64,000 bases of DNA, from assembly GCA_029547805.1 (NCBI GenBank), contig JAKPOP010000014.1:186001-250000 (forward strand). Direction: 5' to 3'. Every line of letters starts with the position of its first letter. Positions within the stretch are counted from its first letter, which is position 1. Shown here piece by piece: positions 1-64,000 of this stretch. Made by a program: the position numbers and the translations under genes. Under the pieces are notes generated by a model, which was not told the origin of the DNA, searched no databases, and saw nothing but the letters and a program-made list of their open reading frames with translations. Source of the stretch: Deltaproteobacteria bacterium. GTDB lineage: Bacteria > Myxococcota_A > UBA9042 > DTJE01.

Positions 1-349
1 CATACTTGGTGGCCATTCCGAAGAAGCCGGTCATCCAGAGCCAGAAGAGGGATCCGGGTCCGCCGTAGTAGATCGCCAGGGCCACGCCGGCGATGTTGCC
101 GGTGCCCACCGTGGCCGAGAGGGCCGTGCAGAGGGCCTGGAAGTGGCTCACGTCGCCGTGGTCCCCGGGGCGGTCGTAGCGGCCCATCACGAGGTCCTTC
201 GCGTGTCGCAGGCCCCAGACCTGGATGAGCCGGAGTCGGATCGTGAACCAGATCCCCACCGGGAGCAGCAGCGCCATCAGCGCGTAGGTGCCCACGTAGG
301 TGTTGTAGGCGTCCAGGACCCGTCCGATCGCCTGGCTGACGTCGTTCAT
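1..349 (-). CDS. Alanine/glycine:cation symporter (AGCS family), N-terminal part
   Basis: The gene starts at 349 on the minus strand and runs off the left edge of the window, so only about 116 N-terminal residues are visible. I translated it by hand. It opens MNDVSQAIGRVLDAYNTYVG, followed by a first membrane segment, and near residue 85 carries ALSATVGTGNIAGVALAI, the conserved glycine-rich signature of sodium:alanine symporters (AlsT/DagA type). The family imports alanine or glycine with Na+ across the inner membrane. The start lies one base after the stop of the upstream NSS transporter gene, so the two are almost certainly cotranscribed and translationally coupled. The substrate is inferred from the family. 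Confidence 0.85.
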   Translation of the reverse strand, partial: MNDVSQAIGRVLDAYNTYVGTYALMALLLPVGIWFTIRLRLIQVWGLRHAKDLVMGRYDRPGDHGDVSHFQALCTALSATVGTGNIAGVALAIYYGGPGSLFWLWMTGFFGMATKY

Positions 350-350
350 G

Positions 351-1724
351 CTAACTGAGGTCCCTCCCGGTGAGGACCAGGATCAACAGCCCCAGGATGG
401 CCAGGGGGGCCACGACCCGGAGCGCCCATCGAAAGAGGACGAAGGCCGGGCTCCCCTCCCGGATTCCCAGTTCGCTGGCCACCGCCGCCGCCGGGAGATG
501 CCAGCCGACGAAGAGGGCCGTGCCCAGGCCCCCGAGGGGCAGCATCCAGTTGGCGGCCAGGTGGTCCAGCGTCGCCAGCAGGCCCTCCTTGCCGGCGAAG
601 ACCCGGAGGGACGAGAGGGCCGGGACGGCCCCGAGGGACAGGGCGCAGGCCACGGACCCCACCCAGATCACCGAGGCCGAGAGGATCGTGGCCCGGCCCC
701 GGGGGAGGTTCCGGCGATCCACCAGATAGGAGGTCGCCACCTCCCCGAGGCTGATCGTCGAGGTCAGGGCCGCGAAGGCCACCAGCACGTAGAAGAGGGG
801 GGCCAGGATCGTCCCGCCGGGCATCTGCGTGTAGAAGAGTTCCGGCAGGGTCACGAAGAGCATCGCCACGGTGGACCCGGAGACCCGGTCAGGCAGGCCC
901 GGGATGCTGTGGAGCAGCGAGAACATCACCATCGCGGCGATCAGCGCCACCGCCGTGTCCAGCCCCACGACCCAGGCGGCGGTCCGGCCGATCCGCTCCT
1001 GGGGAGACAGGTAGGACCCGTAGGCCACCATGGCCCCGAGTCCCAGGGAGAGGCTGAAGAAGGCCTGTCCCACCCCCAGCAGCACGCCCTGGGGCGGCAG
1101 GTCCTGGAACCGGGGCTCCAGCAGGTGCCGCAGGCCCTCGCCGGCCCCCGGGAGTCGCAATGCCGTGACCAGCAGGTAGAGGAGGATGGCGAACAGCACC
1201 GGCATCATCACCTTGGAGGCCCGCTCGATGCCGGCGCCCACGCCCCGGTACACCACGAAGGCCGTCAGGAAGGAGAACACCGTGGTCAGCAGCACCTGCT
1301 GGGGGCCGTCGGCCAGGAAGGCCGGGAAGCGGGCACCGGCATCGGGGGGATAGCCGCCGAAGGACCACTCCAGGCACAACACGAAGGACCGGATCGACCA
1401 GCCGGCGATCACGGTGTAGTAGGCCAGGATCACGACCCCCGCCAGGACCCCCAGGACCCCCAGCCATGACCACGCCGGCCCGCCCAGGGCGGCAAAGGCC
1501 GGCACTGCGCTGGCCTGGGCCCGGCGTCCCACGAGGATCTCGGCCATCATGAGCGGCAGCCCCAGCACCACCACGGCGCCCAGGTAGGTGGCCACGAAGG
1601 CCCCGCCGCCGTTCTCCCAGCAGAGATAGGGGAACTTCCAGAGATTGCCGAGCCCCACCGCGGACCCGGCCGCGGCCAGGATGAAGCCGGCCTGGGACCC
1701 CCAGGTCCCGCGATGTCCTCCCAT
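351..1724 (-). CDS. Sodium-dependent transporter, NSS/SNF family
   Basis: The protein is 457 residues, the usual size for bacterial neurotransmitter:sodium symporters, with about 11-12 hydrophobic segments. Near the N-terminus (about residues 12-40) is the Na+-binding TM1 signature, GSAVGLGNLWKFPY followed by ENGGGAF, which is diagnostic of the family. These inner-membrane LeuT-fold proteins couple Na+ to uptake of amino acids such as Trp, Tyr, Leu or Ala; the substrate cannot be read here. It is the first gene of a pair with the AGCS symporter immediately downstream (one-base gap). Two Na+-coupled amino-acid carriers in one operon suggest amino-acid scavenging. Confidence 0.9.
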   Translation of the reverse strand: MGGHRGTWGSQAGFILAAAGSAVGLGNLWKFPYLCWENGGGAFVATYLGAVVVLGLPLMMAEILVGRRAQASAVPAFAALGGPAWSWLGVLGVLAGVVILAYYTVIAGWSIRSFVLCLEWSFGGYPPDAGARFPAFLADGPQQVLLTTVFSFLTAFVVYRGVGAGIERASKVMMPVLFAILLYLLVTALRLPGAGEGLRHLLEPRFQDLPPQGVLLGVGQAFFSLSLGLGAMVAYGSYLSPQERIGRTAAWVVGLDTAVALIAAMVMFSLLHSIPGLPDRVSGSTVAMLFVTLPELFYTQMPGGTILAPLFYVLVAFAALTSTISLGEVATSYLVDRRNLPRGRATILSASVIWVGSVACALSLGAVPALSSLRVFAGKEGLLATLDHLAANWMLPLGGLGTALFVGWHLPAAAVASELGIREGSPAFVLFRWALRVVAPLAILGLLILVLTGRDLS

Positions 1725-1850
1725 CGGGCCCCCCGACTTCCGGGTCGCCCAAGGCTACCACGAGGCCCGGGTCCCGATGAAGGACTCCTGCCGGGAAATG
1801 TGCCAGAATCGCAGGGAACGGGGAACGGCGGGACTTCGAAGGAGCGGACG

Positions 1851-2771
1851 ATGCACCGACGAACCCTTGCAGTGTGGGCCTTCTGGGCCTTCCTGGCGCC
1901 GGTCACGGCCCGGGCCGGGGAGCGGGTGGGGGTCGTCGTGGAGGGGCCGCCGGAACAGGTCGGGTCCCTCCGGGACCTGCTGCGGGCCGAGGTGGAGAAC
2001 CGGGGGATCGTGGCGGTTCCCCTGCGGGGGGCCCGGTTGTTCGAGGACGAGATTCCGGCCTGGGCCGAAGAGGCCGAGCGGATGTCGGTCCAGCGGGTGA
2101 TCGTGCTGACGGTGGTCCCCCTGGAGAGCCGGATCGTCTTTCTGATGACCGACCGCCGCATCCCGGACCTCCAGGCGGCCCGGGCCGAGCGCATCACCGC
2201 GACCTCCTGGGACGAGGCCGACGTGCTGGTGCCCCGGCTCGCCGAAGCGGTGCTGGGTCGGCAGCTGGTCCAGGCGACGGCCACCCTGGATCGGGTCGCC
2301 GAGACCGAGACGGCGGCCTGGCAGTTCCTCTGGGGCCTCGGGATCCCCTTCGGCGTGGCGATCCGCCGGGACGGACAGATCTCCTACGGCGCCGCGGTCC
2401 GGCTGGCCTTCGAGATGGCCCAGGCCCGGGTGGACCTGAACCTGACCTCCCAGTTCAACGCGGGCCCCGAGAGGCTGCGCTACGGCAACTTCGCCCTCGA
2501 GGCCTTCTGGCTGGCGCTCCAGAAGGATGTCTCCCCCTATCTCGGCGGCGGCCTGGGCTACGCGGTGATGGAGATCGGCGACGTCATCCAGGACCTCAAC
2601 GGGGGTCTGGTCTTCAACATCCGAGGGGGCGTCGAGTTCTTCCGGTTGCAGCGGTGGCGGCTGCTGCTGGACGTCGGGGTCGCGCTGCCGGTCTTCCGCA
2701 TGCACCGGGACTCCCCATCGACCCGGTACTGGATCCCGGTCTTCACAACGACCCTGTGCTTCCTGTGGTAG
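1851..2771 (+). CDS. Exported protein with barrel-like C-terminal half
   Basis: The protein is 306 residues. I chose the ATG at 1851 because AAGGAG lies seven bases upstream and the reading then begins MHRRTLAVWAFWAFLAPVTARAG, a clear Sec signal peptide; an in-frame ATG at 1713 would bury it. The mature N-terminal half (about 20-135) is soluble, with alternating strands and helices. The C-terminal half (about 150-306) has repeated amphipathic strands rich in Gly, Tyr and Phe (for example YLGGGLGYAVMEIGD), as in outer-membrane barrels, and ends in aromatic residues. No family recognised. Thirty-two bases downstream lies a second exported gene, probably cotranscribed. Confidence 0.7.
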   Translation: MHRRTLAVWAFWAFLAPVTARAGERVGVVVEGPPEQVGSLRDLLRAEVENRGIVAVPLRGARLFEDEIPAWAEEAERMSVQRVIVLTVVPLESRIVFLMTDRRIPDLQAARAERITATSWDEADVLVPRLAEAVLGRQLVQATATLDRVAETETAAWQFLWGLGIPFGVAIRRDGQISYGAAVRLAFEMAQARVDLNLTSQFNAGPERLRYGNFALEAFWLALQKDVSPYLGGGLGYAVMEIGDVIQDLNGGLVFNIRGGVEFFRLQRWRLLLDVGVALPVFRMHRDSPSTRYWIPVFTTTLCFLW

Positions 2772-2803
2772 AAGAGGACGCCCGGCCGTTCCTCGGAGGA
2801 CCC

Positions 2804-3613
2804 ATGCGACGGTTTCTCGGCTGCTGCCTGCTGGTGCTGGGCGTCTCGGTTCCCGCTCTGGGGGAGGAGTCGGTCGCGCTGGCCGGGGACCCCTTCGCGA
2901 GCCCCTACGTGTATCAGAACACCGGTCGGGGCCCCCGGCAGTCGTTCACGGTGCAGTATGAGGTCGGCTACGGGACCCGGGAGAGCCGGAACTTCGCCCA
3001 GCAGGGCGTGGAGCAGGGCCTCCGGTTGCGCTACCAGCCCCTGGACTTCCTGGGGGTGGAGGCCTTCGGGGGGATCGTGATCGACGCCTCCCGGGGCGGG
3101 ATGCGGGGCCAGGCGGCCGCGGTGGAGGTGATCGCCCGGGCCCTGCGGCAGGATCGCCACCACCTGAACCTGGACCTGGGCCTGGGCTACATCTACGACT
3201 ACCGGTCCGATCACATCCCGCGAATCCGCCTGACCCTCGGGAGGGCCTTCGGGGCCCTGGACCTCTCCCTCTCCGGATTGCTGGAGGTCCCGGTGGGGTC
3301 CGCCGGGCGGGACGAGGTAGACGTGATGACCTCCCTGGCGGTCTCCTACGGGGTCCTCCCTTCGCTTCGGGTCGGCCTGGAGGTCGCCGGGGAGGACCTG
3401 GAGGGGATCTTCGAGGAGGAGGAGGCCGAGGGCGGCGCGAAGATCCTCTTCGGGCCGACCCTGGCCTGGACCCTGCCCCAGGGCTTCTTCGTGAAACTGA
3501 ACACCTCGGCGGTCCGGGCCTTCCTGGGCAACCAGCGCTTCGCCTCGGGGGAGGACCGTCCCGCGGCCTGGGGCTTCATGGGCCGCCTGGCCCTCGGCTG
3601 GACCTGGCAGTAG
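2804..3613 (+). CDS. Predicted outer-membrane beta-barrel protein
   Basis: The protein is 269 residues with signal peptide MRRFLGCCLLVLGVSVPALG; GGAGGA four bases before the ATG supports this start. The mature protein is a series of short amphipathic strands (YEVGYGTRES, LNLDLGLGYIYDY, LALGWTWQ) and ends in an aromatic/polar pattern typical of outer-membrane barrels that model as energy-taxis or 'transporter' barrels. No enzymatic motif is visible. It follows the exported protein at 1851 on the same strand with a short gap, so both may be outer-membrane components made together. The function is unknown. Confidence 0.65.
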   Translation: MRRFLGCCLLVLGVSVPALGEESVALAGDPFASPYVYQNTGRGPRQSFTVQYEVGYGTRESRNFAQQGVEQGLRLRYQPLDFLGVEAFGGIVIDASRGGMRGQAAAVEVIARALRQDRHHLNLDLGLGYIYDYRSDHIPRIRLTLGRAFGALDLSLSGLLEVPVGSAGRDEVDVMTSLAVSYGVLPSLRVGLEVAGEDLEGIFEEEEAEGGAKILFGPTLAWTLPQGFFVKLNTSAVRAFLGNQRFASGEDRPAAWGFMGRLALGWTWQ

Positions 3614-3685
3614 TCCGGGCGGCGCCTTCCGGATCACGGGGGCCCGTCACCGACCGCCGCGGGAGTCCCCGGCCGCAGCGGGGCC

Positions 3686-3714
3686 TTGCCCTGCAGGGCC
3701 GGCGATGCTACAAT
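3686..3714 (+). promoter_or_regulatory. Sigma70-type promoter of tRNA-Arg
   Basis: TTGCCC (3686-3691) and TACAAT (3709-3714) are separated by exactly 17 bases. The expected start point, about 3721, lies some 12 bases before the mature tRNA 5' end. Confidence 0.6.
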
Positions 3715-3732
3715 GCGTCCGCCTTTGGTGCT

Positions 3733-3806
3733 GCGCCCGTAGCTCAATTGGATAGAGCAGCAGACTACGGATCTGCGGGTTGGGGGTTCGAGTCCCTCTG
3801 GGCGCG
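3733..3806 (+). tRNA. tRNA-Arg (anticodon ACG)
   Basis: The cloverleaf can be drawn by eye. The acceptor strands GCGCCCG (3733-3739) and TGGGCGC (3799-3805) pair with one G-U. The D-arm contains AGCTCAATTGGATAGAGC. The anticodon stem GCAGA/TCTGC encloses the loop CTACGGA with anticodon ACG, and the T-arm carries GGTTCGAGTCC. The discriminator is G. The CCA end is not encoded, because the following bases are CCG. The anticodon reads CGN arginine codons after A-to-I editing. Confidence 0.95.
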
Positions 3807-3907
3807 CCGGCCTCCCCCATCCACCGGGGTCGAGAAGACCGGACCCGGGTCTTGATCCCGGGGGGCAACCCTCCGATACTTCGCGCCGGCGAACGAGGGG
3901 GGTGCCG

Positions 3908-6160
3908 ATGCGGTTCCATTTCCCGATCATCATCATCGACGAGGACTTCCGGTCCGAGAACACCTCGGGGCTGGGCATCCGGTCCCTGGCGAAGGCCATC
4001 GAGGACGAGGGCTTCGAGGTCCAGGGGGTCACCTCCTACGGGGACCTGACCAGTTTCGTGCAGCAGCAGAGCCGGGCCTCGACCTTTATCTTGTCCGTGG
4101 ACGACGAGGAACTGGAGAAGGACCGGGAGGGGACCCTCCAGGCCATCCGGTCCTTCGTGCAGGAACTGCGCTTCCGGAACTCGGACATCCCGATCTTCCT
4201 CTACGGGGAGACCCGGACGGCCCGGCACATCCCCAACGACGTGCTGAAGGAACTGCACGGCTTCATCCACATGTTCGAGGACACGCCCGAGTTCATCGCC
4301 CGCTACGTGGTCCGGGAGGCCCGGTCCTACATCGACTCCCTGCCGCCGCCCTTCTTCCGGGCCCTGACCCACTACGCCGCCGATTCGTCGTTCTCCTGGC
4401 ACTGTCCGGGACACTCCGGCGGCGTGGCCTTCCTGAAGTCGCCGGTGGGGCAGATGTTCCACCAGTTCTTCGGGGAGAACCTGCTCCGGGCCGACGTCTG
4501 CAACGCGGTCGAGGAACTGGGGCAACTGCTGGACCACACGGGGCCCGTGGCCGCCGCCGAGCGCAACGCCGCCCGGATCTTCAACGTGGACCACCTGCTC
4601 TTCGTCACGAACGGCACCTCGACCTCCAACAAGATCGTCTGGCACTCGACCGTGGCCCCGGGGGACATCGTCGTGGTGGACCGGAACTGCCACAAGTCGG
4701 TGCTCCACGCCATCATCATGACCGGCGCGGTGCCGGTCTTCCTGATGCCCACGCGCAACCACCTGGGGATCATCGGGCCCATCCCGAAGGAGGAGTTCGC
4801 CTGGGAGAACATCCAGCGGAAGATCCGGGAGAACCCCTTCGCCCGGGAGGCCCTGGCCCGGGACCCCGATGCGAAGCCCCGCATCCTGACGATCACCCAG
4901 AGCACCTACGATGGGATCCTCTACAACGTCGAGGCCATCAAGGAGATGCTGGACGGTCGCATCGACACGCTGCACTTCGACGAGGCCTGGCTGCCCCACG
5001 CGACGTTCCACAAGTTCTACAAGGGGTTCCACGCCATCGGGAAGAGCAGCGTCCGGTGCCGGGAGTCGATGGTCTTCTCGACCCAGTCCACCCACAAGCT
5101 GCTGGCGGGACTCTCCCAGGCCTCCCAGATCCTGGCCCAGGACTCCGAGACCCGGCACCTGGACCGGGACCTCTTCAACGAGGCCTTCCTGATGCACACC
5201 TCCACCTCGCCCCAGTACGCCATCATCGCCTCCTGCGACGTGGCGGCGGCGATGATGGAGGCCCCCGGCGGCAAGGCCCTGGTGGAGGAGTCGATCCAGG
5301 AGGCCCTGGACTTCCGTCGGGCGATGCGGAAGGTGGACGAGGAGTGGGGCAACGACTGGTGGTTCAAGGTCTGGGGCCCGGACGACCTGGCCGAGGAGGG
5401 GATCGGGACCCAGGCCGACTGGATCCTCCGGGCCGGCGATCGATGGCATGGTTTCGGGAACCTGGCGCCGGGCTTCAACATGCTGGACCCGATCAAGGGG
5501 ACCGTGGTGACCCCGGGCCTCGACGTGGACGGGGACTTCGCCGACTGGGGCATCCCCGCCTCCATCGTGACCAAGTACCTGGCCGAGCACGGCGTCATCG
5601 TGGAGAAGACGGGCCTCTACTCCTTCTTCATCATGTTCACCATCGGGATCACGAAGGGGCGCTGGAACACCCTCATGTCGGAACTGCAGCAGTTCAAGGA
5701 CCTCTACGACAAGAACCGGCCCCTCTGGAAGGCCATGCCGGAGTTCGTGTCCAAGTGGCCCCGATACGAGCGGGTCGGGCTCCAGGACCTCTGCAGCGAG
5801 ATCCACGAGGTCTACAAGACCCACGACATCGCCCGGCTGACCACCGAGATGTACCTGTCGGACATGACCCCCGCGATGAAGCCCTCCGATGCCTTTGCCC
5901 GGATGGCTCACCGGGAGGTGGAACGGGTGCCCATCGACGCCCTGGAGGGTCGGGTCACGGCGGTGCTGCTGACCCCCTATCCCCCGGGCATTCCGCTGCT
6001 GATCCCCGGGGAGCGCTTCAACCGGACCATCGTCCGCTACCTCCAGTTCGCCCGGGAATTCAATGCCCGCTTCCCGGGGTTCGAGACGGACATCCACGGC
6101 CTCGTGAAGACCCCCGACGGCGGCTACTTCGTGGACTGCGTCCGCGAGGACACCCCCTGA
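3908..6160 (+). CDS. Orn/Lys/Arg decarboxylase, class-I (PLP-dependent)
   Basis: The protein is 750 residues, the typical length of inducible bacterial lysine/arginine/ornithine decarboxylases. I chose the ATG at 3908 (MRFHFPIIIIDEDF); a GTG six bases upstream is less convincing. Residues 1-130 form the receiver-like N-terminal wing domain. The PLP-binding motif STQSTHKLLAG places the Schiff-base lysine at K397, and the C-terminal domain carries PYPPGIPLLIPGE, typical of the family. It decarboxylates a basic amino acid to a polyamine precursor or for acid resistance. The exact substrate (arginine is common in related bacteria) cannot be assigned from sequence. It stands alone downstream of the tRNA. 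Confidence 0.9.
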   Translation: MRFHFPIIIIDEDFRSENTSGLGIRSLAKAIEDEGFEVQGVTSYGDLTSFVQQQSRASTFILSVDDEELEKDREGTLQAIRSFVQELRFRNSDIPIFLYGETRTARHIPNDVLKELHGFIHMFEDTPEFIARYVVREARSYIDSLPPPFFRALTHYAADSSFSWHCPGHSGGVAFLKSPVGQMFHQFFGENLLRADVCNAVEELGQLLDHTGPVAAAERNAARIFNVDHLLFVTNGTSTSNKIVWHSTVAPGDIVVVDRNCHKSVLHAIIMTGAVPVFLMPTRNHLGIIGPIPKEEFAWENIQRKIRENPFAREALARDPDAKPRILTITQSTYDGILYNVEAIKEMLDGRIDTLHFDEAWLPHATFHKFYKGFHAIGKSSVRCRESMVFSTQSTHKLLAGLSQASQILAQDSETRHLDRDLFNEAFLMHTSTSPQYAIIASCDVAAAMMEAPGGKALVEESIQEALDFRRAMRKVDEEWGNDWWFKVWGPDDLAEEGIGTQADWILRAGDRWHGFGNLAPGFNMLDPIKGTVVTPGLDVDGDFADWGIPASIVTKYLAEHGVIVEKTGLYSFFIMFTIGITKGRWNTLMSELQQFKDLYDKNRPLWKAMPEFVSKWPRYERVGLQDLCSEIHEVYKTHDIARLTTEMYLSDMTPAMKPSDAFARMAHREVERVPIDALEGRVTAVLLTPYPPGIPLLIPGERFNRTIVRYLQFAREFNARFPGFETDIHGLVKTPDGGYFVDCVREDTP

Positions 6161-6359
6161 GGTCCCGGACATCGTCTGACCGTGGGACAGGGAACTCCGG
6201 CCCTCCCCTTGCGTCGCGCAGGAGCCCCTGTTGGCTTCCCCGGTGCGTGGCCGATCTTCTGGGGTGGCCCTGGGGGTTCCGCGGTTCCGGGAGCGGGTTC
6301 CGGGGTGAAGGGACCCGGCCCGCGGTGATATGCTCGGGCGGGCGAGAGGGAACAACGGA

Positions 6360-7475
6360 ATGACGATCGGCGTCGCACGAGAGGTTCGCTACCAGGAATA
6401 CCGGGTGGGACTGACGCCCTCGGGGGCGGCCCGCCTGGTGGGGCTCGGCCATACGGTGCTGGTGGCCTCGGGGGCCGGGGTCGGGGCCGGATTCCCCGAC
6501 GACGAGTACGTGGCTCGGGGGGCCCGGATCCTGCGGCTCAACGAGGACCTCTACGGGGAGGCGGACCTGGTGGTGAAGTTCCATGCCCCGACGGAGGCCG
6601 AGTGCCCCTTCTTGCGGGAGGGGCAGATCCTGTTCTGTTCGCTGCACCTGGCCACGATGCCGGACCTGGCCCGGGCCCTGCTGGACCAGGGGGTCACGGC
6701 CATCGCCTACGAGACCGTGACCCGGCCCGACGGGCGCATGCCCATCGTGCGGCCCATGTCCGAGATCGCCGGCAAGATGGCCGTGCAGGTCGGGGCCTCC
6801 CTGCTCCAGAAGTCCCAGGGAGGCCGGGGGGTGCTGCTGGGCGGCGTCACGGGGGTGGACCCGGGGGTCGTGACGATCCTGGGGGCCGGCACGGTGGGGG
6901 TCCACGCGGCCCGGGTCGCCGAGGGCATGAACGCCCGGGTCTTCCTGCTGGACAACGACCTGGATCGGCTCCGCCAGGCCGACGAGGTCTTCCTGGGACG
7001 GGTGAACACCCTCTTCGCCGATGCCGACGCCATCGAGCGGCAGGTGATCGCCTCGGACCTGGTCATCGGGGCGGTCCAGGAGCCGGGTCGTCGGGCCCCG
7101 GTGCTGGTGCCAGAGTCCCTGGTGGCCCGGATGGTCCCGGGGGCGGTCATCGTGGACGTGGCCATCGACCAGGGCGGGTGCGTCGAGACGATGCGCCCGA
7201 CGACCCATGGGCACCCGACCTTCGTGGTCCACGACGTGGTGCACTACGGGGTGCCGAACATGCCCGGCGCCGTGCCACGGACCTCGACACTGGCCTTGAC
7301 CCAGGTCACGGTGGGCTATCTGGAGCGGATCGCCCGGCTGGGCCTCGAGGAGGCCGTGCGGACCGACACGTCCCTGGCGGCGGGCATCAACACGCACCGG
7401 GGCCGGATGGTGCACCCGGTGGTGGCCGACGCCCTGGGGATCCAGGTCACACCGATCCAGGACCTGTTCGGATGA
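6360..7475 (+). CDS. Alanine dehydrogenase-like protein with a K75H change
   Basis: The protein is 371 residues, and colinear numbering with characterised alanine dehydrogenases holds throughout. Rossmann NAD-binding motif TILGAGTVGVHAARVAEGMN (about 172-191), VDVAIDQGG with D270, H96 in SLHLA and R15 in EYRVG are all present. These are the known substrate and catalytic positions. The expected KVKEP stretch (K73-P77) instead reads KFHAP, so the catalytic lysine K75 is histidine here. Family reaction: L-alanine + NAD+ to pyruvate + NH4+. A changed substrate or mechanism is possible. The ATG at 6360 follows AGAGGGA. The glgD-like gene starts 16 bases after the stop, so cotranscription is likely. 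Confidence 0.8.
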   Translation: MTIGVAREVRYQEYRVGLTPSGAARLVGLGHTVLVASGAGVGAGFPDDEYVARGARILRLNEDLYGEADLVVKFHAPTEAECPFLREGQILFCSLHLATMPDLARALLDQGVTAIAYETVTRPDGRMPIVRPMSEIAGKMAVQVGASLLQKSQGGRGVLLGGVTGVDPGVVTILGAGTVGVHAARVAEGMNARVFLLDNDLDRLRQADEVFLGRVNTLFADADAIERQVIASDLVIGAVQEPGRRAPVLVPESLVARMVPGAVIVDVAIDQGGCVETMRPTTHGHPTFVVHDVVHYGVPNMPGAVPRTSTLALTQVTVGYLERIARLGLEEAVRTDTSLAAGINTHRGRMVHPVVADALGIQVTPIQDLFG

Positions 7476-7491
7476 CCGGGGGAGGTGGGGG

Positions 7492-8703
7492 ATGAAGGAC
7501 GTCGTGGCCCTGGTGCTGGCAGGGGGGCGACCCGACGCGATGGGCGTGCTGACGGCCCGGAGGGCGATGGCTGCAGTGCCCTTCGGGGGGCTCTACCGGG
7601 TGATCGACTTCCCGCTGACCAACCTGTCGGAGTCGGGAGTGGAACGGGTGGGCCTGCTGAGCCAGTTCCACCCGGCCTCACTGATGGACCACGTGGGGAT
7701 CGGGCGTCCCTGGGACTACAACGGCCGGAGCCGCGAACTGTCCTTCCTGCCCCCCTTCGAGGGGGCCGGGGACCTGGACTGGTACCGGGGCACCGCCGAC
7801 GCGGTCTACCAGAATCTCCATTTCCTCCGGAGGGCCGGGGCCAGGGATGTGCTGGTGCTGTCCGGGGATCATGTCTACCGGATGCACTACGGGCCGCTGG
7901 TGGAACGGCATCGCCGGATGAAGGCCGACGTGACGATGGCCTTTCACCCGATGGACTGCGGCCGCCCCTCCCGGTTCGGGATCGGGGTGATCGGGGAGGG
8001 GGGCCGAGTGCTGGACTACCAGGAGAAACCTGCCGATCCCCCGACGAACCTGGCCTCCATGACGGTCTACTGCTTCCGGACCGAGGTGCTGGTGGCGGCG
8101 GTGGAACGAAACGCCCGGGAGGGGCGGACCTTCCACCTCTACGACGAGGTGATCCCGGACCTGGTGCGCAACGGCCGGGTCTTCGGGGTGGTCCATCGGG
8201 GGGGGTGGGAGTACCTGCGCCCCATCGAGGCATGGCACGACGCCCACCTCCGGCTGCTGACCCGGCGGGGAACGGGCGTGCCCATGGACCGGGTGCTGAC
8301 CAACCCCGAGACGGCCGGCTGGGGGGATGCGCCACCGGCCTTCTTTGCCGAGGGGGCACGGGTGTCCAGGAGCCTGGTCGCCCCGGGGTGCCGGGTGTCG
8401 GGACAGGTGTCCCGGTCGGTGCTGTTTCCCTGGGTCGTGGTGGAGCCCGGGGCCGTCGTGGAGGACTCGGTGGTGCTGCACCGATGCGTGATCCGTGCCG
8501 GGGCCCGGGTGGTCCGGTCCGTGCTGGACAAGGACGTCCAGGTGGGCGAGGGGGCCGTGCTGGCCGGCGATGGTCGGATCGTGTCCGCCGGCAAGGGCAG
8601 CCGGATCGGGGCCGGGGTCCTGATCCGGCAGGGCGTCGAGGTCGGCATCCGGCAGCAGGTGCCGGAAGGGGCCGTGCTGTCCGGCGATGGAGGTGCCCCA
8701 TGA
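7492..8703 (+). CDS. GlgD-like ADP-glucose pyrophosphorylase subunit, probably non-catalytic
   Basis: The protein is 403 residues: a nucleotidyltransferase domain (1-260) then a left-handed beta-helix (about 280-400). Fold landmarks of GlgC remain (VLAGG at the N-terminus, WYRGTADAVYQN, SGDHVYRM). However, the nucleotide loop GGRGSRL of true GlgC is GGRPDAM (11-17), and the lysine of RAKPAV is methionine (M26, RAMAAV). By analogy with plant large subunits and Firmicute GlgD, loss of this Arg/Lys pair predicts a regulatory, catalytically dead subunit. It overlaps the genuine glgC by ATGA (8700-8703), implying a hetero-oligomer made in fixed ratio for glycogen synthesis. Confidence 0.75.
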   Translation: MKDVVALVLAGGRPDAMGVLTARRAMAAVPFGGLYRVIDFPLTNLSESGVERVGLLSQFHPASLMDHVGIGRPWDYNGRSRELSFLPPFEGAGDLDWYRGTADAVYQNLHFLRRAGARDVLVLSGDHVYRMHYGPLVERHRRMKADVTMAFHPMDCGRPSRFGIGVIGEGGRVLDYQEKPADPPTNLASMTVYCFRTEVLVAAVERNAREGRTFHLYDEVIPDLVRNGRVFGVVHRGGWEYLRPIEAWHDAHLRLLTRRGTGVPMDRVLTNPETAGWGDAPPAFFAEGARVSRSLVAPGCRVSGQVSRSVLFPWVVVEPGAVVEDSVVLHRCVIRAGARVVRSVLDKDVQVGEGAVLAGDGRIVSAGKGSRIGAGVLIRQGVEVGIRQQVPEGAVLSGDGGAP

Positions 8704-9965
8704 GGTCGGACGTGGTGGCCCTGGTGCTGGCCGGCGGACGGGGCAGCCGCCTGAACGTGATCGCGCACAAGCGGGCCAAGCCGGCGGTTCCCTTCGCCGG
8801 CTCCTACCGGATCATCGACTTCTCGCTCTCCAACGCCGCCGACAGCGGCATCTCCCACGTGGGGGTCCTGACCCAGTACCGCCCGACCTCCCTGATGGAT
8901 CACCTGGCCGATGGAGAGGCCTGGGGCCTGTCGGGCCTCCGGGCCTCCCTGAAGGTCCTGCCCCCGTCCCTGGGCTATTCCACGGACTGGTACCGGGGCA
9001 CCGCCGATGCCGTGTGGCAGAACCGGTCCTTCCTGCGGCCCCTGCGGCCCCGGGATGTGCTGATCCTGTCGGGGGACCACATCTTCCGGATGGACTTCCG
9101 GCCGATGATCGATCGCCACCGGGCCCAGGAGGCCGACCTGACCATCGCGGCGATGGAGGTCCCCTGGGAGGAGGTCTCCCGGTTCGGCGTGATGGTCACC
9201 GACGAGGCCGGGAGGGTGGTCCGGTTCGTCGAGAAGAGCCCGGAGCGGGTCAGCAATCTCGCCAGCATGGGCATCTATGTCTTCCGGGCGAACGTGCTGC
9301 TGGAGGAACTGGAGCGCAACTGCCCCGAGGGACGCCATGACTTCGGGGCCCACGTGATTCCGGGGATGCTGTCCCGGCGACGGGTCCTGGCCCATCGCTT
9401 CGAGGGCTACTGGCGGGACGTCGGGACGCTCCGATCCTACTGGGAGGCCAACCTGGACGCCCTGGACCCCGGGACGGGGCTGGACCTGGCCTCCTGGCGC
9501 ATCCGGACCAATCCCGAGGGGCGCCGGCAGGTCTTCCACGGCCCGGCCCGGGTCGAGGCGGGGGCCCGGGTCCAGTGCAGCCTCGTCTCCCGAGGGTGTC
9601 GCATCGAGGGGACCGTGATCGGGTCGGTCCTCTCTCCGGGGGTCCGGGTGGCCCGGGGGGCCCTGGTGGTGGACAGCGTGGTCATGCACGACTGCGAGAT
9701 CGGGCCCGGCGCCCGGGTCGAGAGGGCGATCCTGGACAAGGATGTCCGGGTGGGGACCGGGGCCCGAATCGGCCGGGCCGATGCCCGGGGCGGTGCCAAC
9801 GGGCGCTTTCCCTCCCACCTGTCTGACGGGATCACCGTGGTGGGCAAGGGAACGATCATTCCTCCGGAGGCGGTCATCGGGGCCAACTGCCTGGTCGGCA
9901 CGCTGCCGCACGACACGGATCCCGCGATCCTGGCCCATGTCCCCGATGGGGAGACCGTGACCTGA
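8700..9965 (+). CDS. glgC: Glucose-1-phosphate adenylyltransferase, catalytic subunit
   Basis: The protein is 421 residues, the normal GlgC length. It makes ADP-glucose from ATP and glucose-1-phosphate for glycogen synthesis. The catalytic signature is intact: VLAGGRGSRL with R17, KRAKPAVPF with K27, YRIIDFSLSN, WYRGTADAVWQN and SGDHIFRMD. The C-terminal part (about 300-421) is a hexapeptide-type beta-helix. Translation starts at 8700 inside the stop of the glgD-like gene (ATGA). An insertion-like segment with GGANGRFPSHLSDG occurs late in the helix domain. The alanine-dehydrogenase-like gene and the two glg genes form an apparent operon. Confidence 0.92.
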   Translation: MRSDVVALVLAGGRGSRLNVIAHKRAKPAVPFAGSYRIIDFSLSNAADSGISHVGVLTQYRPTSLMDHLADGEAWGLSGLRASLKVLPPSLGYSTDWYRGTADAVWQNRSFLRPLRPRDVLILSGDHIFRMDFRPMIDRHRAQEADLTIAAMEVPWEEVSRFGVMVTDEAGRVVRFVEKSPERVSNLASMGIYVFRANVLLEELERNCPEGRHDFGAHVIPGMLSRRRVLAHRFEGYWRDVGTLRSYWEANLDALDPGTGLDLASWRIRTNPEGRRQVFHGPARVEAGARVQCSLVSRGCRIEGTVIGSVLSPGVRVARGALVVDSVVMHDCEIGPGARVERAILDKDVRVGTGARIGRADARGGANGRFPSHLSDGITVVGKGTIIPPEAVIGANCLVGTLPHDTDPAILAHVPDGETVT

Positions 9966-10050
9966 GGGGGCGCCGACCACCGATGTCTTTCCCTGGTCCA
10001 ATGTCCCAGGTCGGCAGTATGATCATCGGGTCTGCCGGGGAAGGAACGCC

Positions 10051-13000
10051 TTGTCACCGGGGTCCTTTCTGCCCAGCGACCAGCGCAGGTCTCTGGAAAG
10101 AGGCCACGGATATCTCCACGGGAGGGCCTCGGGATGCGCCCTGACCGTGGACCTCGTCGGGTCCACCCGGATGGTCGAGACCCTGGTGGAGTCCCTCGGG
10201 CCCTCCCGGGCCGCCGAGGCCCTGGGCGGGGTGCTGAACCGGGTCTTCACGGCCCTGGTGGATCGCCTGCACGGACGCCACGGCGTGGTGACCCACTTCG
10301 GGGGGGATGCCCTGACGGCCTGGTTCGACGAGGCCCACCGGGAAGCGGCCCTGCAAGGTGCTCTCGAGATCCAGGAGGTCCTGGAGGGCGAGGGGCCGAT
10401 CCTGCCGGGCCATCGGGACCTGCGGGTCCGGGCCCGGACGAGTCTCTGTCTCGGCGAGGTCCTCCGGTGCGTGGTGGGGGATCCGGGCGTCCAGCGGATG
10501 GACGTGCTGGTCGGGTCCCTCATGACCCGACTGTCGATCCTGAACTCCCGGACGCCTCCGGGGAAGGTCGTCGTGGACGAGGGGTGCCTGCCGTTGCTGC
10601 GGGACCTGGGGGCCCGGTTCCGGCGGCTCTCGGCGAAAGGGGCCGAGGAGGCCTGGGAACTGGAGGCGATCCCAGGTCGTCCTCCATGGGTCCCCCAGAC
10701 CCTTGCGGTCCCGGATCATCCCCCCGGTGAGCGATGGGTCCATCCGGCCATCGAGGCCCGGCTCCGGTCCCTGGGCGGCGTGCTGCTGGACGAGATGCGG
10801 GAGGTCTCGATCCTGTTCCTGCATTTCGAGGGGATCGACTATGACCGGGACCCGGAGGCCGAGGTCCGACTGGATCGCCTGGTGCGGTTCGTCCAGGAGG
10901 TCTTCACCCGTTACGAGGGGATGCTGCTCCAGGTGGTCCCCGGCGACAAGGGGGACTACCTCTACGGCTGCTTCGGGGCCCCCATCGCCCACGAGGACGA
11001 CCTGGAACGGGGGTTGCTCGCGGCGCTGGACCTCCTGCAGCCGCCGGCGGGGGAGGGCCTGGCCCGACCGCCGGCCATCGGGGTGGCCCGGGGCCTCTCC
11101 TATGCCGGGGCCTACGGATCTCCGCTACGGCGGACCTACGGGGTCCTCGGCCGGGAGGTGATCCGGGCGGCCCGGCTCATGGAACAGGCCCGACCGGGGG
11201 AGGTGCTTGCCCCCGAGTTCCTGCTCCGACGGGCCCCGGAGTTCCAGGTGGAAGCCCGGGGGGCCCTTGCCCTGAAGGGATTTGAGGGACTCACTCCGGC
11301 GGTGCGGGTGACCGGCCGGGCCTCCCGGGCCGAGGTGGCGCTGTCCCTGGACGGCGACCCCCTGGAAGGTCGGGACCAGGAACTCGCGGTACTGACCCAT
11401 CAACTGGAGGCCCTCTGCCGGGAGCGTCAGGGTGGGTTCACGCTGCTGGAGGGCCTTCCCGGGATGGGGAAGACCCGCCTGGCGACGGAGTTCACGGCCC
11501 TGGCCCGCCGGAGAGGGGTGCGGGTCCTCTGGGGCGTCGGGGAGCCCCTGGGAGCCGAGAGCCCCTTCCATGCCTGGCGGCCGATCTTCGAGGACGTGAT
11601 CCGCCGGGAGACCGCCCCGGGGGAGGACCTCCGCTCCGTGCTGGAGCGCCTGACGACCCGGATGGGCCTCCGCCCGGGCTGGGCCTCCTTGATGGACATC
11701 CTCTTTCCGCTGGCCTGGCCTGCGGACCCGGACGTCGCAGCGATGTCTCCGGAGGTGCGGGCCAATCACACCCGGTCCCTGCTGGTGGGCCTGCTTCGAC
11801 TGGTGACCGAGAGAGGACCCCTGCTGGTGGTCCTGGAGGACCTCCACTGGTTCGACCAGACCTCCCTGGGGCTGCTCCTGGAGGCCCGCGCCCGGATTCC
11901 GGAGGCCCTGTTCCTGGCCGTCAGCCGCCCCCTGGGTGGGGAGCCGGAGGGGTTTCCGGGCGTGCTGGCGGCGGCGACCTCCCGGTTGTTCCTGGGGCCC
12001 GTCGGGGAGGCCCAGGTGGCGACGATGGCCTGCCGTCGCCTGGGAGCGGAGCGGCTCCACCCGGACCTTCGGCGATGGATCGTGCGTCACGCCGAGGGCA
12101 ACCCCCTGATGGTCCGGGAGACGACCCTGAACCTGCGGGAGGCGGGGCTCGTGGAGGTCCGGGACGGGACCGCCTCGGTGGTCGGGGGGGACCCGGAGGC
12201 CCTTCCCCGGGAGGCCCCGTCGTTGCGGGAGGTCTTCATCAGCCGTGCCGATCGCCTCGATCCCGTTGCCCGGACCGTGCTGAAGGTGGCCTCGGTGGCC
12301 GGGAGCGCCTTTCCGGCGGGGATCCTGGGGCCGGCCCTGGGGGCCGAGGGTCGCTACGTCCTGGATGCCGAGGGGATTCGCGAGACGCTCCATCGGCTCG
12401 TCGAGTCGGAGTTCCTGGACCGGGTCTCCGGGAGGGGCGACGAGTCGTTCGCCTTCCACCACGTCCTGGCTCGGGAGGCGATCTACGGGACGCTGCTGGA
12501 GGCCCAGAGGCGGACGATTCACCAGGCGATGGCCCGATGGTGGGAGGCCCAGGAGGAGGTCCGGCGGCCTCCCCCCGAGGTCCTGGCCTGGCACTGGCAG
12601 GAGGCCGGGGACCGGGAGCGGGCCCTGGACTACCTGGATCTGGCCGCCGAGCGGGCCCTGGAACGGTTCGCGAACGACGTGGCTTCCTCGCTGTTCGCCC
12701 GGGCCCTGGCCCTCCTGGGGGACGATTCCCGGGATCACCTGCGTCGTGCCCGCCTCGAACTGGGACTCGGGATTGCTCGGGTGAACCTCCTGCGGTTCGT
12801 CGAGGCCACCGGGAATCTGGTCCGGGGCCTGGCCCTGCTGGGCTGTCCGATGCCCAGGTCCGCCATGTCTCAGAACCTGGTGCTGCTCAAGGAGGTGGGT
12901 GCCCACGTGATCCGCCGCCTGCTGCGATTCCGGCCCACGGCCCGGACCGATGCGGAACGGGAGCAGGTGCGGATGGTGATCCGGGCCCTGGAGCGGGTCT

Positions 13001-14133
13001 CCGAACTCTACTACATCCGGGCCGAGCCCACGGCGGCCTACGTCGCCGGCTTTCGGATGATCAACTGGGCCATGCGGGCCGGACCGTGCCCCGAGGCGGC
13101 CCGGGCCCATGCCAGTTTCGGCGCGGGGGTGGGGTTCATCCCGGTGCACTGGGCGGCCCCGTACTATTTCGACCAGGCCCGGTCCCTGCTGGAGCAGTAC
13201 GACGACCCGGCCACCGAGAACTACGTCCGTTTCATGGAGGGGTTCTATCGCCTCGGCACGGGGGCCTTCGAGCAGACGGAGCAACTGCTGAACCGGTCCC
13301 TGGAACTCTCGCAGACGCTGGGCGATGAACGGCGTCGGGCAGACGCCCTGAGCCAGCTGGTGCCTCTCCACCTGTTCCGGGCAGAGGCGGATCGGGCCCG
13401 ACGGTATGCCGAGGAGATGGTCGCGATCAGTCGGGATCGGGACTACCTGCGGAACCTGGCCGAGGCCCTCTACCTCCGGGGATGGACCCTCCTGATGGCC
13501 GGGGAGGACGACCTGGCGATTCGGGACAACGAGGACCTCTTCGAACTCCTGCGGGCGAGTCCAAGGACCGAGGACCCCTTCCTGGCACTGGGCCTCCGGG
13601 CCACCCGGGCCTTCCTGGAGCTGAACCGGGGAGACAACGACGTGGCGCTCTACTGGATCCGGGAGGCGATGGCCCGGGCGAAGGGCTACCAGCCGAACTT
13701 CGCCTCGGCGCTCCCGGCCTTCTGCTTCCCCGGAGACCTCTTCTATCGGCTCTGGAAGCGGGGCGTCCGGGACGTCCCCTCCCGGGACCTCCGGATGGCG
13801 ATGCACATGGCCCGGACCTTCGCCAGGGTCTTCCCGGTGGGCCGATCGGGGGCCTTGCGGGTGGAGGGACAGGTGGCCTGGGTCCGGGGTCGGGAAGGGA
13901 CGGCCCGGAGGCGCCTCCGGGCCGCCGTCGAGGTCGCCCGGAGGTCGGGCATGGTGCTGGAGGAGGTTCACAACCTCTTGTCGCTGGCGGAGATGCTCCC
14001 TGACGGCGATCCCGAGCGGGAGGAGGTCCTGCGTCGGTGCCGAGGACTGCTCGAACCCCGGGAGGGACTCGGGGCCTTCCGCAAGCGGCTGCAACCACAG
14101 GCCGGTCCCCTGGAGCAGGCCCATGGACCGTGA
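10051..14133 (+). CDS. Tandem class III cyclase-homology / AAA ATPase / TPR regulator
   Basis: The protein is 1360 residues, from TTG at 10051 with GGAAGGAA upstream. The first cyclase-homology domain (about 25-210) keeps both metal aspartates, D34 in VDLVGST and D86 in FGGDALTAW. The second (about 245-420) keeps D299 in GDKGDYLYGCFG, but the first metal position reads FLHFEGID with His. A STAND/AAA-like ATPase follows, with P-loop GLPGMGKT (468-475) and Walker B LLVVLED (591-597). The rest to about 1350 is helical TPR-like repeats. This order resembles soluble adenylyl cyclase (AC10) and bacterial relatives that make cAMP and sense bicarbonate or protein ligands. Only one domain appears fully equipped. 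The gene overlaps the next by 11 bases. Confidence 0.85.
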   Translation: MSPGSFLPSDQRRSLERGHGYLHGRASGCALTVDLVGSTRMVETLVESLGPSRAAEALGGVLNRVFTALVDRLHGRHGVVTHFGGDALTAWFDEAHREAALQGALEIQEVLEGEGPILPGHRDLRVRARTSLCLGEVLRCVVGDPGVQRMDVLVGSLMTRLSILNSRTPPGKVVVDEGCLPLLRDLGARFRRLSAKGAEEAWELEAIPGRPPWVPQTLAVPDHPPGERWVHPAIEARLRSLGGVLLDEMREVSILFLHFEGIDYDRDPEAEVRLDRLVRFVQEVFTRYEGMLLQVVPGDKGDYLYGCFGAPIAHEDDLERGLLAALDLLQPPAGEGLARPPAIGVARGLSYAGAYGSPLRRTYGVLGREVIRAARLMEQARPGEVLAPEFLLRRAPEFQVEARGALALKGFEGLTPAVRVTGRASRAEVALSLDGDPLEGRDQELAVLTHQLEALCRERQGGFTLLEGLPGMGKTRLATEFTALARRRGVRVLWGVGEPLGAESPFHAWRPIFEDVIRRETAPGEDLRSVLERLTTRMGLRPGWASLMDILFPLAWPADPDVAAMSPEVRANHTRSLLVGLLRLVTERGPLLVVLEDLHWFDQTSLGLLLEARARIPEALFLAVSRPLGGEPEGFPGVLAAATSRLFLGPVGEAQVATMACRRLGAERLHPDLRRWIVRHAEGNPLMVRETTLNLREAGLVEVRDGTASVVGGDPEALPREAPSLREVFISRADRLDPVARTVLKVASVAGSAFPAGILGPALGAEGRYVLDAEGIRETLHRLVESEFLDRVSGRGDESFAFHHVLAREAIYGTLLEAQRRTIHQAMARWWEAQEEVRRPPPEVLAWHWQEAGDRERALDYLDLAAERALERFANDVASSLFARALALLGDDSRDHLRRARLELGLGIARVNLLRFVEATGNLVRGLALLGCPMPRSAMSQNLVLLKEVGAHVIRRLLRFRPTARTDAEREQVRMVIRALERVSELYYIRAEPTAAYVAGFRMINWAMRAGPCPEAARAHASFGAGVGFIPVHWAAPYYFDQARSLLEQYDDPATENYVRFMEGFYRLGTGAFEQTEQLLNRSLELSQTLGDERRRADALSQLVPLHLFRAEADRARRYAEEMVAISRDRDYLRNLAEALYLRGWTLLMAGEDDLAIRDNEDLFELLRASPRTEDPFLALGLRATRAFLELNRGDNDVALYWIREAMARAKGYQPNFASALPAFCFPGDLFYRLWKRGVRDVPSRDLRMAMHMARTFARVFPVGRSGALRVEGQVAWVRGREGTARRRLRAAVEVARRSGMVLEEVHNLLSLAEMLPDGDPEREEVLRRCRGLLEPREGLGAFRKRLQPQAGPLEQAHGP

Positions 14134-15259
14134 GACCGTTCTCGAAGGGGAGGCTGCCAGGGCCTGGTCCCGGGAGTCGAAATGGGAGGTCCTGGGGCCC
14201 TACCTCCGGCGCTGGGGTTGGGAGGGCTTTTCCTACGCCACCCTCCAGGACGGGTTCGACTACCTGATCGTGGAGGGGCTGGGCTATCTGGCCTACGACA
14301 CGGTCCATCACCCGGTCCTGGCGCCCCGGGGGATCCGGGCGGTCTTCTGCAGTCCCATCTGTGCCCCGGAGGCGGCCCCCCTGCTGGTGGAACGGCTGCT
14401 GGCCCATGGCCGTCGGGTCTGCCTGGCGCCGGTGAGCGCCCAGGCGGCCCGGGCCCTCCGGCCCCTGGGGTTCCGGTGCGTCTCGGTCGGGGAAGAACCC
14501 CTCGTGCCCCTGAAGACCTATCCCCTGGAGGGGGACTGGCGAGACCACGACCTGGTCCGGAGGGCGTGGAACGAGGTCCGGCGGCATGGGATCGAGATTC
14601 GCGAGGTGCCGGACCTCTCGGCGGTGGACCGGGGGGCCCTGGATCGGGTCACGAGGGTCTGGCTGCGACACAAGCCCATCCCGGACCGGGAGATCCGGGC
14701 CTACGCCCGCCCTCCGGTCTTCGGCCCCGAACCGGACGTCCGGACCTTCGTGGCCTGGGATGTTGCGGGGGAGGTCGTGGGGTTTGCCTGCTACGACCCC
14801 CTCTATCGCGAGGGCCGGGTCTTCGGCTACTCGGCGAACCTGTGTCGGTGCGACGAGTCCCGCTTCTCGAAACTCTCGGTCGCGATGCACATGTCCGCGG
14901 CCCGGGTCTTCCGGGAGGAGGGGCGGGAGGTGCTGAACCTCTGCCTGGCGCCGTTCCTGGGGGTGGACCGGGCCGAGTTTCGGGACCACCGGTTCACCGA
15001 GTGGTTCTTCCGCCTCAGCGATCGATACGGTTCCCGGATCTACAACTTCGGTGGCCTGCGGGAGCATCGGGTTCGCTACAAGGTCCCCGGCGAGACCAAG
15101 TACTTCGCCTCCCGCTCCCTCTTTCCCCCGAACGAGGCCTATCTGGCCTACCAGGGGGCCCGGATGGTGGACGGCTACCTTTCGATGGCGAAGGACCTCC
15201 TGGTGGGCATCGGGGAGGGGCTGGTCCGGGACCTCCGGCGGGGCACCCGGTCCCGGTAG
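14123..15259 (+). CDS. DUF2156 / MprF C-terminal-like acyltransferase
   Basis: The protein is 378 residues and soluble. It resembles the C-terminal domain of phosphatidylglycerol lysyltransferase (LPG_synthase_C, DUF2156), a duplicated GNAT fold: the N-terminal GNAT half covers about 20-170 and the C-terminal half about 180-360. Family-like stretches are EGLGYLAYDTVHHPVLAPRG and the tail YNFGGLREHRVRYKVPGETK, followed by acidic/aromatic residues. No flippase membrane domain is attached, unlike full MprF. It may transfer an aminoacyl or fatty acyl group to a lipid or peptide; the substrate is unknown. The start codon lies 11 bases inside the cyclase-regulator gene, so expression is coupled. 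Confidence 0.65.
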   Translation: MDRETVLEGEAARAWSRESKWEVLGPYLRRWGWEGFSYATLQDGFDYLIVEGLGYLAYDTVHHPVLAPRGIRAVFCSPICAPEAAPLLVERLLAHGRRVCLAPVSAQAARALRPLGFRCVSVGEEPLVPLKTYPLEGDWRDHDLVRRAWNEVRRHGIEIREVPDLSAVDRGALDRVTRVWLRHKPIPDREIRAYARPPVFGPEPDVRTFVAWDVAGEVVGFACYDPLYREGRVFGYSANLCRCDESRFSKLSVAMHMSAARVFREEGREVLNLCLAPFLGVDRAEFRDHRFTEWFFRLSDRYGSRIYNFGGLREHRVRYKVPGETKYFASRSLFPPNEAYLAYQGARMVDGYLSMAKDLLVGIGEGLVRDLRRGTRSR

Positions 15260-15275
15260 GACCGTCGCGGGTCCC

Positions 15276-16151
15276 TCACGGAGACCGGAGCAGGGCCGCC
15301 CGCTCCTCCTCGGAGGCGGCGCATCGGAATCCGAAGTGGTGGAACTCGGGGTCGTTGCGGGGGATGTGGGCCCGGCGGTAGATGGTCGTGTTGTAGGGCG
15401 CCGGCCAGTACCAGGATCCCCCCCGGACGACCCGGCGGGAGTGCCCGGGGCAGGGCTCTCGTCCCTGGCAGGGACCCTTCGGGTCCACTCCCTGGCAGTC
15501 TGCGCCACAGGCGGCGTAGGAGTCGCTGTACCAGTCGGCGACCCACTCCCAGGAATTGCCGACCATGTCGTAGAGGCCGTGGATCCCCGGCGGCCTGGAC
15601 CCGACCTCCAGGGGTCGCCCCTTCTCGGGATGGCCCCCGCGGGCCTTCCGGACACCGCAGGATCGCCCCGAGGCGTCCATGTAGACCGCCCGGGTGCAGT
15701 CGATGGGGTCGTTGCCCCAGGGATAGAGGCGCCCGTCGGTGCCCCGGGCGGCCTTCTCCCACTCGGCCTCCGTGGGCAGGTGCTTGCCCTGGGCTCGGCA
15801 GTAGGCCACGGCGTCATACCAGGAGACCCCGGTGATGGGCTGCCGGGGCCGATCGAAGTCCACGTACCGGGGCCCCGCCTGGGGGCACTTCCGCGCCTTC
15901 ACGCAGGCCCGATATTCCGCCACGGTCACCTCATGCCGGTCCATGTAGAAGGTCTGGACGAAGACGATGGCCGCCGGCCGGGCGTGGGCGGGGCCGTCGT
16001 CGCTGCCTCGGAGAAAGGGGCCCCCGGGGATGCAGGCCATGTCCGGGGGGGCATCCTGGCAGGGGATGACCGGCGGCCAGTCCGGATCCGCCCCGGCGGG
16101 GGAGGAGATGGCCAGGACCCAGAACCACGGCAGCACTCGGCGAGATCTCAT
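15276..16151 (-). CDS. Exported formylglycine-enzyme-fold (SUMF1-type) protein
   Basis: The protein is 291 residues with signal peptide MRSRRVLPWFWVLAISSPAG. The mature part follows the FGE-sulfatase/C-type-lectin fold: CIPGGPFLRGSDD, MDRHEVTVAEYRAC, PITGVSWYDAVAYC, LPTEAEWEKAARG, GLYDMVGNSWEWV and RVVRGGSWYW. True formylglycine-generating enzymes have a copper-binding cysteine pair just after GGSW. Here that stretch reads PAPYNTTIYRRAH, with no cysteine, so sulfatase maturation is unlikely. It is more likely a binding or structural lectin-like domain. A Cys-rich insertion (CGADCQGVDPKGPCQG) lies before the last motif. It is the third gene of an ATGA-coupled operon (overlap 16148-16151). Confidence 0.85.
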   Translation of the reverse strand: MRSRRVLPWFWVLAISSPAGADPDWPPVIPCQDAPPDMACIPGGPFLRGSDDGPAHARPAAIVFVQTFYMDRHEVTVAEYRACVKARKCPQAGPRYVDFDRPRQPITGVSWYDAVAYCRAQGKHLPTEAEWEKAARGTDGRLYPWGNDPIDCTRAVYMDASGRSCGVRKARGGHPEKGRPLEVGSRPPGIHGLYDMVGNSWEWVADWYSDSYAACGADCQGVDPKGPCQGREPCPGHSRRVVRGGSWYWPAPYNTTIYRRAHIPRNDPEFHHFGFRCAASEEERAALLRSP

Positions 16152-17569
16152 GGGGACTCCTGTCTCGAAGTGGCCTTCTGGGCTCGGTCGCCGGTCCCGA
16201 TGCGCAGGGCGGCCACCAGGGCCACCGGCACGGCGAACCCCAGCAGGGACCAGGGCCCTCCCGAGAGCATGCCCACCAGCAGCACGAGCACGCCACCGGC
16301 CAGGAAGAAGGCGGCGGTCCAGGGGTACCCGGGCAGGCGGACCGGCGGCACCAGGCCCTGGCGGCGTCGAAAGACGAAGAGGGTCGCCACGGTGACACAG
16401 GACAGGAGGATCATCACCGCTCCGGTAAGCGTGATCAGGAACGAGAAGGACCCCGTGAGGACCAGCACCGCCGCCAGGGCCGCCTGGGCCAGCAGGGCCT
16501 TCACGGGGGTCTCCCGGACCGGGTGGACCTCCGCCAGGCGCGGCCAGAGGTAGCCGTCGGCCCCCACGGCCATCGCGATCCGGGACCCGGCCATCACGGT
16601 CGAGTTCAGGCCCGCCAGGATCACGAGGAACATGGCCAGGGCGAAGGCCTCGGCTCCGGTCTCCCCCATCAGGGCCCGGGCGGTGGCCACGCCGGCGTTG
16701 CCGGTGCTTCGGAGGCCCTCCAGGGACAGGGTCAACAGGAAGGCCAGGTTCAGCACCAGGTAGAGGCCCACCACCAGGGCGACCGACCAGGTCACCGCCC
16801 GGGGAATCGTCCGGTGGGGTCGGCGGACCTCGCCACCGACGTAGGTCAGGACGTTCCACCCCGAGAAGGTGAAGAAGACCCCGCAGGCCGCCGAGGCGAG
16901 GGATTCCAGGGTGCCGACGGGCGGCGGGGCATTCTGGGGGGCGGACGGGAGGCCCTGGACCGGCCCCGCGCCGGCCACTCGTGCGACCGCGAGGCCCAGG
17001 GCCCAGAGGGCCATGGCCCCGAAGCCCAGGAAGGGGATCCAGGCCAGGACCTGCTGGATCCGGCTCGCGAGGGGCACGCCCCGGACATTCCAGACCGTGA
17101 CGCCGACGATCACCGCCAGGGCCAGGACCTCCTGTCCCGACAGGGACCAGGAACCCACCTGGGCCAGCGGGGTGCCCAGCCAGGCCCCGGACCTCGTGCC
17201 CTGGAGGGTCCGTGCGGCCCCGACGGCCAGCGCAGCGACGCTCCCCGGAAAGGACCCCAGCACCGAGAGCAGTCCCCAGGAGACGGCCATCGGGCGGCCG
17301 AAGGCCCGGTCCAGGAAGACGTAGTCCCCCCCGGCCCGGGGAAACAGGATGCCCAGTTCGGCGAAGACCTGGGCCCCGGCGGCGGCCATGAGTCCCCCCA
17401 GGGCCCAGAGCGCCAGGTAGGACCCCCAGCCGGGGGTCGCGGCGGCGACCTCCGGCGGCGTCAGGAAGATGCCCACACCCACCATGTTGCCCAGCAGCAG
17501 GGCCACCGAGGCCCCGACGCCCAGGCGACGGGTCGGTTCATTCCGGGGAACCGGGTCCGGGGTCGTCAT
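16148..17569 (-). CDS. APC family amino-acid permease
   Basis: The protein is 473 residues with about 12 membrane segments. The APC signature near the N-terminus is SVALLLGNMVGVGIFLTPP, and FAELGILFPRAGGDYVFLDR marks TM3. A long inserted loop (PVQGLPSAPQNAPPPVG) precedes FFTFSGWNVLTYVGGEVRRP. The ATG at 17569 overlaps the upstream gene's stop (ATGA, 17566-17569); in-frame starts further upstream would lie inside that gene. It probably exchanges or imports amino acids at the inner membrane; the substrate is not determined. Its stop overlaps the start of the SUMF1-type gene. Confidence 0.9.
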   Translation of the reverse strand: MTTPDPVPRNEPTRRLGVGASVALLLGNMVGVGIFLTPPEVAAATPGWGSYLALWALGGLMAAAGAQVFAELGILFPRAGGDYVFLDRAFGRPMAVSWGLLSVLGSFPGSVAALAVGAARTLQGTRSGAWLGTPLAQVGSWSLSGQEVLALAVIVGVTVWNVRGVPLASRIQQVLAWIPFLGFGAMALWALGLAVARVAGAGPVQGLPSAPQNAPPPVGTLESLASAACGVFFTFSGWNVLTYVGGEVRRPHRTIPRAVTWSVALVVGLYLVLNLAFLLTLSLEGLRSTGNAGVATARALMGETGAEAFALAMFLVILAGLNSTVMAGSRIAMAVGADGYLWPRLAEVHPVRETPVKALLAQAALAAVLVLTGSFSFLITLTGAVMILLSCVTVATLFVFRRRQGLVPPVRLPGYPWTAAFFLAGGVLVLLVGMLSGGPWSLLGFAVPVALVAALRIGTGDRAQKATSRQESP

Positions 17570-18585
17570 GGTCGGGTCTTCCTGGCGGGAGGTGGGCGCG
17601 GCGCGGGAGGCAGGCCGATCCAGTGAAGGCCCGGGTGTGCCTTGTCGGGCCGCCGGTGGCTGACCAGGCGCTTGAATCCGCACGGGACCCCGTCCTCCAT
17701 CCAGGCGAGAAAATCCGGGCCCCGCTGGGCCATGTAGGTGTAGAAGCCGTCAGGGGAGTTCTCCGGCGGTCCCCAGCCCCCGGCGGTTCGAACGACGACC
17801 GATCGGTCGTCGAAGGGGAGGGATCGCATGTTTTCCCGGTAATCCGGGGAGCACTCGAAGTACTTCTCGGCGTTGGACGGGTAGTAGATGCGCAGGGGGA
17901 TGCGGGCCTCTCGGAGGATCCGACCGACCTCCCGGACCGCCTGGCGCCCCGTCAGGTCTCCGCGAATGGCAACGACCCGGTTGGCCAGGAACAGGTCCCG
18001 CAGGTGCCGATACTGGTCCGGGTCGTCGAGGAAGGTCCGAACCTTCTGCTCCCGATAGGCCTTTCGGAGTCCCCGGAGGCGCCAGTCCACCAGGTTCCGG
18101 GCCATTCGGAAGGCCCGGAGGACCCGGTTCTGGTCCTCGCCGGCCGGGTAGGCCTCCCGGATCCACGTCTCCATCTCCGGGGCCCTGGCGGACGACCAGG
18201 CCGACAGGAACGCCTGGATGTCAGGGGCATGGAGGAAGGCCAGCCGGTACAGGGCGTGGACATCCACCACCACCTGGTCGAAGTCCAGCAGCACCAGCAG
18301 TTCCGATCGGGCCCAGCCGGCCATCAGGTAGTTCGGGTCGGTCCCGACTCCCATCAGGGCCCCGCCCAGGTTCGTCACGACAGGCTGGAAGACCCAGTGG
18401 GCCTTCTCGTCGGAGACGACGAAGTGGGCATCGGCGGAGAGTTGTTTCGGCAGCGGGTCGAAGGGGACCTGCCGCAGCGATCGGACCACCTCCGGGTCCA
18501 GGGGATCCGGCGGGCCCCCGGCCATGGGGATCGACGGCCAGGTCAGCAGCGCCAACACCAGGCAACGGGAGGCCAGGGACGACAT
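17566..18585 (-). CDS. Exported protein of unknown function, LIC_10091-like
   Basis: The protein is 339 residues with an N-terminal signal-like hydrophobic stretch, MSSLASRCLVLALLTWPSIP. The mature domain includes NLGGALMGVGTDPNYLMAGW and LLVLLDFDQVVVDVHALYRL. This recalls proteins annotated as LIC_10091 family, which lack a demonstrated function; the resemblance is from memory and moderate. The middle (150-230) is helical, and RIYYPSNAEKYFECSPDYR is a conserved-looking block. It heads a three-gene minus-strand operon with an APC permease and an FGE-fold protein. The Asp-rich LLDFDQVVVDVH stretch could be a ligand site, but that is speculation. Confidence 0.55.
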   Translation of the reverse strand: MSSLASRCLVLALLTWPSIPMAGGPPDPLDPEVVRSLRQVPFDPLPKQLSADAHFVVSDEKAHWVFQPVVTNLGGALMGVGTDPNYLMAGWARSELLVLLDFDQVVVDVHALYRLAFLHAPDIQAFLSAWSSARAPEMETWIREAYPAGEDQNRVLRAFRMARNLVDWRLRGLRKAYREQKVRTFLDDPDQYRHLRDLFLANRVVAIRGDLTGRQAVREVGRILREARIPLRIYYPSNAEKYFECSPDYRENMRSLPFDDRSVVVRTAGGWGPPENSPDGFYTYMAQRGPDFLAWMEDGVPCGFKRLVSHRRPDKAHPGLHWIGLPPAPRPPPARKTRP

Positions 18586-18610
18586 CGGCCGGACTCCATT
18601 CAGGGAGGCG

Positions 18611-18640
18611 ATGCTACGGTCGAAACGTCGATCCGGTCAA
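18611..18640 (-). promoter_or_regulatory. Probable sigma70 promoter of the 18585 operon
   Basis: On the minus strand, TTGACC (18640-18635) and TAGCAT (18616-18611) are separated by 18 bases. They lie 26 bases before the ATG of the exported-protein gene. Confidence 0.5.
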
Positions 18641-18671
18641 ACGGAAGGCAGGGGGGGCCCCGGTCTGGAGG

Positions 18672-20486
18672 TCACTTCCCGGACTCCTTCCGGAAGGCGT
18701 GGCAGGAGGTGCATGACTCCCCGGGGTGGTGTTCCTTCGCCAGGTCACCGTGGCAGGCGAGACAGGGCTCCCGGGCGGCGACCGTCCATCGATGCGGCTT
18801 GTGGCAGTCGGTGCAGGGGGCCTCGGGATGGTCTCCCTGCCCGTGCAGGCCGCCCAGGTCCTCGTGGCACTCGGTGCAGGGCGTCTGGGGTTGCCGGTTC
18901 CCCGGGTCCAGATGGCAGTCGGTGCAGGGACTGCTCATCATGGGGGCCTTCCGGTCCATCCGGTGACAGTCGCTGCACTCCAGCGGCGGGCGATAGCCGG
19001 CCTCGTGGCACCGGGTGCATGGCAGTTCCCCATGGCGACCATGGAGGGGCAGGGGGTGCCATTCCGGGTCGCCGGTGGGCATCGCCTCCGCCAGCGGTGT
19101 CAGGGGGCCTCGGATCGGCATCGTGTGGCAGATCACACACTCGTTGCGGATGACCTCCCCCGACTCGGCCTTGTGGCGGCCGTCATGGCATCGGAAGCAC
19201 CCGGGCCAGTTCCGGTGCCCGATGTGGGAGGGGTAGGTCTTCCAGTCCACCCGCATCTTCGGGAAGACGCTGCGACTCCAGATGAGGAAGAGGGCCTCTG
19301 CCGTCTCCTCGAGGGTCTGCCGACGGCTCTGGACCAGGTCCGGGGCGTGTTGCCCGTAGAAGGCGAAGAGGGCCTCCCGGATGCCCCGGCGGGCCGCCTC
19401 CTTGTCCTCGTAGGACTGGACGAGGGTCTCGACGGCGGTCTTCTTCAGGAATGGCAGGTCTTTCGGAAGCCTCCCGCCGGCCATCGCCCGGTCCACGGCG
19501 GTCTCCGGCGGGACATAGACGTGGGCCGGGCGGTTGTGGCAGTCGATGCAGTCCATCCGATGAGGGGTCCTGCCGGCGACCTCCGACGGGTCCAGGGGGT
19601 GGTCCTGTTCCTGGTAGATCACGACCTTCCCGTCCTGGCTCGTCGTCCGGACCCAGGGGATGTCCAGCATCCGCTCGTCCCGGGCCAGGAACTCGACGGT
19701 GTTCTCCTTCATCATGTGCCAGTGGATCCCCGAGGACTGGCCCAGCAGGGGGTCGCCGCCCCCGGTGCGGATCAGCAGGGAGATCTGCTCGGGGGTGTTG
19801 GCCTCGTCGTAGCGGAAGTGGGGGATCTGCATCAACTGCGCCCCGAAGAACTTCTCGGGCCAGTGGCATTCCTCGCAGGTCTCCCGGGCCGGGCGCAGGT
19901 TCCGGATCGGCGTCGGGATGGGCCGGGAGTAGGAGTCCGTGAGCACCGCCACGACCTGATGCAGCCCGGAGATCTTGGACTTCACGTACCACTCGGCCCC
20001 GGACCCGACATGGCACTCGACGCAGGTGACCCGGGCGTGGGGACCGGCCTTCCGGGCCACGGCTTCGGGCTCCATCACCGTGTGACAGATCTCGCCGCAG
20101 AAGGTCGGAGACTCGGTGAACAGGAAGGCATTGTAGCCCGCCAGCGCAAAGACCACCGCCAGCAGGGCGCCTCCGAGGAGCGAAAAGGCGAAGACCTTCC
20201 GCTGCCGGGGGTCATTGAGGTCCAGGCGGGGAAAGGGCAACGACTCGGTCGTGCCGGCACGCCGGCGCCGGAGGCTCTCCCGACGCATCCCCCAGAGCAC
20301 CAGCAGGATTCCCGCCACCACGATCGACGGAAAGACCATCCAGGTGAAGATGCCCAGGTAGGGGCTCGGCTGGCGCAGGCTGAAGTGGACCACGATGGAC
20401 CCCAGCATCAGCAGCACCCCGAACAGCATCACGAGGCCGCCGAGATACGAGAGGGCGTTCCGCCAGAGTTCCTTGCCCTTGGACAT
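18672..20486 (-). CDS. NapC/NirT-type multihaem cytochrome c, 13 predicted haems
   Basis: The protein is 604 residues. Two membrane segments (about 10-35 and 45-68) and a third (about 97-120) precede a large haem-rich domain facing the periplasm. I count twelve CXXCH motifs plus one CXXXCH (CGEICHTVMEPE), the variant first site seen in some NapC-like quinol dehydrogenases. The last eight sites crowd into roughly 180 residues from CFRCH to CTSCH. NapC-type proteins take electrons from menaquinol and pass them to periplasmic reductases; here the extra haems may form a built-in wire. No partner reductase gene is nearby. The gene lies 84 bases downstream of lspA and may have its own promoter there. 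Confidence 0.88.
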   Translation of the reverse strand: MSKGKELWRNALSYLGGLVMLFGVLLMLGSIVVHFSLRQPSPYLGIFTWMVFPSIVVAGILLVLWGMRRESLRRRRAGTTESLPFPRLDLNDPRQRKVFAFSLLGGALLAVVFALAGYNAFLFTESPTFCGEICHTVMEPEAVARKAGPHARVTCVECHVGSGAEWYVKSKISGLHQVVAVLTDSYSRPIPTPIRNLRPARETCEECHWPEKFFGAQLMQIPHFRYDEANTPEQISLLIRTGGGDPLLGQSSGIHWHMMKENTVEFLARDERMLDIPWVRTTSQDGKVVIYQEQDHPLDPSEVAGRTPHRMDCIDCHNRPAHVYVPPETAVDRAMAGGRLPKDLPFLKKTAVETLVQSYEDKEAARRGIREALFAFYGQHAPDLVQSRRQTLEETAEALFLIWSRSVFPKMRVDWKTYPSHIGHRNWPGCFRCHDGRHKAESGEVIRNECVICHTMPIRGPLTPLAEAMPTGDPEWHPLPLHGRHGELPCTRCHEAGYRPPLECSDCHRMDRKAPMMSSPCTDCHLDPGNRQPQTPCTECHEDLGGLHGQGDHPEAPCTDCHKPHRWTVAAREPCLACHGDLAKEHHPGESCTSCHAFRKESGK

Positions 20487-20570
20487 CGATGCCCCTCCAG
20501 GATCGTCGCCGGTGGCGATTGTAGGGCGACCCTGGGTATTCCGGAAAGAAAATATCCGCTTTTCTGCAGG

Positions 20571-21593
20571 TCAGGATCGGGAGGCCGTTGGCGGTTCCTT
20601 GCGAGGCGACCGGCTCGAGAAGAGGACCAGCAGCACGACCCCCACCGTGATTCCGATGTCCGCGACGTTGTACCGGGGCCAGTGCCAGTCCTTCCAGTAC
20701 ATGTGAATGAAGTCCACCACGTAGGTCAGCAGCAGGCGGTCCACCAGGTTGCCGATGGCCCCCCCCAGGATCGCCCCCAGGGCCAGCATCGGAAGCAGCC
20801 CCGGCGCCGGCGGTTTCCAGATCAGCCACCCGATGGCCACCAGTCCGACCAGGGACAGCCCGAAGAAGAGCACCCGCCGGAGGTCCTCGTCCAGGTCGTG
20901 GAGCAGGCTGAAGGCCCCGGCGGGGTTCTCGGCGTAGGAGAAGTCCAGGACACCGGGGATCAGCACGATCTCCCGGTCCGCCAGCAGCAGGGTCCGACCC
21001 GCCTCGACCGCCTGGGTCGGGTCCTGGGCCGCCTCGGTCGGCGGGATCGGGGCCAGACCCCGTCGGGCCCACTCCGGGACCTCGGTGGCCGAGATCCGGG
21101 GCAGGCGGTCCTGCAGGAAGGACTGCACGGTGATCCCCGCCAGGCTCTCCCGGACCAGGCGCCGGGCCTCCGGGAGCGACAGGCCCGGCTGCTGGCGCAT
21201 CCGCTCCCGCTCCATCCGGAAGGCATCGTCCCGGTCCACCCTCCGGTAGAACCGTGGGGAGTCCAGGCGGTCCGGCACGAAGAAGCCCAGCACCGGAGGC
21301 AGTCCGTGGCGCGCCTCGATCTCGAAGGCCGGCTCGTCGGGGTCCAGGGCAATGGGGTCCGGCAGGCGGTGCAGGGCCCCCTGGAGCAGGGCATCGGTCC
21401 GGTCCGGAAACACCTCCCGAACGACCTCCCCTGCCGACTTCCCCTGGGCAGGGTCCGGGACGGTGACCGGCAGCAGGTGGCGCGGCGTGGCGAGGTGGGT
21501 CTCCGCCCAGCGCTTCGTGCCGAGGTCCAGGGCGCTCACGGCGATGGCCATGACCAGGGCCAGGGCCGCTTCCAGGCGTCGTCGAGGTGTCAT
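20571..21593 (-). CDS. lspA: Signal peptidase II with a large internal insertion
   Basis: The protein is 340 residues, against about 160-200 for usual LspA. TM1 carries SALDLGTK (D23). The family core resumes at YAENPAGAFSLL (219-231), then TM segments, GNLVDRLLLTYVVDFIH with catalytic D285, and NVADIGITVG with catalytic D312. Between residues 40 and 205 lies a charged, soluble stretch with no family match that I recognise, placed in the periplasmic loop. The enzyme removes lipoprotein signal peptides at the lipobox cysteine. The start overlaps the ileS stop (ATGA, 21590-21593), the common ileS-lspA pairing. The many lipoproteins in the window are its likely substrates. Confidence 0.88.
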   Translation of the reverse strand: MTPRRRLEAALALVMAIAVSALDLGTKRWAETHLATPRHLLPVTVPDPAQGKSAGEVVREVFPDRTDALLQGALHRLPDPIALDPDEPAFEIEARHGLPPVLGFFVPDRLDSPRFYRRVDRDDAFRMERERMRQQPGLSLPEARRLVRESLAGITVQSFLQDRLPRISATEVPEWARRGLAPIPPTEAAQDPTQAVEAGRTLLLADREIVLIPGVLDFSYAENPAGAFSLLHDLDEDLRRVLFFGLSLVGLVAIGWLIWKPPAPGLLPMLALGAILGGAIGNLVDRLLLTYVVDFIHMYWKDWHWPRYNVADIGITVGVVLLVLFSSRSPRKEPPTASRS

Positions 21594-24415
21594 GCAGGCT
21601 CCATCACGGCAGCGCAGCGTCCGCAGAGTCCCTGGGGATGCCGGTGGACGTCCAGGGCCCGGACCCAGCACCGGGGACAACGAGGTTCGAGGATGGGCTG
21701 GACCTGGACCTTGGGGGCCGACCGGTCGGGGCCCGTCGTGACCTCGACCCGGGAGACGCCCAGCAGTTCCGGCAGGGTCGTGCCGAGGGACTCCAGGCAG
21801 GCGGCCAGGCGGCTTTCGGCCGGGACCTGAATCGCCACCGCCGCGTCCAGGGCCAGGCCGATCTCCTTCCGGGCCCGGGCGTCCTCCAGGCTCCGAAGCA
21901 CCTCGGGCCGGAACTCCAGGAAGGTCTGCATGCGCTCCCGGAGGGTCGCGTCCTCCGGGAGGTCCTCGGCCCGAGGGAAGGGCACCAGGAAGATGCTTCC
22001 CGGGTCCCCGGGAGCCCTGGGCAGGTGGCCGTAGGCCTCCTCGGCGGTGAAGGACAGGATCGGGGCGAACAGCGACAGGGTCGTCCGGAGGATGGTCCGG
22101 ATGGCCGCCTGGGCCGATCGCCGCCGTGGGCTGTCCTCGGCGTCGCAGTAGAGGCGGTCCTTCGTGATGTCCAGGTAGAAGGCCGAGAGGTCCGTGATGC
22201 AGTAGTCCAGCAGCAGGCGCACCACGGCGTGGAACTCGTAGTCCTCGTAGGCCTTTCGAACGGCCCCGGTGACCTCCCGCAGCCGGACCAGGGCATATCG
22301 ATCCACGTCCAGCAGGGGTCCGACCGGTCGGACCGGGTCCAGGTCCGACACGACTCCCAGCATGAACCGCCAGGTGTTTCGGACCTTTCGGTAGGCCTCC
22401 ACGAGCCGATTCAGGATCTCGTCCGACAGCCGGATGTCGTCCCGGTAGTCCTCGGCGGCGGTCCAGAGCCGGAGCAGCTCGGCGCCGTTCTGGTCCATGA
22501 TCCGGTTCGGGTCGATGTAGTTGCCTTCGGACTTCGACAGCTTGCGGCCCTGGCCGTCCACCACGAAGCCGTGGGTCAGCACGGTCCGGTAGGGGGCCTG
22601 TCCCCGGGTGCCCACCGAGGCCAGCAACGACGACTGGAACCAGCCCCGGTGCTGATCGCTGCCCTCCAGATAGAGGTCCGTCCGGGGGTGGGGATCGTCG
22701 GCGGTGGCCAGTCGGGCCTCCATCACCGCGGCGTAGGAGACCCCCGAGTCGAACCAGACGTCCAGGATGTCCCGCTCCTTCTCCAGGTCCCGGGATCCGC
22801 AGGCGGCGCACTGGTAGCCCGGCGGCAGCAGGTCCTCCAGGGGCCGGTCGAACCAGGCGTCGGCCCCCTCCCGGTCGAAGACCCGGGCCACGTGATCCAC
22901 GAGGGCCTGGTCGGTCTGGACCTGACCGCAGGCCCGGCAGCGGGTGGCCACGATCGGGACGCCCCAATGGCGCTGGCGGCTGATGCACCAGTCCGGCCGG
23001 GAGCGAAGCATGCCCGTGATCCGGTCCCGGCCCCAGGTCGGCACGAACTGCACGTCCGCCAGGGCCTCCAGGGCCAGGTCCCGGAGCGTGGCCGGGGCCT
23101 CCTGTGGGGCCAGGGGGGGCTGCATGGGCTGATCGACCCGGAGGAACCACTGGGGTGTCGCCCGGAAGATCACCGGGTTCTTGGACCGCCAGCAGTGGGG
23201 ATAGGCATGGGTGATCGTCCCGGAGGCCACCAGGGCCCCCCGCTCCCGGAGCAGGGCGATCACGTCGGGGTCCGACTCGAAGACCCCGCGGCCGGCAAGG
23301 CGGGGGACCTCGGTGGTGAAGCGCCCCCGGGGGTCCACGGGGGCGAAGGCCGGCAGTCCATACCGCGCGCCCACCACGAAGTCGTCCTCGCCGAAGCCCG
23401 GGGCCGTGTGGACGCACCCGGTCCCCGTATCCATCGTCACGTGCTCCCCGACCACCAGCAGGGAGTCCCGTTCCTCGAAGGGGTGGCGGCAGGCGGCCCC
23501 CTCCAGGGCCCGGCCCGGGAAGGTGGCCACGACGGTCCCCTCGGGGACGCCCGTCTCCCGGTGGAAGGATTCCCGCAGGGCCTCGGCCAATACCCACGTC
23601 TCCCCCGAGGCCACCTCCTCGGCGATGTAGAGGGCCTCGGGGTCCAGGGCGATGGCCAGGTTCGCCGGCAACGTCCAGGGCGTCGTGGTCCAGATCACCA
23701 CGCCCCCCGGTCGCCCGGCCAGTTCCGGGACCTTCTCCCCGACGCTCGGCAGGAACGGGAACCGGACATAGATGCTCGGTGAGGGGGCATCCCGGTACTC
23801 CACCTCGGCGTCGGCCAGCGCCGTCTCGCAGACGGGGCACCACAGCACCGGCTTGCGCCCCTGATAGACCACCCCGGCGGCCACGAAGTGCCCGAATTCC
23901 CGGAGGGTCCGGGCCTCGTAGTCCGGCGTCATGGTCAGGTAGGGGTCCTCCCAGGCGGCGAAGGCCCCCAGGCGGCGGAATTCCTGCCGCTGCACCTCCA
24001 CCCATCGGGCCGCGAAGTCCCGACACTTCCGGCGGAAGGCCGAGGGGTCGGACCGGGCCTGGTCCCGGCCGACCTCCTTCTCGACGGCGTGTTCGATGGG
24101 GAGCCCGTGGCAGTCCCACCCCGGTCGGAACTCCGTGGGGCGTCCCGTGAGGTTGCGGAACTTCACCACGATGTCCTTGAGGACCTTGTTGAGGATGTGG
24201 CCGTGGTGGATGTGTCCGTTCGCGTAGGGGGGACCGTCATGGAACCGGAAGGGGGTCCCGCCGCCGTTTCGGGCGGCCTCGAGGACCCGATCGTGGATCC
24301 CCATCCGGTCCCAGCGATCGAGGATCTCGGGCTCCCGTTCCCGAAGGTTCGCCTTCATCGGGAAGGAGGTCGTGGGCAGGCGAAGCGTTGCTTTCCAGTC
24401 CTTGGCGTCGGTCAC
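21590..24415 (-). CDS. ileS: Isoleucyl-tRNA synthetase
   Basis: The protein is 941 residues, normal for bacterial IleRS. It charges tRNA-Ile with isoleucine and edits valine. Visible signatures: GPPYANGHIHHGH (HIGH-type site, about 61-73), WDCHGLPIEH, the CP1 editing region with TTTPWTLPANLAI, KLSKSEGN (KMSKS-type) and a C-terminal zinc finger CPRCW...LCGRCAAVM. The start ATG at 24415 lies 54 bases after glyA on the same strand. Together with lspA this is a standard ileS-lspA operon, probably transcribed with glyA upstream. Confidence 0.96.
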   Translation of the reverse strand: MTDAKDWKATLRLPTTSFPMKANLREREPEILDRWDRMGIHDRVLEAARNGGGTPFRFHDGPPYANGHIHHGHILNKVLKDIVVKFRNLTGRPTEFRPGWDCHGLPIEHAVEKEVGRDQARSDPSAFRRKCRDFAARWVEVQRQEFRRLGAFAAWEDPYLTMTPDYEARTLREFGHFVAAGVVYQGRKPVLWCPVCETALADAEVEYRDAPSPSIYVRFPFLPSVGEKVPELAGRPGGVVIWTTTPWTLPANLAIALDPEALYIAEEVASGETWVLAEALRESFHRETGVPEGTVVATFPGRALEGAACRHPFEERDSLLVVGEHVTMDTGTGCVHTAPGFGEDDFVVGARYGLPAFAPVDPRGRFTTEVPRLAGRGVFESDPDVIALLRERGALVASGTITHAYPHCWRSKNPVIFRATPQWFLRVDQPMQPPLAPQEAPATLRDLALEALADVQFVPTWGRDRITGMLRSRPDWCISRQRHWGVPIVATRCRACGQVQTDQALVDHVARVFDREGADAWFDRPLEDLLPPGYQCAACGSRDLEKERDILDVWFDSGVSYAAVMEARLATADDPHPRTDLYLEGSDQHRGWFQSSLLASVGTRGQAPYRTVLTHGFVVDGQGRKLSKSEGNYIDPNRIMDQNGAELLRLWTAAEDYRDDIRLSDEILNRLVEAYRKVRNTWRFMLGVVSDLDPVRPVGPLLDVDRYALVRLREVTGAVRKAYEDYEFHAVVRLLLDYCITDLSAFYLDITKDRLYCDAEDSPRRRSAQAAIRTILRTTLSLFAPILSFTAEEAYGHLPRAPGDPGSIFLVPFPRAEDLPEDATLRERMQTFLEFRPEVLRSLEDARARKEIGLALDAAVAIQVPAESRLAACLESLGTTLPELLGVSRVEVTTGPDRSAPKVQVQPILEPRCPRCWVRALDVHRHPQGLCGRCAAVMEPA

Positions 24416-24469
24416 GGGCGTCTTCCTCCCGCGGAAACCGGCGGATCGTGCCGCCGTGGGGGCGAAAAA

Positions 24470-25759
24470 TCAATCCTGGACGGTCGGTTCGGGTCCCGGT
24501 GCCCCATCGTCGACGGGCAGCCCCGGGGCCGGGAAGGCCCGGCAGAACTCCGCGATCTCCGAAGCGATGCGGTCCAGGGCCTCGGGGGACTCCCATTGCC
24601 GGGCCACCGCCTCGATCCACCCGGCGATCCGGTCCATTTCCGCCTCGCCCATTCCCCGGGTGGTCACCGCTGCGGTGCCCAGGCGGATCCCGCTGGGGTC
24701 GAAGGGCTTCCGGGGGTCGTTGGGGATGGAGTTGGCATTGCACTCGATCCCGGCCCGGCTCAGGGCCCGGGCGAAGGCCTTGCCGGCGAGCCCCCGGGTG
24801 GTCACGTCCACCAGGATCAGGTGGTTGTCGGTGCCGCCCGTGATCAGGCGGAATCCCTGGTCCTGCAGCGCCGCGGCCAACCGGCGGGCGTTGCGGACCA
24901 CCTGGTGGGCGTACTCCCGGAAGGCGGGCGTCGAGGCCTCCCGGAGGGCCACGGCGATCCCCGCGGTGGTGTGGTTGTGGGGGCCTCCCTGGAGCCCCGG
25001 AAAGACGGCCTTGTCGATCTCCTTGGCCATCGCCTCCCGGCAGAGCAGCATGGCCCCCCGGGGACCCCGGAGGGTCTTGTGGGTCGTCGTGGAGACCACG
25101 TCGGCATGGGGCACCGGGCTCGGATGGGCCCCCCCGGCCACCAGTCCGGCGATGTGGGCCATGTCCACCAGCAGGGTCGCACCCACCTCGTCGGCGATGG
25201 ACCGGAAGGCGGCGAAGTCCACCACCCGGGGATAGGCCGTGGCCCCGGCGATCAGCAGCCGGGGGCGTTCCGCCAGGGCCAGGGCCCGAACGGCGTCGAG
25301 GTCCAGCCACCCCGTCTGGGGGTCCACGTCATACTGCACGCTCCGGAAAAAGGACCCGGTGATGCTGACCTTCCATCCGTGGGTGAGGTGCCCGCCCGAG
25401 GGCAGGGCCATGCCCATCACCGTGTCCCCGGGACGCAGCGTGGCGAAGTAGACCGCCAGGTTCGCCGGGCTGCCGGAGTAGGGCTGGACATTGGCGTGGT
25501 CCGCCCCGAAGAGGGCCCGGGCCCGGGCGATGGCCAGGTTCTCCAGGGGGTCCACGAAGTCCTGGCCCTCGTAGTAGCGTTTCCCGGGATAGCCCTCGCT
25601 GTACTTGTTCGTGAAGACGCTGCCGGTGGCCTCCAGCACCGCCCGGGAGACGTAGTTCTCCGACGCGATCAGGCGGACCTGCCGGCCCTGTCGCCGCTCT
25701 TCCTGGGCCACCAGGGTGGCCACCTCGGGGTCCGACTCCACCAGATGGGGGTCTCTCAT
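24470..25759 (-). CDS. glyA: Serine hydroxymethyltransferase
   Basis: The protein is 429 residues, normal length. It interconverts serine and glycine with tetrahydrofolate, feeding one-carbon metabolism. Motifs: LIASENYVSRAVLEATGS, NKYSEGYPGKRYYEG, the PLP lysine K228 in STTTHKTLRGPRG, and TRGMGEAEM near the end. AAGGAGG lies 7 bases before the ATG. This binding site sits inside the 3' end of a 56-codon gene whose stop overlaps the glyA start (ATGA, 25756-25759), so translation of the two is coupled. Confidence 0.96.
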   Translation of the reverse strand: MRDPHLVESDPEVATLVAQEERRQGRQVRLIASENYVSRAVLEATGSVFTNKYSEGYPGKRYYEGQDFVDPLENLAIARARALFGADHANVQPYSGSPANLAVYFATLRPGDTVMGMALPSGGHLTHGWKVSITGSFFRSVQYDVDPQTGWLDLDAVRALALAERPRLLIAGATAYPRVVDFAAFRSIADEVGATLLVDMAHIAGLVAGGAHPSPVPHADVVSTTTHKTLRGPRGAMLLCREAMAKEIDKAVFPGLQGGPHNHTTAGIAVALREASTPAFREYAHQVVRNARRLAAALQDQGFRLITGGTDNHLILVDVTTRGLAGKAFARALSRAGIECNANSIPNDPRKPFDPSGIRLGTAAVTTRGMGEAEMDRIAGWIEAVARQWESPEALDRIASEIAEFCRAFPAPGLPVDDGAPGPEPTVQD

Positions 25760-25926
25760 CCCTGCCCTCCTTTCTGTGACGGCCGGGTCGCCTCCTGGAA
25801 ATGGCGCATCGCGCAGAAGCGATCCCCGCACATGCTGCAGTCGCGCGACGTGCGGAACGATGGCTCCGGCAGGCTCTGGTCGTGGGACTCCCGGGCCCGC
25901 GCACGGTGGGTGACCACCTGCTGCAT
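25756..25926 (-). CDS. 56-residue ThiC C-terminal-like Fe-S microprotein
   Basis: This small gene starts at ATG 25926 with GGAGGG ten bases upstream, and its stop overlaps the glyA start. It reads RARESHDQSLPEP...DCSMCGDRFCAMRHF. That matches the extreme C-terminus of phosphomethylpyrimidine synthase ThiC, where a conserved HDETLP stretch precedes CSMCGPKFCSM. The cysteines C30, C33 and C38 form CX2CX4C, the ThiC [4Fe-4S] ligand spacing. The rest of ThiC is absent upstream in all frames I examined. It may be a free Fe-S carrier or regulatory peptide, or a relic. The good Shine-Dalgarno site and the ATGA coupling to glyA favour expression. Function unknown. Confidence 0.6.
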   Translation of the reverse strand: MQQVVTHRARARESHDQSLPEPSFRTSRDCSMCGDRFCAMRHFQEATRPSQKGGQG

Positions 25927-26122
25927 CTTCCGTACTCCCTCCGTGGCCCGGCCCTTTCGGGCGGGGTGGCCGGACTCTACCCCCGAGGGGGCCGACCTGT
26001 CCAGGAGCCGACGGCGTCCCCGGACCGCCGGTCTCCATGGGAGTCGCCCTCGCGATCCAGGCGGGGAACCGGTCGGCCCTTGGGGGTAGAATGAGGACCA
26101 CCGGGAATGGAGGCGACCGTCC

Positions 26123-27316
26123 ATGATCCGCAAGGCCCTGATCGAACGGATCTTCGAGGGCTTCTCGATCCAGCGGTGGAACGACATGGCCCGGCCCATG
26201 GACCTGGTGGAGATGGACAAGCACGGCCACAAACTGGCGCTGGTCTGGCTGATCGCCCGGGAGGAGGAGGACCAGGGGCGGCCGGTCCACTGGACCCACC
26301 TGATCGAGGGGGCGATCTTCGAACTCTTCCGCCGGATCGCCATCGCCGACATCAAGGCGCCGATCCAGCGGGACATCCGCCGGCGTTCCCCCCAGGTGGC
26401 GGCCCGCCTGGACGAGTTCGCGATCCGGAACCTCGGCCCCCTGCTTCCCGACGAGGCCCTCCGGGTCCGGATGATGGAGTACCTGCGGCCTGACGGGGAC
26501 TTCGACCCCGGAGCCCGGCGGATCCTCGAGGGCGCCCATGCCCTGGCGACGCGGTGGGAATATCACCTGTTGCGTCCCCTCAACGGCATCACCCACCGGA
26601 TCGAGGAACTGGACCGGCTCATGGAGAGGGACCTGGAACCCCACCTGGAGGTCCCGGGGGTCCGGAGCCTGATCACTCGGGCTCCCCATGCGGGATTCGG
26701 CGACCTGGTGGCCCAGTTGCGCTTCCAGGTCCGGTGGAGCCAGACCCCCCGGGTGCCCCGGACCTCGGTCCTGGGCCACTCGATGTACGTCGCCGTGCTG
26801 ACCTTCTTGTTGCTCCGGGAGATGGGGGCCTGTCCCCGGCGGCTCCGAAACGGGGTCTTCGGGGCCCTCTTCCACGACCTGCCCGAGACCTTGACCCGGG
26901 ACATCCCCTCTCCGATCAAGGGGTCGGACCCGGGCCTCCAGGAGGTCATCGGCCAGATCGAGCGGACCCTCGTGGAGGAGCAGGTCTACCCGCTGCTGCC
27001 CGGGGCCTGGGCCGCCGAACTCCGCTACCTGCTGGAGGACGAGTTCGGCTCCCGGATCCGGCGGGACGGGGCGGTGCACCGCGTCTCGACGGACGAGATG
27101 CAGGCCCTCGGCAACGAGGACCGGTTCGACGGCTACGACGGGGAGGTCGTGAAGGTCTGTGATCACCTGGCGGCCTTCGTGGAGGCCCGGGTCTCCCTGG
27201 GGATGGGCATCCGCACTCCCCACCTGGAACACGGCGTGAACCATCTCCGGGCCCTCTACCAGGGGCGCACGCTGGCCGGCCTGGACCTGGGGGCCCTCTA
27301 CGCCGACTTCGGGTGA
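26123..27316 (+). CDS. HD-domain phosphohydrolase-like protein
   Basis: The protein is 397 residues. GGAGG lies before the ATG at 26123, and a TAGAAT -10-like box sits at 26087-26092. The C-terminal half (about 195-390) has the HD-superfamily pattern: H in TSVLGHSMYV, then LFHDLPETLTRDIPSPIK with the HD pair, and VVKVCDHLAAFVEA with a later Asp. This resembles YfbR-like 5'-nucleotidase / HD_3 domains, which hydrolyse phosphomonoesters or nucleotides with a metal. The N-terminal half (1-190) also contains DKHGHKLALVWLIA and may be a degenerate second copy. The substrate is unknown. It is divergent from the glyA operon and overlaps the convergent radical SAM gene by 19 bases. Confidence 0.8.
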   Translation: MIRKALIERIFEGFSIQRWNDMARPMDLVEMDKHGHKLALVWLIAREEEDQGRPVHWTHLIEGAIFELFRRIAIADIKAPIQRDIRRRSPQVAARLDEFAIRNLGPLLPDEALRVRMMEYLRPDGDFDPGARRILEGAHALATRWEYHLLRPLNGITHRIEELDRLMERDLEPHLEVPGVRSLITRAPHAGFGDLVAQLRFQVRWSQTPRVPRTSVLGHSMYVAVLTFLLLREMGACPRRLRNGVFGALFHDLPETLTRDIPSPIKGSDPGLQEVIGQIERTLVEEQVYPLLPGAWAAELRYLLEDEFGSRIRRDGAVHRVSTDEMQALGNEDRFDGYDGEVVKVCDHLAAFVEARVSLGMGIRTPHLEHGVNHLRALYQGRTLAGLDLGALYADFG

Positions 27317-28443
27317 GGGTCCGGCGGAAGGGTCTCGGCTTCTTTCGCCTGAAGGTAGAGGCAACGGGCGAAGTCACCCCCGGGGGCCGGATAGAGATGC
27401 AGGGCGCCGCCCCGGCACCAGGCCCAGTGGTCGCAGGTGGCGCAGGGGCCCTTCCGGGTCCAGGACCGGTCCCGGAAGACCTGGAAGCGCTGTTCCCAGA
27501 CGTCGCGCAGCCGCTCCCGGCGGATGTCCCCCTGGTGAAAGGCCGGGGGCAGTTCGGGGCAAGCCCCGATCCGGCCGTCGGCCATCACCCCGGCCACCTC
27601 GACGCCGGCCCGGCACTGGGCCAGGTAGGGCCGGACCCGCCCCTCGAAGCGCCAGCCCAGGAAGCCCTCCTCCGAGTGCTCCGGGACCGGGAGGCGGGGG
27701 TCCTGGCGGGCCCGGAGCACCCACTCCAGCAGCGCCCGCACCTCGGCGGGTCCCGGGACCAGGTCCGGCCGCTCCCGGGCCCGGCCGATGGGCATCACCG
27801 GGGCCACCCGCCACAGGGGGACCCGCATCCCCGCCAGCAGTCCCCGCATGCGGTCCAGGTGGGGGATCGCCGGTCGGGTCAGGGTCGAGAGGGCCTCCAG
27901 TTTCCCCTGGAAGCCCGCCTCCTGCAGCAGCCGGATGGCCCGGGATGCCTTCTCGAAGGCCCCGGGGCCTCGTTGGGCGTCGTTGACCTCCGGGGGGCCG
28001 TCCAGGCTCACCGAGACGGACCCCATCCCGACCCGGACCAGGGCCCGGGCCCAGGCGGCGTCCAGCAGCAGGCCATTCGTGACCATGCCGTAGGCGAAGC
28101 CCCGGTCCCGGAGGGCCTCGAAGACCCGGAGGATGTCCGGCTTCAGCAGCGGCTCGCCGCCGGTCACCGCCACCATCACGGTCCGGGGGTCGAAGTCCTG
28201 GGCCACCTGGTCCACCACCGCGACCCACTCCCCGGCATCCAGTTCCTGGCGGGGCCCGTCCCCTGTGCAGGAGGACCCGCAGTAGGCACAGGCCAGATTG
28301 CACCGGCGGGTCACCTCCAGGAAGAGATACCGGAGGGGGTGTTCCCGGGCCTTCTGGTCCAGCCGTTCGGCGTGGGCGCGCCAGGTGGCCAGGTACCGCT
28401 CCCGGGGGCTGCGGGGGTCCGGGGCGCCGGCGGGGTCGTCCAT
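27298..28443 (-). CDS. Radical SAM/SPASM-domain enzyme
   Basis: The protein is 381 residues. The radical SAM cluster motif TRRCNLACAYCGSSC gives C48, C52 and C55 (CX3CX2C). AVTGGEPLLKPDI is the SAM-binding GGE motif and SVSLDGPPEVND a conserved barrel strand. The C-terminal SPASM region (about 275-360) has CRAGVEVAGVMADGRIGACP, then GPCATCDHWAWCRGG, cysteines for auxiliary Fe-S clusters. SPASM enzymes typically modify ribosomal peptides or proteins, or mature other enzymes. The gene starts eight bases after the stop of a lipoprotein gene with repeated YGPxP motifs, making that lipoprotein the prime candidate substrate. This recalls the rSAM/lipoprotein systems described in Bacteroidetes. Confidence 0.85.
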   Translation of the reverse strand: MDDPAGAPDPRSPRERYLATWRAHAERLDQKAREHPLRYLFLEVTRRCNLACAYCGSSCTGDGPRQELDAGEWVAVVDQVAQDFDPRTVMVAVTGGEPLLKPDILRVFEALRDRGFAYGMVTNGLLLDAAWARALVRVGMGSVSVSLDGPPEVNDAQRGPGAFEKASRAIRLLQEAGFQGKLEALSTLTRPAIPHLDRMRGLLAGMRVPLWRVAPVMPIGRARERPDLVPGPAEVRALLEWVLRARQDPRLPVPEHSEEGFLGWRFEGRVRPYLAQCRAGVEVAGVMADGRIGACPELPPAFHQGDIRRERLRDVWEQRFQVFRDRSWTRKGPCATCDHWAWCRGGALHLYPAPGGDFARCLYLQAKEAETLPPDPHPKSA

Positions 28444-28451
28444 CGAGGCCC

Positions 28452-29210
28452 TCAGCGAGAGGGATTCGGGGGCGGGGGCCCGTAGAGGACCACGGGCACG
28501 CCGTCTTGCGACCCGTCGGCCGGTTCGGCGTCGGCCGCGTCCACCGACGGCAGGTCCTGGCCCTCCACCACGTCCTGCGAGGGGGTTCCCTCGGTGCAGA
28601 GATACCACTGGGACCCGGTGCAAGGGTCGGAGATGGGGTGGCTCTTGTCGCAGTAGTAGTTCTCGCCCCACCCCTTGCAGTCGTCGTCGCTGGTGCAGGG
28701 CGGCGGCCCGTAGGCCACCACCGGTTCGCAGTCCCGGGAGACGTCGGCCGGGAGGTCCGCCGGGACCACGTCCAGGGGCTCCACCGCGTCGCCCTGGCGG
28801 CAGAGGGGCCAGGTCACGCTCCCTCCGCAGGGGTCCGTGAAGACATTGGCGGTGTCGCAGTACCAGCCGGCGCCGTACCGTTGGCGGCAGTCTTCGTCCG
28901 TCTCGCAGGGCTGGGGCCCGTAGTAGGTCACCTGCGGGCAGTCGGTCGGGAGGTCCGTGCCGGAGATCTGGTCCACCAGGGCCCCGTCCGACGGGGAGGG
29001 GTCCGGGGCAGTCCCATCCGGCGCCACGGAGTCCTCGGGCGTCGAGGTCTCCACGACGTCCACCGGGGAGGAGGCATCCTCGCTGCCGGGGGCCAGGCAC
29101 CCGGCGGACCCGGCGAAGAGGCCCCCGGACAGCACCATCGAGACCCACCGGAAGAACCGGGCCAGGCCGCTTCGGCCCAGGTCGATCAGCGCCATCAGCA
29201 CCATCAGCAT
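28452..29210 (-). CDS. Lipoprotein with repeated YGPxP motifs; candidate radical SAM substrate
   Basis: The protein is 252 residues. The ATG at 29210 (MLMVLMALIDLGRSG) is preceded by GGGAGG at good spacing. A signal with lipobox SAGC gives lipid-anchored C38. An Asp/Pro-rich linker follows. Then come two homologous Cys modules: CPQVTYYGPQPCETDEDC...CDTANVFTDPC and CEPVVAYGPPPCTSDDDC...CDKSHPISDPC. The protein ends VPVVLYGPPPPNPSR, a third copy of the motif at the very C-terminus. The radical SAM/SPASM gene follows after eight bases. Repeated, conserved short motifs next to a dedicated rSAM enzyme suggest post-translational modification; this is inference. It is probably exported and outer-membrane anchored. 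Confidence 0.7.
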   Translation of the reverse strand: MLMVLMALIDLGRSGLARFFRWVSMVLSGGLFAGSAGCLAPGSEDASSPVDVVETSTPEDSVAPDGTAPDPSPSDGALVDQISGTDLPTDCPQVTYYGPQPCETDEDCRQRYGAGWYCDTANVFTDPCGGSVTWPLCRQGDAVEPLDVVPADLPADVSRDCEPVVAYGPPPCTSDDDCKGWGENYYCDKSHPISDPCTGSQWYLCTEGTPSQDVVEGQDLPSVDAADAEPADGSQDGVPVVLYGPPPPNPSR

Positions 29211-29271
29211 GGGCAACCTCCCGGGTGGCGACGAGGGCATTATAGGAATGCGGGATTCCGAAATGCAACGG

Positions 29272-29847
29272 CTACCGGAGGTCTCCTGGACCCGTCGATT
29301 GCGGTGGCGGGGTCCCGTAGTCCCGGAACAGGGCCCGGTCCCGATCCCCGTCCCGGAGCCGCTTGTCGGCCAGGGCCTGGACGACCTCCGGCGGGAGCCT
29401 GGACAGGGCGTCCTTGTGCCGCAGGGGTGGGCGGTCCGGCTCCGGGTGAATCTCCAGCGCGTCACACAGCAGGATCACCCGGTCCCCCGAGTCCAGCCGA
29501 TCCACCACCACCAGTTCGGCGCTGCCGCAGGTCCCGGGGAGGCGGGGCAATCCCGAGGCGGTCCGCTCCCAGGGGATGCCGGAAAGCTTGTCCGGGCGGT
29601 CACGGGCCGACAGGAGCCCCAGGCGCGGCAGCAGGTCCTCCTGGCCCTCGGCCAGCAGGTGCAGCACCATCCGGCCGCTGCGCTGCACCAGGGAGAAGGT
29701 GTGGTTCCGTGGGGACATGGCCACCGCGACCCGCATCCGGTCCGGAACCAGCGTCACCGGGATCACCCAGGTGGCGATCTGGGCCCCGTCGCGACCCTCG
29801 GCCCGAGAACTGATGACGAAGACCTCGTGGTTGGTCAGGTGGAACAT
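29272..29847 (-). CDS. Flavin reductase-like protein with C-terminal YGTPPP
   Basis: The protein is 191 residues from ATG 29847, with GAGGAGG seven bases upstream. Residues 1-150 match the flavin-reductase-like (split-barrel FMN-binding) family: HEVFVISSRAEGRDGAQIAT, RMRVAVAMSPRNHTFSLV, SGRMVLHLLAEGQ and GSAELVVVDRL. Such proteins bind FMN and reduce flavin or other substrates with NAD(P)H. The tail is unusual: it ends RALFRDYGTPPPQSTGPGDLR, close to the YGPPP motif of the lipoprotein encoded 61 bases downstream. Whether this is coincidence is open. It sits between the flippase and the lipoprotein/radical SAM pair on one strand. Confidence 0.75.
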   Translation of the reverse strand: MFHLTNHEVFVISSRAEGRDGAQIATWVIPVTLVPDRMRVAVAMSPRNHTFSLVQRSGRMVLHLLAEGQEDLLPRLGLLSARDRPDKLSGIPWERTASGLPRLPGTCGSAELVVVDRLDSGDRVILLCDALEIHPEPDRPPLRHKDALSRLPPEVVQALADKRLRDGDRDRALFRDYGTPPPQSTGPGDLR

Positions 29848-29910
29848 CGGGATCCTCCTCCAGGCACGACAGGCACCCGGTCGCAAGGGAGGCGGGCCGT
29901 CGGTCGGGTC

Positions 29911-31437
29911 TCACCCCGTCGCGTCGGATTCCGGGGCCGACCGGCGCCGCAGCAGGGCCCGCTCCTCGGGTCCCAGCGACAGCATCAGGAACGACGCCAG
30001 GTAGAGCAGGCCCCCCGGCAGGGCCAGCAGCACCACCTCGGCCAGGGTTCCGGGTTCCCACAGGGAGCGCAGGCCCATGCCCGCAGCCACCAGCAGCGCC
30101 GCCGGGAGGAGGCAGCCGCCCCAGGTTCGCCAGGCGAACCGTCCCCAGGACATCCCGATGGACCGTGCCCCGGCGTCCGCCACGAACAGCGCGTCGACCA
30201 GCAGTGCCGCGCAGACCGTCCCGAGGGCGATCCCCACCAGGCCCAGGGGATGCACCAGCAGGATGCTGGCGACCAGGTTCACGATCATGCCGGCCGCCGC
30301 CGCCAGGGCCGTGAAGCGGTGGCGGCCCGTCATCGTGAAGACGGCCGAGATCACCCACTGGGGCAACGACAGCGTCAGGGCCAGCAGCAGCAGCGTCATC
30401 ACCGGGGCCCCGGCCACGAAGGAGTCGCCGACCCAGTGTCGCAGGGCGTCCTCGCCAAAGACCGCCGAGGAGGCACAGAGCAGCCCCGCCGGGGCCACTG
30501 CCAGTCGGGACCCCAGGAGGGTCAGGCGCCGGAGCCCCTGGGCGTCCCCGGCACCGCCCATCCGGGCTGCCAGGGGCGTCAGGTTGTTCACGAAGGGCTT
30601 CAGGAGCAGCACCGCGTACTCGGCAATCTTCAGCGGGACGGCATAGAGGGCCACCATCGAGAGGCCCAGGAACCACTGGACCAGCAGCACGTCCGTCCGC
30701 AGCAGCACCAGCGAGGCCACCGAGACCAGGAACTGGAAGACCCCGAAGGAGGTCGCCTCCCGGAGCAGGGCGCGATCGAAGAGTCGCAGCGACAGGCGCA
30801 GGTCCGGGACCAGGCGCAGCGTCGCCAGGACATAGGCCGCGTGCTCCAGCGCGAAGGCGCCCAGGTTGACCAGGGCCACCGCCACCAGTCCATGGCCCAG
30901 GGAGAGGACCGCCCAGGTTCCGGCCCCCAGCAGCAGGCTGGAGCCGATCTGGATCAGGGCCAGCAGGGCGATGTGCTGGTTCCCGAACAGGACCCCCCGG
31001 AAGATCCCGAAGGGCAGCGACACGGCCCAGGTCCGGGCGCTCAGGATCAGCAGCACGGCGACGGCCCGTCCCCGGGCGTCCTCGGGGATGTCCAGCAGGG
31101 GTCCATAGAACAGTGACAGCCCGCCGGTCAGCAGGACCGCCACCAGGGCGAGTCCCAGGTAGATGCCCAGGATCGTGCTGACCATCCGGTTCCGGTACTC
31201 GATGGCCCCGCTGCCCCGGGAACTGGCGACGAACTTCACGACCCCGGGCCCCAGGCCGAAGTCCAGCAGCGTGAAGAAGCCCAGGACCGAGAAGGCCAGG
31301 GCCCAGAGGCCGTATTCCTGTTCCCCCAGGGTCCCGATCACCAGGGGAACCAGCACCACCTGGACCCCGAAGGTCACCGCGAACTGGGCATAGCTGGCCA
31401 GGGTGTGCCGGGCGACCCGGCGGGCGTCCTCGTGCAC
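29911..31437 (-). CDS. Polysaccharide flippase (Wzx/MATE-like)
   Basis: The protein is 508 residues with about 14 hydrophobic segments, the size and pattern of polysaccharide biosynthesis exporters (PST/MVF superfamily). The N-terminus HTLASYAQFAVTFGVQVVLV and the following IGTLGEQEYGLWALAFSVLG resemble the start of O-antigen flippases. These inner-membrane proteins flip lipid-linked oligosaccharides to the periplasm. No glycosyltransferase genes lie next to it; instead the flavin-reductase-like, lipoprotein and radical SAM genes follow on the same strand (63-base gap). Confidence 0.82.
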   Translation of the reverse strand: MHEDARRVARHTLASYAQFAVTFGVQVVLVPLVIGTLGEQEYGLWALAFSVLGFFTLLDFGLGPGVVKFVASSRGSGAIEYRNRMVSTILGIYLGLALVAVLLTGGLSLFYGPLLDIPEDARGRAVAVLLILSARTWAVSLPFGIFRGVLFGNQHIALLALIQIGSSLLLGAGTWAVLSLGHGLVAVALVNLGAFALEHAAYVLATLRLVPDLRLSLRLFDRALLREATSFGVFQFLVSVASLVLLRTDVLLVQWFLGLSMVALYAVPLKIAEYAVLLLKPFVNNLTPLAARMGGAGDAQGLRRLTLLGSRLAVAPAGLLCASSAVFGEDALRHWVGDSFVAGAPVMTLLLLALTLSLPQWVISAVFTMTGRHRFTALAAAAGMIVNLVASILLVHPLGLVGIALGTVCAALLVDALFVADAGARSIGMSWGRFAWRTWGGCLLPAALLVAAGMGLRSLWEPGTLAEVVLLALPGGLLYLASFLMLSLGPEERALLRRRSAPESDATG

Positions 31438-31729
31438 GGCGGCATCCTGGCGGGGGCCTCCGGCGGGACCGCTGCCGACACCCCCGCGGCTGTCGGGACG
31501 CCCGAGTATGGCCCCGGTTGTCGCGATGGGGCAAGAAAGCCGGAGGCCCTTCGCGCCCGCCGGGGCGAGAACCGGTGTCCTGGGGCCGAATCCCGACCCG
31601 GACCGCGACCGAACAACCTGGCAGAGGAGGCCGTCCTGAGGCTCCCAAGGGACACGTCAGGACCTCGACGGGTTCCTGCCGGGGTCGCGCTCCCCTCGGG
31701 AGGTCCGGGGACGGGGGAATCCGCGGCGG

Positions 31730-32014
31730 TCAGGCGAGGGCCTTCGGGACCTTGTAGTTCAGTTCCCGGTCGATCTGGTCCCCGGCCAGTTTCTCGATCA
31801 CGAAGGGCAGGTCCATCGTGACCTCCACCGCGTCGTCGGTGACCACCACGGTGGCAGATGTCCCCTTGCCCGACAGGTCGAAGCCCGTCGCGTTCGGGGT
31901 CACCTTCATCATGTACTTGCGGGCCAGGTTCTCGGCCATCGGGGCCACCCGGCGCAGGGCCTCGTCCTTGCCCAATGCGTGCGTGAACCGGTAGTTCCTC
32001 TTGCCCACGGTCAT
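31730..32014 (-). CDS. Polyhydroxyalkanoate-system family protein
   Basis: The protein is 94 residues and resembles the short PHA_gran_rgn family encoded near polyhydroxyalkanoate genes: FTHALGKDEALRRVAPMAENLARKY is the helix, then DLSGKGTSATVVVTDDAVEVTMDLP and a helical tail. The role is poorly defined in the family (cytoplasmic, possibly a lipid/START-like fold). The start is uncertain. AGGAG touches the ATG at 32014 directly, while a GTG two codons later (32008) has ideal spacing. No PHA synthase or phasin is nearby. The 292 bases on its downstream side, up to the flippase start at 31437, show no gene. Confidence 0.6.
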   Translation of the reverse strand: MTVGKRNYRFTHALGKDEALRRVAPMAENLARKYMMKVTPNATGFDLSGKGTSATVVVTDDAVEVTMDLPFVIEKLAGDQIDRELNYKVPKALA

Positions 32015-32108
32015 CTCCTGTCAAGGAAAGAACTCGGCCTTCCTATCCCTCGGAGCCCCTGGCGTCAAGGCCCCAATGGGACTCCGGGTGTCCGGGGAAC
32101 CCCAACTT

Positions 32109-33761
32109 CCCCGTTCCGCCGTCAAAAACATAGAGATACCCCGTTGGCCCCGTGATCTCACGGGTTTCGAATGCGCGCTAGTTACACGGCAATCACCAAC
32201 GAGGGGAACCGATCACGCAGCAGGGCGCGCTTACTTTCCAGTACGAAATCGAGGGAGGGTCGAACGGGCTGACAGGGCTGGCGGGGCTGCCGGCGTACAT
32301 GGACCTTGCGGCGGTCGCCGGGCTGCGCAAGTCGATTGGGCGGCACGTGCAGGTGCGGGCGGGAAGCCAGGGGTGGACGGACGCCCAGCAGATCCTGTCG
32401 CTCGTGTTGCTGAACGTGGCGGGCGGGGACAGCGTGGACGACCTCCGGAAGCTGGAGAAGGACGAGGGCTTCTGCCGCGTGCGGATGCGGACGGATCTGG
32501 CTTTGGCTGCCCCGACGCGAACGACTGGAGGTCGAACGGCGCTGGCGGAAGGAGAAGAAGCGGGCGGTGCCCTCGCCGTCTGCGGTGTTCCGGTATCTGG
32601 CGGCATTCCACGACCCTGAGCAAGAGCCACTGCGCCACGCGGAGGGCGCACCGGATGCGTTCATTCCTGCACCGAACGCGGCGCTGATCGTCACCACGAA
32701 GGATGCCGCCCTGCTACAAGCACTGCCCGGCGTACCAGCCGTTCAACGTGTACTGGGCCGAGCAGCAGGCGATCCTGAACACGGAGTTCCGGGACGGGAA
32801 CGTCCCGGCGGGGTATCAGCAGTTGCGGGTCTTGAAGGAGTCGTTGACCTTCCTGCCCCCGCAGGGGAAGCGTGCCCGGACGCGGTCGGACACGGCGGGG
32901 TATCCGCTCGACCTGATGAGATACTACGCGCCTGGCGAGGATCCGCGCTTCGGCAAGATCGAGTTTGCCTTCTCGTGCGACGTGACTCCCTCGTTCAAGA
33001 TGGCGGTATCGGAGGTCAAGGGTGCCCCCGAATACCGCTACCTGGCGACGCGGGAACTGCTTGCCGAGCAGGAACTGCCGGGGCTCGCCCCTCAGCAGCA
33101 GGAGATGCCATTCCCGACGATGGACTTCGAGGGGAACCGGTACAAGATCTTCGGGATCGTGACGAACATGGACTGGGAGGGCGAGAAGCTCAGCCACTGG
33201 CAGCACGAGCGTTGCGGCAAGAGCGAGGAGGCGCACGCGGTGCTGAAGAACGACCTCGCCGGAGGACGACTTCCTTCCCAGCTCTTCGGCGCGAACGCGG
33301 CGTGGTGGTGGTTGGCGGTGCTCGCCTTCAACCTGAACTCGATCATGAAGCGCCGCGTCCTGGGCAGGGGCTTTGCGGAGAAGCGGCTGAAGGCGATCCG
33401 CTTCTTGCTGATCAACCTGCCTGGCCGCGTGCTCGAACGGGCCCGCCGGCTGATCGTCCGGCTGGTCGAGTCGCCAATGGCGACGCTCCTCCTGGAGGTG
33501 AGGTGCAGAATCCTAGGACTGGTGCGGGTTTCCGCTGGCTAACGCCCCGGAGACCCGCACCCCGAAGCAATGGTGATGATGGCTTGATGGACGGATGAGT
33601 CTGCCCAAAGGGCGCCCTGGCGACCCCTCTGGGACCACCGGACGCCCCTGATGCCTCGGCAGGTGCGGGCTTCGACGCCCGCGGTGCCCCAAGGAGGCGT
33701 GACCAGACCCCGACAAAGGACCCTACGCGACCCAGGCGGTGGATTCTGGTGGATTTTGGAT
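32109..33761 (+). mobile_element. Decayed IS1380-type element, copy 1 (1653 bp)
   Basis: The borders are defined by comparison with the second copy at 36676-37380: both begin CCCCGTTCCGCCGTCAAAA and end in GGATTTTGGAT. The transposase coding region inside is broken. Near the left end CCCGTGA and TCACGGG form an inverted repeat (about 32152-32168). Near the right end GCGGGTTTCC pairs with GGAGACCCGC (about 33525-33558). I found no matching terminal inverted repeats at the outer borders, so the true element ends are uncertain. Composition is lower in GC than the neighbouring genome. Confidence 0.7.
32212..33542 (+). pseudogene. IS1380 family transposase, frameshifted and internally deleted
   Basis: Reading shifts between three frames. 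Frame 1 (from about 32212, no clear start codon) gives FQYEIEGGSNGLTGLAGL and QILSLVLLNVAGGDSVDDLR. A second frame (about 32500-32690) gives RWRKEKKRAVPSPSAVFRYL and FIPAPNAAL. The third (32703-33542) gives KHCPAYQPFNVYWAEQ, EFRDGNVPAGYQQLRVL, RSDTAGYPLDLMRYY and GKSEEAHAVLKNDLAGGRLPS. Between the second and third pieces about 80 residues, including the first DDE aspartate region of IS1380 transposases, are missing. The protein cannot be active. Confidence 0.8.
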
Positions 33762-33843
33762 TTGATTTTCTCCACCCAGATCTCCTAGCCTTCAATCAGA
33801 CGCCTTGGATGGCGTGGTTAGTCGCCTTCGAAAGAGGCGTGCA

Positions 33844-35517
33844 ATGCGAAGGATCTCCATCGGTTTTGCTTCGGCCATTGTCGCCCTCTGGTCCGTGTTC
33901 TCCGGGTCCGCGACCGCGATCGAACTTGACGGCAGTTGGAGCAGCACGTATCGCGAGAACATCAAGGTCCGCATCTGCTTCGGATCCTTCGCGACCTGGA
34001 TCCCGGAGCTGAACCAGACCAAGTTGGTCACTGCCGTGAACAACATGATGGACCTGTGGGGCGTCTATGGCCAGGTCAAGGTGAAGTTCGTCTACGATGG
34101 AGCCGCCGACGACAGCTCCTCGTACTGCCAGGTCAATGGGCAGGCTCCGACGGGGTACCTCTACGTCCGGGCTGAACGCGCCCACCCTGGCAGCTTCTAC
34201 GGATCGGCAAACTGCTCGACGTGGTGCGGAGACCGTTCCCGTTGTTGGGTAGTCCTCTACGGTCAGGACTGGGCCGGGAGCGACTACGGCTGGAGTTACG
34301 ATCACCCGGACGGAGCGTTGACGGTCCAGTCGATCGGCTTGCACGAGTTCGGCCACACCCTGGGCTTCTACGACTACAGCACCGAGCCGAACCAGCACAA
34401 CTCCGTGATGCGATACGTTGATGCCACGCAGAGGTGGCCCTGGCACGAGGACATCCGACAACTGCGTGCGACGTCTTGGTCCTTTCCGGACCAGGGCATC
34501 CAGAACTGCTGGCCGAGCACGCCTTACCCGATGAGGCAGGACCGTTACATCCGCCACAAGCGTTCGACGGACGGGGGCACCACTTGGGTCCCGGAATCCG
34601 ATGGAACGAACGAGGCCACGAACCTCCCAGTAGGTATCGCGTTCGGGGTCACGAGCGATCCTGACAAGCCGTACGTGCTGGCCTGGGTCGGCACCAATGG
34701 ATCCAACAACATCAACACGAAGTTGACGCGAGGGGATATCTCCTCCAGCAAGGTGGTTCATGACGACCGGTCAGAGATGGGGGTCACCGTTGCCTACGGC
34801 AACTCCAAGTGGCTGCTCGCCTACGCCGGCGTCGACGAGGACTACGCGTTCCGGGGCCGGAAGATCTTCTACAAGACGTCAACCAATGGATCGAGCTGGT
34901 CAGGCACCTATCAGTTGGGGAACTGCAACTCCCTACCCGAGCCGCGCTACGGTTCGCTGAGTGCGCCCGTTGCGGCTTTCGACTCGGCGAGCGGCCGGTT
35001 CATCCTCTTGTTCGTGAACTGGCGCACCGATCCCGTTCATGACGAGACGGTACCGTACGGCAAGATCCGGTGGTACACCAGCACCGATCCTTCGGCCGGG
35101 TTCAACAACTGCGGCGAACTAAGCCAGTTATCATGGAATACACCCGGTCTGGCCTGCAACACCAGCGGATCGTGCGTGGTCACGGCGACCGACTACCGGA
35201 CGAACGGTGACAACCAGTTCTGGAACTCCTGCGGATGGGTTTCCGGCGGGAACTTCACGGTGGGTCCGTGGACCGCTCAGACCGACTGGACCACTCGCTC
35301 CGAGGTGGCGAACGCGTTCGGTTCAAACCGCTACCTTGTCGCCTACAGGGGACAGAACGGTCTGACGAGCGGAAACATCGGTCAGAAGACTGCGTGTAGC
35401 GGGTCGACGCCTTGGGGCTCCAAGGTCATCCTCGGAAGCGACACGTTCTACTTCGGACCGACTCTGGTCTACGGCCCCACGTGGAACGAGTTCGCGGTGT
35501 ACTACACGGCACCTTGA
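33844..35517 (+). CDS. Secreted metzincin-like metalloprotease (HEXXHXXGXXD)
   Basis: The protein is 557 residues. From ATG 33844 it begins MRRISIGFASAIVALWSVFS, a Sec signal; an earlier in-frame ATG at 33805 would bury it. The zinc site is HEFGHTLGFYD (H167-D177), an HEXXHXXGXXD pattern with Asp as third ligand, as in snapalysin-type metzincins. NSVMRY (M189) is the Met-turn. After the catalytic domain (about 25-220) comes a 330-residue region of repeated Trp/Asn/Ser-rich strands (STNGSSWSG, AWVGTNGSNN) that looks like a beta-propeller or sialidase-like fold. Codon use is less GC-rich than the flanks. It lies between two IS1380-type remnants, so it was probably acquired by transfer. Confidence 0.8.
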   Translation: MRRISIGFASAIVALWSVFSGSATAIELDGSWSSTYRENIKVRICFGSFATWIPELNQTKLVTAVNNMMDLWGVYGQVKVKFVYDGAADDSSSYCQVNGQAPTGYLYVRAERAHPGSFYGSANCSTWCGDRSRCWVVLYGQDWAGSDYGWSYDHPDGALTVQSIGLHEFGHTLGFYDYSTEPNQHNSVMRYVDATQRWPWHEDIRQLRATSWSFPDQGIQNCWPSTPYPMRQDRYIRHKRSTDGGTTWVPESDGTNEATNLPVGIAFGVTSDPDKPYVLAWVGTNGSNNINTKLTRGDISSSKVVHDDRSEMGVTVAYGNSKWLLAYAGVDEDYAFRGRKIFYKTSTNGSSWSGTYQLGNCNSLPEPRYGSLSAPVAAFDSASGRFILLFVNWRTDPVHDETVPYGKIRWYTSTDPSAGFNNCGELSQLSWNTPGLACNTSGSCVVTATDYRTNGDNQFWNSCGWVSGGNFTVGPWTAQTDWTTRSEVANAFGSNRYLVAYRGQNGLTSGNIGQKTACSGSTPWGSKVILGSDTFYFGPTLVYGPTWNEFAVYYTAP

Positions 35518-35533
35518 CGCAGGGAGGTAGGAC

Positions 35534-36268
35534 ATGAGGTTCGTTGCAAGCATCTTGCTCCTTGGCATCGGTGCCTGCACCACTGGAACCGGGCAGTCGC
35601 AGGATCCTGTCTTCATCGGTCAACGCCATCTCGCGGCCGGGCCTTTCGGAGGTTCCGTGTCCCCCCCGGATTGCGGCGACATGGAGGACTCGAAGGCCGC
35701 GCCCGGTCAGGTGTGCGTCGATCAGGGCCTTCCCGCCTTGACTGCGAACTACGCGCAAGCGGTCGGATCGGTGGTCGTGGCGATCGTGGATGTCGACACC
35801 GCGAAGTACGCCGAGTTGGGTGGTGAGCCGCTCGCCTGCCCGATTCGCGAAGGGGAGGAGGGCGCGGAGGACGCGACCTTCGTGCCGTACGCCATGTTCG
35901 AGCCGGAAGCGTGGATCAAGGGCGACGGGTCCGACGTCAAGACGGTCGGGTTCCAGGGTGAGTGCAGGGGGATGGGCGTGCAGGGTCAGTGCAACATCCT
36001 CCAGACTGGCACTTGGTACCTGTCCTACGGGCGGAACCTCCTGTTCCTCGCAGAGGATTGCTGTTTGTCCCAGGCGCTCCCGGGCGCGAAGGCCGTGGTT
36101 GCTGCGTACCCAATCGAGGGGGACAAGGTATTCGACGCTGCCGGCAAGGCTTGGCCCGTGGCCGAGGTCCTTGCTGCCGTCGAGAAGGCCGCTGCTGACC
36201 GCGAACCATCGAAGACCATCGGGGGCAAAGGGTTCTACGAGTGGGACGTCCCCTGCTCCGAGAAATAG
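35534..36268 (+). CDS. Lipoprotein of unknown function
   Basis: The protein is 244 residues. A GGGAGG site precedes the ATG, and MRFVASILLLGIGACTTG is a lipoprotein signal with C15 as the anchor. The mature protein has ten or so cysteines, including CRGMGVQGQC and EDCCLSQA, and a middle domain with VVVAIVDVDTAKYAEL. This loosely recalls the immunoglobulin-like strands of secreted beta-sandwich proteins. No family recognised. It starts 16 bases after the metalloprotease gene and shares its lower GC content, so the two form an imported operon. It may accompany, anchor or inhibit the protease; this is inference from position only. Confidence 0.7.
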   Translation: MRFVASILLLGIGACTTGTGQSQDPVFIGQRHLAAGPFGGSVSPPDCGDMEDSKAAPGQVCVDQGLPALTANYAQAVGSVVVAIVDVDTAKYAELGGEPLACPIREGEEGAEDATFVPYAMFEPEAWIKGDGSDVKTVGFQGECRGMGVQGQCNILQTGTWYLSYGRNLLFLAEDCCLSQALPGAKAVVAAYPIEGDKVFDAAGKAWPVAEVLAAVEKAAADREPSKTIGGKGFYEWDVPCSEK

Positions 36269-36283
36269 GCCGCAAGGCGGGGC

Positions 36284-36527
36284 ATGACAGCGAAGACGAG
36301 GGTCCTCCTGCTCCTGTTGGGAATCCTCCTCGTCGGTCTGTGCGGCCCCGATTGCGCCTGGAGAGCGGGTGCTGTACGCCGTCCCGGTGAGCCACCTCGA
36401 CACGCAGTGGAATTGGACCATACAACGAACCATCCGGGAGTTGCTGCCACGGACCTTCGCGGGGATGTTCGACCGGCTGGGCGAGTTCCCGTTTCTGACG
36501 TTCGGTTGGCCAGAATCCACCGTCTGA
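36284..36527 (+). pseudogene. Remnant of a GH38-type alpha-mannosidase gene
   Basis: ATG 36284 opens a signal peptide, MTAKTRVLLLLLGILLVGLC. After a frame change the other frame (36369-36527) reads VLYAVPVSHLDTQWNWTIQ, then LLPRTFAGMFDRLGEF, and stops. VSHLDTQWNWT matches the first conserved zinc-site block of glycoside hydrolase family 38 (the HXDXXW type). Only about 50 residues of a roughly 900-residue enzyme remain. The gene was truncated just upstream of the second IS1380-type copy, consistent with an element-mediated deletion. Confidence 0.6.
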
Positions 36528-36600
36528 TCCCGCAACTCCCGGATCTTGCGGGTTTTGACGCTGAATCCCCTTCACCTCCATCAGACGCCAGCCTGCCTGC

Positions 36601-36655
36601 ATCCCAAATCCGTAATCCACAATCCGACATCCGAAATCCCGATTCGCCGCCGATC
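36601..36655 (+). repeat. Degenerate AATCCG-type short tandem repeat
   Basis: About six units of 7-8 bases resembling AAATCCG, TAATCCAC, AATCCGAC, ATCCG, AAATCCC and GATTCG run in a row between the GH38 remnant and the second element copy. This AT-richer patch looks like a slippage-prone repeat, and its role is unknown. Confidence 0.45.
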
Positions 36656-36675
36656 AGGCGGTGAATCGGGGCCGG

Positions 36676-37380
36676 CCCCGTTCCGCCGTCAAAAGAATAG
36701 AGATACCCCGTTGGCCCCGTGAACTCACGGGTTTAGAATGCGCGCTAGTTACACGGCAATCACCAACGAGGGGAACCGATCACGCAGCAGGGCGCGCTTC
36801 CTTTCCAGTACGAAATCGAGGGAGGGTCGAATGGGCTGACGGGGCTGGCGGGGCTGCCGGCGCACATGGACCTTGCGGCGGTCGCCGGGCTGCGCGAGTC
36901 GATTGGGCGGCACGTGCAGGTGCGGGCGGGAAGCCAGGGGTGGACGGACGCCCAGCAGATCCTGTCGCTCGTGTTGCTGAACGTGGCGGGCGGGGACAGC
37001 GTGGACGACCTCCGCAAGCTGGACGAGGGCTTCTTGCTGATCAACCTGCCTGGCCGCGTGCTCGAACGGGCCCGCCGGCTGATCGTCCGGCTGGCCGAGT
37101 CGTCGATGGCGACGCTCCTCCTGAAGGTGAGGTGCAGAATCCTGGGACTGGTGCGGGTTTCCGCGGGCTAACGCCCCGGAGACCCGCACCCCGAAGCAAT
37201 GGTGATGGTGGCTTGATGGACGGATGAGTCTGCCCAAAGAGCGCCCTGGCGACCCCTCTGGGACCACCGGACGCCCCTGATGCCTCGGCACGCGCGCGCT
37301 TCGACGCCCGCGGTGCCCCAAGGAGGCGTGACCAGACCCCGACAAAGGACCCTACGCGACCCAGGCGGTGGATTTTGGAT
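36676..37380 (+). mobile_element. Decayed IS1380-type element, copy 2, internally deleted (705 bp)
   Basis: It is nearly identical to copy 1 at both ends and in the same orientation, but about 0.93 kb of the centre is missing. The join falls in a six-base GCTTCT that occurs on both sides of the missing segment in copy 1 (32468-32473 and 33400-33405). That is the signature of deletion between short direct repeats. A six-base and an eleven-base difference account for the remaining length. It is a MITE-like derivative that would need a transposase in trans. Confidence 0.75.
36779..37171 (+). pseudogene. Deleted IS1380-type transposase fragment
   Basis: One open frame joins the transposase N-terminal region (GWTDAQQILSLVLLNVAGGD) directly to the last 50 residues (FLLINLPGRVLERARRLIVR). 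All catalytic residues are lost. There is no clear start codon, as in copy 1. Confidence 0.75.
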
Positions 37381-37392
37381 CTTGCAAAGGAC

Positions 37393-37421
37393 TTGAAATC
37401 CGGACGTCATCTTTCTTACAC
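37393..37421 (+). promoter_or_regulatory. Sigma70-type promoter for the 37478 lipoprotein
   Basis: TTGAAA (37393-37398) and TTACAC (37416-37421) are separated by 17 bases. The predicted start is about 37428, fifty bases before the ATG. The promoter begins 13 bases after the right border of the IS1380-type remnant. Confidence 0.5.
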
Positions 37422-37477
37422 TCTGGCGGTCTTCGTCCTGCGGGACGAGCGGTGACTCCGTTGAACAGGAGAGTTCC

Positions 37478-39220
37478 ATGAGGAGGATCGTGGCGGGAAT
37501 GGCGGCCCTGGCCGCAATGGCGGGTCTCGTCGCCTGCGACGGCGGCGGCGACACCAAGTGTAGCGTCAGCGAGGACTGCGCGAAGGGGCTGGTCTGCCAG
37601 AGCCAGAAGTGCGTGGAACGCCTCTGCAACGGCATCGCCGACTGCAACGGCACCGACATCTGCGTGGACGGCCCGCTGGTGGGCAAGGACCCGAACTTCC
37701 GGTACTGCACGGCCCGGCAGTGCACGCAGGAGGGGGCCGCCTGCGCCGAGATGGGCACCGTCTGCCAGGGGGGCCTCTGCGTCCCCGGGACGCCGGTCCA
37801 GGACGTGATCCAGCCCGACACGCCCGTCGAGGACACCATCCGACCCGACGTGGGCGAGGAGGACGCCCCGGCAACGGACACCTTCGTTCCGCCGGTGGAA
37901 CGGAAGGACTGCAACCCCTGTGCGGCCGACGGCGATTGCGGCGAGGGGTTCAAGTGCCTCCCGGTGGGGGCGACGAAGCACTGCCTCGCCACCTGCCAGA
38001 CCGACGGGGACTGCCCGGCCTCCTACATCTGCTACGCCTCCTCGACCGCATCGAAGAACTGCCTGCCGGTCTCCTACAACTGCGTGGCCTGCGCCTACGA
38101 GGGATGCGCCACCGAGGGGCAGACCTGCGACTTCGTGTCCGGCAACTGCAAGGACGCCAAGGGGCTCTGCGACAAGTGCACCTATGACTTCGACTGCGGC
38201 AAGGGATTCCGGTGCTTCAAGACCGCCGGGACCGCCACCGGGGCCTGCGTCCCCGAGTGCTCCGTCTCGGCCGGCTGCACCGACTCGACGAACTTCACCT
38301 GCGGCGCCACCGAGAAGGGCGTGATGCTCTGCCAGCCCAAGGTGGCCGACCAGTGTGGCGGCTGCCCGAAGGAGACCCCCTTCCCCGCGGGCGACGGCCA
38401 GACCTGCTACCAGTGCTTCAACAACAGCCACTGCGACGTGGCCAAGAAGGAGGTCTGCGACACCGGGTCCCACACCTGCGTCGGCCAGGGCAGCGATTGC
38501 GGCACCGGGCTGATCAAGTGCAACGACGGGTCCTGCAAGCAGTGCTGCCAGGACTCGGACTGCGCGAACAACACCGGGCCCTGCACGAACGGCCGCTGCG
38601 TGAACGGCGTGGACGAGTGCCAGAACCAGTGCGTGGACCCCTACCCGGTCTGCGCGGTGATCAACAACATTCCCCAGTGCGTGCAGTGCCTGGTGGACAA
38701 CGACTGCGCCGCCATCGACCCGGCCTGCAAGTGCACCGGACAGCCGACCTACGCCTGCCTCAACGACAATGGCAGCGTCTGCTCGGGCCCGATGTGCTCG
38801 GCCAACTGCACCTCCGACGCCGACTGCCCTCCCGGGGCCAACGGCGAGACGCTGCTCTGCAGCCGTCCGGGCGGCGGGTTCTGCTATGACCCGAGCGGCA
38901 AGTGCGACAACATGACCGCCTGCTGCAGCGCGGGCCAGGAGTGCTTCGACGTGCTGAGCATCCTCTTCGGCGGTCTGGGCGGCGGGCTTCCGGGCGGAGG
39001 CGGCCTGCCCTCCACGGGCATGGCGGTCTGCTCCTGCGACAGCCAGCACCCCTGCCTGGGCGGCAAGGCCTGCACCGGCACTGCGGCCATCTGCGCAATC
39101 CCGATCCTCAGCGACATGATCTGCCCCGGCGGCCAGCCCCCGTCCAATCTGCCAGCAAACCTCTGCTTCGACATCATGGACCTGCTGGGCGGCCTGTTGG
39201 GCGGCGGCGGATTCCCGTGA
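37478..39220 (+). CDS. Cysteine-rich lipoprotein
   Basis: The protein is 580 residues. AGGAGAG precedes the ATG. The signal MRRIVAGMAALAAMAGLVAC ends in a lipobox with C20. The mature protein starts with small Cys modules (CSVSEDCAKGLVCQSQKC). An Asp/Pro/Thr linker follows (PDTPVEDTIRPDVGEEDAPA). After it come at least eight disulfide-type modules built on Cx(4-6)DCxxGxxC patterns such as CAADGDCGEGFKC, CQTDGDCPASYIC and CCQDSDCANNTGPC. The C-terminus turns Gly-rich (LFGGLGGGLPGGGGLPS, LGGLLGGGGFP). Such surface lipoproteins are common in Myxococcota relatives; no activity is known. The Gly-rich tail could anchor or assemble. Confidence 0.85.
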   Translation: MRRIVAGMAALAAMAGLVACDGGGDTKCSVSEDCAKGLVCQSQKCVERLCNGIADCNGTDICVDGPLVGKDPNFRYCTARQCTQEGAACAEMGTVCQGGLCVPGTPVQDVIQPDTPVEDTIRPDVGEEDAPATDTFVPPVERKDCNPCAADGDCGEGFKCLPVGATKHCLATCQTDGDCPASYICYASSTASKNCLPVSYNCVACAYEGCATEGQTCDFVSGNCKDAKGLCDKCTYDFDCGKGFRCFKTAGTATGACVPECSVSAGCTDSTNFTCGATEKGVMLCQPKVADQCGGCPKETPFPAGDGQTCYQCFNNSHCDVAKKEVCDTGSHTCVGQGSDCGTGLIKCNDGSCKQCCQDSDCANNTGPCTNGRCVNGVDECQNQCVDPYPVCAVINNIPQCVQCLVDNDCAAIDPACKCTGQPTYACLNDNGSVCSGPMCSANCTSDADCPPGANGETLLCSRPGGGFCYDPSGKCDNMTACCSAGQECFDVLSILFGGLGGGLPGGGGLPSTGMAVCSCDSQHPCLGGKACTGTAAICAIPILSDMICPGGQPPSNLPANLCFDIMDLLGGLLGGGGFP

Positions 39221-39261
39221 TGCCTCTAGTCGCCCCGGTCTACCCCGGCCTCGCGTCCTGC

Positions 39262-39305
39262 TGCTGATGTCCTACTGGCAACCCTGATGTCCTGTTGGAA
39301 CCCGG
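39262..39305 (+). repeat. Two tandem CTGATGTCCT-type repeats
   Basis: Two 18-19-base units, CTGATGTCCTACTGGCAAC and CTGATGTCCTGTTGGAACC, lie head to tail between the lipoprotein stop and the end of ribBA. A weaker third start, GAAGTCCTGCC, follows. It may be an old recombination or mobile-element end. Confidence 0.45.
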
Positions 39306-39318
39306 AAGTCCTGCCTTC

Positions 39319-40524
39319 CTAGACGTCGTCCAGCAGGTGGCCCATGCGGTCCCGCTTGGACCGGAGGTAGGTGCGCTCCTTGTCGTGGCGCGGCGGCAGG
39401 ACCAGGGGTACCCGCTCGGTGACCTCGATCCCGTACCCGGAGATCCCGACGATCTTCTTCGGATTGTTGGTCAGCAGGCGCATCCGACGCACGCCCAGGT
39501 GGGCCAGGATCTGGGCCCCGATGCCGTAGTCCCGGAGGTCCTCCCCGAGGCCCAGCCGGAGGTTCGCCTCGACGGTGTCCAGGCCCCCGTCCTGGAGGGC
39601 ATAGGCCCGGACCTTGTTCAGGATCCCGATGCCTCGGCCCTCCTGCCGCAGGTAGAGCAGCACGCCGCCCTCCTGCCCGATGCGCCCCAGGGCCGCGTGC
39701 AGTTGGGGTCCGCAGTCGCACCGCCGGGAGTGGAAGACGTCCCCGGTCAGGCACTCGCTGTGGACCCGGACCAGGACGTCCCGATCCGGGGAGAGGGGGC
39801 CCCGGACCAGGGCCAGATGCGCGGTTCCCGTGAGGACGTCCTCGTAGACCACGCAATCGAACTCCCCCTCCGGGGTCGTCACCGGGGAGCGCCCCACGGA
39901 CCGCACCAGCAACTCGGTGCGATACCGCCAGGCGATCACGTCCGCCACGGTGATGACCGGGATGCCCCGCTGCCGGCCCAGTTCCCGCAGGGCCGGCAGT
40001 CGGGCCGCCTCTCCCGAGTCGTCGAGGACCTGGCAGATCACCGCCGCAGGCTGCAATCCGGCCATCCGGGCCAGGTCCACCGCCGCCTCGGTCTGTCCCG
40101 CCCGCCGCAGGACGCCTCCAGGAACCGCCCGGAGGGGGAACACGTGTCCCGGCACCACGAAGTCGTGCAGCGTGGCGTCCTCCCGGAGGAGTACCTGGAC
40201 CGTGCGGGCCCGGTCGAAGGCCGAGATCCCCGTCGTGGTCCCCTCCCGGGCGTCCACCGACACGGTGAAGGCATGGCCGAAGTGGCCGGTGTTCCGGGGG
40301 GTCATCATCGGCAGGCCAAGCCGGTCCACCCGGTCGTGGCTCAGGGCGACGCAGACCAGCCCGCTCGCGATCTTGGTCATCTCGTTGATGGCCTCGGGGG
40401 TCACCTTCTCGGCCGCGAGGGCCAGGTCCCCCTCGTTCTCCCGATCCTCGTCGTCCACCAGGATCACCATCCGTCCGAGGCGGAAGGCCTCCAGGGCCTC
40501 CTCCACCGTTCCGCGGTCGTCCAT
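39319..40524 (-). CDS. ribBA: Bifunctional DHBP synthase / GTP cyclohydrolase II
   Basis: The protein is 401 residues, normal for RibBA. The start at 40524 has GGAGG eight bases upstream. Residues 1-200 form the RibB domain: [43 protein letters not shown] and the catalytic GHVFPLRA. Residues 201-401 form the RibA domain: [20 protein letters not shown] (zinc cysteines), [14 protein letters not shown] and LTNNPKKI. It makes both riboflavin precursors, from ribulose-5-phosphate and from GTP. No FMN riboswitch is seen upstream. It stands alone and is divergent from the SurA/PpiD-like gene. Confidence 0.95.
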
Positions 40525-40645
40525 CTGGTCCGCCTCCAGCCGTTCCCTGAGAATCCGGGAACCCGTCCCGGGCCGGCGCATCTTACCCGATTCCCCGCCG
40601 GCCGGAGCAATGGACCCGTCCCGGGTCCGAACGGGTCCCCGATCA

Positions 40646-40674
40646 TTGCGAACCCTTGACAAGTGCTGTACCAT
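40646..40674 (+). promoter_or_regulatory. Possible promoter of the PpiD-like gene
   Basis: TTGCGA (40646-40651) and TACCAT (40669-40674) are spaced 17 bases apart; the ATG is at 40707. A nearby TTGACA (40656-40661) has no box at the right distance, so the assignment is tentative. Confidence 0.35.
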
Positions 40675-40706
40675 CCGCCGGCCTCTGGAGCCCGGGGAGT
40701 CGGGGG

Positions 40707-42545
40707 ATGCTGGCAGAACTTCGGAAACAGTCCCGGTCGGTGATCATCTATGTCCTGTTCGGGATCATCATCGTCGTCTTCGTGTTCACCTTCAACATGA
40801 GCAGCGTTGACGTGGGCTGCGGCGGCGGTGGATCCCGGGTCTCCCAGTCGACGCTGGCCCAGGTGGGGGATCAGGTCGTGGACGGGTCGCTCATGGCGAT
40901 GGCGCTGGCCCTCTCGGCCGACCCGCCGCCGCCGGCGATGGGGTTCGACCCCCGGACATTCCAGGCGGAGATGCTCTACCGCACGACCCGGTTCTTCCGT
41001 CTCCGGGGGGATGACCGGTATCGCCTCTACCAGCCAGACCCCCGGCAGGTCCCGGACCTCAAGAGCCGCAAGGTGGCCGATGACCTCTTCGAGACCCTGC
41101 TGGTGAGCCAGGAGGCCGAGCGCCTGGGACTCCGGGCCACCCCCGAGGAGATCCGCACCCGGATCCTCGCGGAGTTCACCGACCCCTCCACCGGGCAGTT
41201 CCGGAAGAAGTCCTACGAGAACTACGTGCGCTATTCCCTGCGGACCTCCCTGGGACGGTTCGAGGAGTTCGTCGGGCGGGAGATCCTCCGGGAGAAGATG
41301 ATCGACCTGGTCACCGCCGGGGTCGCCGTGTCGGACCGGGAGGCCCGCTACCTGGCCGCTCGTCGCCAGGAAAGCCGGTCCTACGAGTTCCTGGAGGTCG
41401 ATCCCCAGGCCCTTGCCGAGGCCCTCAAGCCATCGCCCCAGGAGACCGCGGCATGGCTGGCCGCCCACGAGGACCGGGTGAAGTCCTATTTCGAGGAACA
41501 CCGGGCCGAGTTCCGGCAGGCCGAGGCCTACGATTTTCACCTGATCCGGGTCTCGGCGCCGTCCCGGCGGGTGATGGGGATGGTCGAGGACCCCGATCAG
41601 CGGGGGAATCTGGAGAAGGCCCGGTCGGAGGCCCAGGCCCGGGCCCGGGAGATCGAGAAGCGGATCCAGGGTCTCTCGGGTGACGCATTGGTGCAGGCCT
41701 TTGCGGACCAGGCGCGCCAGTTCTCCGACGACGCGATGACCCGGGAACGGGGCGGGCGGGTCGAGGCGGCCCTCCCGGCACAGTCGGTGGCGGCCCTGAC
41801 CGACCAGTCGGTGGCGGAGGCCCTGGCGCGCCTGCAGCCCCGGACCGCATCGGGGGTCCTGGAAGGGGACAACGGGTTCTACCTGGTGCTGCTCCAGGGC
41901 ATCCAGCCGGCCCGGGATCGCCCCTACGAGGAGGTCCGGGAGGAGATCGCCGCCCGGCTCGCCGCCGAGGAGCGGGCCCAGGCCCGGATGGAGGAGATCG
42001 CCACCCGGATGCTGGAGGCGGCGAAGAAGCAGCCCCTGGCGCCCCTGGCCGAGGCGGCGACCGAAGTGAACGCTCCCTTTGCCCCGGCCCACCCGGTCCA
42101 ACTGGGGGAGACCGGGGCGGTGCCGGGCCTTCCGACGTCGTTGCAGGGCCTGGTCTCGGCCAATCCCAAGGCCATTCCGGGTCTCGGGGAGTCCGAGGCG
42201 CTGGTCCAGGCCGTCCAGGCCCTGACGCCCGAGAAGCCCCTGGCGGACCAGGTCTTCACGCTGGACGGCGGTCGTCGGGTGGTCGTGCGCCTCAAAGAGG
42301 CGAAGGCCGCCGGGGAGCCCTCGGCGGAGGAGATCGAGAAGGCACGGCAGGAATGGCTGCCGGTGAAGCGCCAGGGTGCCTGGCGGGCCTTCGTGGATGG
42401 CCTGCGGGCGAAGGCCGCCGCATCGGGCCGCCTGGTGGAAAAGGACGCCCTCCAGGCGATGATCCGGGACGAGGCCCGGGCTCGGGAGGAGGCCCTCATG
42501 CAGCGCCTCCGGCCCTCGAAGAAGGAGACCCCGGCGGCCGATTGA
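40707..42545 (+). CDS. SurA/PpiD-like membrane-anchored peptidyl-prolyl isomerase
   Basis: The protein is 612 residues from ATG 40707, with GGGGAG eight bases upstream. A single N-terminal membrane segment (about 11-29, [19 protein letters not shown]) anchors it in the inner membrane with the rest in the periplasm. Residues 45-260 form the helical SurA_N-type chaperone region. A parvulin-like PPIC domain follows at about 270-400 ([34 protein letters not shown]), then another helical region with coiled-coil character. It helps fold exported proteins, useful given the disulfide-rich lipoproteins nearby. Key parvulin residues are not fully clear, so isomerase activity is uncertain. Confidence 0.85.
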
Positions 42546-42614
42546 CGATTTCGCAACGGCAGTTCCCGTCATCCGGGGAACCCGCCCCCCGAAGCCACCG
42601 CAATCATTTTCGTC

Positions 42615-42643
42615 TTGAACCGGGACCGGAGGACGGGCAGAAT
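42615..42643 (+). promoter_or_regulatory. Sigma70-type promoter of the NfnAB-like operon
   Basis: TTGAAC (42615-42620) and CAGAAT (42638-42643) are spaced 17 bases apart, 28 bases before the GTG start. Confidence 0.5.
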
Positions 42644-42670
42644 CCCCTCGCCTCGAAAGGGAGGGGTCCC

Positions 42671-43540
42671 GTGGCCCAGATCCTCGAGAACCGGCTGGTG
42701 GCTCCCGACGTCTATCGCATGGTGGTCGAGGCCCCTCGGGTTGCCCGGAATCGCCGGGCGGGTCAGTTCGTGATCGTCCGTCCGACCCCCGATGGGGAGC
42801 GGATTCCCCTGACCATCGCCGACGGGGACCCGAACCGAGGCACCGTGACCCTGATCTACCAGGTCGTGGGGACCACCACCGCGGCGATGAGCCTGCTCGG
42901 GCCAGGGGATGCGCTGGCGGACATCGCGGGGCCCCTGGGGCAGCCCACGCACATCGATCGCTACGGGACCGTGGTGATGGTCGGAGGCGGCATCGGAATC
43001 GCCCCCGCCTGGCCCATCGCCCGGGCGATGAAGGCCGTGGGAAATCGGGTCGTGTCGATCCTCGGGGCCCGGCGCCGGGACCTGCTGATCCTGGAAGAGG
43101 AGATGCGGGCGACCAGCGACGAGGTCCGGGTGATGACCGACGACGGGTCCTACGGGAAGCGGGGCTTCGTCACCGATGCCCTCCGGGAGATGCTGGAGGC
43201 CCGGGAGCCCGCCGACCTGGTCGTGGCCATTGGTCCGCCGGTGATGATGCAGGCCGTCTCGGAGGTCACCCGACCGTTCGGGGTCCGGACCCTGGTGAGC
43301 CTCAACACGATCATGGTGGACGGGACCGGGATGTGCGGCGGGTGCCGGGTCACCGTCGGGGGGGAGCCTCGGTTCGTCTGCGTGGATGGGCCGGAGTTCG
43401 ACGGGCACCAGGTGGACTTCGACGAGATGAACCGGCGGAACCGGACCTACCGGGAGATGGAGCAGCAGTCGTTCCGGGCATTCCAGGAGAAGCACCGCTG
43501 CCGGCTGGAGGCTCGCATCGAGGAGGCCCGCCATGGCTGA
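42671..43540 (+). CDS. Ferredoxin-NADP+ reductase-like subunit (NfnA/SudB type)
   Basis: The protein is 289 residues from GTG 42671, with AAGGGAGGGG just upstream. It has a FAD-binding barrel (QFVIVRP, PLTIADG) and an NAD-binding half (VVMVGGGIGIAPAWPIARAM). The C-terminal MCGGCRVTVG...RFVCVDGPEFDGHQVDF supplies the [2Fe-2S] cysteines. This is the small subunit of NADH-dependent ferredoxin:NADP+ oxidoreductase (NfnAB) or related sulfide/dihydroorotate-dehydrogenase-like pairs. The large subunit follows, overlapping by eight bases (43533-43540). Together they probably balance NADH, NADPH and ferredoxin. Confidence 0.88.
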   Translation: MAQILENRLVAPDVYRMVVEAPRVARNRRAGQFVIVRPTPDGERIPLTIADGDPNRGTVTLIYQVVGTTTAAMSLLGPGDALADIAGPLGQPTHIDRYGTVVMVGGGIGIAPAWPIARAMKAVGNRVVSILGARRRDLLILEEEMRATSDEVRVMTDDGSYGKRGFVTDALREMLEAREPADLVVAIGPPVMMQAVSEVTRPFGVRTLVSLNTIMVDGTGMCGGCRVTVGGEPRFVCVDGPEFDGHQVDFDEMNRRNRTYREMEQQSFRAFQEKHRCRLEARIEEARHG

Positions 43541-44966
43541 CCTGTCCAACAAGGAGCGCCTGGCCATTCCCCCGGTCCCGATGGAGGAGCAGCCCCCCGA
43601 GGTTCGGCGCCGCAACATCCGGGAGGTGCCCCTGGGCTATACGGCGGATCAGGCAATGGCCGAGGCGAGGCGCTGCCTGCTCTGCAAGAACCACCCCTGC
43701 GTCCAGGGCTGCCCCGTCTCGGTGGACATCCCCGGGTTCATCGCCGAGGTGGCCCAGGGGCGATTCCACGACGCGGCCCAGCGCATCCTCCGGACCAACT
43801 GCCTGCCGGCCATCTGCGGTCGGGTCTGTCCCCAGGAGGACCAGTGCCAGAAGGTCTGCATGGTGGCGAAGGCCCACAAGGACCCGGCCCGGGCGGTCCA
43901 GATCGGCAAACTGGAGCGCTTCGTGGCGGACTGGGAACGGGAGCACCACCCGGACCCCGAGCCGGTCACGGCGCCCCCGACCGGTCACCGGGTGGCCATC
44001 GTGGGGTCGGGACCTGCAGGGCTCACCGCCGCCGGCGACCTGATCGTCCTGGGGCACGAGGTCACGATCTTCGAGGCCCTCCATCGCCCCGGGGGCGTGC
44101 TGGTCTATGGCATCCCCGAGTTCCGGCTTCCCAAGGCCATCGTGGACCAGGAGGTCCAGCACCTCGTCCGCCGGGGCGTCCGGCTGGAGTGCAACGTCGC
44201 CGTGGGCAAGAGCGTGTCGATTCCGGACCTCTTCCAGGAGGGGTACGAGGCAATCTTCGTGGCGACCGGTGCGGGGCTCCCGATGTTCAAGAAGATCCCG
44301 GGGGAGAACCTCCTCGGGGTGTATTCGGCCAATGAGTACCTGACCCGGGCCAACCTGATGAACGCCTACGGCTTCCCGGAGACGAGCCCGACGCCGATCC
44401 TCCGGGGACGGCACGTGGTGACCTTCGGGGGAGGCAACGTGGCGATGGACGCCGCCCGAACGGCCCTCCGCCTGGGGGCCGAGACCTCGACGATCCTCTA
44501 TCGGCGGTCCGAGGTGGAGATGCCAGCCCGGATTGAGGAGATCCACCATGCGAAGGAGGAGGGGGTCGAGTTCCGGCTGTTGCAGGACGCCATCGAGATC
44601 CTGGGCGACGACCAGGGCTGGGTCCGGGCGGTGCGGTGCCTCCGGATGGAACTGGGGGAGCCGGACCAGAGCGGACGTCGGCGGCCGGTGCCGGTCGCCG
44701 GCAGCGAGTTCGAGATTCCTGCCGACGTGGTCGTGGTGGCCATCGGCAATGGGCCGAATCCCCTGATTCCCCGGTCGACTCCCGACATTCAGGTGAACCG
44801 CTGGGGGAACATCCTGGCGGACCCGGCCACCGGCAAGACCTCGATGCGGGGGGTCTGGGCCGGCGGGGACATCGTGCTGGGGGCCGCAACGGTGATTCTG
44901 GCCATGGGGGAGGGGCGCAAGGCGGCCCGGTCCATCGATGAGTATCTCCGGACCGGCGTGTGGTGA
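43533..44966 (+). CDS. NADPH-dependent glutamate synthase small-subunit-like / NfnB
   Basis: The protein is 477 residues, typical of the GltA/GltD family. The N-terminal Fe-S region has two sets of Cys motifs: CLLCKNHPCVQGCPVSVDIP and CGRVCPQEDQCQKVC, binding two [4Fe-4S] clusters. The FAD site is RVAIVGSGPAGLTAAGDL, the NADPH site GRHVVTFGGGNVAMDAARTAL, and the tail is VWAGGDIVLGAATVILAMGEG. Paired with the upstream NfnA-like gene, it most likely forms an electron-bifurcating NfnAB. No large GltB subunit is nearby, so a role as glutamate synthase is less likely. Confidence 0.9.
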   Translation: MADLSNKERLAIPPVPMEEQPPEVRRRNIREVPLGYTADQAMAEARRCLLCKNHPCVQGCPVSVDIPGFIAEVAQGRFHDAAQRILRTNCLPAICGRVCPQEDQCQKVCMVAKAHKDPARAVQIGKLERFVADWEREHHPDPEPVTAPPTGHRVAIVGSGPAGLTAAGDLIVLGHEVTIFEALHRPGGVLVYGIPEFRLPKAIVDQEVQHLVRRGVRLECNVAVGKSVSIPDLFQEGYEAIFVATGAGLPMFKKIPGENLLGVYSANEYLTRANLMNAYGFPETSPTPILRGRHVVTFGGGNVAMDAARTALRLGAETSTILYRRSEVEMPARIEEIHHAKEEGVEFRLLQDAIEILGDDQGWVRAVRCLRMELGEPDQSGRRRPVPVAGSEFEIPADVVVVAIGNGPNPLIPRSTPDIQVNRWGNILADPATGKTSMRGVWAGGDIVLGAATVILAMGEGRKAARSIDEYLRTGVW

Positions 44967-44991
44967 GACGCACGTCTCTCGGGAGGCGGTG

Positions 44992-45855
44992 GTGGAGTTC
45001 CTGGGGGGACTGGTGGTGCTGGCCCTGGGCCTGGGAGGGCTCCTGGGGGGCCTGCAGACGCCGTCGCTGCGACGCCTGCTGCTGGTGGCGGCCCTGGCCA
45101 TCGAGGTGGGCATCCTCTGGAGCCTGGGCCAGGACTGGGGCTACTCCTGGGTCGAGGAGTCCCCGGTGCACATGGGACTCCAGCAGAACGTCTGGATCCT
45201 GACCCCGGGTCTGCTGGCCCTGCTGGCGCTGGTGGGGTTCGCCCGCTGGGGCCTCGCCTTTGCCCCGTACGGGGCCGCCCTGGCCCTGGCCCAGGGGCTC
45301 TCCTTCATCCCGATGCTGTTGCAGGTCGAGCGGAACACATCGATGTCCTTCCTGGCCATCGTCCCGATCCTGGACCTCTTCGGGGTCCTGCTGGCGGCCT
45401 TCTGGCTCATCCCGGTCGCCTGCGAGGTGATTCCTCCCCCGGGGACCCACTGGCACGGGGTTGCCTTCGGCCGACGCGATCCCTGGATCCGGGCCATCGC
45501 GGGCCTTGCGTCCCTGGGGCTGGAGGTGCGTCCGCCGGCCACGGTGCTGGAATCGGGGGAGGCGACGGGGACCTTCCGGGGCCTGTGGGTCCGGGTCACC
45601 TCCAGGCCCGTCCTCTGGCCTCCGGGCTACGGGATCCGGGTCCAGGTCCGGGGCGTTCCCCCGGGTCCCCTGCCGGCCCCGCCCGGCCTGGCCCCCGCCG
45701 AGACGGTCGTCCGCCGGGGGGAGGACCTCCTCTACGAGGGCCGATCCCCCGACGGGTCCGGGGGATCGGCCGATCGGCTCCGGGCCTTTCTGGAAGACCT
45801 GGCAGACCGGGCCGGGTCTCCGAAGACTGGGCACTCCCCCGGCCCTCTGGCATGA
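44992..45855 (+). CDS. Membrane protein of unknown function
   Basis: The protein is 287 residues. GGGAGG five bases before the GTG at 44992 (VEFLGGLVVLALGLGG) supports this start; a second GTG three bases upstream is also possible. Four to five hydrophobic segments occupy residues 1-140 (LALGLGGLLGG, LLVAALAIEVGIL, LTPGLLALLALVGF, LLAAFWLIPVACEVI). A soluble C-terminal domain (about 145-287) follows, with no recognised motif. It begins 25 bases after the NfnB-like gene and may share its transcript. It might couple to membrane redox or transport; this is not supported beyond position. Confidence 0.6.
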   Translation: MEFLGGLVVLALGLGGLLGGLQTPSLRRLLLVAALAIEVGILWSLGQDWGYSWVEESPVHMGLQQNVWILTPGLLALLALVGFARWGLAFAPYGAALALAQGLSFIPMLLQVERNTSMSFLAIVPILDLFGVLLAAFWLIPVACEVIPPPGTHWHGVAFGRRDPWIRAIAGLASLGLEVRPPATVLESGEATGTFRGLWVRVTSRPVLWPPGYGIRVQVRGVPPGPLPAPPGLAPAETVVRRGEDLLYEGRSPDGSGGSADRLRAFLEDLADRAGSPKTGHSPGPLA

Positions 45856-45888
45856 TCGTCTCCAGTCTCTTCCGGAGCAGCACCCTCG

Positions 45889-47193
45889 ATGGCATGGGGA
45901 ACCCGACGGCATGCACGCTCCCGGACCCCCCTGGGGACCGCCGACGAACTCCTGGAGGGGTCCGGGGACCTCGCGGTGGCCCTCCAGGAGGAACTGGTGC
46001 GTCGCAACGCCGTCGCCCCGGCCCTGGGAGGCCCCGGGGAATCGGCAAAGGCCGATTTCCTCCGGCAATGGATCGAGGCGGAGGGCCTGGGACCGGTGGC
46101 TCGGGTCTCGGGGAGCGACGGGGGGATGGAGCGGCCGAACCTCCTGGTCCGCAGGGCCGGAACGGCATCGGACCGATGTCTCTGGTTCCTCTGTCACCTG
46201 GATGTCGCCCCGGCGGGGGATCCGGAGGCCTGGCGCGGGGACCCCTTCCGGCTGCGTCGGGAGGGGGACAAGCTGGTGGGACGGGGGGTCGAGGACAACC
46301 ACCAGGGGATCATCTCGGTGCTGCTGGCACTCCGGGCCCTGGTCCAGACCGGGATTCCCCTGCCCCGGGACGTGGGCCTGGCCCTGGTGGCCGACGAGGA
46401 GACCGGAGGGCCCTGGGGCCTGGACCTGGTCCTGCGACAGCGGCCGGTTCCCTTCGGTCCGGGGGACGCATTCCTGCTTCCCGATGCCGGGGACGAGGAA
46501 GGGGGGGTGATCGGGGTGGCCGAGAAGGGGGTCCTGGGGGTGCGCCTCCGGGTGCTGGGCCACGGGGCCTCGGCGGCGGTGCCGATCACGGGGCGAAACG
46601 CCCTGGCGGCCGGGGCCCACCTGCTGGTGGCCCTGGAGGCCCTGGCTCACCGGTTTCCGGACCGGGACCCCCTGTTCCTGCCGTCCCACTGCACCTTCGA
46701 GCCGACCCGGCATCTGGAGTCCCCGGGGGACCTGCACACGGTGCCCGGGGAGGACGTCTTCCACCTGGATGTCCGGGTGCTTCCCACGGTGCGTCTGGAC
46801 GACGTGCTGACGGCCATCCGGGAGATTGCCACCGAGGTCGGCCGGACCCACCGGGTGGCCATCCAGGTCGATCCCCTGGTCCGGGAGGACCCGGCACCGC
46901 CCACCCCCTCGTCCCATCCCCTGGTGCGGCTCCTGGCCCGGGCCGTGCGGCAGGTGTATGGCGTGGAGGCGCGGCCTCGGGGCATCGGGGGCGGGACGTT
47001 GGCCACCCGGGTTCGCCGGGGAGGCTGGCCCGCGGTGGTCTGGGCCCGGCAGGACGGAACGGCCCACCAGCCCAACGAGTATTGCTGGCTGCCGAACATC
47101 CTGGGCGATGCCCGGGTCCTGCTTCGGTTGATGATCGAGGAGGAGCGCCCCGAGGGGACCGAACCCGGAGGGGCCGCGCAGGGAGGGACGTGA
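45889..47193 (+). CDS. M20 family metallopeptidase / deacylase
   Basis: The protein is 434 residues, of ArgE/DapE/carboxypeptidase G2 type. Metal-binding blocks: FLCHLDVAPAG (first His-Asp), GRGVEDNHQGI (bridging Asp), LVADEETGGPWG (catalytic Glu pair) and DGTAHQPNEYCWL (late His). A dimerisation domain sits between (about 190-330). It probably hydrolyses a dipeptide or acylated amino acid in the cytoplasm. The start at 45889 has a weak ribosome-binding site; other ATGs are close. The stop overlaps the next gene's start (TGATG, 47191-47195), so the two peptidases are made together. Confidence 0.88.
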   Translation: MAWGTRRHARSRTPLGTADELLEGSGDLAVALQEELVRRNAVAPALGGPGESAKADFLRQWIEAEGLGPVARVSGSDGGMERPNLLVRRAGTASDRCLWFLCHLDVAPAGDPEAWRGDPFRLRREGDKLVGRGVEDNHQGIISVLLALRALVQTGIPLPRDVGLALVADEETGGPWGLDLVLRQRPVPFGPGDAFLLPDAGDEEGGVIGVAEKGVLGVRLRVLGHGASAAVPITGRNALAAGAHLLVALEALAHRFPDRDPLFLPSHCTFEPTRHLESPGDLHTVPGEDVFHLDVRVLPTVRLDDVLTAIREIATEVGRTHRVAIQVDPLVREDPAPPTPSSHPLVRLLARAVRQVYGVEARPRGIGGGTLATRVRRGGWPAVVWARQDGTAHQPNEYCWLPNILGDARVLLRLMIEEERPEGTEPGGAAQGGT

Positions 47194-48368
47194 TGGAGAT
47201 TCAGAGGCTGCAGCGGGCGATTCGGGAGGCGGGGTTCGACGGGTGGCTGTTCTGCGATTTCCACAACCGGGACCCCCTGGCCTACCGGATCCTGGGCATG
47301 GATGGGGGGAAGTTCACCTCCCGGCGGTGGTTCTACTGGGTACCGGCCCAGGGAGAACCGGTCCGCCTGGTGAGTCGCGTCGAGCCGTCTCGACTGGACG
47401 AGATTCCGGGGCAGAAGCGGTTCTACCTGTCGTTCCAGGAGTTGCAGGGGGCGTTGGCCGGGCTGCTCCAGGGGCGTCGCGTGGCGATGCAGTGGTCGCC
47501 GGACCACGCCATTCCCTACGTCAGCACCGTGGACGGCGGGATGGTGGACCTGGTGCGGTCGGCGGGGGCCGAGGTCGTCTCCTCGGCGGACCTGGTCCAG
47601 GTCTTCGAGGCGGTGCTCGACGAGGAGGGCTACCGGAGCCACCTCTCGGCCGGGGAGCGGGTGCACCGGGTCAAGGACGAGGCCTTCCAGCGGATCCGGG
47701 AGTCCCGGGCCAGCGGGAACCCGGTCACGGAATACGAGGTGCAGTGCTTCATCGTGCAGCGCTTCGAGGACCTCGGCCTCACCTGCGAGGGGGAGCGGCC
47801 CATCGTCGGGGTCAACGACCACCCGGCCGACCCCCACTTCGAGCCGACGCCCGAGAATGCCCGGCCCATCCGTCCCGGAGACACCGTGCTGATCGACCTC
47901 TGGGCTCGGGATCGGGCCCCCGGGAGCATCTGGCACGACATCACCTGGTGCGGCGTTGTCGGAGACCGCCCCCCGGAGGAGTACGTCCGGATCTTCGACG
48001 TGGTGCGCCGGGCCCGGGACGCCTGCATCGCCTTCATCCGGGACCGCCTGGGCCAGGGACAGGAGTGCCGGGGCTACGAGGCCGACGAGGCCTGTCGGGC
48101 GGTGGTCCGGGAGGCGGGCTACGGCGACTTCTTCATCCATCGGACGGGGCACTCCATCGGCACCGCCGTGCATGGCAACGGAGCGAACCTCGACGGCCTG
48201 GAGACCCGGGACCTGCGGCGGCTGGTCCCGGGGATCTGCTTCAGTGTCGAACCGGGGATCTACCTGCCGGGCCGCATGGCGGTCCGGACCGAGGTGGACG
48301 TCTTCATCCGCCCCGACGGGCAGGTGGAGGTCACGGGCCCGGCCCAGCAGGAACTGCTGCTGCTGTGA
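47193..48368 (+). CDS. M24 family metallopeptidase (Xaa-Pro aminopeptidase-like)
   Basis: The protein is 391 residues. It has an N-terminal creatinase-like domain (1-160) and a C-terminal pita-bread catalytic domain. The latter shows IDLWARDRAPG and WHDITWCGVV (metal Asp ligands), HRTGHSIGTAVHGNGANLDG (His ligand), and FSVEPGIYLPG and RTEVDVFI (Glu ligands). It removes an N-terminal residue preceding proline or acts on similar peptides. It starts one base within the stop of the M20 gene, so both form a peptide-degradation pair. An odd feature is the long Cys-bearing linker EVQCFIVQRFEDLGLTCEGE. Confidence 0.9.
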   Translation: MEIQRLQRAIREAGFDGWLFCDFHNRDPLAYRILGMDGGKFTSRRWFYWVPAQGEPVRLVSRVEPSRLDEIPGQKRFYLSFQELQGALAGLLQGRRVAMQWSPDHAIPYVSTVDGGMVDLVRSAGAEVVSSADLVQVFEAVLDEEGYRSHLSAGERVHRVKDEAFQRIRESRASGNPVTEYEVQCFIVQRFEDLGLTCEGERPIVGVNDHPADPHFEPTPENARPIRPGDTVLIDLWARDRAPGSIWHDITWCGVVGDRPPEEYVRIFDVVRRARDACIAFIRDRLGQGQECRGYEADEACRAVVREAGYGDFFIHRTGHSIGTAVHGNGANLDGLETRDLRRLVPGICFSVEPGIYLPGRMAVRTEVDVFIRPDGQVEVTGPAQQELLLL

Positions 48369-48509
48369 ATCCCCTGGCAGGGGGAGGGGATCCGCCCGTC
48401 TCCGCACGCCGCGCACGGTAGCGGTTCGCCCGCTTCCGGAGGGCTTCGCGCCCCGTCATCCGGCTGCCACGCGTGAGCGGTCCGTCCGGGCGGCCGGGAC
48501 CTGGCGTCC

Positions 48510-49229
48510 TCACTCGGGGGAGGACTCCCGGACCCAGCGCCGGAGCCGCCAGGGCATCTTCAGGGACTCCCAGAAGATCCCGCCGGCCAGCTTGGACTCG
48601 CCGCGGGTCCGGTCCGGGAAGGTGATGGGCACCTCGACGATGCGCTTGCCGGCCCGGTGGGCCCGGTAGTTCATCTCCATCTGGAAGGCGTAGCCCGTGG
48701 CCCGGACCTTGCGGAGGTCGATGTCCAGCAGGGTCTGGCGGCGCCAGGCCTTGAAACCGCCCGTCAGGTCCCGGACCTGCATGCCGAGGATCGTCCGGGC
48801 ATAGAGGTTGCCTCCCTGGCTCAGGAGTCGCCGCTTCCAGGGCCAGGACTCGGTCTCGCCGCCCTTCACGTAGCGGCTGCCGATGACCAGGTCCGCCTGT
48901 TCCAGGGCCGCCAGCAGCGACGGGAGCAGTCGGGGCTGGTGGCTGAAATCGCAGTCCATCTGGACGATCACCTCGAATCCCCGGTCCAGGCACCAGGTGA
49001 AGCCCGCGACGTAGGCCCGCCCCAGGCCCTCCTTGCCTTCCCGGGCCAGCAGGTGGATCGCGGGGTCCGTCGCGGCCATCCGCTCCACCAGGGCCCCGGT
49101 GCCGTCGGGGCTGTGGTCGTCCACGACCAGGACCTCCGCCTCCGGGACCACCCGGCGGACCTCCGGGATCAGCAGGGGGACGTTCTCGGCCTCGTTGTAG
49201 GTCGGGATGACGATGATCGTCCGGTCCAT
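48510..49229 (-). CDS. Polyprenol-phosphate mannosyltransferase-like GT2
   Basis: The protein is 239 residues, the size of soluble dolichyl-phosphate-mannose synthases. GT2 motifs: IIVIPTYNEAENVP, VLVVDDHSPDGTG, QMDCDFSHQP (the DXD-like metal site) and SRYVKGGETESWPWKRRLLS. It transfers mannose from GDP-mannose to polyprenyl phosphate on the cytoplasmic face. Eighty bases upstream on the same strand is a GT87-like membrane protein, a class of enzyme that uses polyprenyl-phosphate-mannose as donor. The pair is probably one pathway step apart. The 141 bases downstream, shared with the convergent peptidase gene, contain only a short hairpin (48371-48383). Confidence 0.9.
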   Translation of the reverse strand: MDRTIIVIPTYNEAENVPLLIPEVRRVVPEAEVLVVDDHSPDGTGALVERMAATDPAIHLLAREGKEGLGRAYVAGFTWCLDRGFEVIVQMDCDFSHQPRLLPSLLAALEQADLVIGSRYVKGGETESWPWKRRLLSQGGNLYARTILGMQVRDLTGGFKAWRRQTLLDIDLRKVRATGYAFQMEMNYRAHRAGKRIVEVPITFPDRTRGESKLAGGIFWESLKMPWRLRRWVRESSPE

Positions 49230-49309
49230 CGGGGAGCCCTCCGCCACCAGCACGGCGGCATTGTGCCACAGTTCGGGGATCGGAGGTCGGACCCCCTGCG
49301 TTCCTGCGC

Positions 49310-50455
49310 TCACCGTGGAGGTGGCATCTCGTTCTGGCGCACGACCAGAAGGACCGCCGCCAGCGGGACCAGGGTCGGGACCAGGGCCAGGAACGGCCAT
49401 CGCGGTGTCCAGAAGAGGGCCGGGAATGCCGAGACCCCCGCCACCAGGGCCGTGGTTCCCCAGTGGATCGCCGCGGCGGAAGGCCCTCTCCCGGCGACGA
49501 AGGCCCCCTGGGCGCCCTGCCGGACCAGCAGCATCCCGGCCAGGAAGACCTGGGGAAAGGACATCGTCCAGGCGATGGGGGCGCAGGCATGGACGAGGGT
49601 CCCCAGCAGCGCCCACTCGGGCACCGGGTCCCGCCGCGTCCCCGGCCGGCGTCGCCACCCCAGCATCCAGGCGGCGAGAATTCCCGCCGCCAGCGCCGGC
49701 CATGGGGAGGGGGGCTCCCCGCCGAAGGTCCACCAGGCCAGAGAGACGAGGGAGAAGTTCCGGACCTCCCGGGCATGGAGGTCCACCTGGCCCCCCGAGA
49801 GGCGGAGGAATTCCTCCGTGTGGGGGAGCAGCAGGCTCCCGGCGGCCACCAGGAGGCCCGCCATCGCTGCCCGGGCCAGGGAGGACTCCCGGTGCCGGAG
49901 GGCCGCTGCGACCAGGAAGACCAGATAGATCCCCGGCATCGTCTTCAGGAGGGTCGCGGCGCCCAGCAGCAACCCTGCCGGGATCGGGGCGCGGCGCAGG
50001 CCGATCAGGGCCAGCAGCGGCAGCCAGGCGACCCAGATGGCGATGTTGCCGGTGCCGATGGACCCCAGGGTCACCGGCGAGAACAGCCAGAAGGCCGACA
50101 GCAGCCCCAGGGGCTGACGCCCCAGTCCCGCGGCCAGGGGCAGCGTGACGACCACTCCGAGGGACGCGGCGGTGTTGAGCCAGAAGGCCAGGCGGGCCCG
50201 ATCCAGCGGGGCCGGGTCCGGCAGCAGCGAGAGGCCCAGGGCCAGTGCCGGCGGGTAGAGGTAGCACCGCTCCCCCTCCTGGTAGGGGCTTCGCCCCTCC
50301 CGGATCGCCCGGGCCGCCTCGGCATAGCACTGGACGTCGTTGTCCACCTGGGGACGGACGGCCGGTTCCAGACGCCAGGTCCACCAGGCGACGCCCAGGG
50401 CCACCCAGGCCAGCAGCCACACGGGCAGGCTCAGCGGACGCGACAGGGCGTTCAT
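49310..50455 (-). CDS. Membrane glycosyltransferase of the GT87/DUF2029 type
   Basis: The protein is 381 residues from ATG 50455, with ten or so membrane segments. Near the N-terminus VDNDVQCYAEAARAIREGRS carries the conserved Asp region, and SPYQEGERCYLYPPALALGL is a family-like loop. LLKTMPGIYLVFL resembles the membrane segment after the active site. These GT-C enzymes add mannose from polyprenyl-phosphate donors to glycolipids outside the cytoplasmic membrane. The polyprenol-P-mannose synthase-like gene follows, consistent with donor supply. The acceptor is unknown. Confidence 0.8.
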   Translation of the reverse strand: MNALSRPLSLPVWLLAWVALGVAWWTWRLEPAVRPQVDNDVQCYAEAARAIREGRSPYQEGERCYLYPPALALGLSLLPDPAPLDRARLAFWLNTAASLGVVVTLPLAAGLGRQPLGLLSAFWLFSPVTLGSIGTGNIAIWVAWLPLLALIGLRRAPIPAGLLLGAATLLKTMPGIYLVFLVAAALRHRESSLARAAMAGLLVAAGSLLLPHTEEFLRLSGGQVDLHAREVRNFSLVSLAWWTFGGEPPSPWPALAAGILAAWMLGWRRRPGTRRDPVPEWALLGTLVHACAPIAWTMSFPQVFLAGMLLVRQGAQGAFVAGRGPSAAAIHWGTTALVAGVSAFPALFWTPRWPFLALVPTLVPLAAVLLVVRQNEMPPPR

Positions 50456-50569
50456 GACCGGGGGCCTCCGTCCCGGAACCGATGATGCCATGAAACCCCG
50501 GGAGTCCGGCAGGACGGGGGCCCCCGAGGTCCCTGGCGGGGGCGGTGGCCCGCCGGACCCGCGACTTTC

Positions 50570-50598
50570 TTGACAGGCCGGGGGCCTCGCCCTAGGCT
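50570..50598 (+). promoter_or_regulatory. Sigma70-type promoter of the 50616 gene
   Basis: A perfect TTGACA (50570-50575) is followed after 17 bases by TAGGCT (50593-50598), 17 bases before the ATG. Confidence 0.65.
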
Positions 50599-50615
50599 CC
50601 CGGCAGGAGGCCTCC

Positions 50616-51533
50616 ATGCCGGCGAGTCGTTGGGTCCTGGTCCTGGCCACCCTGCTGGCGACGGCCGTGCCGGCCCGGGCCCGGGAGGACGGGGCGCCGG
50701 CCCGGGCCCTGGGGATGTCCGACGCAGTGCGGTCCCTGGGCTTCGGAACCTCCGGGCTCTACTTCAATCCGGCAGCGATGTCCCAGGTCATGTCCTACAC
50801 CATCGACATCGGCTACGGCTGGCGGTCCTGGGGCGGGGCCCACAATGCCCACCTCTCCTTCGTGGACAGCAAGACCAACCCCGACGTCGCCGGCGGGGCC
50901 GGGTACACCTATGCCCACCGGAGGAAGGGAGACTTCACGACCCAGACCCACGACCTCCGGTTCGGGGTCAGTTCCGTGGTCCGGGGAAAGGGGATTCTCT
51001 TCTGCTATGGCGGGGGCTTCCGGTACATGAAGGTCGAGCGCAACGGGCCCGGGACCACCTACGACATGAACAAGTGGGCCCCGACGCTGGACCTGGGGGT
51101 CCTGCTGGGCGTCAACGACCTGATCTTCATCGGCATCTCGGCCCAGAACATCCTCAAGATGCCCGTGGCCAAGGCGCCCCAGGCCCAGGATCGGATCTTC
51201 TTCGGGCCTCGGACCGTCGGGATCGGGGTCGGGTTGCAGTACTCGATCCTCCACTGGGGCGTGGACGTGGACATCGACCTCCAGAGCAAGGGGGACAACA
51301 AGGCGACCGTGAGTCCGATGACGGGACTCGAGGTGGTGCTGGCCCAGACCATCGCCCTCCGGGTCGGGTTCCACTGGGACCGGGTCAGCAATCTGGCCCA
51401 CGACCAGTATCGAATCTCCGGGGGTCTGGGCTACATCAGCCGCTATGTTGGAGTGGACGTGGGCTATTCCCACGACGTGAAGCACGCCTCGGACTACGTC
51501 ATCGAGTCCTCGATCCGGGTCTTCTTGCCCTGA
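50616..51533 (+). CDS. Outer-membrane barrel-like protein (PorV/FadL-like)
   Basis: The protein is 305 residues with signal peptide MPASRWVLVLATLLATAVPA. The mature N-terminus has RALGMSDAVRSLGFGTSGLY and FNPAAMSQ, as in PorV/PorQ-type and FadL-like barrels, where this segment plugs the pore. The rest alternates strands with Gly/Tyr/Phe-rich ends and ends IRVFLP. The strong consensus promoter upstream suggests substantial expression. The likely role is an outer-membrane channel or secretion-related porin; this is uncertain. Confidence 0.7.
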   Translation: MPASRWVLVLATLLATAVPARAREDGAPARALGMSDAVRSLGFGTSGLYFNPAAMSQVMSYTIDIGYGWRSWGGAHNAHLSFVDSKTNPDVAGGAGYTYAHRRKGDFTTQTHDLRFGVSSVVRGKGILFCYGGGFRYMKVERNGPGTTYDMNKWAPTLDLGVLLGVNDLIFIGISAQNILKMPVAKAPQAQDRIFFGPRTVGIGVGLQYSILHWGVDVDIDLQSKGDNKATVSPMTGLEVVLAQTIALRVGFHWDRVSNLAHDQYRISGGLGYISRYVGVDVGYSHDVKHASDYVIESSIRVFLP

Positions 51534-51554
51534 CGGTCCCGATTGTCTTACAGT
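51525..51554 (+). promoter_or_regulatory. Probable sigma70 promoter of the Kazal lipoprotein
   Basis: TTGCCC (51525-51530) and TACAGT (51549-51554) are separated by 18 bases. The -35 box lies in the last codons of the upstream gene. Confidence 0.45.
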
Positions 51555-51582
51555 AGGTTCGTGTGTCTGGCGGGAGGATCCG

Positions 51583-53010
51583 ATGCGGAACGGACTGTGG
51601 ACCGGGATGCTTGCCCTGGCCCTGGCCTGTGGCGGTGGGGGTGGCAATCGGGATGTCGGAATTCCCGACGAGGGTCCCGGGGACATCCAGGACGTTCCAC
51701 TCCTGGACGAGGTCCCGGTGGATCCGGGAAATCCGGATGACGGTTCGGTGCGGGACCTCGGGGAGGACCCGGGCCAGGACCTCGCGCTGGACGAGGGCAT
51801 CGGCCCGGTGGACCAGGGGGGCCAGGATCAGGTCCAGCCGCCCCAGGACGTCGAGGACACGACCATCCCGCCCCTCTGCCCCTGCGACGAGACCATCCAG
51901 GAGCCGGTCTGCTGGCTCGACGGCCAGCAGAAGGTCGAGTTCAAGAACGACCGCTGCGCCAGGTGCGCCCTCTGCGCCCCGGGGCCCGACTGCGTCGGAT
52001 GCACCGGCACGAAGCAGGACTGCGTGGACGTCCCGGCCCCGAACTACATCTCCTGGAAGGGGTCGTGCAGCGAGTGCCCCTGCCGGCTCCAGGACGAGTG
52101 CGACCTCCTGACCTATCCCGCCTGCGGCAGGGTCTGTGCGGACAAGGGGGGCGTCCCGACCGAGTACGCGGACCTCTGCGCGATGAAGGCCGACTTCGGC
52201 TGCTACCCGGACTACGCGGAAAACCTGCTGAACTTCGGGGGGTGCGTGGCCCCGGCCTGCGAGGCCTGCCTGGGCCTGACCCAGAACCCGGTCTGCGGCA
52301 GCGACGGCAAGACCTACCGGAACCAGTGCGAACTGGTGAACTGCCCCTCGGAGGCCGGCGTGACCCGGACCTGCCTGGGGGCCTGCGTGGGCCGCGACTT
52401 CTGCCCGTCATGCCCCGTGGCCTGCGACCCGGTCTGCGGCGACGACAACGTGACCTACGGCAGCCCCTGCGCGGCGACCCAGTGCGGCACGAAGGCCCGG
52501 CAGGTCCAGTATGCAGGCCCCTGCTGTCCCGAGTGCGAGGGGGACCCGCTGGTGGAGACCTGCGCCAACGACGGCAAGGCCTACCCGAACCTCTGCGTGC
52601 TGCTCTGCCAGGGGAAGCAGCCCTGCGGCGACGCGGGCCCCCAGGTCTGCGGGCTGGACGGGAAGACCTGGCCCAATCTCTGCTGGGCGACCTGCAAGGC
52701 CGGGGGCCAGTACCACGCCGGGGCCTGCACCCGCCTGTGCGAGACCTGCCCCGCCGAATATCACCCGGTCTGTGCCACCTCGCCGGCGGGGACGCCCCAG
52801 ACCTACCAGAGCGACTGCCACAAGACCTGCCTCGGGGGTACCGGCGGGACCCCGGGCCAGTGTGGTGCCTGCACGACCATCTGCGGCACCTACGAGAATC
52901 CGAACGACCCCAATGGCCCGGTCTGCGGGGAGGACGGCATCACCTATCCCTCCTCCTGCTTCCCCCAGAAGTGCCTGAACATCTCCTGGAGGGCCGGGTC
53001 CTGCACTTGA
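51583..53010 (+). CDS. Lipoprotein with Kazal-type protease-inhibitor repeats
   Basis: The protein is 475 residues. The signal MRNGLWTGMLALALACGGGG has a lipobox with C16. A long Asp/Gly/Pro linker (about 20-95) follows. Then come at least four Kazal-like modules with the CGSDGKTYxNxC pattern: PVCGSDGKTYRNQC, PVCGDDNVTYGSPC, QVCGLDGKTWPNLC and PVCGEDGITYPSSC, plus degenerate ones. Kazal domains inhibit serine proteases through a strained loop just before these motifs. This suggests a surface shield against proteases, from self or prey. Its stop overlaps a TTG start of the next gene, so it may share a transcript with the uptake operon. Confidence 0.88.
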   Translation: MRNGLWTGMLALALACGGGGGNRDVGIPDEGPGDIQDVPLLDEVPVDPGNPDDGSVRDLGEDPGQDLALDEGIGPVDQGGQDQVQPPQDVEDTTIPPLCPCDETIQEPVCWLDGQQKVEFKNDRCARCALCAPGPDCVGCTGTKQDCVDVPAPNYISWKGSCSECPCRLQDECDLLTYPACGRVCADKGGVPTEYADLCAMKADFGCYPDYAENLLNFGGCVAPACEACLGLTQNPVCGSDGKTYRNQCELVNCPSEAGVTRTCLGACVGRDFCPSCPVACDPVCGDDNVTYGSPCAATQCGTKARQVQYAGPCCPECEGDPLVETCANDGKAYPNLCVLLCQGKQPCGDAGPQVCGLDGKTWPNLCWATCKAGGQYHAGACTRLCETCPAEYHPVCATSPAGTPQTYQSDCHKTCLGGTGGTPGQCGACTTICGTYENPNDPNGPVCGEDGITYPSSCFPQKCLNISWRAGSCT

Positions 53011-53897
53011 GGGGCGACCAGAGGTCACTGCCGGCCTGCCGGTCCCGGATGCTCTCGCTGGCGATCTGCCTGGGGCTCCTGGGGTGTCCCGGGGAAAAGA
53101 CCTCCCCGGGGCCGGCGCCCGACGGGCCAGCCCGCCGCATCGTGAGCCTGCTTCCGAACGCCACCGAGATCCTCTTCGCCCTCGGGGCCGGGGACCGGGT
53201 CGTCGGGGTCACCCGCTACTGCGACCGGCCTCAAGAGGCCCTCGGTCTGCCCCGGGTGGGGGGCATCCTGGACGTCTCGGCCGAGGCGGTGCTGGACCTG
53301 CGTCCGGACCTGGTGGTGGGGTCTCCGACGGTGCTCCGGGGTCCCCTGGCGGACCTCCTGGATCGGGCAGGCGTGGGGCGCCTGGCGTTGACCTTCGAGG
53401 GGGCCGGGGACGTGGAGCCGGGCATCCGGGCCCTCGGGAAGGCCCTGGGGCTTCAGGCCGAGGCCGAGGCCCTCTGCCGGACCTGGCGACAGGAGTGGGA
53501 CGCCCTCCGGGACGCCCTGCGCCGGGACCCGCCCCTTCGAGTCCTGGTCGTGGTGGGTCGGGCCCCCCTGGTGGTTGCCGGGGAGGAGTCGTTGCTGGGG
53601 GCCCTGGTGCGGCACCTGGGCCTCGAGAACGTCGTCCCGGGACCCCTGGCCTGGCCCATCTGGTCCCGGGAGGAGGTCCTGCGGGCCCGGCCGGACCTGG
53701 TCGTGGACGCGGTGGCGGAGGAGGACGCCGCCGGGGGCCCCGAGGACCTCGGGCTGCCGGGGACCCCGGTGGTCCCGATCCCGGATCGGGGAATCCTGCG
53801 CCCGGGGCCTGGCTTTCCGGCAGCGGCGGCGGCCCTGGTTCGGGAGATTGGCCGCCGGTGGGAGGGCCGTCCGGGGGTCCGGGGGGACTCCCGATGA
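53007..53897 (+). CDS. BtuF-type periplasmic binding protein
   Basis: The protein is 296 residues if started at TTG 53007, which overlaps the upstream stop as TTGA. This start gives a basic n-region (CRSR) before MLSLAICLGLLGC, a lipoprotein signal; ATG 53049 would leave no positive residues. Conserved BtuF/FhuD-like blocks: RIVSLLPNATEILFALGAG, VVGVTRYCDRPQEA, LDLRPDLVV and ARPDLVVDAV. It probably captures cobalamin or another tetrapyrrole or siderophore for the permease encoded immediately after (ATGA overlap 53894-53897). Confidence 0.8.
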   Translation: MRGDQRSLPACRSRMLSLAICLGLLGCPGEKTSPGPAPDGPARRIVSLLPNATEILFALGAGDRVVGVTRYCDRPQEALGLPRVGGILDVSAEAVLDLRPDLVVGSPTVLRGPLADLLDRAGVGRLALTFEGAGDVEPGIRALGKALGLQAEAEALCRTWRQEWDALRDALRRDPPLRVLVVVGRAPLVVAGEESLLGALVRHLGLENVVPGPLAWPIWSREEVLRARPDLVVDAVAEEDAAGGPEDLGLPGTPVVPIPDRGILRPGPGFPAAAAALVREIGRRWEGRPGVRGDSR

Positions 53898-54901
53898 GGC
53901 GACGGTGGTCCCCCCCGGTCTTCCTGGGCGTCTCGGCGGTCCTGCTGGGGGTCTTCCTGGTCCTGTCGTGGGTCGTCGGGGCCACGGCGCTGGACGTCGG
54001 GGCCGCCTGGAACGACCCCGGGTCCATCGATCGCCTGATCCTGCTTCGGGAGCGGATTCCCCGGTCCCTCCTGGGGGCGATGGTCGGGGCGGCCCTCTCG
54101 GTGTCGGGCCTCGTCTTCCAGGCCGTGCTCGCGAACCCCCTCGCCGACCCCTACGTGATCGGGGTCGCCGGCGGTGCGGCCCTCGGGGGGGCCGTGGTCC
54201 TGGCGGTGCCGCTGATCGCCGCCGGGGGTCAGGCGACGGTCTCCCTGGGGGCCTTCGCCGGGGGCCTGCTGGCCATCGCCTTGAACTGGACCCTGTCCCG
54301 AGGCCGCCGGGGGACCCTCCGGGCCTACCACTTCCTGCTGGTGGGGGTGGTGCTCAATGCCGTGGCCTCGGCGGCGGTGATGTTTCTCAAGACGGTGGTC
54401 CGGGCCGAGAAGGCCCAGGAGATGCTCCTGTGGTTGATGGGCACCCTCTCGACGGACGTCCGGGAGCCGTCCACCCTCGGGGTCGTCTTCGGGTTGGTGG
54501 CCCTGGCATTTCTGTGGCTGTACCGGCTGGCCCCGGCCCTCAACGCCCTGACCCTGGGCGCCGAGGGGGCCTCGGTGCTGGGCGTCGACCCGGTCCGCAC
54601 GACCCGGCAGGTCTTCCTGGCCGGTTCGCTGCTGGTGGCCACGGCGGTTTCGGTTTCGGGCCTGATCGGCTTTGTGGGGCTCATCGTGCCCCACGCCGTC
54701 CGGCGGGTGATCGGGTCGGACCACCGCTGGACCCTGCCGGCCTGCGCCTGCGCAGGCGCCGCCTTCCTGGTCCTGGCCGACTGGGGGGTCCGGGCCCTCT
54801 TCCCGGTCTTCCATACCGAGTCCCCCGTGGGGGTCCTGACGGCCCTCGTGGGTGGTCCCGCCTTCGTCTGGCTGCTGCATCGCACCGAGGAGGTCCCGTG
54901 A
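53894..54901 (+). CDS. FecCD-type ABC permease (BtuC-like)
   Basis: The protein is 335 residues with about ten membrane segments. Family signatures: LRERIPRSLLGAMVGAALSV near the N-terminus, NPLADPYVIGVAGGAALGG, LGVDPVRTTRQVFLAGSLLV, and GLIGFVGLIVPHAVRRVIGSD as the coupling region. It moves cobalamin, haem or ferric siderophore across the inner membrane. Its ends overlap both neighbours (ATGA at the start, GTGA at 54898-54901), an arrangement for equal production. Confidence 0.92.
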   Translation: MRRRWSPPVFLGVSAVLLGVFLVLSWVVGATALDVGAAWNDPGSIDRLILLRERIPRSLLGAMVGAALSVSGLVFQAVLANPLADPYVIGVAGGAALGGAVVLAVPLIAAGGQATVSLGAFAGGLLAIALNWTLSRGRRGTLRAYHFLLVGVVLNAVASAAVMFLKTVVRAEKAQEMLLWLMGTLSTDVREPSTLGVVFGLVALAFLWLYRLAPALNALTLGAEGASVLGVDPVRTTRQVFLAGSLLVATAVSVSGLIGFVGLIVPHAVRRVIGSDHRWTLPACACAGAAFLVLADWGVRALFPVFHTESPVGVLTALVGGPAFVWLLHRTEEVP

Positions 54902-55740
54902 AGCCCGATCCGGCTGCCCAGGGGCCCGCGCTGGAGATGCGCAGCGTCACGTTCCGCTGGCCCGGGGCGGTCGCCGCCACCCTGCAGGGGGTCTCGCTCC
55001 GGTGCGAGCCGGGGGAATTCCTCGGGATTCTGGGCCCCAACGGCGTGGGCAAGTCCACCCTGCTGCGTCTGGCCTGCGGCCTGCTGGCTCCCGAGGTCGG
55101 GGAGGTCGTCGCGGCGGGCCTCGCGCCGGGTCGGGCCAGGCGTCGGGAGGTCGCCCGGCGGGTGGCCCTGGTGCCCGCGTGGGTGGTGCCGGGCTTTCCC
55201 ATGACGGTCCGGGACCTGGTGGCCCTGGGCCGGACCCCGCACCTGCGGGGCCTCTTCGAGTCCCGGCAGGACCGGGACGCGATCGACCACGCGATGTCCC
55301 TGGCGGAGGTGGCGGACCTGGCGGACCGGCCCTTCCAGGAACTCTCGGCCGGGGAGCAGCGCCGGGTGCTGGTGGCCCGGGCCCTGGCCCAGGACCCGCG
55401 GCTGCTGTTGCTGGACGAACCCACGGCCAACCTCGACGTCGCCCACTCGGTCCGCCTGCTGGAGGGCGTCCTGGGCCTGGCCCGGCAGTCGGGCCTGGGG
55501 GTGGTGGCGGCGATCCACGACCTCAACGTGGCCTTGCTGGTCTGCGACCGCGTGGCACTGCTGCACCGGGGACGGGTCCGGGCCTTCGGGGACCCGGACG
55601 ACGTGATGCGTTGGGCCTTGCTGCGGGAGGTCTTCGGGTGCGACCTCTACATCGGCCGCAACGAGATGAACGGTCGCCTCTTCGTCGCACCGATGGGAAG
55701 CGCCAGGGAACCGGCTGCGATCACGGACACTTCTTGCTGA
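54898..55740 (+). CDS. ABC transporter ATP-binding protein (BtuD/FecE-like)
   Basis: The protein is 280 residues from GTG 54898. Walker A is LGPNGVGKSTLL, the signature motif ELSAGEQRRVLVARAL, Walker B LLLLDEPTANLD, and the H-loop AIHDLN. It powers the BtuC-like permease. Its stop at 55740 overlaps by 20 bases the end of a convergent lipoprotein gene. The substrate remains open: the binding protein favours cobalamin, but no B12 riboswitch was seen. Confidence 0.93.
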   Translation: MKPDPAAQGPALEMRSVTFRWPGAVAATLQGVSLRCEPGEFLGILGPNGVGKSTLLRLACGLLAPEVGEVVAAGLAPGRARRREVARRVALVPAWVVPGFPMTVRDLVALGRTPHLRGLFESRQDRDAIDHAMSLAEVADLADRPFQELSAGEQRRVLVARALAQDPRLLLLDEPTANLDVAHSVRLLEGVLGLARQSGLGVVAAIHDLNVALLVCDRVALLHRGRVRAFGDPDDVMRWALLREVFGCDLYIGRNEMNGRLFVAPMGSAREPAAITDTSC

Positions 55741-56125
55741 CGTCGTAGGCCATCCGGGTGACCCACTCCGTGTCCTTCGCCGCCTCGATCCAGGCCTTCG
55801 TGAAGGCCTGGGGCGTCTCGAAGCCGAATTCCTTGTAGATCGACAGGATCCGGCTCATCTCGCCCTTCTTCTGGGCGCAATAGACCGCGGTGTAGCATCG
55901 GGCCAGGGCGTCCCGGTCCAGCGCCTGGGCCCCCTCGGCCTCGGCCGGAGGGGCCGGGACCGCCGGGGCCTGCGCCGCGTCGGGGGCCGCCGCAGGCGGT
56001 GGCTCGGGGGCATCGGTCTTCGCCTGGGCGACGGGGGCCGAGGGGGCCTCGGGTCGGACCGGGGCGGGGGCCTTGCTGCAGGCCGCCAGCGTCAGCATCG
56101 CCAGGGGAACGAGGAACCGGAACAT
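55721..56125 (-). CDS. Small Ala/Pro-rich lipoprotein
   Basis: The protein is 134 residues. GGGAGG precedes the ATG. MFRFLVPLAMLTLAACSKAP is a lipoprotein signal with C16. An Ala/Pro-rich linker (about 18-70) leads to a compact helical domain, RDALARCYTAVYCAQKKGEM, ending KDTEWVTRMAYDVSKKCP. It contains three cysteines after the anchor and no recognised family. It is divergent from the giant lipoprotein gene. Confidence 0.75.
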   Translation of the reverse strand: MFRFLVPLAMLTLAACSKAPAPVRPEAPSAPVAQAKTDAPEPPPAAAPDAAQAPAVPAPPAEAEGAQALDRDALARCYTAVYCAQKKGEMSRILSIYKEFGFETPQAFTKAWIEAAKDTEWVTRMAYDVSKKCP

Positions 56126-56431
56126 GGGCGAACCTCCCGTCCAGGGCGCCCGAGTATAGCATGGCGGGATCGTCCATGGGCCTGTCCTGGCTGCCCCGGT
56201 CGAGGACCGCGGAGTGCCCGCCCCCAAGAAGACCGTTCGTCCCCGTCCCGGGTTCTGGCACAAAACATGCTGGAAAGAATCCTGGCGGCTTGGTGTCCGC
56301 CGGATCGAGCGGGTGTGGAGAAACATAACCCCCGGAGTTTCCAGGGGGTAGGTGCCCAGGGGGGGCCCGGGCGCCGGCTGGGGTGTGAAATGTTTGCGAC
56401 TTCCGGTGTCATCCGCAGTCAAGGAGGCGAC
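56126..56431. other. 306-base divergent intergenic region with hairpin
   Basis: No gene is visible. The region holds a sigma54-type element (56256-56271). It also holds a hairpin at about 56329-56348 (CCCCC, GGA, loop, TCC, A, GGGGG), downstream of the expected start site. That hairpin could be an operator or mRNA structure in the leader of the giant lipoprotein. The Shine-Dalgarno AAGGAGG is at 56421-56427. Confidence 0.5.
56256..56271 (+). promoter_or_regulatory. Sigma54-like -24/-12 promoter
   Basis: The element reads TGGCAC, five bases, ATGCT. The GG and GC are exactly ten bases apart as required, and only one base of the -12 box departs from TTGCT. The predicted start is about 56283, leaving a leader near 150 bases for the giant lipoprotein gene. 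Confidence 0.5.
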
Positions 56432-59400
56432 ATGAATCTCCGCCGTCCTCAGATGGGATTGTGGGTCCTGGCCTGTGCGGGTCTCTTCATCGGGGCGGGG
56501 TGCCAGCCCGCCGAGGAGGAGGGCGACGCGCTGTCCCCGGCCTCCGAGGCCGCCAGCGCGACGGAGGGAGATGCCTCGGGGAGGGTCCTCTCGGCCCTGC
56601 GGAAGGCGTGCACCCAGCCGGTCGACGGCCTCGTGATCACCGAGTTCATGCCGGACCCCAACGGCAACCCGCCCAACTCGGTCCCGGACAACTACGGCGA
56701 GTGGATCGAGGTCTACAACCCCACCGGGGCTCCCATCGACCTGCAGGGCATGTGGCTCAAGGACAACGGGACGAACAGCCACCAGATCATCGCCTCCGTG
56801 GTGGTGCCGTCCCTGGGCTACGCGGTCCTCTGCCGGGAGAGCAATCCCTCGCTGAACGGCGGCGTCACCTGCAACTACCAGTACTCGAACTTCAGCCTGG
56901 TGAACACCGGCGGCGACGCGATCCGCCTCTGCCAGGACTCGGCCTGCAACACCCTGATCGACGAGGTGGTCTACACCGGAACGGCCCCGACGGGCTACTC
57001 CATCGAGTTGCGTCACCCCTACCTGCCCCACGCGACGCTGGCCATCCCTGCGTCCCCAAACAACCCGGCCTCCTGGAGCGCGTTGAACTTCGGCATCTCC
57101 TCCACGGTGCTGCCGGGCGGCGACAAGGGGACCCCGGGGGCCCGGAACTCCGTCTGGCAGGAGGTCGAGGACCCGACCTGCGATGACGGCAATGCCTGCA
57201 CCTGGGACCTCTGCGAGAAGAGCGAGTGCCGGAACGCCTGGAAGGCCGGGTGCTGCCTGGTGGACGAGGACTGCAACGACAGTCAGGCCTGCACGCGGGA
57301 CACCTGTGACGTCGGGACCCACACGTGCAGCCACGAGGCGATTCCCGATTGCTGCACGACCGCTGCCGACTGCATCGACGCGAACCCCTGCAACGCCGAC
57401 TACTGCTCCTTCAACCGGTGCGTCCACTCGGCCTACAACATCGTCCCCGGGTGCTGCTACTCGGAGACGAGCAATCAGGACGAGGCCGATGCCCAGTGCG
57501 ACGACAAGAACATCTGCACGGCGAACCACTGCGACCAGGGCACCAACCGCTGCTACTACGACCCGCCCCGGCCGGACTGCTGCATCACCGGCGACGAGTG
57601 CGACGACGGGGACCCCTGCACCTACGACCAGTGCTGGAACAACACCTGCTACAACCCGAAGATCAGCCCCACCTGCTGCCGGACCGATGCCAACTGCAAC
57701 GACAACAACCCCTGCACCGACGACCGCTGCGTGATCAACTCCTGCCGGTTCTTCTGGAACTCGACCCAGTGCTGCTATGACAACGCCTGGTGCCAGACCT
57801 ACGCGAACGACAACAACGCATGCACCGACGAGCGGTGCGTGCTGGATGCCGGCACCGGCCGCTACGAGTGCCAGCACCCCTACAAGCCCAACTGCTCCAT
57901 CGACCTGCCGTACGTCCAGCCCTTCGAGGACGCCTCGGACTTCGACGGCATCGGCTGGAAGGTCGTCGATTACGGAACGGCGGCGTCGAATCACTGGTCC
58001 ATCGACTCCGGGACCACCGGGGGCCTCGGGCCGGATCGCTACGTGCGGTTCAACTGGACCCCGACCACGATGCTGGTCCAGAGCGTGCTGCACTCCCCGG
58101 GCCTCAACGCGACGATCTCTCAGAACGACGGCTACAACTTCTACAAGAAGACCACGCTCCAGTGGCGGATGATCTACAAGCACTCCCAGCCCTCGGCCTA
58201 CGTGACGCTCAAGGTGGTCGGGACCACCACCAGCGACTTCCAGGGCGGGACCGTGCTCTGGGAGGCCCGGACCAACGAGGACATCCCCTACACCCTCTAC
58301 TCGGTGGAACTGCCGGACAACCTGAAGTTCAGCCCGACATTGAAGATCGGCTTCATGGTGGATACCGAGGACGGCAGCACCTTCCGGATGGACAACCTCC
58401 AGATTGATGACGTGAAGGTGGCGGCGGGACGGACGAACCAGTACGTGAAGTCGATGGTCTATCGGTGCCCCACCGACGGCCGTCCCTGCAACCAGCTTTA
58501 CGCGACCCTGGTCTCCCAGGCGGTAGCCCCGGACCCGATTCCCCTGCTGACCGCGAGCGTCTGCGACTGGCACCGGATCTACCTGTGCATGTGGGACCCC
58601 GACGCCCGCTACTTCACCTGGAACTACTTCGGGTTCCCGGGGTCCTTCCTCGATGGCGACCCGATGGATCACCCGTCCTTCATCTTCTCGGCCCCCGACG
58701 TGGGTCAGGCCAACGGGTGCGAGTCCAACCCGAACTTCGTGCAGGCGGTCTGCGGCGTGCCGGCCCTGGCGGTGCCCGGCTACTTCTTCTGCGGCATCGA
58801 TGTGAAGCCCCAGTGCGCCGACACGGCGGCCGGCGCCTGGAAGTCGGCCCTGGTGGTGAAGGACGAGTTCGACCCGACGCTGCCGCTCCACAGCCCCTTC
58901 GAGACGCAGGTGAAGTTCGACACGTTCCTGCTCCTGGCCGACGGCTACCTGGTCTGGGCGCCCCAGGGGCGGTCCGATCCGGCCGCGGTGGCCATCCGGG
59001 ATGCAATCCAGGCCAGCGGTCGGAAGGCCCAGATCGTGCCGGACCTCTCGATGGTGCCGGACCTGACGCCCTTCGACGGCGTGATCGGCGTGCTGGGCGT
59101 CTATGGGAACAATCACCCGGTCTCGGCCTCCGAGGCCGCCCGGCTCGCGGCCTATCTGGAAGGGGGCGGCCGGGTCTACCTGGAGGGCGGCGAGTACTTC
59201 TGGGCCCAGAAGACGGACCCGGTGCTGGTCCCCTACTTCCGGATCACGGCGACCGCCGACGGTGTCGCGAAGCAGGACGGGCCCCTGGCCGGCCGCAACT
59301 TCCTGGATGGATACAACTTCAACCTGAGCCAGGCCGCGGGCCTCAACGCCTGGAACGACCGTCTGGTGCACACGCCCGAGGCCGGCGGCCGGGAGATCCT

Positions 59401-62400
59401 CCGGAACGCCGGGACCGCGACCTTCGCCTCGATGGTCTCCTACGAGGGCATCTCGGCCCTGGGGCACGTCTATCGGACGATTGGATCCTCGGTGCTCTTT
59501 GCGGCGCTGGAGGAGCAGCCCGGCGGGGCCACAACGGTCCAGTTGATGGGCAAGTTGCTGGACTTCCTGGAGAACGGCTACCCGGGGTGCTCCCGGGTGG
59601 CCCAGTGCGAGGACGACGAGGTCTGCACCGACGACGCCTGCACCGCGGGCCAGTGCGTGAACGCCCCGCGTCCCGGGTGCATCGCCTGCCAGGACGACCA
59701 GTTCCGGCCCGACGGCTCTCTGGCCTGCCCGCTGAACCAGGCCTGCCGGGTGGACCTGGGCTACTGCGTGGATATCCCGTACGAGGACCGGTTCGACTTC
59801 CAGGACGGTACCTGCGGCAAGTTCTTTGGGTCCGGTCCGACGTCGGCCTTCTGCACGATCAACGTGACGAAGCCGGCCTCGCTGGACGACCTGCACGTCA
59901 AGGTGAAGGTGAACCACCTCTACCGGGGCGACGTGCGCCTGCGCCTGCTGGGACCGGGCGGCGACGAGGTGCTGCTCAAGCAGGAGAACCCCGCTGACGC
60001 CAAGCGAAACGTCTATTTCACCTATGACGCGGGCGTTCCGGCGGCAGGGGACCTCAACGCCTTCAACGGCAAGCACATGGAGGGGACCTGGACCCTGGTC
60101 GCCGAGGACCTGGATCCGGCGATCTACAACGGCATGCTGGAGGGCTTCCACCTCTACGCGACTCACAGCCCCCTGGGCTGCGCGGACGACAGCGAGTGCC
60201 CCCCGGACCCCTGCGCCGCGGTCTCCTGCTACGACGAGGACGGCAACGGCAGCAAGGAGTGCGTCTATGCCGAGATGGACTGCGACGACGGCAAGGACTG
60301 CACGATCGACTACTGCGACCCGAACACCCAGGAGTGCGTCCACGAGCCCATCTCCGGATCGGGATGCGCCTGCATCCGCCACGACGAGTGCCCCACCGAC
60401 GAGGCCTGCCTGAACCAGGCCGAGACGGCAACCTGCGACCCCGTGGGCGACCGGGACCCCCTGACCGGGGAGATCCTTTGCCAGTGCACGCCCGTGGTCG
60501 GGACGCCCTACCGGCTCACGGCGGGTCTGCCGGCTGCCATCCCCGACAACGACTCCAACGGGCTCACGAAGACCCTGGTGCTCTCGGCCCCGGGTTACGT
60601 GAACTCGTTGAAGGTCCGCCTGCGGACGGACCACACCGCGGTGGGCGACCTCCGGGCGAAACTCTGTCACCTGGGCGTCTGTGTGACGCTTCGGAACCTC
60701 CGGGGCGGTGCGGTGGCGGGCTTCCACGATGTCTACGACTTCGACCCGGTGGACGGTCCGGGCTCTCTGGCCGACTTCCGGCGTCTGGCGGTGGCCGGGA
60801 CCTGGACCCTGACCGTGTCGGACCACATCGCCGGCGACACGGGGTCGCTGCTGGGCATGGTGATCTACATGCAGGCGGCGGACTGCTTCCAGGCTGCGGA
60901 CTGCGACGACGGCAATCCCTGCACCACTGACACCTGCCAGAATCCCTCCACGGGCGGCACCTGCGAGCACACCACGGTGACCTGTGCGCCCTCGTCGGAC
61001 CCCTGCCAGGCCAACGTCTGCAACCCGGCCAACGGCCAGTGCGAACTGGTCAACCAGCCCAACGGGACCGCCTGTGAGGACGGCCTCTTCTGCTCCGAGG
61101 ACGACACCTGCCAGGGCGGCGTCTGCACCGCCGGGCCCGCGAAGTCCTGCTCCTTCCTGGATGGCACCTGCGTGGTGGGCGTCTGCAGCGAGACGCTCCG
61201 GCAGTGCGTGCGCGAGACGGCCCCCGACGGGGCGGCGTGCAATGACGGGGAGATCTGCACCGGCGGCGACCAGTGCCAGGCGGGCGTCTGCCGGCCCGGG
61301 ACCCAGTTGCTCTGCTCCTGCCCCGGTGGCAACGACGCCGAGTGCCTGGACGACGGCAACAAGTGCAACGGCACCCAGTGGCGGTGCAATGCCCAGAAGT
61401 TGTGCGAACTCGTGGACGGCCCGGTGATCTGTCCCGACACGGGCGTCCAGTGCGTGAAGAAGGTCTGCGACCCGTTCGACGGGGTCTGCCGGACCCAGAC
61501 GGACCTGAACTACATGCCCTGCGAGGACGGGGCCTACTGCACCGTCGCGGACTACTGCCTGACGGGCGTCTGCCGGCCCGGCACGGCCCGGGACTGCTCG
61601 GCCCTGGACGAGGAGTGCAAGACCGGGGTCTGCAACGAGGCCGAGGATGCCTGCCAGCCCCAGCCGAAGGCCGACGGGACGATCTGCGAGAAGGACGGCG
61701 CCGGCTGCACGATCGACCAGTGCACGGCCGGGGTCTGCGACTTCCAGGAGAACGTGAACTGCTCGGTCGTGGCCGACGACTGCAACGACGGTGTCTGCCA
61801 GAACGTCGGCTGGGGCGGCCACGTCTGCGTGAAGGGACCCCTGCCCGACGGCACCGTCTGCACCGACGAGCCGAATCCCTGCACCGATGACAAGTGCTCG
61901 TCGGGTTTCTGCGTCCACACGGTGCTGCAGAACTGCAACGGGCCCTGCGGCGGCGAGCACGCCTTCGACGCCGGCGACGACGACTGCGGCATCGAGGACT
62001 CGTGCCAGAACGGCATCCAGGGCTACCCGAACGGGTCCTGCGTGCCGACCTGCATCGCCCCGAACTGCGTCCAGGCGGCCTCCGGGCCCGTCGAACTGCC
62101 CATCGACGAGCGCCTCGGCTGCACGGTCTCGGCCCTGAACCTCTCGACGGCCTACTCCTATGTCGATTCCGTGGAAGCCAAGGTCCGGCTGGACCACGGC
62201 TATCTGGCGGACCTCACCATCGACGTGATCGACCCCCAGGGCTATGCCCACCGGGTCTGGAACCACGTCGGCGGGGCCAACCAGGGCTTTGCGAATACCT
62301 TCGACCTGTCCTTCCCGGTTCCGTACCCGGGGATCCCGACCTCCGGCGTGCCGATGTGCTCCCTGAAGGGGGAGGTGGCCTCGGGGACCTGGTACCTGCG

Positions 62401-64000
62401 GGTCTGCGACACCGGCAACGGCAACGGCGGCGTGCTGCACGACTGGAAGCTCTACGTGCGCGGCAGCAACAGCACGACGTTGAACCAGGGCCACCGGTGC
62501 GAGGACGCCATCGACCTGGGCACCCACCCGGTGGTGCCCACGGTGACGGTGGACGGGACGACCGAGTGCTCCCTGAACGCGGTCTCCGACAGCGGGTGCG
62601 GCGGTCAGCTGGGTCCTGACCGACTCTACAAGTTCACGCTCACGGCGCCACGTCGGGTCACGATCCGCCTCTTCCAGCCGGACCGGGACCTGATCCTGGT
62701 GCTCAAGCAGGAGGACTCGGGGACCTGCGGGCCCGGGGCGCTGGAGTGCCAGCAGCTCCATGGGGCCGGCGGCGACCCGGAGGTGATCGACCGGCAGTTG
62801 CAGCCCGGCGTGTACTACGTCGCGGTGGATACCGCAGGCGGGCCCTACGACTACGGAACCTTCCGGTTCGAGATCCGGATCAAGGACCTGCTGCCGGACG
62901 GCGCCGACTGCGTCGGGGACCTGGGTCCCCAGGACCTGGACTGCCTGTCGATGCACTGCCAGAACGGCTACTGCTGCGCCGCAGGGGACTGCTGTCCCGG
63001 TGGCGCCTGGCCGGTGCCCCCCGACGGGGAGAACCCCTACCTGATCCGATCCAACGCGGACTGGATCTCCGCCGACCAGGTGTGCCCCGCCCAGTACAAG
63101 GAGGCGGCGGCCTGCAACCCGAGCGTGGGCGGGATCAACGAGTGCCAGGGCCAGCGCTACGATGCGAACTGCGTGAGCCACATCTGCGTGAAGACCCGGG
63201 TCGATGACGACACGGCCTGCGACGAGTCGGTCCAGGCGGACCCCTGCGGGCTCTTCATGTCGGAGTATTGCGGCGGGGAGGGACCTTACGTGCCCGGGGC
63301 CCAGGTGAAGCCCGCCTGCCCGACATCCTGCGGACAGGACGCCGACTGCGATCCTCAGGCCCACTGCGACCCGGCCGTGGCCACGGACCCGGACCAGACC
63401 GTGCCGCCCTTCACGATGACCTGCCAGCTGGACCGGGTCAACGGATCCACCTGCAACGAGAACTCGGACTGCGTGAGCAACCACTGCCAGAACGGGTTCT
63501 GCTGCGACTCCGGCGACTGCTGCCCCACGGACGACACGGCCGGGGCCCTGGCCTGCCCGTCGTCCTACTACACGACTCCGTGGTGCAGCGACGCGACCTC
63601 CTGCGAGGGCTACCGGAAGGACCCGGTCTGCTCGAACAACCAGTGCGGCCAGGTGCTGGTCCGGGACGACTGCGCGTGTGGCGGCAACCTGTCGGACAAT
63701 TGCGGCTTCTTCATCCCGGTCTACTGCGGCCTGCCGCTGTCTGGCACCTGCCCGGCGACCCCGGTGGGTGGCGGGACCTTCGAGGCAGGGGTGCCCCAGT
63801 GCCTGACCTCGTGCCTGACCAACGGGGTGGAGGACGACTCCAAGTGCGACGACATCGCCCGCTGCGACCCCTGCGACCAGGACGCCGTGGACCGGGGTCT
63901 GTGCGCCCCGTCGCAACTGGGCAACGACTCGGTCTGCATCGGCAATGCCCCGAACGGCTATCCCTGCGACGAGGCCAGCGACTGCGCGAACAAGCTCTAC
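56432..64000 (+). CDS. Giant multidomain cysteine-rich lipoprotein, C-terminus beyond window
   Basis: One frame is open from ATG 56432 (after AAGGAGG) to the right edge: at least 2523 residues. A signal with lipobox GAGC gives C24. Domains read by eye: lamin-tail-like domain (about 66-215, ITEFMPDPNG...GEWIEVYNPTG); CTDC-type repeats (249-480) of CDDGNxCTxDxC form; a jelly-roll-like region (493-667); a unique region (700-1050); three proprotein-convertase P-domain-like sandwiches (about 1120-1248, 1355-1482, 1885-2013; each with LYRGDVRLRLL-type strands); more CTDC-type repeats (1487-1883); a PPC-like domain (2017-2150); and further Cys modules. It is probably a long surface adhesin or matrix protein. 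No catalytic triad was seen. Confidence 0.85.
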   Translation, partial: MNLRRPQMGLWVLACAGLFIGAGCQPAEEEGDALSPASEAASATEGDASGRVLSALRKACTQPVDGLVITEFMPDPNGNPPNSVPDNYGEWIEVYNPTGAPIDLQGMWLKDNGTNSHQIIASVVVPSLGYAVLCRESNPSLNGGVTCNYQYSNFSLVNTGGDAIRLCQDSACNTLIDEVVYTGTAPTGYSIELRHPYLPHATLAIPASPNNPASWSALNFGISSTVLPGGDKGTPGARNSVWQEVEDPTCDDGNACTWDLCEKSECRNAWKAGCCLVDEDCNDSQACTRDTCDVGTHTCSHEAIPDCCTTAADCIDANPCNADYCSFNRCVHSAYNIVPGCCYSETSNQDEADAQCDDKNICTANHCDQGTNRCYYDPPRPDCCITGDECDDGDPCTYDQCWNNTCYNPKISPTCCRTDANCNDNNPCTDDRCVINSCRFFWNSTQCCYDNAWCQTYANDNNACTDERCVLDAGTGRYECQHPYKPNCSIDLPYVQPFEDASDFDGIGWKVVDYGTAASNHWSIDSGTTGGLGPDRYVRFNWTPTTMLVQSVLHSPGLNATISQNDGYNFYKKTTLQWRMIYKHSQPSAYVTLKVVGTTTSDFQGGTVLWEARTNEDIPYTLYSVELPDNLKFSPTLKIGFMVDTEDGSTFRMDNLQIDDVKVAAGRTNQYVKSMVYRCPTDGRPCNQLYATLVSQAVAPDPIPLLTASVCDWHRIYLCMWDPDARYFTWNYFGFPGSFLDGDPMDHPSFIFSAPDVGQANGCESNPNFVQAVCGVPALAVPGYFFCGIDVKPQCADTAAGAWKSALVVKDEFDPTLPLHSPFETQVKFDTFLLLADGYLVWAPQGRSDPAAVAIRDAIQASGRKAQIVPDLSMVPDLTPFDGVIGVLGVYGNNHPVSASEAARLAAYLEGGGRVYLEGGEYFWAQKTDPVLVPYFRITATADGVAKQDGPLAGRNFLDGYNFNLSQAAGLNAWNDRLVHTPEAGGREILRNAGTATFASMVSYEGISALGHVYRTIGSSVLFAALEEQPGGATTVQLMGKLLDFLENGYPGCSRVAQCEDDEVCTDDACTAGQCVNAPRPGCIACQDDQFRPDGSLACPLNQACRVDLGYCVDIPYEDRFDFQDGTCGKFFGSGPTSAFCTINVTKPASLDDLHVKVKVNHLYRGDVRLRLLGPGGDEVLLKQENPADAKRNVYFTYDAGVPAAGDLNAFNGKHMEGTWTLVAEDLDPAIYNGMLEGFHLYATHSPLGCADDSECPPDPCAAVSCYDEDGNGSKECVYAEMDCDDGKDCTIDYCDPNTQECVHEPISGSGCACIRHDECPTDEACLNQAETATCDPVGDRDPLTGEILCQCTPVVGTPYRLTAGLPAAIPDNDSNGLTKTLVLSAPGYVNSLKVRLRTDHTAVGDLRAKLCHLGVCVTLRNLRGGAVAGFHDVYDFDPVDGPGSLADFRRLAVAGTWTLTVSDHIAGDTGSLLGMVIYMQAADCFQAADCDDGNPCTTDTCQNPSTGGTCEHTTVTCAPSSDPCQANVCNPANGQCELVNQPNGTACEDGLFCSEDDTCQGGVCTAGPAKSCSFLDGTCVVGVCSETLRQCVRETAPDGAACNDGEICTGGDQCQAGVCRPGTQLLCSCPGGNDAECLDDGNKCNGTQWRCNAQKLCELVDGPVICPDTGVQCVKKVCDPFDGVCRTQTDLNYMPCEDGAYCTVADYCLTGVCRPGTARDCSALDEECKTGVCNEAEDACQPQPKADGTICEKDGAGCTIDQCTAGVCDFQENVNCSVVADDCNDGVCQNVGWGGHVCVKGPLPDGTVCTDEPNPCTDDKCSSGFCVHTVLQNCNGPCGGEHAFDAGDDDCGIEDSCQNGIQGYPNGSCVPTCIAPNCVQAASGPVELPIDERLGCTVSALNLSTAYSYVDSVEAKVRLDHGYLADLTIDVIDPQGYAHRVWNHVGGANQGFANTFDLSFPVPYPGIPTSGVPMCSLKGEVASGTWYLRVCDTGNGNGGVLHDWKLYVRGSNSTTLNQGHRCEDAIDLGTHPVVPTVTVDGTTECSLNAVSDSGCGGQLGPDRLYKFTLTAPRRVTIRLFQPDRDLILVLKQEDSGTCGPGALECQQLHGAGGDPEVIDRQLQPGVYYVAVDTAGGPYDYGTFRFEIRIKDLLPDGADCVGDLGPQDLDCLSMHCQNGYCCAAGDCCPGGAWPVPPDGENPYLIRSNADWISADQVCPAQYKEAAACNPSVGGINECQGQRYDANCVSHICVKTRVDDDTACDESVQADPCGLFMSEYCGGEGPYVPGAQVKPACPTSCGQDADCDPQAHCDPAVATDPDQTVPPFTMTCQLDRVNGSTCNENSDCVSNHCQNGFCCDSGDCCPTDDTAGALACPSSYYTTPWCSDATSCEGYRKDPVCSNNQCGQVLVRDDCACGGNLSDNCGFFIPVYCGLPLSGTCPATPVGGGTFEAGVPQCLTSCLTNGVEDDSKCDDIARCDPCDQDAVDRGLCAPSQLGNDSVCIGNAPNGYPCDEASDCANKLY

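Follow-up and report, generated by a model that had tools for sequence, protein, structure and literature searches.

Among described systems the best match in chemistry is the PlpXY spliceases (Morinaka 2018, as cited in PMC10533398), which act at X-Tyr-Gly sites, where they excise tyramine and leave an alpha-keto-beta-amino amide (PMC10533398; PMC11002830). Their natural sites read MYG and LYG, the tags in use include IRPLYGLPI (PMC10533398; PMC11002830), and they modify whole proteins with no need of a leader (PMC10533398). A 2022 survey, as relayed in PMC10533398, counted 939 predicted splicease systems, and the spliceotide products have been described as protease inhibitors (PMC11117315). 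The system analysed here shares with PlpXY a SPASM enzyme and a putative X-Tyr-Gly substrate site (often PLYG(V/L)P), but its enzyme belongs to another SPASM family with another cysteine pattern, and the pair comes without an adjacent PlpY, a Nif11 or NHLP leader, or accompanying RiPP genes. Two further systems are comparable in part. In the lipoprotein-RiPP hybrids known as DAG-RiPPs (PMC12636315, a text in which 'radical SAM' does not occur) a short pathway likewise modifies a pre-lipoprotein that is lipidated afterwards, although through an MNIO enzyme and at other core motifs, in place of a radical-SAM enzyme and a Tyr-Gly motif. In the TVGG-repeat RiPPs (TvgB, PMC9062424), too, a short motif is repeated and a radical-SAM enzyme acts on it, but the motif is another one, the chemistry yields cyclopropylglycine, the precursor is small and the cluster larger. 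The pairing of enzyme and lipoprotein is itself already known as a database entry, TIGR04133/TIGR04134 (rSAM_w_lipo / lipo_with_rSAM), from Bacteroidota and others; both families are listed as 'hypothetical equivalogs' and occur also in human gut bacteria, and in the literature searched we found neither a paper naming TIGR04133 nor a published function for either family.

The window (the whole 64,000-nucleotide stretch analysed) derives from a 4.08 Mb Myxococcota MAG, to which a same-genus relative is 85% identical. On its minus strand a putative lipoprotein gene comes first and a radical SAM/SPASM gene follows 8 bp downstream, so that the two open reading frames and the eight-base gap claimed by the sequence-only reading are present as described. 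The features are:

27298..28443, minus strand: radical SAM/SPASM enzyme, TIGR04133-like, 381 aa
27415..27615, minus strand: SPASM cysteines C277, C295, C334, C337 and C343 (CX12GX4C ... CX2CX5C)
28267..28302, minus strand: radical-SAM cluster motif CX3CX2C-GSxC, with the extra Cys59
28444..28451, no strand: intergenic gap, 8 bases
28452..29210, minus strand: putative lipoprotein, proposed substrate, 252 aa
28470..28484, minus strand: motif 3, C-terminal YGPPP (X = Leu), in LYGPPPP, residues 242-248 of 252
28596..28730, minus strand: Cys module 2 (C161-C205), from the alignment
28698..28712, minus strand: motif 2, YGPPP (X = Ala), in AYGPPPC, residues 166-172
28800..28940, minus strand: Cys module 1 (C91-C137), from the alignment
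28908..28922, minus strand: motif 1, YGPQP (X = Tyr), in YYGPQPC, residues 96-102
29097..29099, minus strand: Cys38, presumed lipidation site, invariant in the alignment
29100..29210, minus strand: N-terminal region MLMVLMALIDLGR...RW..MVLSGGLF (also RWLWL.LSGGLF), candidate recognition element

The window enzyme exceeded the Pfam gathering scores for Radical_SAM (PF04055, E 6.5e-22, 78.9 bits) and SPASM (PF13186, E 3.7e-7, 30.8 bits), and the cysteines of its CX3CX2C motif (C48, C52, C55) were all invariant in the enzyme alignment. The seven-cysteine pattern CX2CX5CX3C is incomplete: CX2CX5C is there, while the CX3C cysteine of the canonical SPASM domain is missing, as it is from 46 of the 47 enzymes of the YG clade (below), and G345 and H349 are invariant instead. 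Modelled with AlphaFold (pLDDT 90.7), the enzyme has SuiB, anSME, SkfB, ChlB and CteB as its nearest folds (Z 25-27), and the fold as modelled is that of peptide-modifying SPASM enzymes; a single helix, too short to form a full recognition domain, precedes the barrel. SuiB, SkfB, ChlB and CteB act on RiPP precursors, anSME being the exception among these folds. This anaerobic sulfatase-maturating enzyme modifies a short motif within a whole protein, converting Cys or Ser to formylglycine; it is among the closest solved folds (Z 26.9) but only 18% identical to the window enzyme. The pair is flanked by a flavin reductase-like gene and an HD-domain gene, and no PlpY-like gene was present among the immediate neighbours examined. 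The flavin reductase-like protein, encoded upstream, ends in DYGTPPPQ; this ending was taken as chance, because an unlinked homologue reads DFGTPKP. Some 38 kb from the pair lies another SPASM gene (C19:252325), which is without a YG partner, and scans of viral contigs with the window enzyme and with alignment A1 returned no relatives.

The lipoprotein runs from an N-terminal hydrophobic region ending at Cys38 through an acidic Pro/Asp/Val-rich linker to two Cys modules and a final YGPPPP, ten residues short of the C-terminus. The modules are homologous and each opens with YGPxPC, which bears out the earlier description of two Cys modules with (Y/A)YGPxPC and a third YGPPPP near the C-terminus. 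As a DNA pattern YGPxP occurs 27 times in the 4.08 Mb genome, and the three window copies form the sole cluster. Both internal motifs and the Cys residues were invariant in the alignment of five close homologues; a fourth YG, in RYGAGWY, was not conserved. The protein had no significant Pfam match and no NCBIfam match, TIGR04134 included, and faint Pfam similarities of the Cys modules (to WAP, EB and ACI44, E 0.05-0.5) were left unused. Its structure model was poor (pLDDT 53) and was excluded from the fold searches. A hydrophobic stretch and the invariant Cys38 are present, and because the lipobox (GSAGC) is non-canonical we only infer that the protein is lipidated.

Among NCBIfam models the window enzyme matched TIGR04133 ('rSAM_w_lipo') best, at 303 bits and thus below the cut-off of 425, and, behind mycofactocin MftC, it reached 121.7 bits against TIGR04103 (cut-off 725), which we take, also in the light of the Nostoc locus described below, to represent the PlpX family. 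In a tree that included TIGR04133 enzymes of Treponema, Parabacteroides and Phocaeicola plasmids (Spirochaetota and Bacteroidota), which score 451-618 bits to that model, the window enzyme and its Myxococcota relatives fell in one clade with them (support 100/98). The TIGR04133/TIGR04134 pairing named in the sequence-only reading was the right one. A sister relation between the TIGR04133 and PlpX clades was supported neither way by the tree (AU p 0.51 for one clade). An extra Cys after the radical-SAM motif (CX3CX2C-GSxC) marks 47/47 YG-clade enzymes, as against 0/4 of an AIAP-type subclade and 0/11 PlpX-like enzymes, while the SPASM CX3C cysteine is present in 9 of the 11 PlpX-like enzymes.

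The window thus shares with TIGR04133/TIGR04134 the enzyme clade, the adjacent lipoprotein and YGxP in the partner. The partners on the Treponema, Parabacteroides and Phocaeicola plasmids (SCYGMPENYY, CEYGSPHANF and CEYGTPSADY) each carry one YGxP just behind the lipid Cys. For one surveyed lipoprotein (L023) that scores 32.8 bits to TIGR04134, replacing YGVP by Ala cost 5.4 bits at Y, 3.5 at G, 3.5 at P and 0 at the x position, and thus the TIGR04134 model itself holds YGxP. The differences lie in the scores (an enzyme below the TIGR04133 cut-off, a lipoprotein without a TIGR04134 match) and in the architecture, as TIGR04134 proteins have one motif copy behind the lipid Cys and a carboxypeptidase-regulatory-like fold, whereas the window lipoprotein has a repeated motif, a C-terminal copy and Cys modules. 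The window's own genome contained no TIGR04134 matches.

The distribution of TIGR04133-like enzymes (E <= 1e-55) was surveyed in 379 sampled Myxococcota genomes, 32 of which encoded them; with those from other sources, 48 distinct enzymes went into a tree. With three contig-end loci and the four AIAP-subclade loci left out, 41 loci were evaluable, and 35 of these YG-clade enzymes adjoined a lipoprotein-like protein with YG motifs, mostly with a recognisable signal region and usually with 2-9 copies of the motif. Pooled over 34 partners, YG occurred 160 times, against a mean of 31.8 and at most 51 in 2000 shuffles, and Pro followed within three residues in 131 of the 160 cases, versus 1/34 in the enzymes. 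The partners comprise Cys modules with YGPxPC (as in the window), linkers rich in Asp/Val or in Gly that repeat YGP/YGV, a different Cys-rich repeat containing YGMP/YGPP, a Tat-like signal followed by two to seven copies of KYGGPP, KYGI repeats, YGIW repeats (five copies), and TIGR04134-like proteins whose single YGxP or YGxx stands shortly after the lipid Cys. For most repeat types, 6-16 residues separate the last YG from the C-terminus. On the enzyme tree the motif types cluster (17 changes, against a shuffled mean of 33), and the lipoprotein stands upstream of the enzyme in some clades and downstream in others. One genome (G158) has an enzyme followed by two different YG lipoproteins with a common N-terminal region, and two more (G242 and G199) carry tandem YG lipoproteins.

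The scaffolds are otherwise unrelated, and YG is the only feature common to the 35 adjacent partners. The question raised earlier, whether conservation of the partner between genomes would be highest at YGxP, is thus answered positively. The neighbouring residues vary (K/L/C/Y/E/M at -1; P/G/V/A/I/M at +2; P/Q/V/A/Y at +3). The earlier proposal of Tyr-Gly-Pro-Pro as the modified site gains support from the survey in a narrower form, with Tyr-Gly as the invariant core, which corresponds to the X-Tyr-Gly site of known spliceases.

The exceptions are six of the 41 enzymes, five with no adjacent lipoprotein and one (L084, in G242) beside a lipoprotein that has no YG. An unlinked YG lipoprotein covers three of the six (two in G200, L119; one in G302, L121), and the contig-end case G141 has unlinked YG lipoproteins too (L126, L133); in G155 and G237 no YG lipoprotein was found, adjacent or unlinked. 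Furthermore, the partners in the divergent subclade (4/4 loci, support 100/100) repeat AIAPPFD and have no YG. The sequence-only reading had held that lipoproteins lacking the motif beside a retained enzyme would refute it: such lipoproteins do occur, in these four loci and at L084, but the subclade enzymes have changed as well, having lost the Cys directly after the radical-SAM motif. Judged from these alignments, substrate motif and enzyme changed together in the AIAP subclade.

What the sequences themselves show is that the two genes form a pair and that the motif is present, repeated and conserved along with the enzyme. Considering that even in distantly related bacteria the motif accompanies the enzyme although the lipoprotein around it is entirely different, YG is very probably the modified site. 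As to the reaction, we favour a lipoprotein splicease, a two-gene protein-splicing system, with a probability of roughly 0.6. That only Y and G are invariant, with the +1 to +3 positions varying, would be expected if the chemistry were confined to Tyr-Gly, and several partner motifs (KPLYGVPPD, RPLYGVQVD, QPLYGVPSK) resemble PlpXY tags. In Nostoc, a plasmid-borne TIGR04103 enzyme (853 bits) is encoded directly after a Nif11 precursor that ends in GSIALYGLPPELF, with the tail LYGLPPELF. TIGR04103-like enzymes occurred in 145/379 Myxococcota genomes, with scores of up to 687 bits and none above the cut-off. Twenty loci of this PlpX-like kind were inspected, and at least 17 had XYGxP neighbours; these were mostly lipoprotein-like, and many combined a zinc-ribbon-like stretch at the N-terminus with a hydrophobic segment and a lipobox. 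Taken together with the YG-clade partners, these neighbours indicate that two SPASM families are each paired with this kind of substrate. Against the splicease reading we counted the enzyme's position outside TIGR04103, the unsupported sister placement, the cysteine differences and the missing adjacent PlpY, as well as the AIAP subclade, L084 and the five loci without an adjacent partner; the TIGR04133-like and PlpX-like enzymes may possibly have converged, or may carry out different reactions at the same site.

Under the splicease reading, the SPASM enzyme would recognise each X-Tyr-Gly-(Pro) in the new, unfolded pre-lipoprotein in the cytoplasm. The reaction, most likely of the PlpXY type, would cut a tyramine unit (C8H9NO, ~135 Da) from Tyr and rejoin the chain, giving one alpha-keto-beta-amino amide per site. 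The modified protein would then be exported and lipid-anchored, and the cell surface would bear a stalk with several electrophilic ketoamide groups, which might act, for instance, as a reactive linker or as a membrane-anchored inhibitor of proteases. An anchored inhibitor is suggested by analogy, since spliceotide products are described as protease inhibitors (PMC11117315).

An unlikely, though not negligible, alternative is that the enzyme modifies Tyr-Gly otherwise, by cross-linking Tyr to a neighbour, by oxidising the C-beta of Tyr or the C-alpha of Gly, or by a step on Tyr like that of mycofactocin. The chemistries of SPASM enzymes are many, mycofactocin MftC ranks second among the NCBIfam matches of the window enzyme (127.9 bits), and the window cysteine pattern is unlike that of the PlpX-like enzymes; yet a side-chain cross-link would find no invariant partner residue around YG, and the X-Tyr-Gly site is the same as in known spliceases. 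We hold it improbable that YGxP is an unmodified structural or binding motif (e.g., a turn in a proline-rich stalk) and that the enzyme acts on cysteines, forming thioethers, or on a small molecule. The Pro-rich, extended partners and the two Cys-rich modules of the window protein would fit such a role, but many KYGGPP/YGP partners keep their YG repeats although the lipid Cys is their only cysteine, YG goes with the enzyme in different phyla and on unrelated scaffolds, and where YG is gone, in the AIAP subclade, the enzyme is altered too. The thioether (sactipeptide) reading was rejected, because many partners have no cysteines. A mere coincidence of gene order, for which the five loci without an adjacent lipoprotein and the one adjacent lipoprotein without YG could be cited, is contradicted by adjacency in 35/41 loci in both gene orders and by the seven other radical-SAM loci of the window genome, none of which (0/7) contains an ORF in which YG is followed by Pro at least twice, and can practically be dismissed.

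More tentatively, and at slightly less than even odds, the splicease reading may extend to the whole TIGR04133 clade, gut Bacteroidota included, as a second splicease family working on exported lipoproteins with up to nine alpha-keto-beta-amino acid sites each, from which the AIAP offshoot would have switched from Tyr-Gly to Ile-Ala-Pro and hence to a different reaction. As far as the literature searched goes, the new elements are the repeated-motif Myxococcota variants, the common YG core, the proposal of a splicease and the switch to AIAP, although the 2022 survey may include some of these systems. Tying the TIGR04133/TIGR04134 substrate motif to the splicease Tyr-Gly site yields a concrete prediction, namely a loss of ~135 Da per YG. 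If the proposal holds, there are bacteria whose surface lipoproteins bear many reactive ketoamides, and the natural switch from YG to AIAP with its matching enzyme cysteine change offers a handle on specificity.

The extra conserved hydrophobic stretch at the lipoprotein N-terminus, MLMVLMALIDLGR, is conserved only in partner lipoproteins of the window's bacterial family, where it is common to the partners of two distant enzyme clades. This region gave 13 matches in 9 of 13 genomes, all nine of which encode a YG-type enzyme; 12 of the 13 matches lie beside such an enzyme and the remaining one (L100) at a contig end. Apart from that contig-end ORF the region is confined, in those genomes, to the enzyme's partners, and it may aid recognition or export.

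Two tandem lipoproteins bearing the Tyr-Gly (YG) motif follow a single enzyme at the sampled locus L109 (1489-2098), and these differ in build and have the conserved hydrophobic N-terminal region in common. At L083 (853-2742), from a genome assigned to the window's phylum, a TIGR04133 enzyme is preceded by two tandem lipoproteins of the partner family TIGR04134 (with EYGTPYA and AYGTPYT).

YG is absent from the lipoprotein at L100/L110 (4398-4925, contig end), which shares the N-terminal region and carries EPEGELSFAPTPAP repeats, and from that at L084 (2736-3371, numbered along the reverse-complemented locus), which has YPPPQPP and lies upstream of a true TIGR04133 enzyme (486 bits). In the lipoproteins of one subclade (L073, L074, L075 and L079, the latter equal to L040) AIAPPFD repeats replace YG and the C-terminal part is Cys-rich; the subclade's enzyme lacks the GSxC cysteine.

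PlpX-like (TIGR04103-like) enzymes were found in 145 of the 379 sampled Myxococcota genomes. Many of their neighbours (TIGR04103-like loci of Myxococcota, L136-L154) open with a zinc-ribbon-like LxPCxxCxRHVRxxExxCPFCG, followed by a signal and XYGxP repeats.

Upstream of the window pair lies one further YG-bearing protein:

29272-29847, flavin reductase-like protein, C-terminal end DYGTPPPQ

Its YG is probably due to chance, since a homologue reads DFGTPKP.
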